Positions 1-64,000 of a DNA stretch of 64,000 nt are shown piece after piece. The stretch covers positions 186,001 through 250,000 of the forward strand of contig NZ_SODP01000003.1 in assembly GCF_004365355.1 (NCBI RefSeq), written 5' to 3'. The position numbers were made by a program, and so were the translations under genes. Under the pieces are notes generated by a model. The model saw only the letters and a list, made by a program, of their open reading frames with translations. It did not search any database and was not told where the DNA came from. Positions within the stretch are counted from its first letter, which is position 1. The number at the start of each line of letters is the position of its first letter. This stretch comes from Kribbella pratensis (GTDB lineage: Bacteria; Actinomycetota; Actinomycetes; Propionibacteriales; Kribbellaceae).

Positions 1-78
1 CTCCGCGCCGCGTCCGGTGCCTACGGCAACGAGGCGGACGACGAGGACGAGAGCTTCGCCGAGACCGAGCAGTACTGA
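1..78 (+). CDS. rpoA: RNA polymerase alpha subunit, C-terminal end (partial)
   Basis: The window opens inside a reading frame whose last 25 codons end in the acidic tail DDEDESFAETEQY before a TGA stop. Acidic tails ending in EQY are known from actinobacterial RpoA, and rpoA is the standard gene directly upstream of rplQ in bacteria. The identification rests on this tail and on position; the body of the gene lies outside the window. Confidence 0.8.
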   Translation, partial: LRAASGAYGNEADDEDESFAETEQY

Positions 79-87
79 GCTGACCGA

Positions 88-125
88 GGCCCGTCGGGCC
101 CTACAACCCTTCGGCCCGACGGGCC
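88..125 (+). terminator. Perfect 13-bp inverted repeat between rpoA and rplQ
   Basis: Arms at 88-100 and 113-125 (GGCCCGTCGGGCC and its exact complement) are separated by a 12-nt loop. There is only a short T-poor tail, so it may be a partial terminator, an attenuator or an mRNA processing/stability hairpin that tunes rplQ relative to rpoA. Confidence 0.6.
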
Positions 126-146
126 TTAGATTCCTGGAGTTATGAG

Positions 147-833
147 ATGCCAACCCCCACCAAGGGTGCCCGGCTGGGCGGCAGCCCGGCGCACGAGAAG
201 CTGATCCTCAGCAACCTCGCGACGTCGCTGTTCGAGCACGGCGCCATCACCACCACCGCGGCCAAGGCCAAGCGCCTGCAGCCGCTGGCGGAGCAGATGA
301 TCACCAAGGCGAAGCGTGGTGACCTGAACTCGCGCCGTCAGGTGATGAAGCGGATCAAGGACAAGAGCGTCGTGCACGTGCTCTTCACCGAGATCGGCGA
401 GCGGTACGCCGACCGTTCGGGTGGCTACACCCGGATCACCAAGCTCGGTCCGCGTAAGGGCGACAACGCGCCGATGGTGAAGATCGAGCTGGTCGAGGCG
501 CTGGCCGACTCGCCGAAGGCGAAGAAGACCGCCAAGAAGGCTCCGGCCAAGAAGGCGGCCGCTCCGCAGGCCGAGGAGAAGGTCGAGGAGAAGGTCGAGG
601 ACGCTCCCGTTCAGGACGTCGTGGCCGGCAAGTTCGACAACTCCGCCGCGCCGCTCGAGGACGGCTCCGCGCCCGAGGGCTACACCATCAAGGGCAACGA
701 GGACTCGATGAAGTACCACACCACCGAGTCGCCGTGGTACGACCAGACGGTCGCCGAGGTCTGGTTCAAGACCGAGGCGGACGCCGAGGCCGCGGGCTTC
801 GCCAAGGCCGGCGAGACCGAGGACGACAAGTAA
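147..833 (+). CDS. rplQ: 50S ribosomal protein L17
   Basis: Structural protein of the large ribosomal subunit. The first ~120 residues form the L17 core (start [19 protein letters not shown], conserved RRYxxRxGGYTRI-like segment). They are followed by a ~100-residue actinobacterial extension rich in Lys, Ala and Glu, with a short tandem EEKVEEKVE, and an acidic C-terminus. Total 228 aa against ~120-130 aa in E. coli. The ATG at 147 is preceded by GGAG at 136-139; a competing ATG at 142 leads nowhere. It lies just after rpoA, as in most bacteria. Confidence 0.97.
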
Positions 834-842
834 GCATTCCCT

Positions 843-876
843 CAGAGCCCCCTCACCGCACGGTGAGGGGGCTCTG
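843..876 (+). terminator. Intrinsic terminator after rplQ
   Basis: A 15-bp perfect stem (arms 843-857 and 862-876, CAGAGCCCCCTCACC and complement) with a 4-nt loop lies just after the rplQ stop, followed by TTGCGTT. It probably ends the ribosomal protein transcript before truA. Confidence 0.85.
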
Positions 877-893
877 TTGCGTTAGATTGCCGT

Positions 894-1706
894 GTGCGTT
901 GGCGGATAGACCTCAGGTACGACGGAACGGGCTTCCACGGCTGGGCCCGTCAAGAGGGACTCCGTACGGTGCAGGGCACGCTGGAAGAGGCCATCCGCGT
1001 CGTACTGCGGCTGCCGGACCCGCTGACCGTGACTTGTGCCGGCCGGACCGACACAGGCGTGCACGCTCGCGGCCAGGTCACCCATGTGGACGTCGAGGGC
1101 GCTGTAGACCCGCTGAGGCTCCTGAGAGGGCTGAACGGCGTCCTGCCCGAGGATGTAGCCGTCACAGCCGTCACGGCGGCTCCAGAGGGCTTTGACGCCA
1201 GGTTCTCCGCTCTGGCCCGCCGGTATGTGTACCGCCTGTGCGACGACCCGGCCGGCTGGGACCCGCTGACCCGAGGGCATGTACTCCGGGTAGGGCGGCC
1301 GCTCGACGTGGACCGCATGAACGCTGCCGCGGCCGGTCTGCTCGGCGAGCACGACTTCGCGGCGTACTGCAAGAAGCGGGAAGGTGCCAGCACAGTGCGG
1401 GCGCTGCTGGACTTCTCGTGGCAGCGGACGGGCGTCGGCCAGCTCGAGGGCACCGTGATCGCGGATGCCTTCTGTCACTCGATGGTGCGGGCTCTGGTCG
1501 GTTCGATGATCCCGGTGGGCGACGGACGGCGGGACGTGGAGTGGCCGGGCGTCGTACTGGCGGGGAAGGTGCGTGACTCGGCGGTGTCCGTGCTCCCGCC
1601 CCACGGGTTGACGCTGGAGGAAGTGCGGTACCCGGCGGACGACGAGCTGGCCGCACGGGCGTTGCAGGCCAGGCAGGTCAGGGGGGAGGTGCATCAGCGT
1701 GGGTGA
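894..1706 (+). CDS. truA: tRNA pseudouridine(38-40) synthase
   Basis: Makes pseudouridine in the anticodon stem-loop (positions 38-40) of many tRNAs. The 270-aa protein has the family core motif [14 protein letters not shown], with the catalytic Asp at about residue 53, and later TruA blocks ([24 protein letters not shown]). The GTG at 894 has no Shine-Dalgarno sequence, but TAGATT lies at 883-888, 5 nt upstream, which fits a leaderless mRNA starting at the GTG. Its end overlaps the next gene by 8 nt, so the two are likely co-translated. Confidence 0.95.
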
Positions 1707-2295
1707 CCACTTCTTCTCCGCGGACCCGCAGTCGGCGGACGTACGGCGTACCGTCGAGGCGCGGATCTGGGGGAAGCCGTATGTCTTCACGACGGCGACC
1801 GGTGTGTTCTCCCGCGACCGTCTGGACATCGGTACGGCGGTGTTGCTGCGGGAGATCGAGCCGCCGAAGCAGGCCGGCACGTTCCTCGACCTGGGCTGTG
1901 GCTACGGGCCGATCGCCTGCGCGCTGGCGCTGGAAGTCCCGAAGGCGACGGTGTGGGCGGTCGACGTGAACAGCCGGGCGCTCGAGCTGACCGGGGTGAA
2001 CGCGAAGGCCGCGGGGGTTGCCGAGCGGGTGCATGCTGCGCTGCCGGACGACGTACCCGAGAACTTGCAGTTCGACCAGATCTGGTCGAACCCGGCGATC
2101 CACATCGGCAAGCCGGAGCTTCACAAGATGCTGTTGCGCTGGCTGGGACGGCTCGCGCCCGACGGCGTGGCGTGGTTCGTCGTGGGCAAGAACCTTGGCG
2201 GCGATTCGTTGCAGCGTTGGATGACCGAGCAGGGCTATCCCTGCGAGCGGATCGGCAGCGCGAAGGGCTTCCGCGTCCTTCGCGCCACCCGCTGA
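1699..2295 (+). CDS. RsmC-like class I SAM methyltransferase
   Basis: A 198-aa methyltransferase of the MTS/RsmC small-domain type, which in relatives methylates guanine N2 in 16S rRNA. The SAM-binding loop is [11 protein letters not shown] at residues ~64-74, and the catalytic loop reads SNPAIHIG (~130-137), matching the NPPFHxG motif of RsmC/RsmD-type enzymes. E. coli RsmC has an extra N-terminal domain that is absent here. The GTG start overlaps truA by 8 nt. A G-methyltransferase acting on rRNA is likely; the exact site is not knowable from sequence alone. Confidence 0.85.
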
Positions 2296-2309
2296 CCAGC
2301 GCCCGTCGG

Positions 2310-4121
2310 CTAGCGCCCGGTGAACCGCTGGCCGGCTTTCCCGTTGTCCGTTTGAGGTCCGCGTCGTGCCGCGGGGTCCGCGCCGCCGGCCCGATCGCCG
2401 CCGGGACGCGACTGGCCGCTGGTCGCCGCGGCCACGCTCCGCAGCAACGCTTCGTCGCCGGAGATGTCTGCTTGTCTGACAGGCTGGCCGGCCTTCTCGA
2501 TCGCCGAGGAGAGTTGATGACTCAGCCGTTCGCCGGCCGTGGCCCGGTTCCACGCGTGCAGCTTGGTCTGGCCGGTCCGGTCGGCCTCGGCGGCCCGTGC
2601 GACGGTGGCCTCGATGCTTCCGGCCAAGGTTTCGGTGGCTTCCGCCCAACGGTCGCGATCGACAATCGTGCCGGGCTCGCCGAGGCTGAGGGCGGCTGCT
2701 CGCTGGATGCGTTCGTTCGAAGGTGCCGTGAGCAACCTGGCCGTGATCTCGTGCGGCTCCAGGCCCTGCCTTCGTGCGGCTGCCTCGGTGAGGGTCGCCA
2801 TCACCTGCGCCGTAGCGGTTCTGTCGGGTTGGGCTTGGTCCCCGGAGAAGCCAAGGGCGGTGAAGAGGCGGGTCTGCTCCTGACCGACGAAGTCCCGGCA
2901 GAGTTGGTCCTCGAAGGCCTGCCCGGCTGGATCGTTCGGCACGGCGCCAGGCGCGACCGGGTTGCACAGGCGGGCGGCCTGGGTTGCGACGACGTCGACA
3001 GCGTCCCTCAGCTCCGGAGACGGTGGTTGGGTCGCGTCGGCGTTCGCGAGGACGTCGATCACTTTCTCCTGATCGAAGGTCAGCGAGCGATCGGTCCCGG
3101 CGTACCCGAGCGCGCCGTCAGGCAGACCAGAGGTGTGCAGCGCGCCGTTCCAGTAGTCGGTGTTGAGCTTGAGCTGGAGCACCTGCGCATCACTGTCGCG
3201 CCCCTGGCCGACCGAGGCTCGGCCCAGGGCGAGATCCGTCTGTACGACGGACATCAGGCTCGCGACCTGTTGGTAGCCAGGCTGCTCAGTGTCGATCGCA
3301 TCCCTTGCCTGGGCGCAGTGCTGGAGCAGCGACGTGGCCGCCTGTCGCCCGAAGCGCTCGGCGCCCGGATCGAGCTGGCGACCGGGCTCGCCGCACTGCT
3401 GGAAGATGTCGTCGAGTTCGTTCCTCAGGTTTGCCTTCAGCCGGTCCACGTGGTCCTGCGGCGGAGTGCGCGACGAGCCGTCCGGCAGCCGACGCTGCAG
3501 CGGGTCGTTCTCCACAACGGCGTCGGCCAGCGCCTCGAAACGTTGTGCCGGCGGGGTCCGCACCAGCATGTCCTCGAGTTCGCCTGGCTGCATCCCGAGA
3601 TGGTTGCCGAGCCTCTCGGTGAGTGTGCGCGTCGCGGTCTCCAAGTACGGCTGCCGCCCCTGGACGTCGCGGATCTCCGGGAAGGCGCCATCGATCCGCG
3701 AGCCGTCGATCACCTTCGGGACGACGACGGCGTCGCGGAGACCGGAGTCCAGTGCCTGCAACCCAGGTGTCGTCGCGGGCTCAGGCGGGTCCACCTTCTC
3801 GAGGTAGACGGTGATGAAATCGTCCAGCGCCTGCCTGACGTTCTCTGCTTCCTCACGCGTCGGCTCGTATTGGCCGAGGTAGTGCGCGTCGAACATGCGA
3901 TGGCCGGAAACTCCGATCCAGTACGCCGTCCGCGCGCCCAGCACGATCGAGCCGTCGGGGCGTACGGCGTTCCGGTTGTCCTCCCAGTCCGATCGGGCGT
4001 ACAGGTCGAACGTGTCGTACCGCGTGTGCCCGAGGGCGACGGTGAGCTGGTACGCCCAGTCGAAGGCCTGCTGGTCGGCACGGCTGAAGCGGCCGTCGAT
4101 CTTCTGGTACCCGTCCGGCAT
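2310..4121 (-). CDS. Unknown protein, diverged member of a local zincin-like family
   Basis: A 603-aa soluble protein with no signal peptide or membrane segment. Its first ~200 residues align by eye with the proteins at 5586-6755 and 6984-8000 (shared D-x-W near the N-terminus, an SxxxxN+L/NxxA block, G-S/M-I/S-V/L before a paired His region). Where the 6984-8000 protein has HETDH, this one reads FITVYLEKVD, so any metal site is lost. The rest is helical, charged and Gln-rich. Function unknown. GAGGAGGA lies upstream of the ATG. It is transcribed away from the sigma factor gene across a short shared promoter region. Confidence 0.7.
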   Translation of the reverse strand: MPDGYQKIDGRFSRADQQAFDWAYQLTVALGHTRYDTFDLYARSDWEDNRNAVRPDGSIVLGARTAYWIGVSGHRMFDAHYLGQYEPTREEAENVRQALDDFITVYLEKVDPPEPATTPGLQALDSGLRDAVVVPKVIDGSRIDGAFPEIRDVQGRQPYLETATRTLTERLGNHLGMQPGELEDMLVRTPPAQRFEALADAVVENDPLQRRLPDGSSRTPPQDHVDRLKANLRNELDDIFQQCGEPGRQLDPGAERFGRQAATSLLQHCAQARDAIDTEQPGYQQVASLMSVVQTDLALGRASVGQGRDSDAQVLQLKLNTDYWNGALHTSGLPDGALGYAGTDRSLTFDQEKVIDVLANADATQPPSPELRDAVDVVATQAARLCNPVAPGAVPNDPAGQAFEDQLCRDFVGQEQTRLFTALGFSGDQAQPDRTATAQVMATLTEAAARRQGLEPHEITARLLTAPSNERIQRAAALSLGEPGTIVDRDRWAEATETLAGSIEATVARAAEADRTGQTKLHAWNRATAGERLSHQLSSAIEKAGQPVRQADISGDEALLRSVAAATSGQSRPGGDRAGGADPAARRGPQTDNGKAGQRFTGR

Positions 4122-4299
4122 GCTGCAGCCCTTCCTCCTCGGCGGAACAACCGCGCCAGACTAGCGACGGAACGGGTGATGAACAGCTGGCGTCAAGCAC
4201 CGATTGGGTTACGCTGCGGACCGTCCGGCGGCAGGAGTCAGGGTCCCGCTGCAACGAACGCGCCCCCGGCGCCGTCCTGGAGGTATGGAGGCAGCCTTG

Positions 4300-4827
4300 G
4301 TGGCAGCGGAGGCACGGACAGGGCCGCTCGACTTCGAGGTGTGGGTCAGCGAGAAGGCGGACGCCCTGCTGCGGTTCGCCTATGTCCTGACCGGCGACGC
4401 CAACCTGGCCGAGGACGCCGTACAGGACGCCCTGACGACCGCGTGTGCGCGCTGGGGGCGGGTGAGCCGGGCCGACGATCCTGAGGCGTACGTGAAGCGG
4501 ATGGTGGTGAATGCGCACATCTCCTGGTGGCGCAAGTTCCGTCGCCGTGAGGCGCCCGCCGCGGACCCGGTGCGGACTGCGCGAGCCGTTTCCGACGGTA
4601 CGGCGGCACGCGCCGAGTCCGAGGCGATCTGGGCGCTGTGCGCGACGCTGCCGGACAAACAGCGAGCAGCCGTCGTACTGCGGTTCTACGAAGAGCTGTC
4701 GTACGCCGAGATCGCGCAGCTGCTGCACTGCGCGGAGGCGACCGCCCGGTCGCATGTCCATCGCGCACTGGCTGCACTGAAGACCACGCTGAGTACTGAG
4801 AGCACGGAAGGAGCCGAGGATGCCTGA
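4300..4827 (+). CDS. ECF sigma factor (SigE-like family)
   Basis: A 175-aa extracytoplasmic-function sigma factor. Sigma-2 region LLRFAYVLTGDANLAEDAVQDAL and sigma-4 helix-turn-helix LPDKQRAAVVLRFYEELSY...AEATARSHVHRAL are clear. I chose the GTG at 4300 because TGGAGG (4286-4291) lies 8 nt upstream; an ATG at 4285 has its SD jammed against it, and 4204 would add an unlike N-terminus. The gene overlaps the next one by 8 nt. The partner is a single-pass membrane protein, so the pair probably forms a membrane-gated sigma/anti-sigma-type module. Confidence 0.85.
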   Translation: MAAEARTGPLDFEVWVSEKADALLRFAYVLTGDANLAEDAVQDALTTACARWGRVSRADDPEAYVKRMVVNAHISWWRKFRRREAPAADPVRTARAVSDGTAARAESEAIWALCATLPDKQRAAVVLRFYEELSYAEIAQLLHCAEATARSHVHRALAALKTTLSTESTEGAEDA

Positions 4828-5584
4828 GCACGACCCTGAGCAGGAGCTCGGCCCCAAGCTCACGTCTGCCCTGCACAACCAGGCCGCCGGACAGAGCGAC
4901 CTGCAGACGACCGGACTGGCCCGGGAGGCCCGTCGACGTGTGCGCCGCCGTCGTCAGACGTGGTCGGTGGCAGCAGGCGCCGTACTGGTTGCTGCTGCGA
5001 TCGGAGGTGTGTGGAGCTTTGCCGGGGGAGAATCGCCCGTTGCCACCAGCAACAGCGACTCCAGCGGTGACAGCAAGGCTGCGGCTCCGAACACGGCACC
5101 AGGCGTCGCGCCTTCCGCAGAGGCGGTGGGATGCCCGGTCGACCACCCGATCCTGAAGGCTCCCGGTCCGGACGCTGTGCCGCCCGGCACCGGGCTCGAC
5201 CTGAACACGATGGTGACCGGGCTCCGTGCCTGCCGCTACGGCCTCGCCGAGGGCGGGACCGGACTGCTCGGCCAGGAGTCGTTCAACGCCGCGACCGCGC
5301 AGCAGGTGGTGAACGAGATCAAGGTGCTGCCGGAGCGGAACGCCAAGCTCCCGGTGTTCAAGTGCGCGCCGCAGGTCTCCAAGCCGTCCGAGGCCATCGT
5401 GCTCCGCTTCGACACCGCGGCCGGTATCCGCGAGATCTGGGTCTGGTACGACGGCTGTGAGTCAGCCGGGTTCTTCACCGGCACGCACACCTACGGCCTG
5501 TTCTCGGCCCCGCTCAAGCTGTTCATGACCGGCTCGGTCCGCCCGTCCGGCGGCACGTACCTCGAAGCCCTCAAGGACTGGTAA
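4820..5584 (+). CDS. Single-pass membrane protein paired with the sigma factor
   Basis: A 254-aa protein with a cytoplasmic N-terminus (~45 residues, RRRVRRRRQ just before the membrane), one transmembrane helix at about 48-68, a Ser/Ala/Pro-rich linker and an extracytoplasmic domain with several Cys (GCPVDHP, ACRYG, FKCAPQ, DGCES). The 8-nt overlap with the sigma gene suggests it regulates the sigma factor. However, the short cytoplasmic part lacks a recognisable zinc-binding anti-sigma HxxxCxxC motif, so the role is inferred from context only. Confidence 0.75.
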   Translation: MPEHDPEQELGPKLTSALHNQAAGQSDLQTTGLAREARRRVRRRRQTWSVAAGAVLVAAAIGGVWSFAGGESPVATSNSDSSGDSKAAAPNTAPGVAPSAEAVGCPVDHPILKAPGPDAVPPGTGLDLNTMVTGLRACRYGLAEGGTGLLGQESFNAATAQQVVNEIKVLPERNAKLPVFKCAPQVSKPSEAIVLRFDTAAGIREIWVWYDGCESAGFFTGTHTYGLFSAPLKLFMTGSVRPSGGTYLEALKDW

Positions 5585-5585
5585 C

Positions 5586-6755
5586 TCATTCGACCCCGCG
5601 CTGTGACTTGCGGGTCGAGGTGATGGGCCGCACGTTGTCCCGCTCACCGGCGTTGGCACCGGACTCGGTGCTGGTGTGCTTGCCCGGCGCGGTGTGCGAC
5701 CACAGGAACTGCTGCAGTTGGGCGATCTCCTGGTCGCGCTCGCTCGGGTAGATCTGTTGGCGCAGGCCCTCGTAGTACGCCTCTTCGCGACCGGCGACGG
5801 GTTGCTGCGCGGGCCACCCCCGATCGGCCCAGATCTGCCGGATTCCTTCCTCGCGGTCGAGAAACGTCTCGCGCAGTGAGTCAGGCAGCGCGGGCGGCTC
5901 GACGCCGGGGTGCTTCGCGTGCCAGGAGTCGTAGTGGGCCTTGATGTCCTCGAGATTCAGGTCGAACTCGGTCTCGGTCAGCTCAGCGGCGTCGTGTCCC
6001 CAGGTCAACTTCGAGCCCTGGTGGGTCAGTCGGCTGCACTCGGTCATGGTCAGGCCGCTGAGCCCGCGCCGTAGTGGTCCGGTCAGGTCCTGGCGTAGCT
6101 GGTCCCGGTGCGCCTCGGGCACGCGGTCGCCGAGTTGCGTGTCGATCACCCGGTCGGCGATCGCGTTGAACCGCTGCGAACGATCCGTGCTCTCGAGCAG
6201 GTCGCGGAGCTCGTCGGGCCCCAACCCGGTGGGTCTGCTGAGCGAGTACATCAGCCGGTCCGTGGCCGTCGTGTACGCCGGGAAGGCGGGGAAGCTGTCC
6301 AGCGGCAGATCTTGCTCGGTCAGGCTCTCGGCGATCCGGCCGCCGTACGTTCCGGTGAATCGGTCGGCGAGTGCGTTCTCGAGGGCGATGTCTTCGAGCG
6401 ACCCGATCGGTGACGCGCCGGGGCCGGTGTCGTCACCCAACCCGGACAGCGAGGCGCGTGCCTGGAACACGGCCATCCTCGTCGCAGCCCCGGCCGCGTA
6501 CCGCTCCTCGTGGCTGAGCGAATGGCCCTCGATGTAACCAGGACGGGCCGGGTCGAGGATGTGCTCGCGGCTGATCGTCATACTGCCGTCGGAGTCGTAG
6601 AGGCCGCTGATCGGTCCGGGCTGCTCGTACAGCTTCCCGTTCCAGTGCGAGGGCCGGCCGGCGTACTCCGCCGTCTTGGCGACGACCGACGCGAACCAGT
6701 CGTACTCCCAGGTGCCCGGGAGGATCTCCGGACCGCGCTCGAGGAGTTCGTTCAT
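5586..6755 (-). CDS. Unknown protein, zincin-like family member with lost active site
   Basis: A 389-aa protein that shares with 6984-8000 an N-terminal GPEILPGT-x-EY-x-W signature, the WN-x-[KR]LYE block, SRE/A-EIL-x-P, and a block ending LGDD. At the HExxH position of its sibling it reads FQARA, so it is presumably not a metallopeptidase. The downstream Glu region is kept (IALENALAD). Its start overlaps the 66-aa gene upstream by 4 nt (ATGA), and it converges on the sigma/membrane pair with only 1 nt between stops. Function unknown; a regulatory or partner role for a pseudoenzyme is possible. Confidence 0.75.
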   Translation of the reverse strand: MNELLERGPEILPGTWEYDWFASVVAKTAEYAGRPSHWNGKLYEQPGPISGLYDSDGSMTISREHILDPARPGYIEGHSLSHEERYAAGAATRMAVFQARASLSGLGDDTGPGASPIGSLEDIALENALADRFTGTYGGRIAESLTEQDLPLDSFPAFPAYTTATDRLMYSLSRPTGLGPDELRDLLESTDRSQRFNAIADRVIDTQLGDRVPEAHRDQLRQDLTGPLRRGLSGLTMTECSRLTHQGSKLTWGHDAAELTETEFDLNLEDIKAHYDSWHAKHPGVEPPALPDSLRETFLDREEGIRQIWADRGWPAQQPVAGREEAYYEGLRQQIYPSERDQEIAQLQQFLWSHTAPGKHTSTESGANAGERDNVRPITSTRKSQRGVE

Positions 6756-6952
6756 CTGCGCTCCTCGGCGATCAGTTGTGCGATCGAGCTGTTCACCAGC
6801 AGTACGGCGGACCGCTCGTCCGGATCGGCCTGCGGCACCAGGTCGCCGATCCGCTGCAGTGTCTGCTGCAGTACGGCGATCCGCCCCTGCCCGGTGGCAG
6901 TCGACAACACTGCTTCGGCGTACAGCCGCTGCGCCTCACGATATGCGTCCAT
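6752..6952 (-). CDS. Small helical protein between two zincin-like paralogs
   Basis: A 66-aa acidic, fully helical-looking protein (MDAYREAQRLYAEAVL...SSIAQLIAEERR). No family recognised. It sits 31 nt after the HExxH-bearing gene and overlaps the next gene by 4 nt, so it is translated as part of a three-gene operon and may be an adaptor between the two larger proteins. Confidence 0.65.
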   Translation of the reverse strand: MDAYREAQRLYAEAVLSTATGQGRIAVLQQTLQRIGDLVPQADPDERSAVLLVNSSIAQLIAEERR

Positions 6953-6983
6953 CGGCGCTGATCATTCCTCGTCGGAGGGTCGC

Positions 6984-8000
6984 CTACCGAGCCGCTCCGC
7001 CACCGGAACGGAACCTGTCCACGCGCCACGCCGGAGGCGCCGCCGCCGCGGTCCCCGATGCCGCTGCACCTCCACCGGCAGCTGCGCCCGCGCCGCGGTC
7101 CGACTGGCTGCCGTTGTCCAGGAACTGCCGCAGGTGTGCGGTTTCCAGCCCGTCGGCCGGCTGCCGGTACTGCTGCTCGAGCGTGCCGAGGGTGCGTTCG
7201 AGATTGCGGATCGCGCGGGCGGAGAATTCCCGTCCCAGACCGTCGAGCGCCAACGGGTCCCGGTACGGCGACTCGTACTTGTGCAGTCCGGCGAGCTCCT
7301 GACGCAGTGGCCGGCTGAGACTCTTCCTGACCTGCGCCATGTGCGCCGGCGGCATCAGCCCGGCCAGACGGGTGGCGATGACCAGGTCGGCCATCGTGTT
7401 GTAGCGCTGCAGTCGCGGTGTCTGCTCGATGGCCGACAGGACGTCGTCGCGTGGCAGACCGGTGATTCTGTGCAGCCCGGTCAGTACCCCATCGACCCCT
7501 GCCTGGAAGCCGGGATACAGCGAGCCACTGAAGGCGCCGATGGAGCCGGGAATCGCCTGGTCCATCTGGATGTCCTGCATGATCAGACCGGTGAGGCTGG
7601 TCGCCTTCACCTCCGCGAGGCCTTCGCTGAGTGCTTCGTCCTCAGGGCTCAGCTCTTGAATCGCGTCCGGCGCCGAGTCGTCGCCCAGCTCGGCCTGGTG
7701 GTGGTCGGTCTCGTGCACGATCACGGCCACGCCGAGGCGGGCTCTCCGGCGGCCGTCGTGGCTGAGTGTCGCCGGTGCGTCGTACGCGCGCATCACCGGG
7801 TTGAGGATCTCCGCGCGGCTGACCGACATCGGTCCGTTCGGAACTGCGGCCGCGAGTACGCCGGTCCGGTCCTCGTACAGCCGGCGGTTCCAGGACGACG
7901 GGCGACCGGTCCGGCCTACGACCGCCTCGACGACGTACCGCACCCATTCGTACTCACGGGTGCCGGGCAGGATCTCCGGGCCGAGGGCGATGGTTGCCAC
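6984..8000 (-). CDS. Putative zincin-type metallopeptidase (HExxH), unknown family
   Basis: A 338-aa protein with no signal peptide. Residues ~96-100 read HETDH inside VAVIVHETDHHQ, a hydrophobic strand/helix followed by HExxH as in zinc metallopeptidases. Glu in SEGLAE about 26 residues later could be a third ligand of gluzincin type. The C-terminal tail is low-complexity Gly/Ala. Start choice: the GTG at 8000 gives the same short lead before GPEILPGT as its paralog; an ATG at 8024 is also in frame. First gene of the operon with the 66-aa and 389-aa genes; divergent from the ABC-F gene. Confidence 0.65.
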   Translation of the reverse strand: MATIALGPEILPGTREYEWVRYVVEAVVGRTGRPSSWNRRLYEDRTGVLAAAVPNGPMSVSRAEILNPVMRAYDAPATLSHDGRRRARLGVAVIVHETDHHQAELGDDSAPDAIQELSPEDEALSEGLAEVKATSLTGLIMQDIQMDQAIPGSIGAFSGSLYPGFQAGVDGVLTGLHRITGLPRDDVLSAIEQTPRLQRYNTMADLVIATRLAGLMPPAHMAQVRKSLSRPLRQELAGLHKYESPYRDPLALDGLGREFSARAIRNLERTLGTLEQQYRQPADGLETAHLRQFLDNGSQSDRGAGAAAGGGAAASGTAAAAPPAWRVDRFRSGGGAAR

Positions 8001-8054
8001 GCGCGTCACGATAACTGTTCGCATGGGGCGTGCCGGAGCGGTCAGACTGGGGGG

Positions 8055-9737
8055 ATGGGTCACGTGGATGTCGGCGGTGTGGGGTACGAGTTGCCGGACG
8101 GGCGGGTGTTGCTGGACGACATCACGTTCCGGGTCGGGGACGGTGCGAAGGTCGCACTGGTCGGTGCGAACGGCTCCGGCAAGACCACGCTGACCCGGAT
8201 CATCGCGGGCGACCTGAAGGCCCACAGCGGCAGCATCTCCCGGTCGGGCGGGCTGGGCGTGATGCGGCAGTTCGTCGGCTCGGTGCGCGACTCGTCGACC
8301 GTCCGGGACCTGCTGCTGGCCGTTGCGCCGGAGCGGATCCAGCAGGCCGCGGCCAAGCTGGACAAGGCCGAGCTGGCGATGATGGAGGACGACACCGAGA
8401 AGACCCAGCTCAAATACGCGCAGGCCGTGTCGGACTGGGGCGAGGTCGGCGGGTACGACGCCGAGGTGTTGTGGGACGTGTGTACGACGGCAGCACTCGG
8501 CGTACCGTTCGACCGCTGTCGCTGGCGTGAGGTGAAGACGCTGTCCGGCGGCGAGCAGAAGCGCCTGGTGCTGGAGGCGCTGCTGCGCGGGCCGGACGAG
8601 GTACTGATCCTGGACGAGCCGGACAACTACCTCGACGTACCCGGGAAGCGCTGGCTCGAGGAGCAGCTGCGTAGTAGTGACAAGACCGTGCTCTACATCA
8701 GCCACGACCGGGAGCTGCTGGCCAACACCGCTACCCGGATCGTCACGGTCGAGCTGGGTGCCGCGGGCAACACCGCGTGGACGCACGGTGGCGGCTTCGC
8801 GACGTACCACGAAGCGCGGCGGCACCGGTTCGAGCGGTTCGAGGAGCTGCGCAAGCGGTGGGACGAGGAGCACGCGAAGCTCCGGGCGCAGATGCTGATG
8901 TACAAGCAGAAGGCGGCGTACAACTCCGACATGGCGTCGCGCTACCGCGCGTCCCAGACCCGGCTGCGCAAGTTCGAGGAGGCTGGGCCGCCACAGGCGT
9001 TGCCGCGCGAGCAGAAGGTCAGCATGCGCCTCACCGGCGGCCGCACCGGCAAGCGGGCCGTCGTGTGCACCCAGCTCGAGCTGACCGGTCTGATGAAGCC
9101 GTTCGACCTGGAGGTCTGGTACGGCGAACGTGTTGCCGTGCTGGGATCGAACGGGTCCGGCAAGTCCCACTTCCTGCGGCTGCTGGCCAATGGTGGTTCG
9201 GATCCGGATGTGGAGCACCAGCCGGTCGGTGAGGTGAAGATCGCTCCGGTGGCGCACACCGGCAACGCGAAGCTCGGTGCACGCGTACGGCCCGGTTGGT
9301 TCGCGCAGACGCATGAGCACCCGGAGTTGATGGGCCGGACGTTGCTGGAGATCCTGCACCGCGGTGACGACCACCGTGAGGGCATGGGGCGTGAGCTGGC
9401 GTCACGCAAGCTGGACCGGTACGAGCTGGCGCATGCGGCCGAGCAGACCTTCGACAGTCTGTCCGGTGGGCAGCAGGCCCGGTTCCAGATCCTGCTGCTC
9501 GAGCTGTCGGGCGCAACGCTGCTCCTGCTCGACGAGCCCACCGACAACCTGGACGTCGAGTCCGCGGAGGCACTGGAGGACGGTCTGGACGCCTTCGACG
9601 GCACAGTGCTCGCCGTGACCCACGACCGCTGGTTCGCCAGGGGCTTCGACCGCTACCTCGTCTTCGGCGCCGACGGCTCCGTCTACGAACCCGACGAACC
9701 AGTCTGGGACGAAGGCCGCGTAGAGCGCGCACGCTGA
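8055..9737 (+). CDS. ABC-F family ATPase
   Basis: A 560-aa soluble protein with two ABC ATPase domains and no membrane segment. Domain 1: Walker A GANGSGKTT (~34-42), signature LSGGEQ, Walker B VLILDEPDNYLD. Domain 2: Walker A GSNGSGKS, signature LSGGQQ, Walker B LLLLDEPTDNLD. The charged helical linker between them is the ABC-F hallmark. These proteins act on the ribosome in translation factor or antibiotic-protection roles; which applies here cannot be told. No clear SD; CAGACT at 8043-8048 suggests a leaderless transcript. Confidence 0.9.
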   Translation: MGHVDVGGVGYELPDGRVLLDDITFRVGDGAKVALVGANGSGKTTLTRIIAGDLKAHSGSISRSGGLGVMRQFVGSVRDSSTVRDLLLAVAPERIQQAAAKLDKAELAMMEDDTEKTQLKYAQAVSDWGEVGGYDAEVLWDVCTTAALGVPFDRCRWREVKTLSGGEQKRLVLEALLRGPDEVLILDEPDNYLDVPGKRWLEEQLRSSDKTVLYISHDRELLANTATRIVTVELGAAGNTAWTHGGGFATYHEARRHRFERFEELRKRWDEEHAKLRAQMLMYKQKAAYNSDMASRYRASQTRLRKFEEAGPPQALPREQKVSMRLTGGRTGKRAVVCTQLELTGLMKPFDLEVWYGERVAVLGSNGSGKSHFLRLLANGGSDPDVEHQPVGEVKIAPVAHTGNAKLGARVRPGWFAQTHEHPELMGRTLLEILHRGDDHREGMGRELASRKLDRYELAHAAEQTFDSLSGGQQARFQILLLELSGATLLLLDEPTDNLDVESAEALEDGLDAFDGTVLAVTHDRWFARGFDRYLVFGADGSVYEPDEPVWDEGRVERAR

Positions 9738-9775
9738 CCCTTAGAGTTCTCCCACACCGTGGAGGGGGAACTCCG

Positions 9776-11527
9776 ATGACAGCCGATGTGGCCGCTCGCT
9801 GGGCCGGCACCGTTGTCCCGAGCTGGATCTACCGCTGGCTGATGCCCACAGGCTGGGTCGCTGCCATCGTGGTGTCGGTCGCGTCCGACACCGGTCGGTG
9901 CTCGGTCGAGGACCCCACGGTGTGCGGGCCGGACCGGACCTTCTCACTGGCGTTGATCGCCTGCTTCGCGGCGCTTGTGCTGCTCTGGTGGCAGCCGGTC
10001 CTGGCAGCGGCAGCCGGCTTGCTGTTCCTGGTTATCGAGCTCCGGTACGACGATGTGGCAGGCGCGCGCACCGCCTGGACGGTGTACGGCGCGGCGTGCA
10101 CCGCTCTGCTCGTCTGGCTCGTTGTCAGTCGTCTGAGGCAACGATCCGTGGCAGCCGGTGTGCCGCGGCGAGAGGTGCGGGTTCCGGCGGCCGCACGGAT
10201 CGGTGTGACCACCAGGCTCCTCGTAGCCGGGGCTCTGGTGCTCGTGGGCGTCGGTGCGCTCGGTCTGATGCGGTGGCAGGACCAGCGCGAGGAGACCCAC
10301 CTGCGCCGCGCTGTCGAGCAGACAGCCGTTGTGAAGAGCCAGACCGACGACGGGGACCTCGTCCTCCAGCTGCCTGACGGTCGCCACCACACCGTGACCA
10401 TGCTGGACGACTATGCCGTCGGCGACAGCATCCCGGTCCTCGTCGACCCCGCCGACAGCGGCTGGCTCCGGCCGCGCGCAGAGCTCGCCGACTACACCTA
10501 CTGGTACACGATCGCGGGCGGTGCCTGGGTGTTGGCGATCCTGTTCGTACTGCGCGACGTACGCCTCCGCCGGGCCCGCCCCCGCAGGGCCTGGACGGGG
10601 CAAGGCCTTCCGGTCCGCATCGAGCCGGACTCCTCCGGCGCCTTCGCGGTCCGATCGGCGGATGGTGCGGTCCTGCTGGGCTTCCTGAACACCGAACTGG
10701 ACGACGACGAGGGCGATGCGCGGCTGTTCGACGCTTTCGACGCGTTGGACGAGGAGGAGAACGAGGCGCCGGCCAAGCTGAAGAGGGAGTGGGAGGAGAC
10801 CCTTCGGCGGTACCGGGGCGAGGCGTTGCTGCTAGGAGACCTGGCTGAGGGCAGTTGGCCGTCGCTGCTGCTCGGTGAGCAGGTCCTCCGGCCGATAGGT
10901 CCGTTCCGGGCGCCGCGCCGGATGCCATGGCAGACCGAGTCAGTGGACGGACTGCCTCAGGATCGCGTCACTCGAGCAACCAAGGGCGTGCCGTTGGAGC
11001 CGACCCAGGAGTTGCCGACCCTGCCCTGGGAGGTGCCTCTGGAGACCAAGCCGTGGTGGGACCGCCCAGGGCTCGTCGCCGTACTGGTGCTGGCACCTGT
11101 CGTGATCGGGGCCCTAGCGGTGTGGGGCGAGTGGTTCCTGGCGATTGTGGGGACTCTGATCGCCGGGCAGATGGTTCACTTTGTCGGCGTACGGACGTTC
11201 TACCGGGTGACGGCCACCGCGACTGACCTGTGGATTCGCAGCGGCTGGTTCGAGAGGCGCGTGCCCTGGCGGTCCGTCGAGACGGTGGAGGTCGACGAGG
11301 ACCGGCTGAACCTCGAGAGTGGGGACGACTGGCACGCTGTGGGCGGCATCGAGAAGAAGCAGGTAGCCCGCGTGGCCGCGGTGTTCGAGACGCTGCGGGT
11401 GCGGTCTCGCACGGGTCTGCCGGTGGAGGCCGTCGGTCGTCGTGTCGCGCACTGTCTGGTGATCGATGTCGTCTTCCTGACCGTCTGCGCACTGATCCTC
11501 GTGCTCGCGCGCTGGAACTCGTTCTAG
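9776..11527 (+). CDS. Multi-pass membrane protein of unknown function
   Basis: A 583-aa protein with about seven to nine hydrophobic segments: four in the first 165 residues, one near 240-262, a pair near 430-475 and one at the C-terminus. Soluble acidic domains lie between. The segment after the 430-475 pair (TFYRVTATATDLWIRSGWFE, then VPWRSVETVEVDEDRL) resembles bacterial PH-like domains. Strong SD GGAGGGG. It converges with the GH18-like gene, stops overlapping by 4 nt. No specific function can be assigned. Confidence 0.8.
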   Translation: MTADVAARWAGTVVPSWIYRWLMPTGWVAAIVVSVASDTGRCSVEDPTVCGPDRTFSLALIACFAALVLLWWQPVLAAAAGLLFLVIELRYDDVAGARTAWTVYGAACTALLVWLVVSRLRQRSVAAGVPRREVRVPAAARIGVTTRLLVAGALVLVGVGALGLMRWQDQREETHLRRAVEQTAVVKSQTDDGDLVLQLPDGRHHTVTMLDDYAVGDSIPVLVDPADSGWLRPRAELADYTYWYTIAGGAWVLAILFVLRDVRLRRARPRRAWTGQGLPVRIEPDSSGAFAVRSADGAVLLGFLNTELDDDEGDARLFDAFDALDEEENEAPAKLKREWEETLRRYRGEALLLGDLAEGSWPSLLLGEQVLRPIGPFRAPRRMPWQTESVDGLPQDRVTRATKGVPLEPTQELPTLPWEVPLETKPWWDRPGLVAVLVLAPVVIGALAVWGEWFLAIVGTLIAGQMVHFVGVRTFYRVTATATDLWIRSGWFERRVPWRSVETVEVDEDRLNLESGDDWHAVGGIEKKQVARVAAVFETLRVRSRTGLPVEAVGRRVAHCLVIDVVFLTVCALILVLARWNSF

Positions 11528-12531
11528 GGCGCGAGGCACCAGCCGTCGCGGTAGGCGGTCCAGTTGGCTTCGGTGGCGGTGAAGTCGACGTACAGAGCCA
11601 GTCCGAAGTTCTGGCGGGTTGAGTTGCCGAGGCCGAGGCGGGCGCCGCGGACTGCTGCGGTGACCGTTTCGGCGTGGCCCCAGTGGGACGGGTTGCTCTC
11701 CCAGTACGCCGGGAGGCCCATGAGGAGGACCGTGTTCGGGGGAGTGACCTCTAGCGCCAGCTCGGTCTGCTTGGCGACGTACCCGCCGTACAAGGACTCC
11801 AGCGGCATCGCGGTGTCGTAGGACATGACGGCGATCTCGTCGACGCGGCTCGCCACCTTGGCGAAGTACTCCTGCGACCACCACTTGTCGATCGGGATTG
11901 CGTGCAGGTACCAGAGTGGGTCGATCTGCGCCGCTGCGACCGAGAGGGTGGTGCCGAGTGCGCGTGTCTCGTCCAGCACGGCCAGGTAGCCCGTCGAGCC
12001 GGAGCGGACCGGCTCGAAGTCGTAGTGGATGCCCTGGAAGCCCTGTGCCAGCACGGCTTTCGCCGATGCGACCACCTGCTGGCGGACAGCCGGATCGTCG
12101 AGGTTCATGCCAGGGTTCTTGCCCGGTTGTACGACGTCGCCGAGCCAGGCCTGCACGCGTACGACGGGGGCCGCCGCGTGCATCGCGTCGACGAACCAGC
12201 TCGCCTTCGGCGAAACCTTTGCCAACGGCAACGAACCGTCGTGCTCGAGCGGACCGGTGTGTACGTACACATCGCGGATTCCGGTGCTTTGCAGGCGCTG
12301 CGCCAGTGCGGTCACGTCGGCGGTGGTCTTCCGGCCGTCGACCCAGGCGTGTCCGAGCCAGAGCGCGTCGTGGTTGCGAGTGCGCGCCCCGGCCGACGGC
12401 TCACCGGCGTACTGCAAGCGAAGTGAGGCCGCGTAGGTACCGAGGGGAGCGATCATCAGGACGACGACAGCGAGCGCGGCCGAGACGAGGATTCGGCGGG
12501 CGCGGGACCACGAGCGCCAGCGGCGTCTCAC
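11524..12531 (-). CDS. Membrane-anchored GH18-like glycosidase-fold protein
   Basis: A 335-aa protein with an N-terminal signal or anchor (~12-36) and a TIM-barrel-like body. GFQGIHYDFEPV matches the GH18 active-site strand (DGxxxDxE), keeping the Asp and the putative catalytic Glu; other barrel strands (VRVQAWLGD, DEIAVMSYDT, VLLMGLPAYWE) fit chitinase-like proteins. Substrate unknown, likely an exported polysaccharide or peptidoglycan sugar. Its ATG overlaps the stop of the TetR gene by 4 nt, so the two form an operon. Confidence 0.75.
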   Translation of the reverse strand: MRRRWRSWSRARRILVSAALAVVVLMIAPLGTYAASLRLQYAGEPSAGARTRNHDALWLGHAWVDGRKTTADVTALAQRLQSTGIRDVYVHTGPLEHDGSLPLAKVSPKASWFVDAMHAAAPVVRVQAWLGDVVQPGKNPGMNLDDPAVRQQVVASAKAVLAQGFQGIHYDFEPVRSGSTGYLAVLDETRALGTTLSVAAAQIDPLWYLHAIPIDKWWSQEYFAKVASRVDEIAVMSYDTAMPLESLYGGYVAKQTELALEVTPPNTVLLMGLPAYWESNPSHWGHAETVTAAVRGARLGLGNSTRQNFGLALYVDFTATEANWTAYRDGWCLAP

Positions 12532-13076
12532 GAACGCGGCGCCAGGCCGTCGTAGATCAGGGCGAGCATCCGGTCGCGGACCGGTGGCTCGAGTTTGGCC
12601 GCGGTCGCGCCGCGGGACGCGCCGATCATCAGCGCGTACACCTCGGCCATCTCCGCGTCCGATCGCACGGCACCGGCCCGTTGCGCCGCGGTAAGTAGGC
12701 CGTTGAATGCCTCCCGCATGCCGCGGCCGGCAGCTCGTGCTTCCTCGCCGGCAGCTGCGCCGGCCGCGGTCAGCGCCTCGCCGATCGCCAGCTTCGACGC
12801 CGATTCGGACACGACCTGCGTGAAGAACTCGAAGAACGCCTTGCCCGGATCGTCGCTGCCGGCCAGTTCGAGCGCGCGGTCCCGCAGGCGCTCGAGCCGC
12901 AACGTCAGCACGGCCTCGAGCAGTTCGGTCTTGGTGGGGAAGTGCCGGAACACGGTGGCGATGCCGACCCCCGCCAGTCGCGCGACATCGTCGGTGGACG
13001 CGCTCGGCGATCGCCCGAAGACATCGTCCGCCGCGGTCATGATCCTGGCTCGGTTGTCGCGCGCGTCTGCTCGCAC
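12528..13076 (-). CDS. TetR family transcriptional regulator
   Basis: A 182-aa regulator. N-terminal helix-turn-helix with TDDVARLAGVGIATVFRHFPTKTELLEAV is typical of TetR proteins; the rest is a helical ligand-binding domain. GTG start with SD-like AGGGGAG. It is divergent from the SnoaL-like gene across 121 nt that hold two similar imperfect palindromes, the likely operators, so it probably represses itself and that neighbour. Confidence 0.9.
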   Translation of the reverse strand: MRADARDNRARIMTAADDVFGRSPSASTDDVARLAGVGIATVFRHFPTKTELLEAVLTLRLERLRDRALELAGSDDPGKAFFEFFTQVVSESASKLAIGEALTAAGAAAGEEARAAGRGMREAFNGLLTAAQRAGAVRSDAEMAEVYALMIGASRGATAAKLEPPVRDRMLALIYDGLAPRS

Positions 13077-13138
13077 CCCAGCTCCCCTTCGTCGCCCTCA
13101 GCCCAAGAGACGCTGCGAACCGGCTCAGGGTTGTAAAC

Positions 13139-13174
13139 GAAGTCGTTACTCCATATATTCGAAGTCATCACTCC
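13139..13174. promoter_or_regulatory. Paired imperfect palindromes, likely TetR operators
   Basis: GAAGTCGTTACTCC (13139-13152) and GAAGTCATCACTCC (13161-13174) differ at two positions and start 22 bp apart, about two helical turns. Each has the form G(A/G)AGT-N4-ACT(C/T)C. They lie in the AT-rich gap between the TetR gene and the SnoaL-like gene. Binding by the adjacent TetR is inferred. Confidence 0.6.
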
Positions 13175-13197
13175 GTTTATCTCCTGTGAGGAATCCG

Positions 13198-13653
13198 ATG
13201 ACTCCCGAAGAGCTCTTCCTGAAGCTGGTCCACGGCGTCGCCGACCGCGACTTCGCCGTACTGCCGGGCCTGTACGCCGAGCAGACCGACGTACGCCACC
13301 CGATGAACCCGTATGGCGACCACCCGCTGCTGACCCGCGCCGCCCTCGAGGAGCACTTCGGCGTGAACGGTCCGCGGGTGAGCGAGGTGGTCCGCTTCCA
13401 GCCGGCCAACATCCGCGTCCATCAGACGGCCGACCCCGAGGTGATCGTTGCCGAATTCGAGTACGCCGGCACTGTGCTGGCGACTGGCGAGCCGTTCACC
13501 GCCCCTGCGATCTTCGTACTCCGGGTCCGCGACGGCCTGATCGTCGAGTCCCGCGACTACATCGACCACCTGGCGATGATCCGAGCCCGCGGCCAGGTCG
13601 ACCAACTCATCACCCACCTCCGGGAACCGTCCGCCACCCCCGCCACGTCCTAG
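13198..13653 (+). CDS. SnoaL-like (NTF2-fold) protein
   Basis: A 151-aa protein of the SnoaL/NTF2-like cone fold (ELFLKLVHGVADRDFAVLPGLYAEQTDVRHP start; a final strand VLRVRDGLIVESRDYIDH). Such proteins are small isomerases, hydrolases or ligand binders; the reaction is not predictable. The ATG has a GAGGA SD. The paired operator upstream puts it under likely control of the divergent TetR. Confidence 0.8.
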   Translation: MTPEELFLKLVHGVADRDFAVLPGLYAEQTDVRHPMNPYGDHPLLTRAALEEHFGVNGPRVSEVVRFQPANIRVHQTADPEVIVAEFEYAGTVLATGEPFTAPAIFVLRVRDGLIVESRDYIDHLAMIRARGQVDQLITHLREPSATPATS

Positions 13654-13746
13654 CCCCAGAGCCGCCCGATGGCCCCGGACCGAGACACCAAGCCCGCCCG
13701 GGGCCATCTCCAATTCCCCACCCCGCTCGTGCCGCCATCGGGCTGG

Positions 13747-14556
13747 TCAGCGGGGGTGGGGGTCGGTGAAGTGGTAGTGCTGGGCGAGGGTTGAGGTGCG
13801 GAGTACTTGGCCGGTGTGGTGGATGACGTTTGGGTCGGTGGCTAGGGCTGCGACTGCTCGGCCGACGAAGAGTGGGGATTCGGAGTCGGTCAGGTCGATG
13901 AACTCCGCCGCGCGGAGGACCGACTCGGTGCGCACGAGGCCGGGATAGAGCGAAACCGCGGTGACGCCGTGGTCGCGGAGTTCGTGGGCCATGCACGCGA
14001 TCATGTGGTCGGTTGCCGCTTTTGCAGCGCCGTACGCGACGCCGGTTTCGGTCTTCTCGGCACCTTCCGACGACACGTTGACGATCAGGCCGGACCCGGC
14101 GGTGACCATAGTCGGAGCTGCCGCAACAGTCGTCACGTAGTGCGCTCGTACGCCGGCCTGGAACGCTGAATCCCAGCGCTCGAGGGGCTGCGTCCAGAAA
14201 CCGGCCTCCTCCCAGAACGGCGTACCGTCCCAGAAGTACTCGTAACCGCCCCACACGTTGTTGACGAGTACGTCGATCCGCCCGGCCTCATCAACCACCC
14301 GCCGCACGGCGGCCCGCGTCTGCTCGTCATCGCGATGGTCACACGCGATCGCCACCCCGCGCCCACCCAGCGCGGTGACCTCCGCCGCGGTCTCCTCGAC
14401 AGTCCCCGGCAGCGGCGTGGGCGGCGCCGCGCCAGTCGTCGTCCGCCCGGTCACGTAAACAGTCGCCCCCTGCTCGGCGAGCCCGAGAGCGATCCCCTTC
14501 CCCACCCCACGACTCGCCCCGGTGACGAGCGCAACCTTCCCCACCAACGTCGCCAT
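13747..14556 (-). CDS. Short-chain dehydrogenase/reductase (SDR)
   Basis: A 269-aa classical SDR oxidoreductase. Cofactor motif TGASRGVGKG near residue 13, structural NNVWGG in place of NNAG, catalytic Ser in NVSSEG and YGAAK (Y-x3-K) are all present. The Arg/Thr-rich stretch after beta-2 (TGRTTTGA) hints at NADP preference. The substrate is unknown. It stands alone between the SnoaL-like gene and gltA. Confidence 0.88.
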   Translation of the reverse strand: MATLVGKVALVTGASRGVGKGIALGLAEQGATVYVTGRTTTGAAPPTPLPGTVEETAAEVTALGGRGVAIACDHRDDEQTRAAVRRVVDEAGRIDVLVNNVWGGYEYFWDGTPFWEEAGFWTQPLERWDSAFQAGVRAHYVTTVAAAPTMVTAGSGLIVNVSSEGAEKTETGVAYGAAKAATDHMIACMAHELRDHGVTAVSLYPGLVRTESVLRAAEFIDLTDSESPLFVGRAVAALATDPNVIHHTGQVLRTSTLAQHYHFTDPHPR

Positions 14557-14784
14557 TGACCGAAGCTAACAGCGCCCACAGACAGAAAACCGCGGAGCAG
14601 GCCTCTAGATGTCCGCCGGCGGCTGCGGTCCGTCGGGGCGGCAGCGCGAGCACCAGGTCGCAACGCCGGCGACACTTGGACGGGACGCATCCGGCGGGCC
14701 GAGGTGGAGCGCGCGGAGTGGTTGCGGTGAGGAGCGGAGCGACGAAGGTAGCGCCTGCGAAGGGACGCGGGGGCCTACAAGCAA
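14557..14784. other. Gene-free stretch downstream of gltA
   Basis: 228 bp between the SDR start and the gltA terminator. I see no convincing coding, RNA or repeat signal; short open frames here have no SD and no recognisable protein. Confidence 0.5.
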
Positions 14785-14819
14785 ACGGCCCCTCGACCAG
14801 GGAGTGGTCGAGGGGCCGT
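14785..14819 (-). terminator. Intrinsic terminator of gltA
   Basis: A 15-bp perfect stem with a 5-nt loop (arms 14785-14799 and 14805-14819) 12 nt past the gltA stop. On the minus strand it is followed by TTTGC. Strong GC-rich stem. Confidence 0.85.
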
Positions 14820-14831
14820 ACAAAGAGAGGG

Positions 14832-16118
14832 TCAGCGGTCGCCCATGGGGACGTACTGGACGCCTCGGGCGCCGGTGTAGATCTGCTTGGGGCGGGCGAT
14901 CTTCTGGTCGCCGTCGCCGAGCATTTCGAGCCACTGGGCCAGCCAGCCGGAGGTGCGGGGGATGGCGAACAGGACCGTGAACATCTCCGGCGGGAACTGC
15001 AGGGCCTCGTAGATCAGGCCGGAGTAGAAGTCGACGTTCGGGTAGAGCTTGCGGGAGACGAAGTACTCGTCCTCCAGCGCGATCTTCTCCAGCTCGACGG
15101 CGATCTTCAGCAGCGGGTTGATGCCGGTGACCTCGAAGACGTCGTCGGCGGCCTTCTTGATGATCTTCGCGCGCGGGTCGTAGTTCTTGTAGACCCGGTG
15201 GCCGAAGCCCATCAGCCGCTCTTCGCCGTTCTTCACGCCCTCGATGAACGAACCGACGTTGTCGACCGAACCGATCCGGCGGAGCATCTTCAGCACGGCC
15301 TCGTTGGCGCCGCCGTGCAGCGGGCCGTAGAGGGCACCGATCCCGCCGGCCACCGCGGTGTACGGGTCGACCTGGGTGGAGCCGATCGCGCGGACCGCGT
15401 TGGTGGACGCGTTCTGCTCGTGGTCGGCGTGCAGGATGAACAGGATCTCCAGCGCCCGCACCAGGCGGTCGTCGGCGGCGTACTTCGGCTCGCTCATCTT
15501 GAACAGCATCGACAGGAAGTTCGCCGTGTAGCTGAGCTCGTTGTCCGGGTACACGTACGGCTTGCCCTGCGCGTGGCGGAACGCGAACGCGCCCAGCGTC
15601 GGCATCTTGGCGATCAGCCGGCGGATCTGCAGCGCCCGCGACTCCTCGTCGAAGATGTTGCGCGACTCGGGGTAGAACGTGGACAGCGCGCCGACCGAGG
15701 CCAGCAGCATGCCCATCGGGTGTGCGTCGTACCGGAAGCCCTGCATGAAGGTCTTCAGGTTCTCGTGCACGAACGTGTGATACGTCACGTCGTGTGCCCA
15801 GGCCTCGTACTCCGCCTTGTTGGGCAGCTTGCCGTTCACCAGGAGGTACGCGACCTCGAGGTAGTTGGACTGCTCGGCGAGCTGCTCGATCGGGTACCCG
15901 CGGTACTCCAGGATGCCCTTGTCGCCGTCGATGAACGTGACGGAGGAGCGGCAGGACGCGGTGTTGACGAAGCCCGGGTCGTAGGTGGCCAGGCCACCGT
16001 CGCCGTCGGATGCGCTGATCTGCTTGAGGTCGGCGGCACGGATAGTGCCATCGGTGATGGCAAGGTCGAAGTCCTTGCCGGTCCGGTTGTCCCGGACGGT
16101 GAGCGACTGTTCGGTCAC
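14832..16118 (-). CDS. gltA: Citrate synthase
   Basis: Condenses acetyl-CoA and oxaloacetate to citrate, the entry step of the TCA cycle. The 428-aa form matches the usual actinobacterial type II enzyme length. Catalytic His/His/Asp are seen in LHADHEQNAST, GPLHGGANEAV and YPNVDFYSG; substrate Arg in GFGHRVYKNYDPR. The frame extends 53 codons further upstream, but the GTG at 16118 has AGAGGG just upstream and aligns with the usual N-terminus, so I chose it. It is divergent from rplM. Confidence 0.95.
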   Translation of the reverse strand: MTEQSLTVRDNRTGKDFDLAITDGTIRAADLKQISASDGDGGLATYDPGFVNTASCRSSVTFIDGDKGILEYRGYPIEQLAEQSNYLEVAYLLVNGKLPNKAEYEAWAHDVTYHTFVHENLKTFMQGFRYDAHPMGMLLASVGALSTFYPESRNIFDEESRALQIRRLIAKMPTLGAFAFRHAQGKPYVYPDNELSYTANFLSMLFKMSEPKYAADDRLVRALEILFILHADHEQNASTNAVRAIGSTQVDPYTAVAGGIGALYGPLHGGANEAVLKMLRRIGSVDNVGSFIEGVKNGEERLMGFGHRVYKNYDPRAKIIKKAADDVFEVTGINPLLKIAVELEKIALEDEYFVSRKLYPNVDFYSGLIYEALQFPPEMFTVLFAIPRTSGWLAQWLEMLGDGDQKIARPKQIYTGARGVQYVPMGDR

Positions 16119-16268
16119 AATGCCCTCTTCGGAAGCTGGCGTCATCGCCTGGATGAATGAGGGTAGATCAGCCGGCGGGACGCGGGTTCGGACTGCAATC
16201 TTCACCGCTAAACTAGTGCGGTCCTCAGCTGCTTCCAAGCCGGGGTCCCCTCGGCGTGTGGGCTCGCT

Positions 16269-16298
16269 TTGACCCACGCGTGCCGTCGCCGGTATTCT
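16269..16298 (+). promoter_or_regulatory. Likely rplM promoter
   Basis: TTGACC (16269-16274), an 18-nt spacer and TATTCT (16293-16298) fit a housekeeping promoter. It would give a leader of about 90 nt before rplM, long enough for feedback by L13/S9, although no specific structure is recognised. Confidence 0.6.
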
Positions 16299-16394
16299 GG
16301 GCTGCTGTTGTGCGTTCCAGGTCGATGCCGTGTCGGCTGACCGCTCGCCGACGTCCAGTTTTAGTCAACCTCTGAGAAACGAAGGTCAACGACC

Positions 16395-16838
16395 GTGCGC
16401 ACGTACAGCCCGAAGCCTGCTGACGTCACTCGTGAGTGGCACGTGATCGACGCCACCGACGTCACGCTCGGTCGGCTCGCCGTCCAGATCGCCACCCTGC
16501 TGCGCGGCAAGCACAAGCCGACGTTCGCCCCGCACGTGGACGGCGGCGACTTCGTCATCGTCGTCAACGCCTCCAAGGTGGCCCTGTCGGGCACCAAGCG
16601 GACCGACAAGCTGGCGTACCGCCACTCGGGTCACCCGGGTGGTCTGACCGCGACGCCGATCGGCGAGATCCTCGACAAGGACCCGCGTAAGGCCGTCGAG
16701 AAGGCCGTCTGGGGGATGCTGCCGAAGAACCGCCTGAGCCGGAAGCTGCTGACCAAGCTGAAGGTGTACGCCGGCCCGGAGCACCCGCACACGGCCCAGC
16801 AGCCGAAGCCGTTCGAGATCACCCAGATCGCCCAGTAA
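16395..16838 (+). CDS. rplM: 50S ribosomal protein L13
   Basis: A 147-aa large-subunit protein; [20 protein letters not shown] and [17 protein letters not shown] are family signatures, as is [24 protein letters not shown] start 15 nt after GAAGG. It is followed by rpsI after 35 nt, the universal L13-S9 pair. Confidence 0.97.
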
Positions 16839-16873
16839 GCGATCGACGAACCAGGTAAACGAGGATTCACAGC

Positions 16874-17395
16874 GTGAGCGACATCACCACCGAGACCGAA
16901 GAGTTCGACCCCGAGGTCCCCATCGACAGCGAGGGCCCGGTCGCCTACACCTCCGAGACGAACCCGACTCCGGAGCAGCGCGCCGAGACGGGTCGGGTCG
17001 CGGTCATCAACCCGGCCGGCGCCACTGGTCGCCGCAAGGAGGCCGTCGCCCGCGTCCGGATCGTCCCGGGCACCGGCAAGTGGAAGATCAACGGGAAGGA
17101 CCTCGACGTCTACTTCCCGAACAAGGTCCACCAGCAGCACGTGAACGAGCCGTTCGTCGTCGCGGGCCTCGAGGGCTCGTACGACGTGATCGCCCGGATC
17201 AACGGCGGCGGTATCACCGGCCAGGCCGGTGCGCTGCAGCTCGGTGTCGCCCGCTGCCTGAACGCGGCCGACCTCGAGGCCAACCGTCCGGGTCTGAAGA
17301 AGGCCGGTCTGCTCACCCGCGACGCGCGGATCAAGGAGCGTAAGAAGGCCGGTCTCAAGAAGGCCCGTAAGGCGCCTCAGTACAGCAAGCGCTGA
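16874..17395 (+). CDS. rpsI: 30S ribosomal protein S9
   Basis: A 173-aa S9 with an acidic N-terminal extension of ~45 residues, common in actinobacteria, then the core ([23 protein letters not shown]...) and the typical C-terminus RKAPQYSKR that reaches the P-site tRNA. GTG start with GAGG upstream. Co-transcribed with rplM. Confidence 0.97.
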
Positions 17396-17402
17396 TCACC
17401 TG

Positions 17403-18749
17403 ATGGGGCGTTTGTTCGGTACGGACGGAGTCCGTGGCCTGGCGAACGTGGACCTGACCGCGGAGCTGGCGCTCGACCTGTCGGTCGCGGCAGCTCACGT
17501 ACTCGGCGAGGCCGGTGCCTTCGAAGGGCACCGGCCGCGCGCCGTTGTGGGCCGGGATCCTCGTGCCAGTGGTGAGTTCCTCGAAGCCGCCGTCGTCGCT
17601 GGTCTTGCCAGCGCCGGCGTCGATGTCGTCCGGCTCGGCGTCCTGCCGACCCCGGCCGTCGCGTACCTGACCGGCTCGACCGGCGCCGATCTCGGTGTGA
17701 TGCTGTCCGCCAGCCACAACCCGATGCCGGACAACGGCATCAAGTTCCTGGCCCGCGGCGGGATCAAGCTCGACGACGTGATCGAGGACGCCATCGAGGC
17801 CCGGATGAACGAGGAGTGGCAGCGCCCGACCGGCGCTGACGTCGGCCGGGTCACCGACGACGGGCAGGGCTTCGAGACCTATGTCTCGCACCTGGTCCGC
17901 TCGGCCCCGAACCGGTTCGACGGTCTCAAGGTCGTCATCGACTGCGCGAACGGCGCGGCCTCGCAGACCGCGCCGGAGGCACTGCGCCGGCTCGGCGCGG
18001 AGGTGGTCACGGTCGCTGCCGCGCCGGATGGCCTGAACATCAACCTGAACTGCGGATCCACGCATATCGAGGGTCTGCAGCGTGAGGTGATCGGTCACCG
18101 CGCGGACGTCGGCATCGCGCTCGACGGCGACGCGGACCGCTGCCTGGCGGTGGACGCGAACGGCGAGCTCGTCGACGGCGACCAGATCCTCGCGGTCCTG
18201 GCGCTCGCGATGCGCGACAGCGGCCGGCTGTCGAACGACACGGTCGTCGCGACCGTGATGAGCAACCTGGGCTTCGTCCAGGCGATGGTGCGGGAGCGGA
18301 TCGCGGTCGAGCAGACCAAGGTCGGCGACCGGTACGTGCTCGAGGCAATGAAGGCCGGCGGCCACAAGCTCGGCGGTGAGCAGTCCGGGCACGTGATCCT
18401 GTCCGACCACGCCACCACCGGCGACGGCACGCTGACCGCGGTCATGCTGCTGGCCCGGGTCGCGCAGACGGGGAAGACCCTGGCCGATCTGGCCGGCGCG
18501 ATGACCCGCCTCCCGCAGGTCCTGGTCAATGTGAAGGACGTGGACAAGAACCGCGCAGGCACCGATGCCGCAGTCCAGTCCGCCGTCGCGGATGCCACCT
18601 CCCGACTGGGTGACTCGGGCCGGGTTCTGCTCCGCCCGTCGGGCACCGAGCCGCTCGTCCGCGTCATGGTCGAGGCCGAGTCCTCGGACACCGCACACGA
18701 GATCGCCCATTCCCTCGCCGACGTCGTCGCGACTTCGCTCAAGCTGTAG
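17403..18749 (+). CDS. glmM: Phosphoglucosamine mutase
   Basis: Interconverts glucosamine-6-phosphate and glucosamine-1-phosphate on the way to UDP-GlcNAc for cell-wall synthesis. The 448-aa protein starts [12 protein letters not shown], has the active phosphoserine loop SASHNP (phospho-Ser ~104), the Mg loop DGDADR and the phosphate-binding [14 protein letters not shown]. It lies 7 nt after rpsI, as in many actinobacteria, and ends at a strong terminator. Confidence 0.96.
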
Positions 18750-18763
18750 AACTCTGCACAACC

Positions 18764-18801
18764 AAGGACGCCGGAGAGCCGCCAGGCTCTCCGGCGTCCT
18801 T
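18764..18801 (+). terminator. Intrinsic terminator after glmM
   Basis: A 17-bp perfect stem (18764-18780 and 18785-18801) with a 4-nt loop, followed by TGCGTT. It ends the rplM-rpsI-glmM transcript. Confidence 0.88.
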
Positions 18802-18936
18802 GCGTTCGCGGTCGTTGTGCCTAAGGACAGGAGGTAGTGCCGATTTCGTCGCCGTGGCGGCGGCTCTCAGGCGTGAGGTCTGGTTCAGTGGGCGTATACG
18901 TCCTGTCGTTACGGCACCATCACCGGAGGGATGAGC

Positions 18937-19755
18937 GTGGAGCGGGAGTTGGGATTGTTCCTGCATCTGGCGCGCACGTTGAACTACGGGCGGACCAGCC
19001 TCGAGTGCCATGTGAGCGCGGCGACACTGACCCGGACCATCCAGCGGCTGGAGAGGCGGGTCGGCGCCCGGTTGCTGGATCGCGGGCCGCGGGGTGTCGT
19101 ACTGACCGAAGAGGGTCGGCGGTTCACGGCGTACGCCGAGCAGGCGCTGGAGCTGTGGGGCGACTACCAGGCCGGATCCGACGAGCCGGCCGGGCTGACC
19201 GGCGACCTGCGGATCTTCGCCACCGTCACGGCATGCCAGACTCTTCTGCCCGACCTTCTCGAGCCGTTGCGGGCAACGCATCCGCAGATCCGGCTCGATG
19301 TGCGGACCGGTGATGCCGCGGCCGCTCTCGCGCGACTCGACGAGGGCGAGGTCGATGCAGCCGTCGCGGGTATCCCGAAGCGCCTTCCGCAGACGCTCGT
19401 GAGTCGACCGGTGGCAGTCACGGACCTCGTGCTGGTGCACGCCCGGGACAGCGAGCCCGACGGGTCGTACGTCGTACCCGCGCGCGGCCTGGTTCGGGAG
19501 ACGGCGTTCCGGTGGTTCCGCAGATCGGGGGTGAAGCCAACGATCGCCGCGGAGCCGGACGGGCACGAGGCGCTGCTTGCCCTGGTGGCGCTGGGATGCG
19601 GGACCGGCGTCGTGCCGCGGCTGGTGCTGGACTCGTCGGCGGTGCGCGAGCGGCTGGTCGAAGTGCCGGCGGAGCTGGGGGAGCTGACTATCGGGCTTTG
19701 CGTGCGGCGCGGCGACCTGCGGAGGCCTTTGGTTGCGGCGCTTTGGGGGCTGTGA
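18937..19755 (+). CDS. LysR-family regulator, IlvY-like
   Basis: A 272-aa regulator. The N-terminal wHTH (LGLFLHLARTLNYGRTS...VSAATLTRTIQRLERRVG) is very like E. coli IlvY, the activator of ilvC, by memory of that family; an effector-binding domain follows. I chose GTG 18937 because GGAGGG (18925-18930) is 6 nt upstream; ATG 18931 abuts it. No ilvC is adjacent, but a long-form KARI gene lies 6 kb downstream. Its last 68 nt overlap the convergent LacI gene. Confidence 0.8.
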   Translation: MERELGLFLHLARTLNYGRTSLECHVSAATLTRTIQRLERRVGARLLDRGPRGVVLTEEGRRFTAYAEQALELWGDYQAGSDEPAGLTGDLRIFATVTACQTLLPDLLEPLRATHPQIRLDVRTGDAAAALARLDEGEVDAAVAGIPKRLPQTLVSRPVAVTDLVLVHARDSEPDGSYVVPARGLVRETAFRWFRRSGVKPTIAAEPDGHEALLALVALGCGTGVVPRLVLDSSAVRERLVEVPAELGELTIGLCVRRGDLRRPLVAALWGL

Positions 19756-20749
19756 CCGTCGCTCCGGGGAAGAGTTTGGCGGGGACCAGTTGGGGCGGGA
19801 GCGGGTCGGCGCCTTCGAGTTCGCGGATCAGAGCCTCGGTGCCGAGCTGGCCGAGCTCGGGCCCCGGGGTTCGCATCATCGTGAGCTCGGGATCCGTCAT
19901 CGCCGCGGTTTCCGGGACCATCAGCAGGGACAGGACCGACACGTCGGCGGGGATCTCGCGACCGCTGCGCCTCAGGCCGGCGACGACGCCGAGCGCGGCG
20001 TACTCGTTCAGGACCAGGACCGCTGTCGTCTCCGGATGCTCGGCCAGCAAGCGCTCCGCGGCCAGCTTGCCGGCCTGAGTGGTGTCCGAACAGGGCAGGA
20101 CGACGACGGGCAGTCCGTACGACGCGGCGACCCGGCGATAGGCGTCCTCGGTCCGGACCCAGGGACCGTAGGCGTGGAACCGCGGATCGTCCAGATCGCC
20201 CGAGATCAAGGCCATTTCGCGATGCCCGTGGTCGTACAGATGCTTCACCGCATCCTCGACCGTCGTGTCGAAGTCGATGTCGACGTGCGACAAACCCTCG
20301 AGCTCGGTCGTCCGGCCGATCAACGCGAACGGCGTACCGGCCTGCTGCAGTACGTCGACTCGCGGATCGTCCAGCTGCACCTCCATCAGCACGACGCCGT
20401 CGACCAGGCCCTGCCCGAGCAGCTCTCGCAGTTCGACCCCGTCGTTGCCGACTGGCCAGAGCACCAGGTGGTAGTCCTCCTTGCGTGCCGCCTCGGCCGC
20501 GCTGGTGAAGAACTCCGCGGTCGACATCCCGAACCGGTGCTCGAGCGCCGGGTAGGCCATCGCGATGATGTGCGTACGCCGACTGGCCAGCGCGCGGGCC
20601 ACCATGTTGCGTCGATAGCCGAGTTCGACCATCGCCTGCTCGATCCGCGCCCGGGTCGCCGCCGTCACCGGTTTGGTGTCGTTCAGCAGGAACGAGACGG
20701 TCGCGATCGACACCCCGGCACGCTGAGCGACGTCCCGCATCGTGACCAT
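19688..20749 (-). CDS. LacI-family repressor of the downstream sugar operon
   Basis: A 353-aa LacI protein: HTH MRDVAQRAGVSIATVSFLLNDTKPV, hinge helix VARALASRRT, periplasmic-binding-like effector domain. SD GAGGGGGATTCG before the ATG. Divergent from the binding-protein gene across 147 nt with two LacI-type operators, so it likely represses the transport operon until sugar binds, like ThuR in rhizobia. The basic C-terminal tail (KASAGRRAARKAR) is encoded antisense to the end of the LysR gene. Confidence 0.88.
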   Translation of the reverse strand: MVTMRDVAQRAGVSIATVSFLLNDTKPVTAATRARIEQAMVELGYRRNMVARALASRRTHIIAMAYPALEHRFGMSTAEFFTSAAEAARKEDYHLVLWPVGNDGVELRELLGQGLVDGVVLMEVQLDDPRVDVLQQAGTPFALIGRTTELEGLSHVDIDFDTTVEDAVKHLYDHGHREMALISGDLDDPRFHAYGPWVRTEDAYRRVAASYGLPVVVLPCSDTTQAGKLAAERLLAEHPETTAVLVLNEYAALGVVAGLRRSGREIPADVSVLSLLMVPETAAMTDPELTMMRTPGPELGQLGTEALIRELEGADPLPPQLVPAKLFPGATVTAPKAPQPKASAGRRAARKAR

Positions 20750-20768
20750 CGAATCCCCCTCTGAACTC

Positions 20769-20798
20769 TTGACAGCGATGTGACCTACGGAACATAGT
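20769..20798 (+). promoter_or_regulatory. Likely promoter of the thu-like operon
   Basis: TTGACA (20769-20774), 18-nt spacer, CATAGT (20793-20798). The two LacI-type operators lie just downstream of the predicted start, well placed for repression. Confidence 0.5.
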
Positions 20799-20812
20799 CC
20801 TTCAACGCCTCA

Positions 20813-20827
20813 GTTAAGCGGTTTACC
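20813..20827. promoter_or_regulatory. LacI-type operator 1
   Basis: Reads GGTAAACCGCTTAAC on the minus strand, close to the TTAA-n-CG-n-TTAA type bound by actinobacterial LacI sugar repressors. It matches operator 2 at GGT-n-AA-n-CGCTTA. Confidence 0.6.
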
Positions 20828-20867
20828 GCCCAATCGACAAGTGCAGCACGGTTTTCCCTCGTCCGTT

Positions 20868-20882
20868 GGTTAAACGCTTAGA
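20868..20882. promoter_or_regulatory. LacI-type operator 2
   Basis: GGTTAAACGCTTAGA, 55 bp from operator 1 and directly before the AAGGAG ribosome binding site of the binding-protein gene. Confidence 0.6.
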
Positions 20883-20896
20883 AGGAGTCCGATGTC

Positions 20897-22132
20897 ATGA
20901 TCAGCAAGCGGATCGCCGCCGCGCTGGCGGGTGCGACGACGGTGTCGCTCCTGCTGGTCGCCTGCGGTGACAACGGCGGCGGTGGCCAGTCGTCGTCATC
21001 GTCCGGCGACAGCGTCAAGAGCCTCACGATCCTGGACTACTACAACAACGACCCGGACAAATCCCTTGTCCAGAAGGGACTTGACTCCTGCGCGTCGCAG
21101 CTCGGCATCACGATCCAACGGGAGACGGTGCCTGGTGACACCTTGATCCAGAAGGTGCTGCAGCAGGCGTCCTCGAAGACGCTGCCCGACGTGCTGATGC
21201 TCGACAACCCCGACGTACAGCAGATCGCCGCGACCGGCGCGCTGGCGCCCCTGAACGACATGGGGCTGAACGGCGACGGAGTCATCAAGGGCATGGTCGA
21301 CGCGACGTCGTACCAGGGCAAGCTCTACGGACTCGCGCCGGTGACCAACACGATCGCGTTGTTCTACAACAAGGACATGCTGGCCGAGGCCGGCGTCCAG
21401 CCACCGAAGACCTGGGACGAGCTGAAGGCCGCGGCCAAGAAGCTCACCAAGCCCGGCCGGTACGGAATGGCGTTCAACGCGAACGCGACGTACGAAGGTT
21501 CGTGGCAGTTCCTGCCGGCGATGTGGACCAACGGCGGTGACGAGACCGACCTGACCAGCCCGCAGGTGGCCGAAGCCCTGCAACTGTGGGTGGACCTGGT
21601 GAAGTCGGGTTCGGCGTCGAAGAGCGTCATCAACTGGACCCAGGGCGACGTCAACGACCAGTTCATCGCTGGCAAGGCCGCGATGATGGTGAACGGGCCC
21701 TGGCAGATCCCGGCGCTGAACAAGTACCCCAAGATCAAGTGGGACGTGGTCACGTTCCCGCTGAACAAGCCGGACCAGACGCCGGTCGCACCGCTCGGCG
21801 GCGAGGCCTGGACCGTCCCGCTGAACAAGGACCAGGCCAAGCAGCAGAAGGCCGCGGACTTCGTGAAGTGCCTGAACTCGGACGCGAACGAGCTGGCCTG
21901 GGCGAAGGCCCGGTTCACCCTCCCGACCAAGCTCGCGCTGCTCGACCAGTACGCCAAGGACGTGCCATCGATGAAGGCCTTCGCCGAGCAGGTGAAGACC
22001 GCCCGCGCGCGGACCGGCAAGCTCGGCGACAAGTGGCCCGACGCGGCGAAGGTGATCTACCAGGCCATCCAGCTGGCGCTGACCGGTAAGGCCTCTGCCC
22101 AGGACGCCTTCAAGCAGGCCTCCGGGGGCTGA
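20897..22132 (+). CDS. ABC sugar-binding lipoprotein (ThuE-like)
   Basis: A 411-aa extracellular solute-binding protein, family 1 (MalE-like). Signal peptide with lipobox LLVAC, Cys at ~23, then a Gly/Ser linker and two-lobed binding fold (ALAPLNDMGLNGDG, AMMVNGPWQIPAL are typical). SD AAGGAG. First gene of an operon with two permeases, a ThuA-like and a Gfo/Idh-type gene, which points to trehalose or a related disaccharide by analogy with rhizobial thuEFGKAB. Confidence 0.88.
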   Translation: MISKRIAAALAGATTVSLLLVACGDNGGGGQSSSSSGDSVKSLTILDYYNNDPDKSLVQKGLDSCASQLGITIQRETVPGDTLIQKVLQQASSKTLPDVLMLDNPDVQQIAATGALAPLNDMGLNGDGVIKGMVDATSYQGKLYGLAPVTNTIALFYNKDMLAEAGVQPPKTWDELKAAAKKLTKPGRYGMAFNANATYEGSWQFLPAMWTNGGDETDLTSPQVAEALQLWVDLVKSGSASKSVINWTQGDVNDQFIAGKAAMMVNGPWQIPALNKYPKIKWDVVTFPLNKPDQTPVAPLGGEAWTVPLNKDQAKQQKAADFVKCLNSDANELAWAKARFTLPTKLALLDQYAKDVPSMKAFAEQVKTARARTGKLGDKWPDAAKVIYQAIQLALTGKASAQDAFKQASGG

Positions 22133-22136
22133 TCCG

Positions 22137-23075
22137 ATGGTGGTACTCACACGTACGACGGTGGCCGGCCGCGAGCGCGTTCGCGGCCGGCGCCGCCGGG
22201 GCGAGGACCTGACCAAGGTCCTGTTCGTGCTCCCGGCCGCGGTGGCGATGATCGCCCTGTTCGGCTACCCGGTGGTGAAGAACCTGCTGATGAGTCTGCA
22301 GGACTACACCCTGAAGACGTTCTTCACCGGCGTCGCGCCGTGGGTCGGGCTGCAGAACTACTCCACGGTGGTGCACGACAAGCTGTTCGCGGACGCGATG
22401 CTCAACACCGCGCTGTTCACAATCGGGTCGATCGCATTCCAGTTCGTGATCGGGCTCGGCCTGGCGCTGTTCTTCCGGAATCGCTTCCCGCTCGGCGGCC
22501 TGCTGCGCTCCCTGCTCCTGCTGCCGTGGCTGCTGCCGCTGATCGTGTCGAGTGCTACCTGGCGCTCGATCCTCGAGCAGGACAGCGGCATCCTCAACCG
22601 GACCCTGATGGGCCTGCACATCGTCAACGATCCGGTGCCGTGGCTGAACTCGCCGTCGGTCGCGCTGATCGCGGTGATCGGCGTGAACATCTGGATCGGC
22701 ATCCCGTTCAACGTGACGCTGCTGTACTCCGGTCTGTCCGAGATCCCGGACGAGTTGTACGAAGCCGGGCAGCTCGACGGCGCGACCGGATGGCGCGCGT
22801 TCTTCCACATCACCTGGCCGAACCTGCGCTCGGTGGCGGGTGTGGTGCTGATGCTCGGGGTCGTCTACACGATCAAGGTCCTCGACATCATCCTCGGCCT
22901 CACCGGCGGTGGACCGGCGAACGCGACGCAGACGCTCGCCACCCAGTCGTACGAGAAATCCTTTGTGGACTTCAAGTTCGGGCAGGGCGCCGCGTTGAGC
23001 AACATCCTGATCGCGATCTCGTTCGTGTTCGCGATCTTCTACCTGCGCAGCACCCGCCGCGCGGTCGACGAGTAG
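22137..23075 (+). CDS. ABC sugar permease 1 (ThuF/MalF-like)
   Basis: A 312-aa inner membrane protein with about six transmembrane helices and the EAA loop YEAGQLDGATGWRAFFHITWP that docks the ATPase. Starts 4 nt after the binding-protein stop. No ATPase gene is in the operon; actinobacteria commonly share one MsiK-type ATPase encoded elsewhere, which is inferred here. Confidence 0.9.
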   Translation: MVVLTRTTVAGRERVRGRRRRGEDLTKVLFVLPAAVAMIALFGYPVVKNLLMSLQDYTLKTFFTGVAPWVGLQNYSTVVHDKLFADAMLNTALFTIGSIAFQFVIGLGLALFFRNRFPLGGLLRSLLLLPWLLPLIVSSATWRSILEQDSGILNRTLMGLHIVNDPVPWLNSPSVALIAVIGVNIWIGIPFNVTLLYSGLSEIPDELYEAGQLDGATGWRAFFHITWPNLRSVAGVVLMLGVVYTIKVLDIILGLTGGGPANATQTLATQSYEKSFVDFKFGQGAALSNILIAISFVFAIFYLRSTRRAVDE

Positions 23076-23084
23076 GAGGTCAGC

Positions 23085-23885
23085 ATGCGACGTACGGCGT
23101 ACACCGTCATCGGGATCGTGATCCTGGCCGTGATGCTATTCCCGGTCTACTGGATGGTCAACGCGTCCCTGCAGCCGTCCGGGAACACGTTGACCGCCGG
23201 CTTCCTGCCGTTGCACCCGACGTTCACCGGCTACAAGCGCGCCCTCGACGAGCAGGGCGGCAACCTCGTCACCAGCATGATCATCGCGGCCGGGACCGTC
23301 GTCCTCAGTCTCGCGATCGCGACCCCGTGTGCGTACGCGCTCTCGCAGTTCCGCTCCCGCTGGGTGTCGATCGGGCTGCTGGCGATCCTGATCTCGCAGA
23401 TGATCCCGGGGATCGTGATCGCGAACGCGTTGTACACGGCGTACGAACGGATCGGGCTGCTGAACTCGATCCCCGGTCTGATCGTGGCGAACTGCAGCAG
23501 CGGGATACCGTTCGCGATCCTGATCCTGCGGTCGTTCATGATGTCGCTGCCGCCGTCGCTGGTGGAGGCCGCGCGGGTGGACGGCGCCGGGCTGTTCCGG
23601 GCGTTCGTGGCGATCGTGCTGCCGATCAGCAGGAACTCGCTGATCACCGCGGGACTGTTCAGTTTCCTCTTCTCCTGGAGCGACTTCCTGTTCGCGCTGA
23701 CGCTGACCACGAAGGGCGGCGTACGGCCGGTGACGCTGGGGATCTACCAGTACCTCGGCACGCAGGTGCAGAACTGGAACGCGGTGATGGCGACCGCGGT
23801 GCTCTCGGCGATCCCGGCCATCGTGCTGCTGGTCGCCGCGCAGAAGTACATCGCCGCCGGTGCCATCGGCGGGGCAGTCAAATAA
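23085..23885 (+). CDS. ABC sugar permease 2 (ThuG/MalG-like)
   Basis: A 266-aa permease with six predicted helices and EAA loop VEAARVDGAGLFRAFVAIVLP. Strong SD GGAGGT 6 nt before the ATG. Partner of the preceding permease. Confidence 0.9.
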   Translation: MRRTAYTVIGIVILAVMLFPVYWMVNASLQPSGNTLTAGFLPLHPTFTGYKRALDEQGGNLVTSMIIAAGTVVLSLAIATPCAYALSQFRSRWVSIGLLAILISQMIPGIVIANALYTAYERIGLLNSIPGLIVANCSSGIPFAILILRSFMMSLPPSLVEAARVDGAGLFRAFVAIVLPISRNSLITAGLFSFLFSWSDFLFALTLTTKGGVRPVTLGIYQYLGTQVQNWNAVMATAVLSAIPAIVLLVAAQKYIAAGAIGGAVK

Positions 23886-23904
23886 CCCTTTAAGGACAAC
23901 GAAT

Positions 23905-24678
23905 ATGACGTTGAACGTACTCGTCTGGGGCGAGAACCGGCACGAGCAGATCGAGCCGCACGTCCGCGAGATCTACCCGGACGGCATGCACGAGACCATC
24001 GCCGCCGGTATCCGCGAGAACCTCTCCGACGCCAAGGTCTCCACCACGACGCTGGACGAGCCGGAGCACGGCCTGACCGACGAGGTGCTGGCCGGGACCG
24101 ACGTCCTCGTGTGGTGGGGGCATGCCGCGCACGGTGAGGTCGACGACAAGGTGGTCGATCGCGTGTACCAGCACGTCCTGTCGGGTATGGGCCTGATCGT
24201 GCTGCACTCCGGTCACTGGTCCAAGATCTTCGGCAAGCTGATGGGTACGACGTGCACCCTGCGCTGGCGCAGTGAGCGCGACCGCGAGCTGGTGTGGACG
24301 ATCAACCCGACACACCCGATCGCGCAGGGCGTCCCGCACCCGATCGTGATCGAGCAGCAGGAGATGTACGGCGAGTTCTTCGACATCCCGGTGCCGGACG
24401 AACTGGTCTTCGTGTCGTCGTTCTCCGGCGGCGAGGTGTTCCGCTCGGGCTGCACGTTCCGCCGCGGGCACGGCAAGATCTTCTACTTCTCACCCGGCGA
24501 CCAGGACTACCCGGTGTACCACCACAAGGACGTCCGCAAGGTGATCGCGAACGGCGTGAAGTGGGCTCGCACCGATCTGCCCGAGCGGGCGCTGCCGACC
24601 TTGCTGCGCTACGAGACCGACGACTTCTTCAACGGTCACGGCTACTCCGGCCCGATCGAGGAGCCCGCGGATGCCTGA
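23905..24678 (+). CDS. thuA: ThuA-like protein
   Basis: A 257-aa protein of the ThuA family (glutamine-amidotransferase-like fold): MTLNVLVWGENRHEQ, DVLVWWGHAAHGEV, GLIVLHSGHWSKIFGKLMGT. In rhizobia ThuA works with ThuB on 3-keto derivatives of trehalose, maltitol and sucrose-type sugars. It ends overlapping the next gene by 8 nt, so the pair is translationally coupled. The symbol reflects family and context; the substrate is inferred. Confidence 0.8.
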   Translation: MTLNVLVWGENRHEQIEPHVREIYPDGMHETIAAGIRENLSDAKVSTTTLDEPEHGLTDEVLAGTDVLVWWGHAAHGEVDDKVVDRVYQHVLSGMGLIVLHSGHWSKIFGKLMGTTCTLRWRSERDRELVWTINPTHPIAQGVPHPIVIEQQEMYGEFFDIPVPDELVFVSSFSGGEVFRSGCTFRRGHGKIFYFSPGDQDYPVYHHKDVRKVIANGVKWARTDLPERALPTLLRYETDDFFNGHGYSGPIEEPADA

Positions 24679-25762
24679 GCCCTTGCGGCTGATCCAGGTC
24701 GGCGCCGGCGGTATGGGCCGGGCCTGGCTCCGTACCATCGCCGCGAACGCGGACGTCGAGCTGGTCGGCCTGGTCGACCTGGACCTCGAAACCGCCCGGT
24801 CCGCCGCTGACCAGCACGGCTTCCCCGATCTCCCCATTGCGAGCTCTATCGACGAACTGAGCAAGGATGCTGACGCGGTCATCGACGTCACCGTCCCGGT
24901 CGCCCATCCGAAAGTCAGCGTCGACGCACTCCTCGGCGGCCTCCCGGTGCTGTGCGAGAAGCCACTGGCCGAGACAGTCCGCGAGTGCCTGGTCATGGTG
25001 GCGGCGAGCGAGGTCAGCGGGAAGCTGTTGATGGTCTCGCAATCCCGGCGCTACTTCCGCGCCGTGGCAGCCTTCCAACGGCAGTTGGCCGAGCTCGGGC
25101 CGATCGGCACGCTGTCGTGCGAGTTCTACAAAGCCCCCCACTTCAGCGGCTTCCGCGAACGCATGGCCGAACCGCTCCTCGTCGACATGGCGATCCACCA
25201 GTTCGACCTGTCCCGCAAGCTCATGGGGTCCGAGCCGGTCTCGGTGTACTGCGACTCGTACAACCCGCCCTGGAGCTGGTTCGACGGTAACGCCGCCGCG
25301 TCCGCGATCTTCACGTACGCCGACGGCTCCCGCTTCACCTTCACCGGCAGTTGGTGCGCCCCGGGCCTCGAAACCTCCTGGAACGGTTTCTGGCGCGCGA
25401 GCACCGCCGCCGGCACAGCAACCTGGGACGGCGACAACGCGCCCGTCGCCGAGCTCGTGTCGGGCGAGCCCCTGCCGGCCGTCATGTCCGACGAACCCCA
25501 GGAGATCGCCGGCTCGCTGGTCGAGTTCGTGAACGCGGTCCGTACGTCGGCAACCCCGCAATCCGAGGTCCATTCCAACGTCGTAAGCCTGGCGATGGTC
25601 GAAGCCGCCGTCCGCTCCGCCACCACCGGAGCCCCGGTCCGCATCGCCGACGTCATCACCGAGGCCCACACCGAGGCCATCGCCACCACCCAGGACCCAG
25701 CCCTGCAGGCAGCCCTCAAGTCCTGGCCCAACCCGCTCAAGGCAGTCGGTCTGGAGCCCTAG
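24671..25762 (+). CDS. thuB: Gfo/Idh/MocA oxidoreductase (ThuB-like)
   Basis: A 363-aa NAD(P)-dependent sugar dehydrogenase. Rossmann motif VGAGGMGRAW near the N-terminus, the family EKP motif (CEKPLAE) and the DMAIHQFDL segment in the catalytic half are present. Paired with ThuA in a binding-protein transporter operon, it probably oxidises the imported disaccharide at C3. Followed by a hairpin likely to end the operon. Confidence 0.8.
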   Translation: MPEPLRLIQVGAGGMGRAWLRTIAANADVELVGLVDLDLETARSAADQHGFPDLPIASSIDELSKDADAVIDVTVPVAHPKVSVDALLGGLPVLCEKPLAETVRECLVMVAASEVSGKLLMVSQSRRYFRAVAAFQRQLAELGPIGTLSCEFYKAPHFSGFRERMAEPLLVDMAIHQFDLSRKLMGSEPVSVYCDSYNPPWSWFDGNAAASAIFTYADGSRFTFTGSWCAPGLETSWNGFWRASTAAGTATWDGDNAPVAELVSGEPLPAVMSDEPQEIAGSLVEFVNAVRTSATPQSEVHSNVVSLAMVEAAVRSATTGAPVRIADVITEAHTEAIATTQDPALQAALKSWPNPLKAVGLEP

Positions 25763-25780
25763 CCTTTCAGTCCGTGCAAC

Positions 25781-25825
25781 AGGGCGGTGCGTACATTGCG
25801 CTTGCTGCAATGTGCGCACCGCCCT
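25781..25825 (+). terminator. 18-bp hairpin between thuB-like gene and KARI gene
   Basis: Arms 25781-25798 and 25808-25825 pair over 18 bp with one T-G wobble, 9-nt loop, then TTGAC. It ends only 12 nt before the KARI start codon, so besides terminating the sugar operon it could lie in the leader of the KARI mRNA. Confidence 0.65.
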
Positions 25826-25837
25826 TTGACTGGTGGC

Positions 25838-27283
25838 ATGAAGAGTTCGGTGTTTCGGGTCGAGAGCATGGTCGTGCCGGGTGGGACGGAGTCCATCGTG
25901 CGGGGCGGACGGGACCTGTTCCCGCTGCTGCCCGAAGCGCTGCACGGGGTGGAGCGCATCGGCGTACTGGGTTGGGGGCCGCAGGGACGGGCGCAGGCCC
26001 TGAACCTGAGGGACTCGCTCGCCGGGACCGGGATCACCGTGAGCGTTGGGCTTCGGCCGGGGTCGGCGTCCGCGGAGGATGCTCGGGCCGAGGGGTTCAG
26101 CGAGGACGACGGCACGCTCGGCGACTGGCTGGAGGTTGCGGCCGCATCCGACCTGGTTATCTTGCTCATCGCCGACGCCGCCCTCGCCGCTGAGCACGAG
26201 AAGATCTTCGCGGTGCTGAAGCCGGGCGCCACCATCGGCCTCTCGCACGGCTTCCTCCTGGGCCACCTGGAGGCGATCGGATCGGCCTTCCCTGAAGGGC
26301 ATCCGGTGATCGCGGTCTGTCCGAAAGGGATGGGAGATTCCGTCCGCCGTCTCTACCGGCAAGGTGAAACGGTGAACGGGGCCGGGATCAACGCGAGCAT
26401 CGCCGTCCACGCGGATCCGGACGGGCAGGGGTGGGACCGGGCGCTCGCGTGGTCGATCGGGCTGGGGTCGCCGTACACGTTCGCGACCACGCTGGCCGAC
26501 GAGTACCGGTCCGACATCGTCGGTGAGCGGGCGATCCTGCTCGGCGCCGTCCACGGGCTGGTGGAGGCGCTGTACAGGTACTTCCGGATCGGCGGGTCCG
26601 ATCCGGTGACGGCGTACGAGCGTTCCACCGAGGCGATCACCGGGCCGATCGCACGGACGATCTCGAACGAGGGCCTGGCCGCCGTCCGCGCGGCCTGCGG
26701 GGATCAGGACCTGTTCGACCGCGCGTACTCCGCGGCGTACCGGCCGGCCCGCGACCTCGTCGCGGAGATCTACGATGAAGTTGCCGACGGCACCGAGTTG
26801 CGGAGCGTGATCCTGGCCGAGCAGCGGCTCGCCACCCGGCCGATGACCGAGATCGGCGGCAGCCCGATGTGGTCGCACAGCGCCGAGGTGCACGCCCGCC
26901 GCACAACAGCCGACCAAAAGATCGATCCGGTCACCGCGGGACTGTTCGTCGCGACGATGATGGCGCAGGTCGACGAGTTCGCCGCCCGCGGGCACGCCTG
27001 GTCGGAGATCGTGAACGAGTCGGTGATCGAAGCGGTCGACTCGCTGCTGCCGTACATGCACGCCCGCGACGTCGCGTACATGGTCGACAACTGCTCCCGC
27101 ACCGCCCGCCTCGGCACCCGCCGCTGGGGCCCGCGCTTCCAGGCGGCGTACGAGCAGATCGCCCTCCCGCGGCTCGACCGTCCCGCGGACCGAGCACTGC
27201 TGGAGGACTTCGAAGGCAACCCCGCCCACGACGCTCTGGCCGCGGCTGCGAAGCTACGCCCCTCGGTGGATATTTCCGTTTAG
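25838..27283 (+). CDS. ilvC: Ketol-acid reductoisomerase, long (plant-like) form
   Basis: A 481-aa KARI, which rearranges and reduces acetolactate/acetohydroxybutyrate in branched-chain amino acid synthesis. NADPH motif GWGPQG (~45-50), GLSHGFLLGHL, VCPKGMGDSVRRLY, EYRSDIVGERAILLGAVHG, NESVIEAVDSL and the C-terminal PSVDISV all match, from memory, the plant plastid KARI; usual actinobacterial IlvC is the short class I form of ~340 aa. ATG at 25838 has only weak SD. It may be a second KARI of the genome or the only one; neighbours are not ilv genes. Confidence 0.85.
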   Translation: MKSSVFRVESMVVPGGTESIVRGGRDLFPLLPEALHGVERIGVLGWGPQGRAQALNLRDSLAGTGITVSVGLRPGSASAEDARAEGFSEDDGTLGDWLEVAAASDLVILLIADAALAAEHEKIFAVLKPGATIGLSHGFLLGHLEAIGSAFPEGHPVIAVCPKGMGDSVRRLYRQGETVNGAGINASIAVHADPDGQGWDRALAWSIGLGSPYTFATTLADEYRSDIVGERAILLGAVHGLVEALYRYFRIGGSDPVTAYERSTEAITGPIARTISNEGLAAVRAACGDQDLFDRAYSAAYRPARDLVAEIYDEVADGTELRSVILAEQRLATRPMTEIGGSPMWSHSAEVHARRTTADQKIDPVTAGLFVATMMAQVDEFAARGHAWSEIVNESVIEAVDSLLPYMHARDVAYMVDNCSRTARLGTRRWGPRFQAAYEQIALPRLDRPADRALLEDFEGNPAHDALAAAAKLRPSVDISV

Positions 27284-27293
27284 CCTGGGCGCC

Positions 27294-28481
27294 ATGACGT
27301 CCCCGACGATGACGCGGTCACGGCTGATCCCCATGCGCCCGCGGGATCCGCACGAGCCCGGCCGGACCGCGTCCTCGCTCGAGCTGTTCTTCGACCTGGT
27401 GTTCGTGGTCGCGGTGAGTGTCGCCGCGTCCGAGTTGCATCACGCGCTGTCGGACAAGCACATCGTCGACGGCCTGGGGTCGTACGCGATGGTGTTCTTC
27501 GCGATCTGGTGGGCGTGGATGAACTTCACCTGGTTCGCCACCTCGTTCGCCACCGACGACTGGCTCTACCGGCTGCTGACGATCCTGCAGATGAGCGGGG
27601 TGCTCGTGCTCGCCGCAGGCATCGAGCAGGTCTTCGCCGACCGCGATTTCACCGTGGTGGTCTTCGGGTACGTCGTGATGCGGGTCGCGATGATCGCGCA
27701 ATGGCTGCGGGCATCGCACCGGACCGGGGAGAGCCGGCAGGCGACCCTGCGGTACGCCGCTGGGATCGCCGTCGTGCAGGTGCTGTGGCTGACCACGTTG
27801 GCGATGTCCGGGACGGTGGTGGTGGTCGCCTGGTGCGTGTTCGTGCTCGCCGAACTCCTCGTGCCTGTCGTCGCGGAGCGGCGCTGGACGACGCCGTGGC
27901 ACCCGCACCACATCACGGAGCGGTACGGCCTGTTCACGCTGATCCTGCTCGGCGAGAGCCTGCTCGCGTCCGCCAACGCGATCATCGAGGCCGTCCACGA
28001 CCACGAGGCGCTCGGCCCGCTGATCGCGCTCTCCGTGCTCACGCTCGTGGTCACGGCGGCGATGTGGTGGATCTACTTCTGGCCGCCGCACCACACCGCG
28101 ATCAGGACGTTCGCGAGCTCGATACGGTACGGCTACGTGCACTACTTCGTCTTCGCCGCGGCCGGCGCGTTCTCGGCCGGGATCGAGGTCGAGATCGACA
28201 GCATCACGCACCACACCGAGCTGAGCGAGGTCGCCGCCTCCTACACGGTGACGATCCCGATCGCGATCTTCGTCTTCGGCATCTGGTGGATCGCGATCAA
28301 GGACAATGCAGATCGGACGGTCAACATCGTCGTACCGCTCGGTGCCGGCCTGGTCCTGCTGGATCCGCTGATCCCGATCCCGTTCGCCCTGACCGCCGTC
28401 TTCATGGCGCTGATCGTGGCGACGCTCGTCATCCACCCGCCGGTGCAGCGTTCAGATGAGGGCTCAGGCGGGGGTGCCTAG
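27294..28481 (+). CDS. Low temperature requirement protein A (LtrA)-like membrane protein
   Basis: A 395-aa multi-pass membrane protein with about ten to twelve helices. ASSLELFFDLVFVVAVS and WWAWMNFTWFATSF are LtrA family hallmarks. The molecular function is not established. TAGCCT at 27281-27286 lies 7 nt before the ATG, so a leaderless start is likely. Its 3' end overlaps the convergent murQ by 18 nt. Confidence 0.85.
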   Translation: MTSPTMTRSRLIPMRPRDPHEPGRTASSLELFFDLVFVVAVSVAASELHHALSDKHIVDGLGSYAMVFFAIWWAWMNFTWFATSFATDDWLYRLLTILQMSGVLVLAAGIEQVFADRDFTVVVFGYVVMRVAMIAQWLRASHRTGESRQATLRYAAGIAVVQVLWLTTLAMSGTVVVVAWCVFVLAELLVPVVAERRWTTPWHPHHITERYGLFTLILLGESLLASANAIIEAVHDHEALGPLIALSVLTLVVTAAMWWIYFWPPHHTAIRTFASSIRYGYVHYFVFAAAGAFSAGIEVEIDSITHHTELSEVAASYTVTIPIAIFVFGIWWIAIKDNADRTVNIVVPLGAGLVLLDPLIPIPFALTAVFMALIVATLVIHPPVQRSDEGSGGGA

Positions 28482-29357
28482 CTCGGCCAGGGCGGTGGCC
28501 ACGCGGCCGTGAGCGGCGTCAAGGGCGGCTCGGGCTTGGGCGACGGGTGATCCGGTCAGGAGGTGGACGAGGGCCGGCTTGAGCTCGCCGTCGGCCTCGG
28601 CCAGGGCGGCTTCGCAGGCGGCCTCGTCGGCGCCGGTGGCCTCGGCGAGGATGCGCAGCATCCGGCCGCGGAGCTTGGCGTTGGTCGCCACCAGGTCGAC
28701 CATCAGGTTGGACCAGGTGCGGCCGAGCTTGATCATCAGCGTCGTCGAGAACGCGTTCAGGATCATCTTCTGCGCGGTGCCGGCCTTCAACCGGGTCGAG
28801 CCGGCGATGACCTCGGGGCCGGTGTCCGCGGCGATCACGACGTCGGCCAGCGGCGCCAGCGGGGCGTCCGGGTTCGACGTGACCAGCACGGTGGTCGCCC
28901 CGGCCGCGCGGGCGGCCTTCAGGGCGCCGGCGACGTACGGCGTGCTTCCGGAAGCGGCGAGGCCGACGACGAGGTCCTGGCCGGTGACCGCGGCCGCATC
29001 GGCGGCGCCGCCGTCCTCGGAGTCCTCGACGTTCTCGACCGCGCGCAGCAGCGCCTCCATCCCGCCGGCGTGGTGGGCGACCACCAGTCCGTCCGGCACG
29101 TGGAACGTGGGCAGCAGCTCGGCGGCGTCCAGGACCGCCAGGCGTCCCGACGTACCGGCGCCGAAGTAATGCACCCGGCCGCCGCCGCGGACCGCCTCGA
29201 CGGCGGCGTCGACGGCCTTGGTCAGCTCCGGGATCACAGCACTGACGGCACCCGCGACGCGGGCGTCCTCGTTGTTCAGCATCTGGAGGATCTCGGACGT
29301 GCCCACCGCATCGATGGCGAGCGTCCTCGGGTTGCGCTGCTCGGTCGGTGAGGTCAC
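28464..29357 (-). CDS. murQ: N-acetylmuramic acid 6-phosphate etherase
   Basis: Cleaves the lactyl ether of MurNAc-6-phosphate to GlcNAc-6-phosphate and D-lactate in cell-wall sugar recycling. The 297-aa protein has the SIS-domain core (GGGRVHYFGAGTSGRLAVLDAAELLPTF) and the MurQ-specific segments EDSEDGGA and STRLKAGTAQKMILNAFST. Last gene of the operon nagZ-namZ-amiE-murR-murQ, 67 nt after murR. No MurNAc kinase or PTS transporter is nearby. Confidence 0.94.
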   Translation of the reverse strand: MTSPTEQRNPRTLAIDAVGTSEILQMLNNEDARVAGAVSAVIPELTKAVDAAVEAVRGGGRVHYFGAGTSGRLAVLDAAELLPTFHVPDGLVVAHHAGGMEALLRAVENVEDSEDGGAADAAAVTGQDLVVGLAASGSTPYVAGALKAARAAGATTVLVTSNPDAPLAPLADVVIAADTGPEVIAGSTRLKAGTAQKMILNAFSTTLMIKLGRTWSNLMVDLVATNAKLRGRMLRILAEATGADEAACEAALAEADGELKPALVHLLTGSPVAQARAALDAAHGRVATALAELGTPA

Positions 29358-29379
29358 AGGATCGATGTTAGTTTTCTAC

Positions 29380-29414
29380 TGAAGGTTTTTCAATTCCGTT
29401 CATCTTTGACGGAA
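29380..29414. promoter_or_regulatory. Inverted repeats before murQ, possible MurR sites
   Basis: TGAAGGTTTTTCA (29380-29392) and TTCCGT-N9-ACGGAA (29394-29414) sit in the AT-rich gap between murR and murQ. The shared TTCAATT core also occurs in the palindrome before nagZ, hinting at a common regulator, probably MurR. Confidence 0.4.
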
Positions 29415-29424
29415 ATGGTTGACG

Positions 29425-30312
29425 TCACTCGGATCCTTTGAGCCGGTGCCCGCGGACCGCGCTGGCGGTCTCCTCGAGCGCCTTCCGGGCGTCCGGCAGC
29501 ACCTGCTGCGCGACCCCGATGAACAGGCAGTCGATGACGGTCAGCTGAGCGATCCGCGAAGCCATCGCCCCCGAGCGGTACGTCGTCTCGCGCGCGGCGG
29601 TGGTCAGTACGAGGTCCGCGGTACGGGCCAGCGGCGAGCGCGGGAAGTTCGTCACCGCGACCGTGGTGGCGCCGTGCTTGGCCGCCTCCTCGAGCGCCTC
29701 GACAACCTCGACCGTAGTGCCGGTGTGCGAGATACCGATCGCGACGTCGCCCTCACCGAGCAGCGCGGCGCTGGTCAGCGCGATGTGTACGTCGGACCAC
29801 GCGAACGCCACCCGCCGGATCCGGTGCAGCTTCTGCTGCAGGTCGAGCGCAACGAACGCGCTCGCGGCGAAACCGTAGAGGTCGACCCGCGGCGCCTTCA
29901 CGACCGCGTCGACCACCTTCGCCAGTGCGTCCACGTCGACCTGCTGCGCGGTCTCGCGGACCGCCCGCTCGTCGGCGAACGCGACCTTGCTGACAACGTC
30001 GGCCAGCGAGTCGCCGGGCTCGATGTCGCCGCCCACCTCGGGGCGGATACTCTCCTGCGCCGACTGGGCCGCCAGCTGCAGCCGCAGCTGCGGGTAGCCG
30101 GGGACGCCGATCTGCTTGCAGAACCGGATGACCGTGGTCTCCGAGGTGGAGGCCACCTCGGCCAGTTCGGAGATCGTCATCGCCGCCACTCCGCCCGGGT
30201 CAGCGAGGACTGCGTTCGCCACCCGCTGCTCGGCCGGCGCCAGCGCGGGCATCACCGCGCGGACCCGGACCAGCAGCGGCCCCGTGGGTTCTGGAGAGGT
30301 TGTTGAATTCAT
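29425..30312 (-). CDS. murR: MurR/RpiR-family regulator with SIS domain
   Basis: A 295-aa regulator from the ATG at 30312 (a GTG at 30339 is also in frame). N-terminal RpiR HTH (ISELAEVASTSETTVIRFCKQIGVPGY) and a C-terminal SIS sugar-phosphate sensor (GISHTGTTVEVVEAL). In MurNAc operons this family represses until MurNAc-6-P is made. It sits between amiE-like and murQ, which supports that role. Confidence 0.85.
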   Translation of the reverse strand: MNSTTSPEPTGPLLVRVRAVMPALAPAEQRVANAVLADPGGVAAMTISELAEVASTSETTVIRFCKQIGVPGYPQLRLQLAAQSAQESIRPEVGGDIEPGDSLADVVSKVAFADERAVRETAQQVDVDALAKVVDAVVKAPRVDLYGFAASAFVALDLQQKLHRIRRVAFAWSDVHIALTSAALLGEGDVAIGISHTGTTVEVVEALEEAAKHGATTVAVTNFPRSPLARTADLVLTTAARETTYRSGAMASRIAQLTVIDCLFIGVAQQVLPDARKALEETASAVRGHRLKGSE

Positions 30313-30348
30313 GACAGCCACGGTACGGCGACTATGCACGAAGTGGGG

Positions 30349-32073
30349 TCACCGACGCGAAAGTCTCCAACCTGTTGCGGTAAATGATTCAGGCGTGCGC
30401 TCACCGTCGAGAAGAACACCAGTCCCGCTCGTGATTTTCACACCGTCGACGTAGACACCGCGGCCCTGGTACAGCGGGTCGCTGGTGTATCGCCAGCGGA
30501 TGGTCTGGTCGCCGGCGCCGAGCTCCGCGGTCACCTGATGCCAGTGCCGGTCGCCGGAACCGCTGATCGAGCCGTCGTGGTCGACCACGGACCCACGATC
30601 GCGCACTGTGAAAGGCACCTTGTTCCAAGTGGTTCCGTCGGTCGAAGACTCCAGATACAGCAGATCGGTGTCCTCGGTGTCGACGAACAGGTCGAAGGCC
30701 AGCTTGGCTCCACCGGCCGGTACGGCGACCTTCGTCGAGAGTGTCGTGGTCGCGCCGTCCGTCGTACCGGAGAACCAGGCGTCCTTGCCGTGGCGCGGGC
30801 CGACGCCGAGGGCCAGTGCGAGCCCTTGGGTGACGGCCCGACGGGCCGGGTTGTTGCTGCCCCAGTCGCGGCTCGGGTGGACCCGGTTGGTCAACAGGAT
30901 CGCGAACGACCGCGAGTCGAAGTCGATCACGATCGACGTGCCCGTGTACCCGGTGTGGCCGGCCGTGCGCGGTCCGGACAATCCGCCCATGTACCAACGC
31001 TGGTTGAGCTCGAAGCCGAGGCCGTGGTCGTTCCCCGGGAAGCCCTGGTTGAAGTTCGTGATCATCGCGGTGACCGAGGATTCCTTGAGGATCCGTGCGC
31101 CGCGGTAGCTGCCGCCGTTCAGGAACGTCTGCGCCAGTACGGCGAGGTCGTCCGCAGTACTGAAAACGCCCGCGTGGCCGGCGACACCGCCCAGGGACCA
31201 GGCGTTCTCGTCGTGCACCTCGCCCCACACCATCCCGCGCGGCGGCGAGGTCTGGTACTCCGTGGCCGCGATCCGGGGCTTCTTCTTCGGGTCCGGGTTG
31301 TAGCCGGTGTCGCGCATCTGCAGCGGTTTGGTGATGCCGTCGGCGACCAGCTTGTCGAGCGTCTTGCCGGTCACCCGGTGCGCGACCTCACCGAGCGAGA
31401 TCAGGTTGAGGTCGCTGTAGAGGTAGGTGCTGCCGGGCGGGTTCAGGAGCTTGGCGGTCAGCGCCATGTGCAGGCGGGAGGCCGGGTCGGGCTGCGAGCT
31501 CCACAGCGGCAGCCAGGACGGGAAGCCGCTGGTGTGCGTGAGCGCCATCCGGACCGTGACGGCTTCCTTGCCGTTCTCGGCGAACTCCGGGACGTACGTC
31601 GCGATCGGCGCGTCCAGGTCGACCTTGCCCTTCTCGACCAGCTGCAGCACGACGATCGACGTGAACAGCTTGGACACCGACGCCAGATCGAAGATCGTGT
31701 CGGTCCGCATCGGGATCTGCTGGTCCGGCGGCAGCTCGGTGCCGGCGCCGTCGGCGTACTTCAGCGCCATGCCGGTGGCCGTCCGGGTGACGATCTTCCC
31801 GTCGTGGCCGAGCAGCGTGACCGCACCGGCGTACAACGGTTTCGTCGTACCGCTCGGTTGCGTCCAGCCCGCGACCTGGGTCAGGGCCGCGTCGATCGGC
31901 GCCGGGTCGAGACCCGCGGCGGCCGGGGTCGAGTCGCGCAGCAGCGTGGTCTTCGGCGCGTACCCGTCGTACGGGTGGTCGAACCAGCCCGACTTGTTGC
32001 CGCCAGCAACCGCAGGCGTTCCCATCGTCACCATCACCGCCGAAGCAATCGTGAGCGCGGCGAGCCGTTTCAT
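30349..32073 (-). CDS. amiE: Secreted serine beta-lactamase-family amidase (AmiE-like)
   Basis: A 574-aa exported protein. Signal peptide, then a class C beta-lactamase/PBP4*-type domain (~45-430) with nucleophile SVSK, YSD in place of YxN and HTG at the third motif. A ~140-residue beta-rich C-terminal domain follows (DLFVDTEDTDLLYLESSTDG). In the B. subtilis MurNAc operon the same family (AmiE/YbbE) removes peptides from MurNAc, so that role is inferred. ATG overlaps the namZ stop by 4 nt. Confidence 0.78.
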   Translation of the reverse strand: MKRLAALTIASAVMVTMGTPAVAGGNKSGWFDHPYDGYAPKTTLLRDSTPAAAGLDPAPIDAALTQVAGWTQPSGTTKPLYAGAVTLLGHDGKIVTRTATGMALKYADGAGTELPPDQQIPMRTDTIFDLASVSKLFTSIVVLQLVEKGKVDLDAPIATYVPEFAENGKEAVTVRMALTHTSGFPSWLPLWSSQPDPASRLHMALTAKLLNPPGSTYLYSDLNLISLGEVAHRVTGKTLDKLVADGITKPLQMRDTGYNPDPKKKPRIAATEYQTSPPRGMVWGEVHDENAWSLGGVAGHAGVFSTADDLAVLAQTFLNGGSYRGARILKESSVTAMITNFNQGFPGNDHGLGFELNQRWYMGGLSGPRTAGHTGYTGTSIVIDFDSRSFAILLTNRVHPSRDWGSNNPARRAVTQGLALALGVGPRHGKDAWFSGTTDGATTTLSTKVAVPAGGAKLAFDLFVDTEDTDLLYLESSTDGTTWNKVPFTVRDRGSVVDHDGSISGSGDRHWHQVTAELGAGDQTIRWRYTSDPLYQGRGVYVDGVKITSGTGVLLDGERTPESFTATGWRLSRR

Positions 32074-33353
32074 CGGTGCGCGCCCTTGTACAGAAGGTAT
32101 TTCGCCCGCCGCGCCGTCCAGGCGTCGGTCTCGGGCTTCCAGGCTGCCACGATCTCCTCGGCGGTCGCATCCGCCAAAAGCATGGTCCGGAACCGATCGG
32201 AACCGGTCAGGAGATCGATCCACCGGCCGGGTGGGGTCTCCTCCCGCCAGGTGAATTGCGGGTAGAGCTTACGGGCCTCGACGATCATGTGCGTCGCCGC
32301 GGTGATCGCCTCGACGCTGTGCGGGTCGGTGATCTGGACCTGTACGCCGCCGCAGAGCACGTTGGCGTTCTTGCTGATCGTCGGCGTGAAGTACGCCTCG
32401 CGGAACGCGACGCCCGGGATGTGCTTGGTCTGCAGCGCCTCGGCCCACCGGTAGTCGACGTACGGCGCGCCGATCAGCTCGAACGGCCGCGTCGTACCGC
32501 GGCCCTCGGACATGTTGGTCGCCTCGAACAGGCACAGGCCCGGGTACACCAGGGCGGTGTCCGGCGTGGGCATGTTCGGGCTCGGCATCACCCAGGTCAG
32601 CCCGGTGTCGTCGTACAACTGGTCGCGCTTCCAGTTCGACACCTCGATGACCTGGAGTTCCTTCAGCCGGCCGCCGTTAGGCTCCAGCGGCAGGTACTCC
32701 GCGTCGAACATCCGGGCCAGCTCCCCGACGGTCATCCCGTGCTGCTGGACGATCTCCTTCTTGCCGACTCCCGAGGTGTAGCCGGGCTTCAGCATCGGAC
32801 CGCGCGCGTAGCCGCCGACCGGGTTCGGGCGGTCGAGGACGACGAACTTCGCGCCGGTGCGGACCGCGGCGAGCATCGCCTCGAACATCGTCCAGATGTA
32901 GGTGTAGAAGCGCGCGCCGACGTCCTGGATGTCGAAGACGACGGTCTCGACGCCGGACTTCGTGTAGAGGCCGGCCAGCTTGTCCGCGTTCGCGCCGTAC
33001 GCGTCGTAGACCATGATCCCGGTCCGCGGGTCGATGTGGTCGCCCTCCGAACCGCCCGCCTGCGCGCTGCCGCGGAACCCGTGCTCGGGGCCGAACACCG
33101 CGACGATGTTCACCTGCCCGGACGCGTGCATCGTGTCGACGATGTGCTGGTAGTCCGGCAGGATGCCGGTCGGGTTGCTGATCACGCCGACCTTCTGGCC
33201 GGCCAGCGCCCGCCAACCGTCGTTCGCCAGCACCTCGGCGCCGGTCATCACCTTGCGCTTCTGGGCGGGGTGGGCGGCCTGGGCGGCCGGTACGTCGATC
33301 AGCGGTGCGGCGGCCAGCGCACCGGCGCCGGCGAGCAAACTACGTCGCTTCAT
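32070..33353 (-). CDS. namZ: Exo-beta-N-acetylmuramidase (NamZ, DUF1343/GH171)
   Basis: A 427-aa secreted protein that in relatives releases terminal MurNAc from peptidoglycan fragments. Twin-arginine-like signal MKRRSLLAGAGALAAAPL. Family motifs VGVISNPTGILPDYQHIVD, VFGPEHGFRG, FDIQDVGARFYTY, VLDRPNPVGG. I chose ATG 33353, which has AGGAGA 5-6 nt upstream; ATG 33359 is too close. Ten nt after the nagZ-EEP gene. It would work on sugars after NagZ removes GlcNAc. Confidence 0.9.
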   Translation of the reverse strand: MKRRSLLAGAGALAAAPLIDVPAAQAAHPAQKRKVMTGAEVLANDGWRALAGQKVGVISNPTGILPDYQHIVDTMHASGQVNIVAVFGPEHGFRGSAQAGGSEGDHIDPRTGIMVYDAYGANADKLAGLYTKSGVETVVFDIQDVGARFYTYIWTMFEAMLAAVRTGAKFVVLDRPNPVGGYARGPMLKPGYTSGVGKKEIVQQHGMTVGELARMFDAEYLPLEPNGGRLKELQVIEVSNWKRDQLYDDTGLTWVMPSPNMPTPDTALVYPGLCLFEATNMSEGRGTTRPFELIGAPYVDYRWAEALQTKHIPGVAFREAYFTPTISKNANVLCGGVQVQITDPHSVEAITAATHMIVEARKLYPQFTWREETPPGRWIDLLTGSDRFRTMLLADATAEEIVAAWKPETDAWTARRAKYLLYKGAHR

Positions 33354-33363
33354 GGACATCTCC

Positions 33364-35913
33364 TCAGGGACGGAACGCGAGGTCGGCAATCATCGGGCGG
33401 TGGTCGCTGGCAGCCTCGGCCACGGGGACTTCGGCGGGCACCTCGGCACGGAGCACCTTCAGGCTAGTACCGACCGTGACGAAGTCGATCCGCTTGGTGG
33501 CGGCGACCGCGGGGTAGGTGTACGGGCCGCCGGTCGTCGAACCGGCCGCTGTCCACGCGTCGGTGAGTCGGGTCCACAACCCGGCCAGCTCGGGCGCGGA
33601 GGCCTCCGCATTGAAGTCACCGACGAGCACCTGCAGATCCTTCTTACGGTCCTGGGCCAGGATCTTGAGCGTGTCTGCTACCTGCAGCTGCCGAACGGAC
33701 GGATCGGCTCGGTAGTCCAGATGCGTGCAGTAGACGTGCAGCCGACGTCCCCGCACGTCGAGCTCCGCCTCGAGGAATCCGGGCGCGGGTGCGGGGACCG
33801 GATTTGGATCCTGCGTGGACAGCCGCGTGATCGAATGGTTCTCGGTCCGGATGAGCGGGAAGCGCGACAGCAGCCCGACACCGTACTGACGCCTCGGCTG
33901 ACCGGCAGCGGGCGGGTCGAAGTCGTAGATCGGCGCGAATGCCGAGTGCAGGCCCAGCTTGGTCGCGAGTTCGGCGAGAGTGTCCAGCCACTGGCTGCGG
34001 GCATCCCAGTGGACGTCGACCTCTTGCAGCCCGATCACGTCCGCATCGAGCGCCTTCAGAGCCGCGGCAGTACGGTCGAGGTCGAAGACGTTGTCCTCAC
34101 CGGCGCCGGCGTGAATGTTGTATGAGGCAACGGTCAGGCGGGTCTGTTGCGCGTCGAAGGTCAGGCCGTGGCCGAACGGGTACATGGCCTGAGTCGGGTC
34201 GGCCTTGGTCGGGATCTCCACGGGAAGCTTGCCGGTCGGCGCGATCTCGCCGTAGAGGACCTTGGCGAGCGCCTCCATCGACGGCGCCGTGCTGCTATAC
34301 GTGACGAGTGTGGTCGGCGCGGGGTCGAAGTACGCGACGTCGTACGGGTCGCGGACCGGGACGACGATCACCGGCCGGCCGGTGGCGAGCAGCGCGTTGA
34401 CGAGCTTCTGCTGTTTGGCCTGCTTGTCGGTGACCTCGGTGTCCCACGCCTTGTTGGTCAGCACCACCGTGAGATCCGCGACCGTCGCCACCGCGTCGGC
34501 GATCTTGGCGTCTGTCGGTGTCGTGCCGGTGTCCTTCACGACCGCGGTCGCGCCGCGGGACTGCAGCGCGGTCGCCAGGTTCGCGGGGCTGTAGCCGGTA
34601 ACGAGGATCGTCCGCGGCGCGGGGGAGAGCGGCAGGAGGGCGGCGTCGTCGCGGAGGAGCGTCGTGCTGTGGTCTGCGATGCGCTGGGCTTCGGCGTAGT
34701 TGGCCGGCGTACCGACGATCTTCGCGACGCGGGCCAGGTCGACGTACGGGTGGTCGACCAGACCGGTCTCGTGCTTCAGCGTGAGGATGCGCCGGACGCT
34801 CTCGTCGATGCGGGCCTCGCTGATCCGGCCGCTGCGCACCGCGTCGAGGACCGAGTTGTACGCGAGCCCCGGATCGACCGGCATCAGCAACTGGTCGACG
34901 CCGGCCTCGATCGCCCGGAGCGGGATCTCGGCATCGCCGTACTTGTCGCGGACGCCCTGCATCCCCAGCGAGTCGGTGATGACGACCCCGTCGAACTCGA
35001 GCTGCTCGCGCAGGATCCCGGTCAGGATCGGCCCGCTCAGCGTCGCCGGATCGCCGGACGGATCGAGCGCCGGTACGACGATGTGCGCGGTCATGATCGA
35101 CTGGATGCCGGCCCGGATCGCGGCCTGGAACGGCGGCAGGTCGATCCGGGTCCACTCCTCGCGGGTGTGGCCGATCACCGGGATGCCGGTATGGCTGTCG
35201 GTCGCGGTGTCGCCGTGGCCGGGGAAGTGCTTCGCGGTCGAGACGACGCGGCCGTCGCGCTGGTAGCCCTTCACCTGCGCGGCGACGAGCTCGGCGACCA
35301 GCGTCGGGTCGGAGGAGATCGAGCGGACACCGATCACCGGGTTCAGCGGGTTCACGTTGACGTCGGCGTCCGGCGCGAAGTCGGTGGTGATGCCGATGGC
35401 CTTCAGCTCACGTCCGGCGATCGCGCCGGCTGAACGCGCGTACGCCGCCGAGCGGGTCGCGCCGAGCGCCATACCGCCGGGGAACTGGGTCGCCGGCGGT
35501 CCGACCCGGACAACCGAGCCGTGCTCCTGGTCGGTGCCGATCTGCAGCGGGATGCCGGTGGCGGCGATCGACGCCTCTTGCAGGCCGTTCGACAGGCGCG
35601 CGATCTGCTGCGGGTCTTTCGTCGAGTCGGTCCAGGTGAAGTAGATGATGCCGCCGAGGTTGAACTTGGCGACCACCTCGGCCGGCGTGGCCACGCCGTA
35701 CAGGCTGGTGTTGCGGGCGTCGGCGGTGCCGGCGGTCGGGCCGTACGCGTAGCAGACGAACAGCTGGCCGACCTTCTGCTCGAGCGTCATCCGGCGCATC
35801 ATGTCGCGGACCCAGCGGTCCGGGGTGGCATCGGCGCTCGTGGTGGCAGCGACCGTCGATCCGGCGACGGTCGCCGCCGCGAGGCCGAGGGTCTGGCGGC
35901 GGGTCAGTTCCAT
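33364..35913 (-). CDS. nagZ: GH3 beta-N-acetylhexosaminidase (NagZ) fused to an EEP phosphohydrolase domain
   Basis: An 849-aa secreted protein with an RR-type signal (MELTRRQTLGLAAATVAGS). Residues ~33-590 are a two-domain GH3 enzyme with NagZ motif KHFPGHGDTATDSH and nucleophile region VITDSLGMQGV; it should cut GlcNAc from peptidoglycan fragments. Residues ~592-849 are an endonuclease/exonuclease/phosphatase domain with SYNIH, GLQEVD, GDFN and SDHRP, all metal/catalytic positions kept. The fusion is unusual. ATG 35913 is chosen because the signal starts there. First gene of the operon. Confidence 0.88.
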   Translation of the reverse strand: MELTRRQTLGLAAATVAGSTVAATTSADATPDRWVRDMMRRMTLEQKVGQLFVCYAYGPTAGTADARNTSLYGVATPAEVVAKFNLGGIIYFTWTDSTKDPQQIARLSNGLQEASIAATGIPLQIGTDQEHGSVVRVGPPATQFPGGMALGATRSAAYARSAGAIAGRELKAIGITTDFAPDADVNVNPLNPVIGVRSISSDPTLVAELVAAQVKGYQRDGRVVSTAKHFPGHGDTATDSHTGIPVIGHTREEWTRIDLPPFQAAIRAGIQSIMTAHIVVPALDPSGDPATLSGPILTGILREQLEFDGVVITDSLGMQGVRDKYGDAEIPLRAIEAGVDQLLMPVDPGLAYNSVLDAVRSGRISEARIDESVRRILTLKHETGLVDHPYVDLARVAKIVGTPANYAEAQRIADHSTTLLRDDAALLPLSPAPRTILVTGYSPANLATALQSRGATAVVKDTGTTPTDAKIADAVATVADLTVVLTNKAWDTEVTDKQAKQQKLVNALLATGRPVIVVPVRDPYDVAYFDPAPTTLVTYSSTAPSMEALAKVLYGEIAPTGKLPVEIPTKADPTQAMYPFGHGLTFDAQQTRLTVASYNIHAGAGEDNVFDLDRTAAALKALDADVIGLQEVDVHWDARSQWLDTLAELATKLGLHSAFAPIYDFDPPAAGQPRRQYGVGLLSRFPLIRTENHSITRLSTQDPNPVPAPAPGFLEAELDVRGRRLHVYCTHLDYRADPSVRQLQVADTLKILAQDRKKDLQVLVGDFNAEASAPELAGLWTRLTDAWTAAGSTTGGPYTYPAVAATKRIDFVTVGTSLKVLRAEVPAEVPVAEAASDHRPMIADLAFRP

Positions 35914-35957
35914 GGGGGTCACCAACTCTGTGCGGGCGGGCAGGGGCGATCGCCAAG

Positions 35958-35970
35958 GTAATTGAATTAC
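35958..35970. promoter_or_regulatory. Perfect palindrome upstream of nagZ, likely MurR operator
   Basis: GTAATTGAATTAC is a perfect odd palindrome in very GC-rich surroundings, 45 bp before the first gene of the MurNAc operon. Regulation by MurR is inferred. Confidence 0.55.
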
Positions 35971-35994
35971 AGACACTCCCCCGCGACGCGAAAG

Positions 35995-36627
35995 TTACCC
36001 ACGCGCGCACGGCGGGTCAAGGGTCGGTGACGCACGGCGGTCTCTAGGACCGGCCGTCCCGAGGCGGGAGAACCCTGCGACCGGCGATACGGGCGACTCG
36101 TGATGGACGACGATCTCCGTCAGGCAGACGGGTGCCGCGAGAGCCAGCACCGCACCGGACCACGGCACATACGTCACCAAGAGGTGCGGCTCCGACTCCA
36201 CCACCCCACCTCCCAGCGGCATCGCCCGCCGCAAACCCGCGCCCCGCAACCCACGTCCCAGCGCCTTCCCCACAGCTTCCTTCGCCGTCCACAGTTGAAG
36301 GAAGGCGATCAATTCATCAGGTTGCCGATTCGTCCACGCCAGCTCCTCCGCGGTGAACCACCGCCTGGCCAGCGCCTGCACCTCGCGGGGATACGCCTCC
36401 TCGAGATCCACGCCGAGCGGCCCGCCGTACGACGCGACCACGGCGACCAGCTGATGGGTGTGGCTGACGCTCACCGCCAACCCCGGGACGAGCGGCTGAC
36501 CGTCCGGGCTGTGGCTGAGTCGGGGTGCGCGGACGAGCGTGCCCGCCAACTCGAGCAGCAGTGTGTGGGCCGCCGCACGCGGCTCGGCGCCGGCCGGCGC
36601 CACCCAGACATGTACCGGAGCTACCAC
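35995..36627 (-). CDS. 4'-phosphopantetheinyl transferase (Sfp type)
   Basis: A 210-aa Sfp-like enzyme that attaches phosphopantetheine to carrier proteins of polyketide/peptide synthases. GVDLE (Mg Asp and Glu) and WTAKEAVGKALGRG (second Glu, Lys) are intact, with VSVSHTHQLVAVVAS before them. GTG 36627 has no SD but TACCTT lies 6 nt upstream, so a leaderless mRNA is likely. The C-terminal ~35 residues are low-complexity. No biosynthetic cluster is in the window, so it probably serves carriers encoded elsewhere. Confidence 0.88.
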   Translation of the reverse strand: MVAPVHVWVAPAGAEPRAAAHTLLLELAGTLVRAPRLSHSPDGQPLVPGLAVSVSHTHQLVAVVASYGGPLGVDLEEAYPREVQALARRWFTAEELAWTNRQPDELIAFLQLWTAKEAVGKALGRGLRGAGLRRAMPLGGGVVESEPHLLVTYVPWSGAVLALAAPVCLTEIVVHHESPVSPVAGFSRLGTAGPRDRRASPTLDPPCARG

Positions 36628-36742
36628 CGAAAGAAGGTAACCCGATGAAGGACGAGACCTCGCCCACCGGACGTCGCCCCGGAGGGCCTTGTCGACAAAG
36701 TGACAGAAGCGCACGAGCCGACCAACTGGTCCTCTTGAGCGG

Positions 36743-36754
36743 TCCAGAACTGGA
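36743..36754. promoter_or_regulatory. Palindrome before the MFS gene
   Basis: TCCAG-AA-CTGGA, flanked by an outer CGGTCC...GGACCG pair (36740-36745 and 36765-36770), in the gap between the divergent PPTase and MFS genes. It could be an operator; no regulator gene is adjacent. Confidence 0.35.
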
Positions 36755-36783
36755 TCTGTAGGGCGGACCGGTAGGTCTCTAGC

Positions 36784-37971
36784 GTGAGTGTCATGACCAC
36801 CGCGTGCGAGATCCCCACCGTGCAGGTTGCTGCTGCCGACCGTCTGCTGACCAGCCAGTTCGTGCGGCTGTTGGCGATGGTCTTCGGTTCCGGCCTGAGC
36901 ATGTATCTGCTCACCTCGGTGGTCCCGCTCTACCTGGCCGCGAACGGGTCCGGCGGCGTCGGCGCGGGGCTGTCGACTGCCGCGATGATGTTCTCCGCGG
37001 TGGCCGTGGAGCTGATGGTGCCGCGGATGCTGGCCCGCTGGGGATACCGGGTCGTCCTCGGCCTCGGGCTCGTGCTCCTCGGCGCACCGTCGCTGGTACT
37101 GCTGACCTCCGCGGCGCTGCCGGTCGTGCTCGCCGTCTGCATCGTCCGCGGAGCCGGCCTCGCGATCCTGGTCGTCGGAGCAGTCGCGTTGGTCGCCGAC
37201 CTGACCCCGTCCACCCGTCGCGGCGAGGCGCTCGGCGTGTACGGCGTGGCTGTCGGCGTACCCGCGGTGATCGGCCTCCCGCTCGGCGTCTATCTGACCA
37301 ACGTGGTCGGCTTCGGCGCACTGTTCGTGCTTGCCGCGATCGCTTCGCTCGCCGGGCTGGTCGTCCTGGTCGGTCTGCCCGCGAACGTGAACGCTTCCGA
37401 AGAAGAGCAGCATGTGAAGGTGCTCGGCGGCGTACGGCGTAGCGGTCTGCTGACCCCGACCCTGATCTTCGCCGCGGTGACTGTTGCCGCAGGCATCAGC
37501 GTCACCTTCCTGCCGCTGGCCGTTGCCGGAGACAAGCAGTCGCTGGTCGCCACAGCCCTTCTGCTGCAGGCGATCGCGGCACCTGTCTCCCGTTGGCTCG
37601 CGGGCCGGTACGGCGACCGCATCGGCCCGGCGAAGCTGCTCGCACCCGCGCTGATCCTCGCCGCGGTCGGTGCCGGATCGCTCGTCTTCCTGCTCAGCGC
37701 CGTCGCGATCCTCGTCGGGTCGACCTGCTTCGGCATCGGCTTCGGCGCCGCGCAGAATCTCACCCTGACCCTGATGTACAACCGCGTCGACCGCTCCCGC
37801 TACGGGCAGGTCAGCGCCCTGTGGAACCTCGCGTACGACGGCGGTTGGGGTGCCGGCGCGATGATCTTCGGCGCCGTCGTCGGTGGCGTGGGCTTCTCAG
37901 TTGCGTTCGCCTTGACCGCAGCAGTCGTCGCGGTTGCCGTCGTACCGGCGCTCAAAGCTTCCGCAGTCTGA
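36784..37971 (+). CDS. MFS transporter
   Basis: A 395-aa (or 392-aa from ATG 36793) major facilitator with twelve predicted helices; motif-A-like [13 protein letters not shown] between helices 2 and 3 and [14 protein letters not shown] in the second half. Substrate unknown; drug efflux-type architecture. TAGGTC 6 nt before GTG 36784 suggests a leaderless start. Its 3' end overlaps coaA by 20 nt. Confidence 0.88.
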
Positions 37972-38914
37972 CCCAGCGGACGGCGTGGTCGGGGCCCTTG
38001 CGAAGGACCAACGTGGCGCGGGAGCGGGTGGGAAGGATGTTCTCGCGCAGGTTCGGGCCGTTGATGCCGTCCCAGAGCGACTCGGCCTTCTGGATCGCTT
38101 CCTCGCGGCTCAGCTCGCCGTACCGGACGAAGTACGACTCGGGGTTGCGGAACGCCGTCTCCCACAGTTTGAGGAAGCGCGCCACGTACCAGGAGCGGAC
38201 ATCGTCGGCCGCGGCGTCGACGTACACCGAGAAGTCGAAGAAGTCGCTGACCGCGAGGCCGCTCTTCCCGTCCGCGTGCCGAGGCGCCGGCTGCAGGACG
38301 TTCAGCCCCTCGAGCAGCAGGATGTCCGGCTGCTCGACAGTCGTCCGTACGCCGGGCATGCGGTCGTAATGCAGGTGCGAGTAGACCGGCGCCTCGACCG
38401 CGTCCATACCCGACTTCACCTCGACCACGAAGCGGAGCAAGGCCTTGCGGTCGTACGACTCCGGGAAACCCTTGCGCTGCATCAGGTTCCGGCGCTCGAG
38501 CTCGGCGTTCGGCCAGAGGAAGCCGTCCGTGGTGACGAGCGCGACCCGCGGGTGCTCGGGCCAGCGGGCCAGGAGTTCGCGCAGCAGACGGGCGGTCGTG
38601 GACTTGCCGACGGCAACCGATCCGCCGATGCCGATCACGAACGGCGTGCGGGTCGCGGCCGGTTTGCCGAGGAAGCTCTCGGTGTCGGCGTGCAATGCGC
38701 GGGCGTGCCGGACGTACAGCGACAGGATCCGCGACAGCGGCAGGTACACCTCGCGGACCTCGTCCATGTCGATCTCGTCACCGAGGCCGCGCAGCCGCTC
38801 GACCTCGTCCGCCGTCAGCGGGGAGACCGTGGTCTCGGCCAGTTGCGCCCAGGTGGCCCGGTCGAGCTCGGTATAGGGAGTCACCTCCCGCGACGGCTGC
38901 AGCATGTGGCCCAT
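37952..38914 (-). CDS. coaA: Pantothenate kinase, type I
   Basis: First and regulated step of CoA synthesis. The 320-aa protein has P-loop [40 protein letters not shown] and the [14 protein letters not shown] C-terminus, close to mycobacterial CoaA from memory. ATG 38914 and ATG 38905 are both plausible. With acpS and a PPTase nearby, the area is rich in CoA/phosphopantetheine functions. Confidence 0.95.
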
Positions 38915-38983
38915 TCTTCCCACCGGCACGGATCGCACCCACATCGGGCAGACGTGGCCTTTGTCTCAGCCGCGGCCTAACGT

Positions 38984-38994
38984 CGAAACTTTCG
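38984..38994. promoter_or_regulatory. LacI-type operator, distal copy
   Basis: CGAAACTTTCG is a perfect palindrome with a central base, the same form as the copy at 39180. Such CGAAA-n-TTTCG sites are typical for LacI regulators of plant-polysaccharide genes in actinobacteria. Confidence 0.6.
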
Positions 38995-39179
38995 GTCACC
39001 TGTCCGGACGAGTTGATCCCGTTCTTCCATCACGTTGCCTATGGCTACGTTCTGCGCAATGGCAGCACGGTGCTGCAGCACATCCGCTGCAGGCACTTCC
39101 AGGGGTGCGTCGAGGTGGAGGCGCCGAGCGGTTCTTGCCGTGGTGCGGGACAACGGCACGGCCCACCGCTAAGCTGGTC

Positions 39180-39190
39180 CGAAAGTTTCG
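39180..39190. promoter_or_regulatory. LacI-type operator, proximal copy
   Basis: CGAAAGTTTCG, 14 bp before the start of the LacI gene and just after TAAGCT, a candidate -10. With the distal copy 196 bp upstream it suggests autoregulation, perhaps by looping. Confidence 0.65.
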
Positions 39191-39204
39191 AGCCAGGGGG
39201 CGTG

Positions 39205-40209
39205 GTGAGCGAGCGACCGACGATTGCGAAGATCGCGGAACAGGCCGGCGTGTCGGTGCCGACCGTCTCCAAGGTGCTGAACGGACGCGCGGATGTGGCC
39301 GAGGCGACCCGGGCCCGGATCGAGAGCCTGATCCAGGAGCACGGGTACCGGCGGCGCAGCCCGGGGACGGCGGCCAGCCCGATGATCGACCTGGTGTTCA
39401 ACCAGCTCGGCGGCGAATGGGCGATGGAGCTGATCCGCGGCGTCGAGGAGGTCGCCCGCGCCGAGGGTGTCGAGCTCGTCCTGTCGGAGTGCGGCGGGGC
39501 GCTGCGGCCGCGGCAGCAGTGGATCGAATCGGTGCTGAATCGCCGGCCGCTCGGCGTGATCATGGTGTTCTCGGACCTCGACGCGGACCAGCGCGCGCAG
39601 CTGGAGGCGCGGCGGATCCCGTTCGTCGTCGTCGATCCGGTCGGCGACGTGGGGGACGACGTACCGTCGATCGGCTCGGCGAACTGGAACGGCGGCCGGA
39701 TGGCCACGACCCATCTCCGCACGCTCGGCCACACCCGGATCGCGATGATCGGCGGCCCGATCGAGACGCTCTGCTCGCGGCAACGCGTGGACGGCTACAC
39801 CGATGCGCTGCGATCGGCCGGACTCGAGGTCGATCCGTCGCTGATCCGGTACGGCGATTTCGAGGTCGGCGGAGCGCACCGCGAGGCGCTCGTCCTGCTG
39901 CGTCTGCCCGACCGCCCCACCGCGATCTTCGCCGGCAGCGACATGCAGGCGCTCGGCGTCTACCAGGCCGCCCGCGAGCTCGGCCTGGACGTCCCGCGCG
40001 ACCTGTCCGTCGTCGGGTACGACGATCTCCCGGTCGCCCAGTTCGTCACGCCCGCGCTCACCACCGTCCACCAACCGCTCCACCAGATGGCCGAGCTCGC
40101 AGCCCGCGTGGTCCTCGACCTCTCCCGCGGCCGCACCCCCGCTGCCCTCCGCCTCGATCTCGCTGTAGACATGAGAGTCCGCAACTCGACAGCAGAACCG
40201 CGGGGTTAG
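39205..40209 (+). CDS. LacI-family regulator
   Basis: A 334-aa regulator: [29 protein letters not shown] and an effector domain with [21 protein letters not shown] and [14 protein letters not shown], of the XylR/BxlR-like group. SD AGGGGG before GTG 39205 (GTG 39202 also possible). No sugar genes are adjacent; its targets must lie elsewhere, apart from probable autoregulation through the flanking palindromes. Confidence 0.9.
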
Positions 40210-40219
40210 GCTGGCCCGC

Positions 40220-40570
40220 ATGATCGTCGGCGTGGGTATCGATGTGGTCGACGTGGATCGGTTCATGCGGACGCTGGAGCGGACGCCGAGTTTGCGGGAG
40301 CGGGTGTTCACACCGCTCGAGGCGGTGAAGCCGCCGGCCTCGCTGGCGGCTCGGTTCGCGGCCAAGGAGGCGTTGGCCAAGGCGCTCGGCGCTCCCGGCG
40401 GCATGCACTGGCACGACGCCGAAGTACAGACCGACGAGACCGGCCGGCCGTGGCTGGAGATCACCGGGACCGTGGCGGCGCAGGCGTCGCGGCTCGGCGT
40501 ACAGAACCTGCACCTGTCGCTCAGCCACGACGCGGGCATCGCCTCGGCCGTGGTGATCCTGGAGGGCTGA
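40220..40570 (+). CDS. acpS: Holo-ACP synthase
   Basis: Transfers phosphopantetheine to the fatty-acid acyl carrier protein. The 116-aa protein has GIDVVDVDR and [13 protein letters not shown], with the metal-binding Asp and Glu, and [18 protein letters not shown] 7 nt before the ATG suggests a leaderless start. Two nt separate it from nnr, a common actinobacterial pair. Confidence 0.95.
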
Positions 40571-40572
40571 CC

Positions 40573-42048
40573 ATGCGCAGCGCGCACACCGTCGAGCAGG
40601 TCCGCGCCGCGGAGGCCGACCTGATGGCCCGTGTCCCCGAAGGCACCCTGATGCAGCGCGCCGCCACCGGCCTGGCGGTTGCCATCAGCAACTTCCTCGG
40701 CGGCACGTACGGCGCACGCGTCGTACTGCTGATCGGCTCCGGCGACAACGGCGGCGACGCCCTGTACGCCGGTGCGCGGCTCGCACGCCGCGGCGCCCAG
40801 GTCACGGCCGTCCTCCTCTCGGACAAAGCACACCGGGCCGGCGCCGAAGCCCTCCGCACAGCCGGCGGCCGCCTCGTCACGTCAACCCCTCTCACCGGCC
40901 CGAGCGCCGACCCGTCCGCCACTGCCGACCCGTCCGCCACCACCGCCCCGACCGCCGTTGCTGACCTCATCCGGTCCGCTGACGTCGTTGTGGACGGGAT
41001 TGTTGGGATAGGCGGTCGACCCGGGCTACGGCCGAAAGCTCTCGCGGTGGTGCAGCTCGCCGAGCGGTTCGGCGTACCGATCGTTGCCGTTGACACCCCA
41101 TCCGGCGTCGATGTCGACACCGGCGAGACCCCGGAACCGCACGTCAACGCCGCTCTCACCATCACCTTCGGCACCCACAAGATCTGCCACTTCATAGACC
41201 CCGCCGCCACCGCCTGCGGCCCGGTCCACCTCATCGACATCGGCCTCGACCTCCCACCTGCTGAGGTCGAGTCCCTGCAGACCTCCGACATCGCTCGGCT
41301 CTACCCCGTCCCCCACGGCGAGTCCGACAAGTACTCCCGCGGCGTACTCGGCCTGATGGTCGGCTCCACGCAGTACCCCGGCGCCGCTGTCATCGCCACG
41401 TCCGGCGCCCTGGGCGGTCCCGTCGGCATGGTCCGGTACGTCGGTCCCGACGCCGTCGCGGAAGCTGTTCGCGCCGCCCATCCCGAGATCGTCGCAGGCG
41501 AAGGCCGCGTGCAGGCCTGGGCGATCGGCTCGGGGCTGGGCGACGAGCTGGACATCCCGCGGATCCGCGAACTGCTCGACGCCGAGGAGCCCGTAGTACT
41601 CGACGCCGACGGCCTGAAGGCACTCGACGACTCGGGCGACCACTTCGACGTACTTGCGACCCCCCACGCCGGCGAACTGGCCCGCCTCCTCGACGTGGAC
41701 CGCGCCACGGTCGAAGCCGAGCGCCTCAAACACGCCCGCCTGGCCGCCGAACGCTACGACGTAACCGTCCTCCTCAAAGGCTCCACCACCGTCATCGCAT
41801 CCCCCGACGGCCAGGTCCGCGTCAACACCAACGCCACTCCCTGGCTGGCCACGGCCGGTGCCGGTGACGTCCTGGCCGGCCTCTGCGGCTCCCTTCTCGC
41901 CGCCGGCTTGACCCCACTCGACGCCGGCAGCGTCGGCGCCTACCTCCACGCCGCCGCCGCCAACCTCGCGTCCTCCTCAGGCCCGATCACCGCAATGTCG
42001 GTCGCCGCCGCCCTCCCCGAAGCCACCCGTTATCTTCTGGGCGGCTGA
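40573..42048 (+). CDS. nnr: Bifunctional NAD(P)H-hydrate epimerase/dehydratase
   Basis: Repairs damaged NAD(P)H hydrates. The 491-aa protein has an N-terminal epimerase (GSGDNGGDALYAGARLA, VVDGIVGIGGR, VDTPSGVDVDTG) and a C-terminal ADP-dependent dehydratase (YSRGVLGLMVGS, DADGLKAL, TPHAGELARLL, KGSTTVIASPDG, ATAGAGDVLAG). The region ~112-130 is a Pro/Ala/Thr insertion built from a duplicated 18-bp unit. Likely co-transcribed with acpS. Confidence 0.93.
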   Translation: MRSAHTVEQVRAAEADLMARVPEGTLMQRAATGLAVAISNFLGGTYGARVVLLIGSGDNGGDALYAGARLARRGAQVTAVLLSDKAHRAGAEALRTAGGRLVTSTPLTGPSADPSATADPSATTAPTAVADLIRSADVVVDGIVGIGGRPGLRPKALAVVQLAERFGVPIVAVDTPSGVDVDTGETPEPHVNAALTITFGTHKICHFIDPAATACGPVHLIDIGLDLPPAEVESLQTSDIARLYPVPHGESDKYSRGVLGLMVGSTQYPGAAVIATSGALGGPVGMVRYVGPDAVAEAVRAAHPEIVAGEGRVQAWAIGSGLGDELDIPRIRELLDAEEPVVLDADGLKALDDSGDHFDVLATPHAGELARLLDVDRATVEAERLKHARLAAERYDVTVLLKGSTTVIASPDGQVRVNTNATPWLATAGAGDVLAGLCGSLLAAGLTPLDAGSVGAYLHAAAANLASSSGPITAMSVAAALPEATRYLLGG

Positions 42049-42074
42049 TTCGGGGTGCGCTATCGTCCGCAAGC

Positions 42075-42884
42075 ATGTTCAGCGTGCGAGGCAGGACTGG
42101 CCATCTGGCGTGGTACCGGACCGACGAGGCGGCGGCTGAGGTTGCCTTTCTGCACGGGTTCTCCGACTCCGCACAGTGCTGGGAGCCGCTGATCGGAGCG
42201 ATGCCCGGGATCCGGGCGCTGGCGATCGACGCGCGCGGGCACGGCGAGTCCGGGCTTCCGGAGGAACCCGTCAGCTACACCGCACATCGCGACGATGCCG
42301 CGCTCGTGCTGTCGAGCCAGCCATCGGCCGGCGCAGTGATCGTGGTCGGACACTCGATGGGCGCGATGGCGGCCGCCTACCTAGCCGCGGCGAGGCCCGA
42401 CCTCGTCCGCGCGGTCGTCCTGGAAGACCCACCAACCGGACCGCCGTCTGTCCAGCAATCGCCGCGCGGAGAGCGGCAGGAGCGGGCGATGGTTATGCCG
42501 GGGTGGCTTGCGGAGGTGCGGGCGCTTGAGGTGCCGGCGCGGATTGCGCGGGGGCGAGCGGCGGATCCGGACTGGCCCGAGGATGAGCTCGAACCCTGGG
42601 CCGTGTCGAAGGGGCAAGTCAATCCGGATCTGTTCGAGCTGCCGTATCGCGACCCGCGGCCGCTGACCGACTTGCTCGCCGCGATCACCTGCCCGGTACT
42701 GCTGATCCATGGCGACACCGAACGCGGCGGACTCATCTCCACGGAGTACGCGGAGCGCTGCGCCCGAGCCGCAGGCGGCGAGTTCCAGGCAGTACACATC
42801 GCCGGCGCAGGCCATTCGGTCCGCCGCGACAAGCGCCCGCAGTACGTCGCCGAACTCACCTCGTTCCTTCGCCAGCACAGCTGA
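42075..42884 (+). CDS. Alpha/beta hydrolase
   Basis: A 269-aa hydrolase with nucleophile elbow GHSMG, oxyanion HGF near the N-terminus, acidic residue in LIHGDTERGG and catalytic His in AGAGHSVRR. Substrate unknown. No SD; TATCGT lies 8 nt before the ATG. Confidence 0.85.
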   Translation: MFSVRGRTGHLAWYRTDEAAAEVAFLHGFSDSAQCWEPLIGAMPGIRALAIDARGHGESGLPEEPVSYTAHRDDAALVLSSQPSAGAVIVVGHSMGAMAAAYLAAARPDLVRAVVLEDPPTGPPSVQQSPRGERQERAMVMPGWLAEVRALEVPARIARGRAADPDWPEDELEPWAVSKGQVNPDLFELPYRDPRPLTDLLAAITCPVLLIHGDTERGGLISTEYAERCARAAGGEFQAVHIAGAGHSVRRDKRPQYVAELTSFLRQHS

Positions 42885-42947
42885 ACTGCCTTTGTGAAGC
42901 CAATCACAAAGTCGCGGCTGGTCCGGTATTGCTGAAAGGATCGGGGC

Positions 42948-44699
42948 ATGGCCAGCGACCGTGGGCGGCGAGGGGCGGCCGTCCGTGCGTGGCTGGATCG
43001 GATGAACGAGACGTGGGTCCCGCCGACCGCGAACGACCTGGCGAGTCCTCTGCGTTTCCTCTACTGGCTGACTCGCTCGCAGGGCCGGCGGATCGCGTTG
43101 GGCGCGGTGCTAGGCACCTGTTGGACAGTCGGCTTGACCGTGCCGCCGTGGGTCCTGTCCCGCGCTGTTGACGACGGACTTGTCGCACGCGATCCCTCCG
43201 CCCTCGTCGGCTGGGCTCTGCTCCTGCTGGCGGTCAGCGTGCTGAACGCGCTGCTGGGGATCGCGCGGCATCGGACGATGACCAAGATCCGGATGGACGC
43301 GTCGTTCCGGTCGGTCCGCGCGACGGTCTGGCACACGAGCCGCCTGGGTGCCTCGTTGGCGAAGCGGGTGAGCGCCGGAGAGGTCGTGACCGTCGGCATC
43401 GCCGATGTGTACACGGTCGCGATGGCACTGACCGTCACTGGCCCCGGTGTCGGCGCGGTCATCGCGTACGCCGTCGTCGCGGTCGTCCTGTTCACCATCA
43501 ACCCCTTGCTGGCTGCCGTGGTCCTCGCCGGCGTACCGCTGCTCGCGCTCGCGGTAGGCCCCTTCTTGCAGCGCATCGAACGCACGGGCGGCGAATACCG
43601 CGTACACCAAGGACGCTTGACAGTCCGTCTGGTCGACGTACTTGCGGGACTCCGAGTCCTCAACGGCCTGGGTGGCAAGCAGTTCGTCGCCGAGCGGTAT
43701 CAAGACCAGTCGCAGCGATTGGTACGACGCGGCTATCGGGTCGCCGGCCCCACCAGTTGGGTCGTCGCATTGTCGACCGGCCTGCCGGCGCTGTTCCTTG
43801 CCGCGGTCGTGTGGTTGTCGGCGCGAATGGCTGCGACCGGGGCGATCACGATCGGCGATCTCGTCGCCGTCTACGGGTACGTCGCGGTGCTCGTCGTACC
43901 CGTGTCGTTCTTCATCGAGGGTGCCGTAGACATCGCCCGCGCTCGGGTGGCGGGGCAACGCATCATCGACCTGCTCAACCTGCCAGTTGCCAAGCGCAAC
44001 GACGGCGATCCGACATCGATGGGCACCAGGCCGTTGGCGGACCCGGAGTCGGGAGTGGTCATCAGGCCCGGCGCTCTGACCGCATTGGTCACCGCACGCC
44101 CGGCGGAGGCGATTGCCGTGATCGAGCGACTCGGACAGGTGCACACCGATTCCCAAGCAGGTATGGAGATCGACGAGCCCGCACGCGAGGAGTTCAGGCG
44201 CCGTTTAGTTGTTGCCGACAACGATGCCGAGGTTTTCGCCGGAACGGTTCGTGATGTCGTTGCCGGGCGCATCGAGCCGGATGACGACCGGATTCGTACG
44301 GCACTCCGCGTCGCCGTCGCCGAGGACATTGTCGAGGCGCTCCCCGGTGGTCTGGATGCGACGATCGCCGCCGGCGGAAGCGATCTCTCCGGTGGCCAAC
44401 GGCAACGGATCCGGCTCGCTCGCGCTGTCTACGCAACGCCGGACGTACTGCTCGCGGTCGAACCGACCTCCGCGGTCGACGCGAACACCGAAGCGGCGAT
44501 GATCGACCGCATCCGCGAGGTCAGGCGCGATACGACAACGGTCATCACGACGACGTCGCCGCTCGTACTGGACCGCGCTGACGACGTCATCGTCCTGGTC
44601 GATGGCAAGGTGTCGTCAGCCGGGACACACGCGGACCTGCTGCGCAGCGATCCCTACTATCGCGGCATTGTGTCGCGGGCCCAGGGTGATGCCCAGTGA
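42948..44699 (+). CDS. ABC exporter half 1 with degenerate ATPase domain
   Basis: A 583-aa fused membrane/ATPase protein: six transmembrane helices to ~residue 340, then an ABC domain. The ATPase has lost Walker A (ALVTARPAEAIA where GxxGxGKS belongs), the Q-loop Gln, the Walker B Asp (LLAVEPTSAVD) and the H-loop His, but keeps the signature LSGGQRQRIRLA and the Glu after Walker B. It therefore can only complete the partner's site. SD AAAGGA; overlaps the partner gene by 4 nt (GTGA). Substrate unknown. Confidence 0.88.
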   Translation: MASDRGRRGAAVRAWLDRMNETWVPPTANDLASPLRFLYWLTRSQGRRIALGAVLGTCWTVGLTVPPWVLSRAVDDGLVARDPSALVGWALLLLAVSVLNALLGIARHRTMTKIRMDASFRSVRATVWHTSRLGASLAKRVSAGEVVTVGIADVYTVAMALTVTGPGVGAVIAYAVVAVVLFTINPLLAAVVLAGVPLLALAVGPFLQRIERTGGEYRVHQGRLTVRLVDVLAGLRVLNGLGGKQFVAERYQDQSQRLVRRGYRVAGPTSWVVALSTGLPALFLAAVVWLSARMAATGAITIGDLVAVYGYVAVLVVPVSFFIEGAVDIARARVAGQRIIDLLNLPVAKRNDGDPTSMGTRPLADPESGVVIRPGALTALVTARPAEAIAVIERLGQVHTDSQAGMEIDEPAREEFRRRLVVADNDAEVFAGTVRDVVAGRIEPDDDRIRTALRVAVAEDIVEALPGGLDATIAAGGSDLSGGQRQRIRLARAVYATPDVLLAVEPTSAVDANTEAAMIDRIREVRRDTTTVITTTSPLVLDRADDVIVLVDGKVSSAGTHADLLRSDPYYRGIVSRAQGDAQ

Positions 44700-46459
44700 G
44701 TACGCAGCTGCCGATCGCTGGGCCTGCCGAAGTACGCGCTGCCTTGATCCGAGACTTGGGCGCGGACCGTCGCTCCGTCGTCGGACTTGTCCTGGTGAAC
44801 GGGCTTGCCGCTGCGGCAGGCCTGGTCGCTCCTTGGCTGCTCGGCCGAATCATCGACACGATCCGCGCCGGCTCCGGTGACGTGCTCAGCGCGGTGGACC
44901 GACTCGCGTTCGGTGCGCTGGTGTTCACCGTCGTACAGACAGTGCTGTCGTGGTGGGCGCTCAAGATCGGTTATCGGTTCGGCGAACGTACGGCGGCGCG
45001 GGTCCGGGAACGCTTCTTGCAGCGGACCCTGGCGTTGCCTCCGCGAGTAGCGGACCATCTTCCGGCCGGCGACCTGATCGCCCGCGGGAGCACGGATGCG
45101 TCCCTCGTCGCGGTGACGCTGCGATCCGCCGTCCCCGAGGTTCTGGTGGCCAGCGTCCACGCTCTGTTCCTCATCGTCGCGGTGCTGGTCCTGGACGTGT
45201 GGCTCGGGCTGTGCGGGCTCGTGTGCTTGCTCGGGGTTGGCGCGGCGGTGCGCTGGTACGTGCGACGTGCCCGACCGGTCTACCTGGCGGTTGCCGCAAC
45301 TGGTGCGGAGATGGCGGATGTCGTCGCCAGTACGGCGAAGGGCGCCCGTACGGTCGAGCTCCTCGGACTGGAACGCCGCCGTACGGAGGCCACCGAAGCG
45401 TCCATCACCCAAGCCCGGTCGGCGCGCCTGGCAGCACTGTGGCTGCGGACGGTTCTGTTCCCATGGTCCGAGATCGCGCTGGCGCTGCCGGTGGTCGGAG
45501 TCCTCCTGATCGGCGGCGCCCTCTACCTCGATGATCTGGTCAGCCTCGGCGTCGTGGTGACCGCCACGGTGTACCTGCGCCAACTCGTCGGCCCGCTGGA
45601 CACGCTGATGCTCTGGATCGAACAGCTGCAAGGCGCCGGCGCGTCGTACGCCCGCGTCGAAGGCCTCGCGGACATCCCGCAGGCCGAGCTGACGCCGCAC
45701 GCCGAGCTGACGCCGCGGGTCGAGAGCGTCGTCGGCGACCGCATCCGCGTCGACAACGCGCACTACAGCTACACGGGCGCCCGCGACGTACTGCACGGAA
45801 TCGATCTGGTCGTGCAGCCCGGCGAACGCCTGGCCATCGTCGGCACGTCCGGAGCCGGCAAGTCGACCCTCGCACGGCTGCTCGCCGGTCTCGACCGCCC
45901 GCACATCGGGTCGGTGACGATCGGCGGTACGCCGGTTGCCGATCTCCCGCCGGACCAGCTGCGCGAGCATGTCGTCCTGATCACCCAGGACCATCACGTC
46001 TTCCACGACACCGTCCGCGACAACCTGCTCATCGCAAAGCCCAACGCAACGGACGACGAGCTGTACGCCGCGCTGACCGCCGTCGGCGCCACGTGGTGGA
46101 ACGACCTGCCACACGGCCTGGACACCGAGCTCGGCGAGGACACCAAGCTCGACGACGCCGGCGCTCAGCAGCTCTCGCTGGCCCGAGTGGTCCTGGCCGA
46201 TCCCCACACTCTCATCCTCGACGAAGCCACCGCGCTCCTGGACCCCAAAACAGCTCGCCGAACAGAACAGTCGCTGGCCGCCGTACTGCGAGGCCGCACC
46301 GTGATCGCCATCGCCCACCGCCTGCAAACCGCCCACGACGCCGACCGAATCGCGGTCATGGAGGCAGGCGAACTAGTAGAACTGGGCACCCACCACCAAC
46401 TGGTCACCGCCAACGGCACCTACGGCCAACTCTGGCAAACCTGGCACACGGAAAACTGA
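44696..46459 (+). CDS. ABC exporter half 2 with intact P-loop
   Basis: A 587-aa half-transporter with six helices and an ABC domain with Walker A VGTSGAGKSTLARLL, Q-loop LITQDHHVF, Walker B HTLILDEATALLD and H-loop AHRLQTA. Its signature is degenerate (LDDAGAQQLSLA in place of LSGGQ). With half 1 it makes one complete and one dead ATP site. An in-frame 18-bp duplication (AELTPH-AELTPR) lies near residue 330. Likely exports a small molecule, lipid or peptide. Confidence 0.9.
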   Translation: MSTQLPIAGPAEVRAALIRDLGADRRSVVGLVLVNGLAAAAGLVAPWLLGRIIDTIRAGSGDVLSAVDRLAFGALVFTVVQTVLSWWALKIGYRFGERTAARVRERFLQRTLALPPRVADHLPAGDLIARGSTDASLVAVTLRSAVPEVLVASVHALFLIVAVLVLDVWLGLCGLVCLLGVGAAVRWYVRRARPVYLAVAATGAEMADVVASTAKGARTVELLGLERRRTEATEASITQARSARLAALWLRTVLFPWSEIALALPVVGVLLIGGALYLDDLVSLGVVVTATVYLRQLVGPLDTLMLWIEQLQGAGASYARVEGLADIPQAELTPHAELTPRVESVVGDRIRVDNAHYSYTGARDVLHGIDLVVQPGERLAIVGTSGAGKSTLARLLAGLDRPHIGSVTIGGTPVADLPPDQLREHVVLITQDHHVFHDTVRDNLLIAKPNATDDELYAALTAVGATWWNDLPHGLDTELGEDTKLDDAGAQQLSLARVVLADPHTLILDEATALLDPKTARRTEQSLAAVLRGRTVIAIAHRLQTAHDADRIAVMEAGELVELGTHHQLVTANGTYGQLWQTWHTEN

Positions 46460-46583
46460 ACCGTCCGTAAATACCCGATCAGGCTGGTCGACGGACGCGG
46501 GCGCGCGATTCCTGTTGCGCGGGTGGGTGGGTCGGACGTAGGACTGGTTCTGCTAGTGCCTCCGCCGCCTTTGGAGTGTGCAC

Positions 46584-49511
46584 GTGAAGCGACTTGTGGG
46601 GTTTTTGGTTCTTGTCCTGCTTGCGGTGCTGCCGGTTCCGGCGGGTGCCACGGCGCGGCCTTATGTGGCCGATCGTCAGACGAAGATCGACGTGATGGGG
46701 GAGTGGGCCCATCCCGATGACGACACGAGCATCATCGGGCCGTGCGGGGTGTGGCATCAGTTGTACGGCGTGAAGTGTGGCGTGATCCAGGTGACCCGCG
46801 GTGAGGGTGGCGGGAACGCGGCCGGCAACGAGCTCGGGCCTGATCTCGGTCTGCGCCGGGAGAACGAGGACCGTGTCGCCCACTACCGCTCCGGCACCGT
46901 CGACATCTTCAACCTCGACCGGATCGACTTCTTCTACAACCAGAGCGCGCCGCTGACGCAGTACTTCTGGGACGAGCAGGAGACGCTCCGAAGGGTCACC
47001 CGCGTGATCCGCGAGACGCAGCCGGAGATCTACATCGGCTTCACGCCGACGCTGGCCGCCGGTCACGGCAACCACCAGCAGGCCGGCCGCCTCATCTGGG
47101 AAGGCGTGCTCGCCGCGGCCGACCCGAACATGTTCCCCGAGCAGCTCACGGGTCCGCACGCGCTCAGCACCTGGCAGGTCAAGAAGGTCTTCTCCGGCGG
47201 CAGCACAGCGGGCACGGGCGGAACGACGACAGCCGCGAACTGCACCACCGGATTCACCCCGACCGGCCTCGACACCGTCGCGGGCGTGTGGACCGGCTAC
47301 AACTCGCCGTACACGTGGCCGGCCGGCAACTCGCAGGCGCAGACCGCTGGTACGCCGAAGATCTGGCAGCAGGTGGCCGACGAGGGACGCGCGGCGTATC
47401 CGACGCAGAGCCGGGTGATGTACAAGGGCGTCTCGGTCCCGGCGTGCCCGCGGTTCGGCATGACCGAGTCGTTCGTGCCGTTCCAGCCGAACAGCAACGC
47501 CGCGGCCGGTCGGGACGATGCGATCCTGTTCGGCGCGAAGAAGCCGGACCCGGGCGGACTCCCGCTCGGAACGCTCGAGTACTTCACCTTCAGCCGCTTC
47601 TACAACGTCGCCGGCGAGCCGTTCCAGGCGACCGTCCACCTCAAGGCACCGAGCGGAAAACTTGCCAAGGGCAACGTTGCGTTGACGGTGCCGGCCGGCT
47701 GGTCGGTCAGCGGTCCGCAGCAGGTGAAGGAGAAGCCGTCCGCCGACCTGACGTTCACCGTGACCCCGGCCGCCAACGCAACGGTCGACCAGAACGCCAA
47801 GATCTCCGCGCTCTACACGACCAAGCACGCGACCGGCTACACCGATAACGTCGTGCGGATCGTCGCCGCCGCCGAGGGACGCTTCCAGCGCTGGGGCAAC
47901 TGGGCGGAGTACGACCAGTGGCTGCAGAACACTGCCCCGCAGGCCAACCGACTCGGGCGTTCGCAGGCGATCCAGTCGATGGGCATCGGCCAGACGATCG
48001 ACATACCGGTCGTCGTCCACAACTGGTCCACGCAGCCGCAGGCCGGCGCCGTGTCGCTCGATCTGCCGGCCGACTTCACCATCGACGCGGCGTCCAAGCC
48101 GTACTCCGTGCAGCCCGGAGCCGACCAGACAGTCACGTTCAAGCTGACCAACACCGACACCACCCTGCCCGCGAACCAGAACGTCAGCATCCCGATCCAC
48201 ACCTCGACCGGCACCGAGACGCTGACACTCACGCTCGTCCCGACCACTGTCATCCCGCAGGCAACGCCGGTCGTCGACGGCAAGGCCGAGCCGGGCGAGT
48301 ACCCGGGTCAGACCCTCGACCTCGGCCGCATCTGGCAGGGCGCGGCGACCTGCACCGGCGTCGACGACTGCGGCGTTTCGTCAACAGGACAAGGCAGTAC
48401 GGCGAAGGTCAGCTGGTCCGACGACGCGCTGTTCTTCTTCATCCACATCCGCGACGACTACCAGTCGTACGCCGTGACACCGGCGGAATGCGTGGGCCAC
48501 TGGCAGGCCGACTCGGTCGAGATCCTGCTCGACCCGCGCGGCAATGCATCCGAGGCGCTGAAGGACACCGCGAACACCTTCAAGCTCGGCATCTTCCCGT
48601 TCACGCAGAGCGGCGGACCGTGCTGGGAACGCGACGCGGACAACCACCAGGGCTACTCGAGCGGCGCCCTCGACACCGGCAACGCGCCGGGAGTCCAGGT
48701 CGCGTCGACCGCGCAGTGGGTCGGCAGCAACGAGACGACGGTGCCGCACGCGTACGCCGGCGGCGGGTACGACCTCGAGGTGAAGATCCCGCTCGCGGAC
48801 CTTCCGGCCGCCGTCGATCCGTCCCGGCTCGGCCTGAACATCACGCCGTACGACAACGACGACACGTCAGCACCTGGTACGACGACGTTGCGGCACATCG
48901 ATATGAGCACGCGGCTGGGCTGGTCGGCGCTCGGCTCGGTGCAGTCCGATCCGTACCGCTGGGGTCTGGCGACGCTGCCCGGCTACACCCCGCCGTCCGG
49001 TCGCCCGACCACCCCGACGCCGCCGAACGTCTCGAACCCGAATCTCAACGGCGCGCTGTCGCCGCAAACGATCGCGCAGTCCGCACGCAACGGAGTACCG
49101 ATCTCCGGCCGCGTCCCGACCGACGACCTGAAGATCCTGTCCAGCAAGGTCCGTCCCACCGGGGTCGATCTCGTCACGTCTTCAAAGGGCTCGGGCACCG
49201 CACGGGCCTTCCTGACCAGCGGGCAACTCGCAGCGATCCCGGTCTGGACAACCTCCTGCACCACTGACCCGCCACCGGACTACGGCTTCACCCCGTGCGC
49301 CATCACCGACGGTGCCACCCCACCGTGGTCTCCCAACATGAGCGGCCACCTGGTCAACCAGGCCACGCAAGCAATAACCCGCGGCATCCAGCACTGGACG
49401 ATCCCGTTGACCGCCGCCCAACGCACCCAGCTGATGAACCAGGGCCACCTCCTCGTCTCCTACGAAACACCGCGGAACGAGGTCCAGGCCTTCGACATTC
49501 GTATCGGATAG
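46584..49511 (+). CDS. Secreted PIG-L family deacetylase with carbohydrate-binding domains
   Basis: A 975-aa exported protein. Signal peptide (~1-25), then a PIG-L/LmbE zinc deacetylase domain with AHPDDD (~42-47) and HGNH (His ~161 and 164). A NEW3-like beta domain (~360-540) and a CBM9-like domain (VVDGKAEPGEYPGQTLDL..., ~560-780) follow, then a Ser/Pro tail. Likely removes acetyl from an amino sugar in an extracellular polymer. GTG 46584 chosen for GGAG 7 nt upstream. Stops back-to-back with the next gene. Confidence 0.85.
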   Translation: MKRLVGFLVLVLLAVLPVPAGATARPYVADRQTKIDVMGEWAHPDDDTSIIGPCGVWHQLYGVKCGVIQVTRGEGGGNAAGNELGPDLGLRRENEDRVAHYRSGTVDIFNLDRIDFFYNQSAPLTQYFWDEQETLRRVTRVIRETQPEIYIGFTPTLAAGHGNHQQAGRLIWEGVLAAADPNMFPEQLTGPHALSTWQVKKVFSGGSTAGTGGTTTAANCTTGFTPTGLDTVAGVWTGYNSPYTWPAGNSQAQTAGTPKIWQQVADEGRAAYPTQSRVMYKGVSVPACPRFGMTESFVPFQPNSNAAAGRDDAILFGAKKPDPGGLPLGTLEYFTFSRFYNVAGEPFQATVHLKAPSGKLAKGNVALTVPAGWSVSGPQQVKEKPSADLTFTVTPAANATVDQNAKISALYTTKHATGYTDNVVRIVAAAEGRFQRWGNWAEYDQWLQNTAPQANRLGRSQAIQSMGIGQTIDIPVVVHNWSTQPQAGAVSLDLPADFTIDAASKPYSVQPGADQTVTFKLTNTDTTLPANQNVSIPIHTSTGTETLTLTLVPTTVIPQATPVVDGKAEPGEYPGQTLDLGRIWQGAATCTGVDDCGVSSTGQGSTAKVSWSDDALFFFIHIRDDYQSYAVTPAECVGHWQADSVEILLDPRGNASEALKDTANTFKLGIFPFTQSGGPCWERDADNHQGYSSGALDTGNAPGVQVASTAQWVGSNETTVPHAYAGGGYDLEVKIPLADLPAAVDPSRLGLNITPYDNDDTSAPGTTTLRHIDMSTRLGWSALGSVQSDPYRWGLATLPGYTPPSGRPTTPTPPNVSNPNLNGALSPQTIAQSARNGVPISGRVPTDDLKILSSKVRPTGVDLVTSSKGSGTARAFLTSGQLAAIPVWTTSCTTDPPPDYGFTPCAITDGATPPWSPNMSGHLVNQATQAITRGIQHWTIPLTAAQRTQLMNQGHLLVSYETPRNEVQAFDIRIG

Positions 49512-50288
49512 TCAGCGGACCGCCGTGAAGTCCAGGCCGCCGGCCTCGGAACGCAGTCTGAGTTTCGAGCCGGTGACCTGGTAGGTCATCTCGCCGTGCA
49601 ATCCCTTCAGCAGTTGGGATTCCAGGGTCGCGGGCTCGCCGGGGCAGGCCCGGCGAGTGGTGTCGAGTTCGCCGAAGGTGAGCTTGCCGGTGGACCGCGC
49701 GACCACGCCCTGGAAGTCGTTGCAACCGGTCGAACCGGTCACGCGTTCGCCGTTCAAGGTGATCCACGCCTTCTCGGATCCGGCCAGGTGCGAGGCCGCC
49801 TCGCCGGTGATGACCGAGGACAGCGCCCACTTGGTGCCGTCGACGGCGAGGTCGGGCTCGGCGACCTTCCGATCGGTCAAGGAGATCGTCGTACTGCCCG
49901 CGGTGACGTCGAGTTTGTTGCCGTCGAGCTTCCACGTCGGCTTCGCGCTGATGATGCCGGCCAGCCACTGGTCCTGGCCGTGCTGCGGGCCGGGGCAGCC
50001 CATCGCGGTCGATGCCAGCTCGCCGTCGAGCCTGAGCCTGCCGTCCTCGGTCGAGACCTTCGTCTGCATCGAGTTGCAGCCGGCGTCCGCGACCAGTCGC
50101 CCGTCGTCGGTGAACTGCAGCCGGACGCGGGTCTTCGGCGCGAGCTGCTTCGGTTTCCCGTCCTCGGTGACAGCAGTGGACAGGAACGTCTTGCCGACCG
50201 GCGAGGCGCCCGCGTCGGTGCCCGTGTTCTGCCCACAGCCCGCCAGCAGAAGCATCGTTGCGGCGAGAGCGATCATCGGCTTTTTCAC
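49512..50288 (-). CDS. META-domain lipoprotein
   Basis: A 258-aa lipoprotein: signal with lipobox LLAGC and two META/HslJ-like repeats (AGCNSMQTKVSTEDGRLRL...; TGCNDFQGVVARSTGKLTF...). In each, GCN and a later xxCPGP/ACPGE match the HslJ pattern. Function unclear, perhaps envelope stress. Converges with the deacetylase gene without overlap. Confidence 0.85.
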   Translation of the reverse strand: MKKPMIALAATMLLLAGCGQNTGTDAGASPVGKTFLSTAVTEDGKPKQLAPKTRVRLQFTDDGRLVADAGCNSMQTKVSTEDGRLRLDGELASTAMGCPGPQHGQDQWLAGIISAKPTWKLDGNKLDVTAGSTTISLTDRKVAEPDLAVDGTKWALSSVITGEAASHLAGSEKAWITLNGERVTGSTGCNDFQGVVARSTGKLTFGELDTTRRACPGEPATLESQLLKGLHGEMTYQVTGSKLRLRSEAGGLDFTAVR

Positions 50289-50404
50289 ACCCGGAGGACG
50301 TTGCCGCGCACGTTCGCGTTGCGTTAAATCGGGACCCGGTGTTGGCAGCCCTGATCACGGTTCGATAACGTCACCGCCGTACGCGAGAGCGAACAGCACG
50401 ACAA

Positions 50405-50421
50405 GGCCGGTCGAACCGGCC
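50405..50421. promoter_or_regulatory. Inverted repeat between META lipoprotein and GH12 genes
   Basis: GGCCGGT-CGA-ACCGGCC, perfect 7-bp arms with 3-nt centre, in the 222-bp divergent gap. It could be an operator for the GH12 gene or a hairpin; undecided. Confidence 0.35.
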
Positions 50422-50510
50422 CCTCTGGGGATTCAATCGAACAGTTGAGGGCCGCGCTGGAGTTCTGGGGCAACAGTGCGACCCGTCGAGCACACTAAGG
50501 AACTCTTCGC

Positions 50511-51743
50511 ATGCCCCCCATCCGAACTGCCCGGAGCCGCGTGATCCTGCCTGCGGTCCTCCTCGCCGTGGCCGGCCTGGTCGCAGTGCCGATCGCCGTC
50601 CACGCGTCCAAGGACTCGCCGGTATCGACCGCGAACGCCGCGGACAGCACGGTCACTGCCCTCCCGAACGTCGGACGCGTCGAAACCTGTGTCATCGACG
50701 CGTACTCCGGCTGCACTGTCCTGCACGGTTTCACCCAGAAGCCCGTCGCGATCACCGCGACCGCTTCCGGTCCCGCGATGGTGTCGATCGACCCGAGCCG
50801 CACCACCGACAAGAGCTACCGGCTGCGCGCCCTGCGGTACGACGGCCAGAAGTACCCGGCCGGCACCAAGCTGACGTACACCGTCCACTACGACTTCGCC
50901 GCCGTCGCGTCGCAGCCGACCACGCCGGCGCCGACCAGCACGTCGACGCCGACGCAGCCGCCGGCAACGACCACCCCCACGGCGACGCCGACGCAGACCA
51001 CCACGACGCCGACCAAGCCCCCGACCACGTCGACCCCTCCGACATCACCTCCGTCGTCCCCGACGAGCAGCACGACGACGCCGACGTCGACCGGTAGCCC
51101 GAGCGCGACCTGCACCAACCCGTCGTTCGTGACCACCTCGACGAACAACCAGGGTGACGGCCGGACCTTCGGTGCGTACTACGTCCACAACAACATGTGG
51201 AACAACGACAACGGCACCTACACGCTGAGCGCCTGCAACTACAACAACTGGTTCCTCGACGTGACCCAGCCGAAGCCGGGCGACAACGGCGTCCAGGCGT
51301 ACCCGAACGTGCACAAGGACTACAACAACGTCGCCCTGTCGAAGATCCAGTCGGCCAAGTTCGCGGCGAGCACGCCCGCTGACTGCCCCGCCTGTGTCTA
51401 CGACGTCGCGTTCGACATCTGGGTCGGTGACGACCTGAACAACGAGCTGATGATCTGGACCGACAACAAGGGCCAGACCCCGGCCGGCGACAAGGTCGGC
51501 ACCGTGACGTTCGGCGGCTTCAAGTACGACGTCTGGCACGAGAACGGCTACACCGCGTACGTGTCCCAGGTGACGCAGAAGTCCGGCACGATGCCGCTGG
51601 CCAGCTTCTTCAACGACATGGCGACCCGGGGCTGGGCGCCGAAGCAGACCACCTGGCAGGTCGACTACGGCGTCGAGGTCGTCTCCACCGGTGGCACCAA
51701 GCAGCGCTTCAACTTCACCGACTTCTCCATCCAGGAGAACTGA
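50511..51743 (+). CDS. Secreted GH12-family glucanase
   Basis: A 410-aa secreted protein: signal/anchor (~10-32), a small N-terminal domain with two Cys, a ~65-residue Thr/Pro/Ser linker, then a GH12-like beta-jelly-roll. NNELMIWTD carries the expected nucleophile Glu and YGVEVVSTGG the acid/base Glu; FGAYYVHNNMWN fits the family start. Likely endo-beta-1,4-glucanase or xyloglucanase acting on plant material. AAGGAA upstream of ATG. Confidence 0.82.
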   Translation: MPPIRTARSRVILPAVLLAVAGLVAVPIAVHASKDSPVSTANAADSTVTALPNVGRVETCVIDAYSGCTVLHGFTQKPVAITATASGPAMVSIDPSRTTDKSYRLRALRYDGQKYPAGTKLTYTVHYDFAAVASQPTTPAPTSTSTPTQPPATTTPTATPTQTTTTPTKPPTTSTPPTSPPSSPTSSTTTPTSTGSPSATCTNPSFVTTSTNNQGDGRTFGAYYVHNNMWNNDNGTYTLSACNYNNWFLDVTQPKPGDNGVQAYPNVHKDYNNVALSKIQSAKFAASTPADCPACVYDVAFDIWVGDDLNNELMIWTDNKGQTPAGDKVGTVTFGGFKYDVWHENGYTAYVSQVTQKSGTMPLASFFNDMATRGWAPKQTTWQVDYGVEVVSTGGTKQRFNFTDFSIQEN

Positions 51744-51768
51744 CCCCCAGCTCGCTCTCGCGCACCCC

Positions 51769-51798
51769 GGCGGCCATCGTGTTCTCACGGTGGCCGCC
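51769..51798 (+). terminator. Intrinsic terminator after GH12 gene
   Basis: 13-bp stem with one wobble (51769-51781, 51786-51798), 4-nt loop. No U-tract, but well placed between the GH12 gene and the HAD gene. Confidence 0.65.
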
Positions 51799-51832
51799 AA
51801 TGGGTTGGCTCCCGGCCCTTAGGGTTTCCGAT

Positions 51833-52474
51833 GTGATCGGACTCGTGATTTTCGACAACGACGGTGTGCTGGTGGACTCCGAGCGGCTGGCCAACACGAT
51901 CTTGGCCGAACTGCTGACCGAGGCGGGGCTGCCGTACACGTTCGAGGAAACCGTGCGGGACTTCATGGGCGGCTCGATGGCCTCGATGCGGCAGAAGACC
52001 GAGGCGCAGTTGGGGCACCCGCTGCCGGCGGATCTCGAGGACCGGTACCACCAGCGGCTCTTCGAGGGATTCGCGCAGCTGCAGGCGATCGAGGGCGTCG
52101 AGGCCGTGCTCGACCACCTGGACGCCCGCGGCATCACCTACTGCCTGGCCTCGTCCGGCACCCATCAACGGATCCGTACGGCGCTGACCGCGGTCGGGTT
52201 CCTGCACCGGTTCGAGGGGCGGATCTTCAGCGCCGAGGACGTCGCGCACGGCAAGCCCGCGCCGGATCTCTTCCTGCACGCGGCCGCTTCGATGGGCGTG
52301 AAGCCGGCCGACTGCCTGGTGATCGAGGACAGCCCGCTCGGCGTCGCCGCGGCCGTCGCGGCGGGCATGAAGGTGTTCGGGTACGCCGGCATGACGGACC
52401 CGGCGAAACTTTCCGATGCGGACACGGTTTTCCACAACATGGCAGCCCTGCCCGACCTGATCGACGCCGCCTGA
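51833..52474 (+). CDS. HAD-superfamily phosphatase (beta-phosphoglucomutase-like)
   Basis: A 213-aa HAD hydrolase. Motif I FDNDGVLVDSE (the first Asp is nucleophile; Asn in the second position of the usual FDxDG is not at a catalytic site), motif II ASSGT, Lys in HGKPAPDLF, motif IV IEDSPLG. GTG 51833 has TAGGGT 7 nt upstream (leaderless). Substrate is probably a sugar phosphate. Confidence 0.9.
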   Translation: MIGLVIFDNDGVLVDSERLANTILAELLTEAGLPYTFEETVRDFMGGSMASMRQKTEAQLGHPLPADLEDRYHQRLFEGFAQLQAIEGVEAVLDHLDARGITYCLASSGTHQRIRTALTAVGFLHRFEGRIFSAEDVAHGKPAPDLFLHAAASMGVKPADCLVIEDSPLGVAAAVAAGMKVFGYAGMTDPAKLSDADTVFHNMAALPDLIDAA

Positions 52475-52489
52475 GACACTGGAAGGACC

Positions 52490-53668
52490 ATGTCTACTCC
52501 TCAGTCACACCCGGTCCGCGCCGAGGCGGTCGTGGACCTGGCTGCGATCCGCCACAACGTGACCACGCTGCGTGCCCGTGCTGAGGGTGCGCAGGTGATG
52601 ACCGTGGTCAAGGCCGACGGCTACGGGCACGGGATGGTGCAGGTCGCCCGCGCTGCCCGCGAGGCCGGCGCAGGCTGGATCGGCGCCGCAGTACTCGAGG
52701 AGGCACTCGCGCTGCGTGAGGCCGGTGACACCGGACCGATCTTCTGCTGGCTGACCACACCTGGCGAGCCGCTGACCGACGCAATCGACGCCGGCATCGA
52801 CCTGTCCGCGGGTGCGCCGTGGGAGATCGACGAGCTGGCGGCGGGTGTGACAGATCGGCCCGCGCGCGTGCACCTCAAGATCGACACCGGCATGTCGCGC
52901 GGTGGCGCCGTACCCGAGGAGTGGCCGGCGTTGATCCGGGCCGCCGTGCGCGAGCAGGCGGCCGGCCGGATCGAGGTCAAGGGGATCTGGTCGCATCTGG
53001 CGTCGTCCGACGAGCCCAAGAGCCCGGCGAACGAGTCCCAGCTGGCGACCTTCGTCGAGGCGATCGAGGTCGCGGAGTCGTTCGGCATCGACGCCGAGTT
53101 CAAGCACCTGGCCAACTCGGGCGCGACGCTCGCGCTGCCGGAGACGCATTTCAACCTGGTCCGGCCGGGCGTCGCGACGTACGGCCTGTCGCCGTTCGGG
53201 CATGCGTTGCCGTCGTCCGAGCTCGGGCTGAAGCCGGCCCTGACGTTGAGGGCGCGGCTCGCGATGGTGAAACGCGTGCCGACCGGTGCGGGTGTCTCGT
53301 ACGGCCTGACCTGGACCGCGCCGCGGCCGTCGACCCTCGGCCTGATCCCCCTCGGGTACGGCGATGGTCTGCCGCGGCACGCGTCGAACGGAGCCCCGGT
53401 GCAAGTGGGCGGCCAACGGCGTACGGTCGTCGGCCGGATCTGCATGGATCAGTGCGTCGTCAACCTCGAGGACGACCAGGCCGCCGCGGGCGACGAGGTA
53501 GTGCTGTTCGGTCCAGGTACGTCGGGCGAGCCGACGGCGGACGACTGGGCCGACGCGGCCGGCACCATCAACTACGAGATCGTCACCCGCCTGGGCGCCC
53601 GGATCCCGCGCAGGTACGTCGACAGTGCTGAATTCCTTCCCCGCCCCACCGCCCCAGTCGAAAGGTAG
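52490..53668 (+). CDS. alr: Alanine racemase
   Basis: PLP enzyme making D-alanine for peptidoglycan. 392 aa; PLP lysine in VVKADGYGHG, catalytic Tyr in SYGLTW, RPGVATYGLSP and GRICMDQCVV are family blocks. SD GGAAGG. It starts the conserved actinobacterial alr-hydrolase-tsaE-tsaB-rimI-tsaD-groESL neighbourhood. Confidence 0.96.
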   Translation: MSTPQSHPVRAEAVVDLAAIRHNVTTLRARAEGAQVMTVVKADGYGHGMVQVARAAREAGAGWIGAAVLEEALALREAGDTGPIFCWLTTPGEPLTDAIDAGIDLSAGAPWEIDELAAGVTDRPARVHLKIDTGMSRGGAVPEEWPALIRAAVREQAAGRIEVKGIWSHLASSDEPKSPANESQLATFVEAIEVAESFGIDAEFKHLANSGATLALPETHFNLVRPGVATYGLSPFGHALPSSELGLKPALTLRARLAMVKRVPTGAGVSYGLTWTAPRPSTLGLIPLGYGDGLPRHASNGAPVQVGGQRRTVVGRICMDQCVVNLEDDQAAAGDEVVLFGPGTSGEPTADDWADAAGTINYEIVTRLGARIPRRYVDSAEFLPRPTAPVER

Positions 53669-53674
53669 ATCAGC

Positions 53675-54829
53675 ATGTCCAAAGCGGGACGGACTGCTGG
53701 TCTGATCGGGGCCGCGGTCGGAGTGCTGGCAGCGGGAGCTGCCGCCGGAGTCGCGGTCGAGCGCACTGTCATCGGCCGGCGGTCGGGTCAGCGCAAGCAG
53801 CTCGAGGCCGAGCCATTCGGGTCACAACGCGGTACGCCGCACATCTTCACCGCTGACGACGGCGTCGAGCTGTACGTCGAGGTGGACGAGCTGAAGCGCT
53901 CCCGGCGGCCTGCTCCGCCGCCGAAGCGCAGACTCGGCCTGACCGGGGCGGTGGGGCGGGGAAAGAATGAGCACAGCAAGCTGCCGCTGCCGCCCGAGGA
54001 CCTGACCGTGATCTTCGCGCACGGTTACGGGCTGAACATGGACGCCTGGCACTTCGAGCGCCGCGACCTGGCCGGGATCGGCACGATGGTGTTCTACGAC
54101 CAGCGTTCGCACGGCCGGTCCGGGCGGTCGCCGCGGTCGCACGTCAGCATCGAGCAGCTCGGTATGGATCTGTACGGGATCATCGAGCGGTTCGCGCCGA
54201 CCGGTCCGGTGATCCTGATCGGTCACTCGATGGGCGGCATGACGATCATGGCGCTGGCCGAGCAGCACCCGGAGCTCTTCGGCGACCGGGTGATCGGCGT
54301 CGGCCTGTGCTCGACCAGCGCGGGCGGGCTGGACGGCGTACCGATCGTGTTCCCGGGAAAGCTCGGCATGCTCGCGCGGTCCCTCGCGACGCCGACGGTC
54401 GCCGCTCTGGCGCGGATCCCCGATGTGGTCGAGCGCAGCCGGAAGGCCGGCTCGGACATCAGCTACCTGCTGACCCGGAAGTACTCGTTCGGCTCCGAGG
54501 TGCCGCCGGCGTTCACCGAGTTCGTCAACGAGATGATCGCGGCGACGCCGATCGAGGTGATCGCGGAGTTCTACCCGATCTTCGCGTTGCACGACAAGTT
54601 CGACGCCCTCGAGCCGCTGCAGAAGGTCGAGTGCGTGGTGATCAGCGGCGACAAGGACCACCTGACCCCGTTCGCGCATGCCGAGGAGATCGTCCGCCGG
54701 GTGCCCGGCGCCGAGCTCGTCGAGGTGAAGAACTGCGGCCACCTGGGCCTGATCGAGCACCACCGTGAATTCACCGCAGCCCTCCTTGGGATGATCGAAC
54801 GAGCCGAACAATCTTTAGGGGGTGTCTGA
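53675..54829 (+). CDS. Membrane-anchored alpha/beta hydrolase
   Basis: A 384-aa protein with an N-terminal hydrophobic helix (~8-28) and an alpha/beta hydrolase fold: FAHGYGLNMDAWHF, nucleophile GHSMGG, acidic SGDKDHLTP, His in NCGHLGL. Usual neighbour of alr and tsaE in actinobacteria. The final codons (GGV and the TGA) lie inside the left inverted repeat of the 170-bp element that follows, so the native C-terminus has been changed by the insertion. Substrate unknown. Confidence 0.88.
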   Translation: MSKAGRTAGLIGAAVGVLAAGAAAGVAVERTVIGRRSGQRKQLEAEPFGSQRGTPHIFTADDGVELYVEVDELKRSRRPAPPPKRRLGLTGAVGRGKNEHSKLPLPPEDLTVIFAHGYGLNMDAWHFERRDLAGIGTMVFYDQRSHGRSGRSPRSHVSIEQLGMDLYGIIERFAPTGPVILIGHSMGGMTIMALAEQHPELFGDRVIGVGLCSTSAGGLDGVPIVFPGKLGMLARSLATPTVAALARIPDVVERSRKAGSDISYLLTRKYSFGSEVPPAFTEFVNEMIAATPIEVIAEFYPIFALHDKFDALEPLQKVECVVISGDKDHLTPFAHAEEIVRRVPGAELVEVKNCGHLGLIEHHREFTAALLGMIERAEQSLGGV

Positions 54830-54985
54830 TGGTTTCACGCCTACTGCGGGGCACTCGGCACGGCACCTCGCCGTGCGGGGGGCGAAGGCCACGATGAACC
54901 CCGCATCGAGACCTTCGCCCCCGCACGCCGATGCACCGCACCGAGCACCTCCTCGCTACGGCGCGAAACCATCAGACACCCCCTA
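54816..54985. mobile_element. MITE-like element with TA-flanked inverted repeats
   Basis: 170 bp bounded by 26-nt inverted arms, 54816-54841 and 54960-54985, with one mismatch. Each arm begins with TA followed by GGGGGTGTCTGATGG, as for a TA target duplication with terminal repeats of the IS630/Tc1 or a similar type. The interior is itself palindromic: a 16-bp stem with one bulge (54872-54888 / 54912-54927) and an alternative 7-bp hairpin (54858-54864 / 54870-54876). It has no gene, so is non-autonomous. It lies in the hydrolase-tsaE junction. Confidence 0.7.
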
Positions 54986-54993
54986 GGACCTGT

Positions 54994-55920
54994 ATGACCG
55001 ACCTGCACGTCGTTGACGCCACAGCCGAACACGTCGACGACATCGTGACCGTGATCCATCACGCCTTCTCCGCTCGGCGGGTGCTCGACCCGCCGTCGAC
55101 CGCGTTGTCCGAGAACGCGACCACCGTTGCCGCGGCCGTTGCCGAGCACGGCGGATTGCTGGTGCTGAGCGACGGCGCCCCGGTGGGGGCGATGCTGTTC
55201 GAGCAGACCGGCGACGTCCTCAACCTGCGCCGCGTCTCCGTCGACCCGCGCTCCCAGGCCCGCGGCGTCGCGTCGGCGATGGTCGGCTGCGCCGAGGAGG
55301 TCGCGGTACGGCGTGGGCTCAGCCGGGTGAACCTGATCGCGCGCGTCGAACTGCCGGACACCGTGGAGTTCTGGCGGCGCCGCGGGTACTCCGTGGTCGA
55401 CCAGCAGGCGCACAACTTGATCTACGCGAAGGCGTTGCCTGTCGAGCTGACGGTTCCGACGGCCGAGGACATGCAGGCGATCGCTGAACAGCTGGCCGGT
55501 CAACTCCGCGCAGGCGATCTCCTGGTCCTGTCGGGCGACCTCGGCGCGGGCAAGACGACGTTCACCCAGGGACTCGGCGTCGGGCTGAAGGTCCGGGGAG
55601 CTGTGACGTCGCCGACCTTCGTCATCTCGCGGGTGCATCCGTCGTTGTCCGGCGGGCCTGCGTTGGTGCACGTTGACGCCTACCGGCTCGGTGGATTCGC
55701 CGAGTTGGACGACCTGGATCTGGACGCGAGCCTGGAGGATGCGGTCACGGTGGTCGAATGGGGCCACGGCATCGCGGAGCCGTTGGCGCAGGACCGCATC
55801 GAGATCGTGATCACCCGGGGCGACGACGACACCGACGAGACGCGGGCGTTGCGGATCACGCCGGTAGGTTCGCGCTGGGCGGCGTCCGGCGTACGGGTGT
55901 CTGTACTGGAGAAGAACTGA
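54994..55920 (+). CDS. tsaE: GNAT acetyltransferase fused to TsaE
   Basis: A 308-aa fusion. Residues ~1-145 are a GNAT domain (VSVDPRSQARGVASAMV, the acetyl-CoA loop; FWRRRGYSVV). Residues ~150-308 are TsaE, the ATPase of the t6A37 tRNA modification complex: P-loop GDLGAGKTT (~181-189), TSPTFVISRVHP, HVDAYRL, VVEWGHGIAE. TsaE alone is ~150 aa. It precedes tsaB by 1 nt. The ATG at 54994 lies 8 nt after the MITE-like element, so transcription and start context may have been reset by it. Confidence 0.9.
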   Translation: MTDLHVVDATAEHVDDIVTVIHHAFSARRVLDPPSTALSENATTVAAAVAEHGGLLVLSDGAPVGAMLFEQTGDVLNLRRVSVDPRSQARGVASAMVGCAEEVAVRRGLSRVNLIARVELPDTVEFWRRRGYSVVDQQAHNLIYAKALPVELTVPTAEDMQAIAEQLAGQLRAGDLLVLSGDLGAGKTTFTQGLGVGLKVRGAVTSPTFVISRVHPSLSGGPALVHVDAYRLGGFAELDDLDLDASLEDAVTVVEWGHGIAEPLAQDRIEIVITRGDDDTDETRALRITPVGSRWAASGVRVSVLEKN

Positions 55921-55921
55921 C

Positions 55922-56581
55922 ATGTTGCTTGCCTTTGACACCTCGAGCGCCGCAGTCACGGTCGCGCTGGCCACGCCGACGGGCGAGATCGTTGCCTCGT
56001 CGACGACCGTGGACGCGCTGCGCCATGGAGAGTTGCTTGCGCCCGCGATCGCGGCGGCGCTGGAATCCGCGGGCGTCACACCGCGCGACCTGACCGGCAT
56101 TGCCGTAGGCGTCGGTCCGGGGCCGTTCACCGGGTTGCGGGTCGGACTGGTGACTGCACGGACGATGGGTGAGGTGCTCGGCATCGAGGTCTCCGGCGTC
56201 TGCAGCCTGGACATCCTCGCGCGGCAGTCGTCGTTGTCGTTGCCTGTCGCGGTCGCGACGGATGCGCGCCGCAAGGAAATCTACTGGGCTCTCTACGACG
56301 GCCCGGCCGCGGACGGCAGCCGTCGTCGGCTGGAGGGACCCGCGGTCGACAAACCCGCCGAGGTCGCGCACGTGCTGTCCGGTCTGCCGGTGATCGGTCG
56401 CGGAGCGGTGCTGTACGGCGACGTGCTGGGCGCGGCGGATGCCGACGCGGCGGAGTACCCGTCGGCCGACGTGCTTGCGACAGGCGTGGCGACCCGGACG
56501 CTCGAGGTTGTCGCTCCGGAGCCGCTGTACCTGCGCCGGCCGGACGTCACGATGTCTGCCGGGCCCAAGAGCGTGCTGTGA
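55922..56581 (+). CDS. tsaB: tRNA t6A modification protein TsaB
   Basis: A 219-aa ASKHA-fold partner of TsaD; MLLAFDTSSAAVTVAL, GVGPGPFTGLRVGLVTARTM and DARRKEIYWALYD are family segments. Start 1 nt after the tsaE stop; overlaps rimI by 4 nt. Confidence 0.94.
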   Translation: MLLAFDTSSAAVTVALATPTGEIVASSTTVDALRHGELLAPAIAAALESAGVTPRDLTGIAVGVGPGPFTGLRVGLVTARTMGEVLGIEVSGVCSLDILARQSSLSLPVAVATDARRKEIYWALYDGPAADGSRRRLEGPAVDKPAEVAHVLSGLPVIGRGAVLYGDVLGAADADAAEYPSADVLATGVATRTLEVVAPEPLYLRRPDVTMSAGPKSVL

Positions 56582-57027
56582 GACCTGCGATCAGAGCGGC
56601 TCGCGCGGACGATCAACCTGCGCTGGTCGCGTTGGACGAGCTGTGCTTCGGGCCGGAGGCCTGGAGTACGGTCGGCTGGTCGGACGAGTTCGAGCGGGTG
56701 TCCGAGGACCGGGTGATCCTGGTCGCGGACGAAGGCGCTGTCGTCGGGTACGTCGTGCTGTTGTTGCCGCCCGTGGTCGAGGACGTGGTCGAGGTACTGC
56801 GGATCGCGGTTGCCCCGGACGAGCGGCGGACCGGAATCGGCGGACAGCTGATGACGGCGGCCCTGGAGCGTTGTGCGGGCCGGACGGTTCTACTGGAAGT
56901 TGCCTTGAGCAATGAATCGGCGCGGGGCCTGTACGCGGGTTTCGGGTTCGAGGAGATCAGCCGGCGGCGTGGGTACTACGGTGACGGCGAGGATGCGGTG
57001 ATCATGCGGTGGAGGATCGATGAGTGA
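56578..57027 (+). CDS. rimI: Ribosomal protein S18 alanine N-acetyltransferase (RimI)
   Basis: A 149-aa GNAT enzyme with [18 protein letters not shown] (acetyl-CoA loop) and [29 protein letters not shown], the RimI-type C-terminal block. It overlaps tsaB (4 nt) and tsaD (8 nt), the classic arrangement. Confidence 0.92.
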
Positions 57028-58069
57028 GCCCCTGATCCTGGGGATCGAGACGTCGTGCGACGAGACCGGTGTCGGGATCGTGCGCGGGCAGACGCTGCTC
57101 GCCGACGCGATCGCGTCGAGTGTCGAGGAGCACGCCCGGTTCGGCGGCGTCGTACCGGAGGTGGCCAGTCGTGCGCATCTCGAGGCGATGGTGCCGACGA
57201 TCCGGCGTGCGTGCGAGACGGCCGGCATCAAGCCGACCGACGTCGACGCAGTCGCAGTGACCAGCGGCCCTGGGCTCGCCGGCGCTCTGCTGGTCGGTGT
57301 CGCCGCCGCCAAGGGTCTGGCGCTGTCGCTCGACAAGCCGCTGTACGGCGTGAACCACCTAGCGGCCCATGTCGCTGTCGACACGTTGGAGCACGGTGAC
57401 CTGCCGAAAGGCTGTGTCGCGATGCTGGTGTCCGGTGGGCACTCGTCGTTGCTGTCGGTCGAGGACATCACCGACGGGGTCGAGCCGATGGGCAGCACGA
57501 TCGACGACGCGGCGGGTGAGGCGTTCGACAAGGTCGCGCGGGTGCTCGGGCTGCCGTTCCCCGGTGGCCCGTACATCGACAAGGCGGCGCGCGACGGCGG
57601 GGACCGGTTGTACGTGACCTTTCCGCGCGGGCTGACGTCGCAGCGCGATCTCGAGCGGCACCGGTTCGATTTCTCGTTCTCCGGTTTGAAGACCGCGGTC
57701 GCGCGCTGGGTCGAGGCGCGGCGGCGGGACGGTGAGGACGTACCGGTGAACCATGTCGCGGCGGCCTTCCAGGAGGCGGTCTGCGACGTCCTGACCCGCA
57801 AGGCCATCGACGCGTGCAAGGACCGCGGCTTCGAGCACCTGCTGATCGGCGGCGGCGTCGCGGCGAACTCACGACTCCGCTCGATGGCAGAGGAGCGCGC
57901 GTCCGCGGCGGGCATCGCCGTACGGGTGCCGCGGCCGGGGCTGTGCACCGACAATGGCGCGATGGTCGCCGCGCTGGGCTCGGAGCTCGTCCGGGCCGGG
58001 AGGGCGCCGTCGCCGCTGGATCTTCCGGCTGACTCGTCGATGCCGATCACGGAGGTGCTGAACAAGTGA
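57020..58069 (+). CDS. tsaD: tRNA t6A37 threonylcarbamoyltransferase
   Basis: Transfers threonylcarbamoyl to A37 of ANN-reading tRNAs. 349 aa; ETSCDETG start, [12 protein letters not shown], metal-binding [13 protein letters not shown], and [14 protein letters not shown]. Coupled on both sides (overlaps of 8 and 4 nt). Confidence 0.96.
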
Positions 58070-58512
58070 AGTGGACCGGGGCGGACGGCTTCGAGGCGGA
58101 CGACGACGCGGAGCGCATCGACGCCGGCGTGGTGCAAGGCTTCCTGAGTACGTCGTACTGGGCGGCCGGGATCCCGCGCGAGATCGTGGAGAAGGCGATC
58201 GCGGGCTCCCTCAACCTCGGCGTGTACGACGCGGACGGAGCGATGGTCGCGTACGCGCGCATGGTGACGGACCGGGCCACCTTCGCGTGGCTGGCTGATG
58301 TGTTCGTTCTGGAGTCGCACCGCGGGCACGGTCTGGGACGGTTCGTCGTGTCGACCTTGCTCGACCATCCGGAGCTGAAGGGCCTGCGGCAGGTGCTGTT
58401 GGCGACCGCCGACGCGCATGAGCTCTACCGTTCGTACGGCTTCACCGAGACCCCGCCCGGGCGGATGATGTCCATCCGTCAGGACCCGACCGAGCTGTAC
58501 GCGCAGCCGTGA
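58066..58512 (+). CDS. GNAT-family acetyltransferase
   Basis: A 148-aa GNAT protein with [18 protein letters not shown] (acetyl-CoA loop) and [16 protein letters not shown]. Target unknown. Overlaps tsaD and the next gene by 4 nt each. Confidence 0.88.
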
Positions 58513-59222
58513 GGAGTCCGGGTGTCGATCTCGTCCGGCACCCGGCTGGGGCGACCGATCTCGTGCTGCTCGCGCACGGCGGGCAGGAACATTCACAGGC
58601 CGACCCGAACCTGTGGCGGCCCGCGCTGCTGCGGATGTGGCCCTTCGCGTCGGTCGCGAGTTCGGTCGCACGGGACGCCGGCGTGGGGTTCCTGAGGTAC
58701 CGCTACCGGGGCTGGAACGACGGCGGCGATGCTGCTCTCGATCTGCGGTCCGTCCTGGACGAGCTGCCGCCGGTGATCTCGAGGGTGTTGCTGATCGGGC
58801 ATTCCATGGGTGGGCGTGCGGTGGTCGCCGCCGGCGATCATCCGCGGGTCGCGGGCGTGCTCGCGTTGGCCCCCTGGCTGCCGGGCGGCGAACCGCTCGT
58901 CGCGGTTCGGGTGCCTGTCACGTTCGTCCACGGCACCGACGACACGGTCACCGATCCGGCCGGTACGACGGCGTACGCCGAGCGGCTACGAGCCGCGGGG
59001 GCGACGGTGACGACGTATTCGCTCGTGGGTGAAGGGCATGCGATGCTGCGGCGCCCGAAGGACTGGAATCGCTTGGTGGCCGACTTCGTCAGGCAGACGC
59101 CGACCGAGGGTGGCAGCGAACAGCTGCCGGCGGTCGACGCCCAGGTGGCGTCGGCGATCGGCGGCATTGCGCTGGCGCGGCTCCTGTTGCCGGTGAAGGA
59201 ACGGTTCCGCGTGGCGCGATAG
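58509..59222 (+). CDS. Alpha/beta hydrolase
   Basis: A 237-aa hydrolase with GHSMGG nucleophile elbow, acidic HGTDDTVTD and His in GEGHAML. The end of a tightly overlapped operon. Substrate unknown. Confidence 0.82.
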   Translation: MRSPGVDLVRHPAGATDLVLLAHGGQEHSQADPNLWRPALLRMWPFASVASSVARDAGVGFLRYRYRGWNDGGDAALDLRSVLDELPPVISRVLLIGHSMGGRAVVAAGDHPRVAGVLALAPWLPGGEPLVAVRVPVTFVHGTDDTVTDPAGTTAYAERLRAAGATVTTYSLVGEGHAMLRRPKDWNRLVADFVRQTPTEGGSEQLPAVDAQVASAIGGIALARLLLPVKERFRVAR

Positions 59223-59225
59223 GTC

Positions 59226-59270
59226 GCACCCGGCGTGATGGCACCCAGCGTTGTTGCACCCAGTGTGGTT
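59226..59270. repeat. Three 15-bp tandem repeats
   Basis: GCACCCGGCGTGATG, GCACCCAGCGTTGTT, GCACCCAGTGTGGTT lie immediately after the hydrolase stop, in the 224-bp gap before the AraC gene. No function apparent. Confidence 0.7.
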
Positions 59271-59446
59271 GCAGAGGCCCGGGGGTGACGCGCACCGCTT
59301 GCTCCCCAGGCGAACGGTCAGCGGCCAACCGGTTCTCACGTCAGCCTCCCCCACCCAGGTGAATCACTGTTGAACTGGCCGTATTCGTTAGTGGCGGGCC
59401 TCCGGGTGAGTGCAGCAGCAGACGCAGCACCTCGCCCGCCGGCTTG

Positions 59447-60244
59447 TCACCCGGAGACCCGCTCGCGAGATCGATCATATGTTCGAATATGCGTCAGACG
59501 CAAGTGCCGTCCGGGAGTTGTTCCGACGACGGCCGCGAACGCCGCGATGAAGCCGCTCGGGTTCGCCCAGCCGCAGGCATGCGCGACGTACGTCGTGTCG
59601 TGGCCGTCCGCGAGCAGGACGAGGGCGTGGTAGATCCGCAGCTGCGTGCGCCACTCGTAGTACGTCATGCCGAGTTCGTCGCGGAACAGGCGGCTGAGGG
59701 TCCGGGCGCCGGCGCCGGCCCGGCGTCCCAGTTCGGCGAGTGAGGTGTTGTCCGCCGGGTTCTCGCGGAGATGCTGAGCGATCGTGCGCAGGCGGTCGTC
59801 GCGCGGTTCCGGTAGTTGCAGCGGTTGTTCGGTCGCTTCGTGAAGCTCGTCGACGAGGACCCGCTGGAGGCGGGCGCGGGCGGCGTCGTCGAGCCGGCGG
59901 CTGGTGAGGGCGAGCAGCACCTCGCGGGCGAGTCCGGATGCGAGGAATACGGCGGGGCGATCCGGGATGCGCCGGGCCAGCGCGGCAGGCAGGAACACGA
60001 TGCGCATGTCGGTCTCGCCGTGCGCGCGGTGCTGGTGCGTGGATCCGGCCGGCGTCCACGCGACACGGTTGGCGGGAACGATCGACGTACCCCGATCGGT
60101 GTGCACGGACAGTACGCCGCGTGCGGCGTACACCAGATGGCCTTCTTCGTGCGTTTGCACCGAGCTGGTGCCGCCGGAGGCCCATTCGTGCGCGCCCGCG
60201 GACGGAAAGAGTTCCGAACGGAGCGGTTGGCCGTCATCGGGCAT
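59447..60244 (-). CDS. AraC-family regulator
   Basis: A 265-aa regulator with an N-terminal cupin (HEEGHLVYAARGVLSVHT) and a C-terminal double HTH (SLAELGRRAGAGARTLSRLFRDELGMTYYEWRTQLRI...; VAHACGWANPSGFIAAFAAVVG). ATG 60244 chosen; TAGAAT lies 8 nt upstream (leaderless). No obvious target in the window. Confidence 0.9.
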   Translation of the reverse strand: MPDDGQPLRSELFPSAGAHEWASGGTSSVQTHEEGHLVYAARGVLSVHTDRGTSIVPANRVAWTPAGSTHQHRAHGETDMRIVFLPAALARRIPDRPAVFLASGLAREVLLALTSRRLDDAARARLQRVLVDELHEATEQPLQLPEPRDDRLRTIAQHLRENPADNTSLAELGRRAGAGARTLSRLFRDELGMTYYEWRTQLRIYHALVLLADGHDTTYVAHACGWANPSGFIAAFAAVVGTTPGRHLRLTHIRTYDRSRERVSG

Positions 60245-60255
60245 AGCTGAGGATT

Positions 60256-61416
60256 CTATCGGCTGTCGGCCAGTCTGCGGCAGGAGTACGCGACCGCGTC
60301 CCGGCCGATCCGGGTGATGATCAGCGTCGCCGACGCGGAGCCCTTCGGCGCAAGCTTCTTCCGTAGCTGGGCCGGGTCGAGGTCCACGCCGCGTTTCTTG
60401 ATCTCCAGCGTCCCGATGTCCTGGCTGCGAACCCACGAGCGCAGCGCTTTCTCCTTGTAGGGCAGCTCTTCCACCACCTCGTACGCCGAGGCGAGCGGAG
60501 TCGCGACGTGCTTCGCTGCAGTGACGTAGGCGATGCGCGGATCCAGCAGCCAGCCGTCGACCGCAGCGGCGACAGCGGTGACCAGACCGGCTCGAACGAC
60601 TGCACCATCGGGCTCGTAGATGTACTGACCGACCGGACCAACCTCAGCGTCCGGTGCGTCAGTGACGGTCGCCTCGCTCGGCAGCAGAGTCGCCCGTCGC
60701 GGGGTGCTGCCGGAGAGCCGGCCGGACCACAGTGCGGCCTCCTTGACCTCACCGGAGTCGCTGATCCACTCCGCCTCAACGCCGGCAGGGATCGCGTCGT
60801 GCGGAATGCCGGGCGCCACCTTCACGCAGGCGGTGCGCTGCAGCAGCTCCAGCACGAACGTCCATGGCGGCGCGTAGGCGTTGTGGTCGAACACCCGTCG
60901 CCCGTCCGCCCGTCGAGCCGGGTCCGCGAACACCACGTCGTACGGCGTGAGGTCGGTCGACTCGGCTTCACCTACGAGTACCTCACCGGCGAGGTCGAGG
61001 GCGGCCAGGTTGGCACGGGCGGTGGCTGCGGTCTCGGGGTCGCGCTCGACACCAGTCACCCGGAGGCCGGCGCGGGCGGCGCTGATGAGGTCGCCGCCGA
61101 TCCCACAGCCCAGGTCCACCATGCTGGCGCCAGGCATGGTGGCTGCGAGGCGTGCGGCGCGATGGGCGCCGACTGTGGTCCGGGTGGCCTGCTCCAGGCC
61201 GTCCGGGGTGAAGTACATGCGCTCAGCGTCCGGACCGAACTTGGCGACCGCCCGGTGCCGCAGTGCGGCCTGCGTGACGGCAGCAGTCACGAGCGTCGCG
61301 TCGTACCGGCGTCGGAGCTTCTCGACCAACTGCAGCTCACGACCAGGCTTGTACTCCGCACACGCCGCCGCGAGCACCTCGGCGCCCGGCCCGTCGAGCA
61401 ACGCCGTCACTGTCAC
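60256..61416 (-). CDS. SAM methyltransferase with THUMP-like C-terminal domain
   Basis: A 386-aa class I methyltransferase: motif I VDLGCGIGGD, GVERDPET, and FADPARRADGRR in the motif-IV position. The C-terminal ~100 residues (LEIKKRGVDLDPAQLRKKL...SCRRL) match a THUMP-like tail seen in actinobacterial homologues. Likely acts on RNA; the base is unknown. GTG 61416 has TAGAGT 7 nt upstream (leaderless). It ends 11 nt before the AraC gene start. Confidence 0.85.
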   Translation of the reverse strand: MTVTALLDGPGAEVLAAACAEYKPGRELQLVEKLRRRYDATLVTAAVTQAALRHRAVAKFGPDAERMYFTPDGLEQATRTTVGAHRAARLAATMPGASMVDLGCGIGGDLISAARAGLRVTGVERDPETAATARANLAALDLAGEVLVGEAESTDLTPYDVVFADPARRADGRRVFDHNAYAPPWTFVLELLQRTACVKVAPGIPHDAIPAGVEAEWISDSGEVKEAALWSGRLSGSTPRRATLLPSEATVTDAPDAEVGPVGQYIYEPDGAVVRAGLVTAVAAAVDGWLLDPRIAYVTAAKHVATPLASAYEVVEELPYKEKALRSWVRSQDIGTLEIKKRGVDLDPAQLRKKLAPKGSASATLIITRIGRDAVAYSCRRLADSR

Positions 61417-61426
61417 CCGCGCAACT

Positions 61427-62023
61427 CTAGAGCGGGCTGGAACAGCTCCTGCTCCAGCTTCGCGTTGCCATCGAGTAGAGGCGCCAGTTCATCGCCGAGC
61501 GCGTCTTGGGGCCGTAGATGCCGTCGACGACCAGGTGGTGCTTGCGCTGGACCGTCTTGATCGCCGCGCGGGTATTACTGCCGTAGATACCGTCCACGGC
61601 CAGCTTGGTGCCGTAGCAGAAGTTCAGGTTGCGCTGGAGAACCTGGATGGCGGTGTCCGGATCGCCGTACCGGTTGGAGCCGCGGTACGGGTCGTCGCCG
61701 TACATGAGGTTGCAGGTGGTGCTCGTGCTGGCGTAGATCGACGGCATCGGGACGCCCCAGCTGCGGTTGACCGGGACGAGCCGGGCGGACCGGCACTGCG
61801 GCAGAGCGGCAGCCGCCTTGAGCTCGGCCGCGGTGGCGTCGTGGGAGATGTTCTGGTCGGCGGAGGCCTTCGGCGCCGGAGCGGCCGCGGGTGCGGCGGC
61901 GGCCGGCGACTCGTGCTTCGACGCGTTGGCGGCAACGGCGCCGATCGCGACCGCGGCGACGGCGGCCAGGAGTGCGATCGTCCGGGGGGACAGCTTGGGC
62001 AGTGCCGGCACTCTGAACGCCAT
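61427..62023 (-). CDS. Exported peptidoglycan-binding protein
   Basis: A 198-aa protein with a signal/anchor (~14-36), an Ala/Pro linker and a C-terminal PGB_1 domain (AIQVLQRNLN...GIYGSNTRAAIKTVQRKHHL, GIYGPKTRSAM). SD GGAGGAG before ATG 62023. Probably binds peptidoglycan; no catalytic domain. Confidence 0.88.
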   Translation of the reverse strand: MAFRVPALPKLSPRTIALLAAVAAVAIGAVAANASKHESPAAAAPAAAPAPKASADQNISHDATAAELKAAAALPQCRSARLVPVNRSWGVPMPSIYASTSTTCNLMYGDDPYRGSNRYGDPDTAIQVLQRNLNFCYGTKLAVDGIYGSNTRAAIKTVQRKHHLVVDGIYGPKTRSAMNWRLYSMATRSWSRSCSSPL

Positions 62024-62135
62024 GGCTCCTCCTCGCACCCGTTCTGACGCAACGGTCCCACGAACGCCCGGTCCTTGACCACAGTCTGTGTCCGGGCGCC
62101 TACCCGGCCACCGATTGCCTCAGGGTGAGAATCCT

Positions 62136-62162
62136 TTGGCACTCGAGTTGACCGAGTGCTAA
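62136..62162. promoter_or_regulatory. CIRCE element (HrcA operator)
   Basis: TTGGCACTC-N9-GAGTGCTAA, one mismatch to the CIRCE consensus arm. The N9 spacer holds the -35 box of the groES promoter. Confidence 0.93.
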
Positions 62163-62176
62163 TCGCGGCCTAGATT
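62148..62176 (+). promoter_or_regulatory. groES promoter
   Basis: TTGACC (62148-62153), 17-nt spacer, TAGATT (62171-62176). The -35 is inside the CIRCE, so HrcA binding would block sigma directly. Confidence 0.85.
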
Positions 62177-62181
62177 CGGTG

Positions 62182-62208
62182 TTGGCACTCTCTGTGTGAG
62201 GGTGCCAG
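62182..62208. promoter_or_regulatory. Second, degenerate CIRCE-like element
   Basis: TTGGCACTC-N9-GGGTGCCAG, overlapping the predicted transcription start. Tandem CIRCE sites are known at actinobacterial groES. Confidence 0.75.
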
Positions 62209-62291
62209 CGGTCCGGCCCTTGACCCCCGCGACGGCAGGGGAGCGCGACCACCATGAACCAGACAAGCAAATCGACCGTGGAGGTCAGCAA

Positions 62292-62588
62292 GTGTCGGTC
62301 ACGATCAAGCCGCTCGAGGACCGTGTCCTCGTCGCGCCGCTCGAAGCCGAGCAGACCACGAAGTCCGGCCTGGTGATCCCGGACACCGCCAAGGAGAAGC
62401 CGCAGGAGGGCGAGATCCTCGCCGTCGGCCCGGGCCGGATCGACGACAACGGCAACCGCGTCCCGCTGGACGTCAACGTCGGCGACAAGGTCATCTACTC
62501 CAAGTACGGCGGCACCGAGGTCAAGTACGACGGCCAGGACTACCTGATCCTGGGCGCCCGCGACATCCTCGCAGTCGTCAGCAAGTGA
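62292..62588 (+). CDS. groES: Co-chaperonin GroES
   Basis: 98-aa lid of the GroEL chamber: [19 protein letters not shown], mobile loop [35 protein letters not shown] 62292 has GGAGGT 6 nt upstream; an upstream in-frame GTG would add unlike residues. Controlled by CIRCE. Confidence 0.97.

Positions 62589-64000
<1,412 letters not shown>

What the first reader, a model, noticed from the sequence alone, without database searches (positions are those of the whole stretch)
54816..54985. MITE-like palindrome that supplies a stop codon and abuts tsaE
A 170-bp, TA-flanked, doubly palindromic element lies between an alpha/beta hydrolase and the essential tsaE operon. Its left arm encodes the last residues (GGV) and stop of the hydrolase; its right arm ends 8 nt before the tsaE start. 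It may act as terminator, promoter or RNA structure. No transposase of its type is in the window.
Basis: seen in the sequence. Interest (0 to 1): 0.65.

Follow-up and report, generated by a model that had tools for sequence, protein, structure and literature searches.

The report
Mobile hairpin DNA locked to replication
A 168-base hairpin-forming DNA insert in front of an essential soil-bacterium gene is one copy of a mobile family present in every related genome searched, and in the complete genomes examined its copies almost always face the direction in which the chromosome is copied, although no enzyme that moves them has been found.

Summary
The palindrome is real. Corrected element: 54817-54984, 168 bp, A...T ends. 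It is an insertion: the joined flanks match as one piece, without it, in 31 of 38 genus genomes. It is one of 26 places in its genome; all 38 genus genomes searched have matches. Beyond 'MITE': (1) outer arms differ between copies yet stay self-complementary (covariation score, 0/500 shuffles). (2) Arm mismatches are lopsided, 56 A.C against 3 G.T over 116 copies, so one strand is the better hairpin (119 of 119 copies). (3) Orientation follows replication at 85 of 86 places in four complete genomes, while flanking genes point either way (120 against 104). (4) There is no target duplication. PF13340 is absent from this genome and Y1 transposase from 37 of 38 genomes; other enzyme classes were not searched. 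Best reading: a non-autonomous, single-strand-folding hairpin inserted at replication forks by an unidentified activity. Here it changes the hydrolase tail from SLGPV* (nearest relative) to SLGGV* and breaks a stop/start overlap with GNAT-TsaE; no promoter- or terminator-like site was found.

The parts
54817..54984 (+). Whole mobile hairpin element, 168 bp, A...T ends, in core (+) orientation; the better-folding strand 'H' is the - strand
   Evidence: Joined flanks match as one piece in relatives; end analysis; model match
54817..54841 (+). Left outer arm, 25 nt, variable between copies
54960..54984 (+). Right outer arm, 25 nt, changes together with the left arm
54842..54959 (+). Conserved core with internal loops; pairs as G.T/G.U on the - strand where the + strand has A.C
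   Evidence: inner pairs taken from the - strand fold
54890..54910 (+). Apical hairpin CACGATG...CATCGAG, also in the second subfamily and in the element L200
54827..54829 (+). TGA stop of the hydrolase supplied by the left arm
   Evidence: relatives
53675..54829 (+). Alpha/beta hydrolase gene whose 3' end is altered by the insertion
54985..54988 (+). AGGA (ribosome-binding-like) just outside the element, present in the nearest uninterrupted sites
54994..55920 (+). GNAT-TsaE fusion gene

Best explanation
It is one copy of a genus-wide family of non-autonomous mobile hairpin elements. Shown: copies are dispersed insertions without target duplication; one strand (the - strand in core orientation, 'H') is the better hairpin; the arms change on both sides together; orientation follows fork movement in the genomes tested. 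Inferred: the mobile form is a folded single strand and insertion takes place at the replication fork, leaving H on the leading-strand template (same sequence as the nascent lagging strand) and the weaker-folding strand on the lagging template. The mobilising activity is unknown. Two-sided changes are probably single replication template-switch (quasipalindrome) events or copying between elements. At this locus the insertion is probably close to neutral: it ends the hydrolase one residue differently and removes the stop/start overlap with GNAT-TsaE.
For: Sites without the element. 26 places in the own genome, 38 of 38 genus genomes. No target duplication. Covarying arms: 21 of 25 outer pairs with two-sided changes in 15 copies, covariation score 0/500 shuffles. 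56 A.C against 3 G.T in 2900 outer-arm cells (binomial 1e-13). H folds better in 119 of 119 copies with RNA and DNA parameters. Orientation 85 of 86 in four genomes; in the own genome's contig with dnaA 8 of 8. Gene direction does not explain it (120 against 104 flanks). Five near-identical young copies in G032 also obey.
Against: No mobilising enzyme identified: PF13340 absent in the own genome, PF01797 in 1 of 38 genomes, no longer element with matching ends in the fetched DNA. In the published single-strand systems the transposed strand lies on the lagging-strand template (PMC5371812, passages); here the better-folding strand lies on the other one, so either the moving strand is the weaker folder or the mechanism differs. 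One orientation exception in the four genomes; two of 16 multi-hit contigs are mixed. Orientation could be set by selection after insertion. One shuffle measure (further pair types) is not exceptional (40/500).
Confidence: 0.55

Rival explanations
1. Insertion has no strand preference. Copies are lost when the strong hairpin lies in the lagging-strand template, where single-stranded DNA is exposed and hairpin nucleases or deletion act, so mostly one orientation survives.
For: The weaker-folding strand is the lagging template at 85 of 86 places. Internally shortened copies that keep their ends are common. SbcCD-type hairpin cleavage is recalled knowledge.
Against: Five near-identical, apparently young copies in G032 already all obey. 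The H strand keeps pairing through G.T rather than simply losing it: in outer columns of same-site pairs 8 one-sided changes keep H pairing, 0 keep the other strand's, 5 break.
Confidence: 0.25
2. The H strand encodes a structured RNA that is kept at each site by selection, and orientation reflects how it is used.
For: Wobble-tolerant pairing on one strand; one-sided changes at the same site keep H pairing 34 times and the other strand's once (structure taken from the H fold, so inner pairs favour this).
Against: No Rfam family at gathering score; only sub-threshold matches to miRNA families. No promoter-like site around the window copy. Flanking genes show no consistent direction. Sites differ between species.
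Confidence: 0.1
3. An ordinary MITE of a DDE insertion sequence (IS5/IS427 or IS630 type) with TA duplication, mobilised by a transposase not present now.
For: TA on both sides of the window copy; terminal inverted repeats; size.
Against: When the base after the element is not A, the first element base is still A in 31 of 39 and equals that base in 4; when the base before is not T, the last base is T in 53 of 64. At the L004 site two relatives read T|G and the copy sits between them. Ends vary between copies. No PF13340 in the genome. IS630-type families were not searched.
Confidence: 0.07

Closest known systems
REPINs / REP-RAYT elements (PMC3116915, passages read)
   Same: Dispersed hairpin-forming mobile DNA without its own gene; compensatory changes on both sides of the hairpin are reported there; single-strand transposition proposed.
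   Different: There the ends are conserved and the middle varies, here the core is conserved and the outer arms vary. No Y1/RAYT gene in 37 of 38 genomes. I saw no orientation analysis in the passages read.
IS200/IS605 (IS608, ISDra2) single-strand transposition (PMC5371812 and PMC6006769, passages read)
   Same: Hairpin-dependent, orientation follows replication direction. That such elements make no target duplication is recalled.
   Different: No Y1 enzyme found; the better-folding strand is on the leading-strand template; flank preference is loose.
Tn7 TnsE pathway (PMC5371812, passages read)
   Same: Strong orientation bias tied to replication direction.
   Different: DDE transposon with target duplication (recalled), large, no hairpin.
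Correia elements, RUP and similar MITEs (recalled, no call)
   Same: Small palindromic elements at TA, affecting neighbouring genes.
   Different: Those have conserved terminal repeats, TA duplication and a known insertion-sequence parent.
Template-switch maintenance of hairpins (PMC8794818, abstract; PMC6357072, passages)
   Same: One replication event can change both sides of a stem.
   Different: A mutation process acting on hairpins, not a mobile element.

Membership tests
MITE of a DDE insertion sequence (IS5/IS630 type) | Short target-site duplication | tested here: not met
   (116 copies); for sites in relatives
MITE of a DDE insertion sequence (IS5/IS630 type) | Terminal inverted repeats shared by the copies and by a parent element | tested here: not met
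   Arms vary between copies; no 200-5000 bp element with matching family-1 ends in 1.67 Mb of fetched, partly overlapping DNA; 12 PF13340 loci without such ends beyond chance
MITE of a DDE insertion sequence (IS5/IS630 type) | Dispersed, multi-copy, no coding capacity | tested here: met
REPIN / REP-RAYT | RAYT (Y1_Tnp) gene in the genome | tested here: not met
   PF01797 in 1 of 38 genomes, not in the own genome; 5 of 14 control genomes ring
REPIN / REP-RAYT | Hairpin with compensatory changes | tested here: met
REPIN / REP-RAYT | Conserved ends with a variable middle | tested here: not met
   The reverse is seen
IS200/IS605-derived element | Orientation follows replication | tested here: met
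   85 of 86
IS200/IS605-derived element | Transposed, folding strand on the lagging-strand template | tested here: not met
   The better-folding strand is on the leading template; which strand actually moves is unknown
IS200/IS605-derived element | Fixed target tetranucleotide 5' of the element | tested here: inconclusive
   On H the preceding bases are T in 77 and C in 73 of 116; five young family-2 copies all at CT|AG, near-identical family-1 copies have varied flanks
Known structured RNA | Rfam match at gathering score | tested here: not met
Intrinsic terminator or promoter | Stem plus T run, or sigma-70-like hexamers | tested here: not met
   0 of each in 54700-55100; a simple consensus scan that does not cover all promoter types

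The most novel reading that the evidence does not exclude
The element needs no transposase. It spreads as a replication error: the 3' end of the nascent lagging strand, often ending in CT, moves to the AG next to an element copy elsewhere, copies it, is pulled off by the hairpin that the new strand (H) forms, and returns because the element itself ends in CT. This would explain together the missing enzyme, the absent duplication, the CT preference on the H side (T 77 and C 73 of 116), the strand polarity and the orientation lock.
Probability: 0.1. Interest if true: 0.92.

Novelty: new variant of a known kind. Interest (0 to 1): 0.68.

Why it matters
Fork-coupled single-strand transposition is known with Y1 enzymes, and mobile hairpins are known with RAYTs. 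Here is a genus-wide family with the same signatures, a nearly absolute orientation lock in the genomes tested, and no such enzyme in nearly all of them. Either an unrecognised mobilising activity or an enzyme-free replication route exists in this genus. The elements would also serve as lasting markers of fork direction, and the opposed strand polarity gives a clear test between models.

Tried and rejected
TA duplication: fitted the window copy and several others, rejected. Arms rewritten at each insertion: not supported, since same-site copies L199, L201 and L202 keep the arms of L004, L009 and L015 with one or two differences and near-identical young copies share arms. IS5/DUF4096 parent: PF13340 in 8 of 38 genomes, 12 loci; I read the best six inverted repeats per locus. 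One locus, L158 in G015, is a ~1.0-kb insertion sequence whose ends begin AGTGCCTGTTCCTG and share AGTGCC with some second-subfamily ends; against four family-1 arms it matches 7 to 10 of 19 positions, and 12 of 127 AG-starting 19-mers of that locus match 10 or more, so the likeness is at chance level. Y1/RAYT parent: not found. Full insertion sequence around 13 unpaired matches of GGGGGTGTCTGATGG: these were short hairpins, copies whose other arm differs, or solo matches; for the three solo cases L145, L150, L153 I listed open frames and judged by eye that none looks like a transposase; no family search was run on them. Mutational strand bias: flanks are slightly G/T-rich on the core strand, as on a leading strand (GC skew +0.023), the element is opposite (-0.16). 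Gene direction as cause of orientation: rejected. Mismatch-repair idea (NucS sparing A.C): recalled, not tested. Plasmid records: no match.

Limits. The 116 copies are 15 own copies, L099 and 100 of the roughly 150 top-scoring rows that one search printed, so degraded copies are under-sampled; the model was built on the + strand, where it rewards G.T, so this bias runs against the finding. For one search I chose 4 of the 11 single-contig genomes whose dnaA located, after the pattern had shown's rows of G029; the choice was not blind, and copies shared by descent are not independent. Terminus was taken as half a genome from dnaA. In one search L014, L105 and L106 gave no clean junction, L006 in G019 had 12 extra bases, L005 disagreed between relatives, and L108 had no locus to read. 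In one search three of the 14 same-site pairs (L286/L008, L239/L287, L211/L273) have weak flank identity on at least one side; L200, a different element at L005's site, was left out; besides the four classes quoted there were 11 mixed cells (6 both Wm, and one each of mx, xx, both xx, both mx, both Wx). Column 58 differs in 9 of the 14 pairs, which I cannot explain.

Full report
What is there. The inverted repeat reported at 54816-54985 is real (fold z -13.9). Comparison with sites that lack it and with other copies puts the element at 54817-54984, 168 bp, beginning with A and ending with T. It lies between an alpha/beta hydrolase and a GNAT-TsaE fusion, followed by a gene with a TsaD-family domain of TsaB size; alanine racemase lies upstream.

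The insertion. Joined flanks of the window copy match as one piece in 31 of 38 genus genomes; three of these (G020, G033, G002) have 16 to 46 extra bases in the matched stretch. The nearest, G019 and G034 (95% identity), read ...AACAATCCTTAGGAC(A/C)CGTATGACC, where the hydrolase stop TGA overlaps the next start ATG. In the window the tail becomes L-G-G-V-stop, against L-G-P-V-stop in G034 and L-G-H-V-stop in G019, and the genes are 164 nt apart; the AGGA before the start is kept. G017 carries an element of the same arm class at this junction, though genomes that look like its nearer relatives by eye do not. Five more genomes (G001, G021, G031, G035, G036) have other extra sequence there, so the junction is a recurrent insertion site.

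The family. BLAST gave 23 matches in the own genome. A covariance model gave 43 matches at 26 distinct places at E 0.01 or better, including seven of a second subfamily with the same plan and other arms. All 38 genus genomes searched have matches at E 0.001, 2 to 74 each, both strands counted. Shortened versions with matching ends exist, for example 32 bp (L144), 53 bp (L112), 86 and 103 bp, 98 and 121 bp.

Covarying arms and strand polarity. In 15 own copies 21 of 25 outer pairs have two-sided changes; 94.1% of cells pair. None of 500 shuffles reaches the covariation score or the paired percentage and slid registers fall far short, though one measure, further pair types, is reached by 40 of 500. 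Over 116 copies the outer 25 pairs are 2789 Watson-Crick, 56 A.C, 3 G.T and 52 other. Without strand polarity A.C and G.T should be equal (binomial 1e-13, treating copies as independent). The complementary strand, H, thus keeps G.T/G.U pairs where this strand has A.C. RNAalifold gives -124 for H and -91 kcal/mol for the other strand, and all 119 copies folded fold better on H with RNA and with DNA parameters. The second subfamily shows 11 A.C against 1 G.T in 16 copies, five of them near-identical.

Same-site copies. In 14 pairs of copies at the same site in different genomes, one-sided changes kept pairing on H 34 times and on the other strand once; 8 broke a pair; 15 were two-sided Watson-Crick swaps; 11 cells were mixed. 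The structure used came from the H fold, which favours the first class. In the outer 25 columns, which are symmetric, the figures are 8, 0, 5 and 9, and five of the nine swaps are transversions. Eleven pairs involve only copies's printed rows and the own genome; the three fetched by site (L199, L201, L202) give 15, 1, 2 and 2. Two-sided transversion swaps point to single events, by template switching (PMC8794818, abstract; PMC6357072, passages) or copying from another element; the two were not separated.

No target duplication. A dinucleotide repeat at the ends occurs in 36 of 116 copies, but when the base after the element is not A the first element base is still A in 31 of 39, and when the base before it is not T the last base is still T in 53 of 64. 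Outside A..T no repeat exceeds chance (25 against 24.5 expected at one base). At the L004 site two relatives read T|G and the copy is A...T placed between them. On H the preceding bases are T in 77 and C in 73 of 116. Five near-identical young copies of the second subfamily sit at CT|AG, where blunt insertion and a 4-bp duplication look the same; near-identical family-1 copies have varied flanks.

Orientation. dnaA was located in all 12 genomes asked for, and model matches at E 1e-8 or better were listed for four single-contig genomes. Taking the better-scoring strand at each place, 85 of 86 places have the core strand running with the fork. The exception, G034:2770217, is locus L429. In the own genome, contig C2 holds dnaA and has 7 of 7 copies on one side and 1 of 1 on the other in the expected orientation. 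On C3, which holds the window, 8 of 8 agree with one another, but its fork direction is only inferred; C4 has 4 of 5 alike, the fifth being a 53-bp copy with nearly equal scores on both strands; C1 has 2 and 1. In one search, 14 of 16 contigs with two or more hits are uniform; NZ_SJKD01000001 and NZ_SGXJ01000004 are mixed, which could be origin or terminus crossings or exceptions. Flanking genes, judged by codon-position composition in 119 copies, lie on the core strand 120 times and on the other 104 times, 14 uncalled. Flank GC skew on the core strand is +0.023.

What moves it. PF13340 is absent in the own genome and found in 8 of 38 genus genomes, where none of the 12 loci had family-like ends beyond chance. 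PF01797 is found in 1 of 38. No 200-5000 bp element with paired family-1-type ends was found in 1.67 Mb of fetched, partly overlapping DNA.

Interpretation. The working principle resembles IS200/IS605 and REPIN systems, but membership fails on the enzyme, and the better hairpin strand is on the opposite template. I favour fork-coupled insertion of a folded strand by an unidentified activity (0.55), with orientation-dependent loss after insertion as main rival (0.25). A transposase-free template-switch route is the boldest reading not excluded (0.1).

Print. Searches for Kribbella with MITE or palindromic repeats, MITE with lagging strand or replichore, palindromic repeats with replichore, actinobacterial MITEs and REPIN orientation listed no paper that, from title and start of abstract, describes this family. 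The library holds open-access papers only. Correia, RUP, SbcCD and NucS are mentioned from recall.

Noticed in passing
hydrolase/GNAT-TsaE junction; loci L101, L102, L103 (G036, G001, G035): The same gene junction holds another kind of GC-rich repeat (CGCTTCGCTCCCTGCGCTC...CAGTCCAGGCCGGG), apparently twice in a row in L103: a recurrent insertion site.
   Followed up: partly
L104 (G031:C1:7074560-7076100): About 1.3 kb of extra sequence at the same junction, starting with a GC-rich hairpin; it may be an insertion sequence, not identified.
   Followed up: no
L200 (G032:C1:4856960-4857380): At the site of own copy L005 this relative carries a different palindromic element (ends GTCCTCCGTCC.../...GGACGGAGGAC) that shares the apical motif: perhaps a third subfamily at the same site.
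   Followed up: partly
L421, L422, L423, L424, L426 (G032): Five near-identical second-subfamily copies, all at CT|AG: an apparently recent burst in one genome.
   Followed up: partly
L429 (G034:C1:2770217-2770382): The one copy against the orientation rule; by eye it departs from the core consensus at several sites, so it may be old or lie in an inverted stretch.
   Followed up: no
G029 contig C1, 5.65-8.30 Mb: No listed copy in a 2.6-Mb stretch around the presumed terminus; copies may be depleted there.
   Followed up: no
L158 (G015), about 1278-2287: A ~1.0-kb IS5-type insertion sequence with ends AGTGCCTGTTCCTG; likeness to the element's arms is at chance level.
   Followed up: yes
window 54994-55920: TsaE is fused to an N-terminal GNAT acetyltransferase domain in one open reading frame.
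   Followed up: no
alignment column 58 of the element: This one pair differs in 9 of 14 same-site comparisons, far more than any other; mutation hot spot or copying between elements.
   Followed up: no
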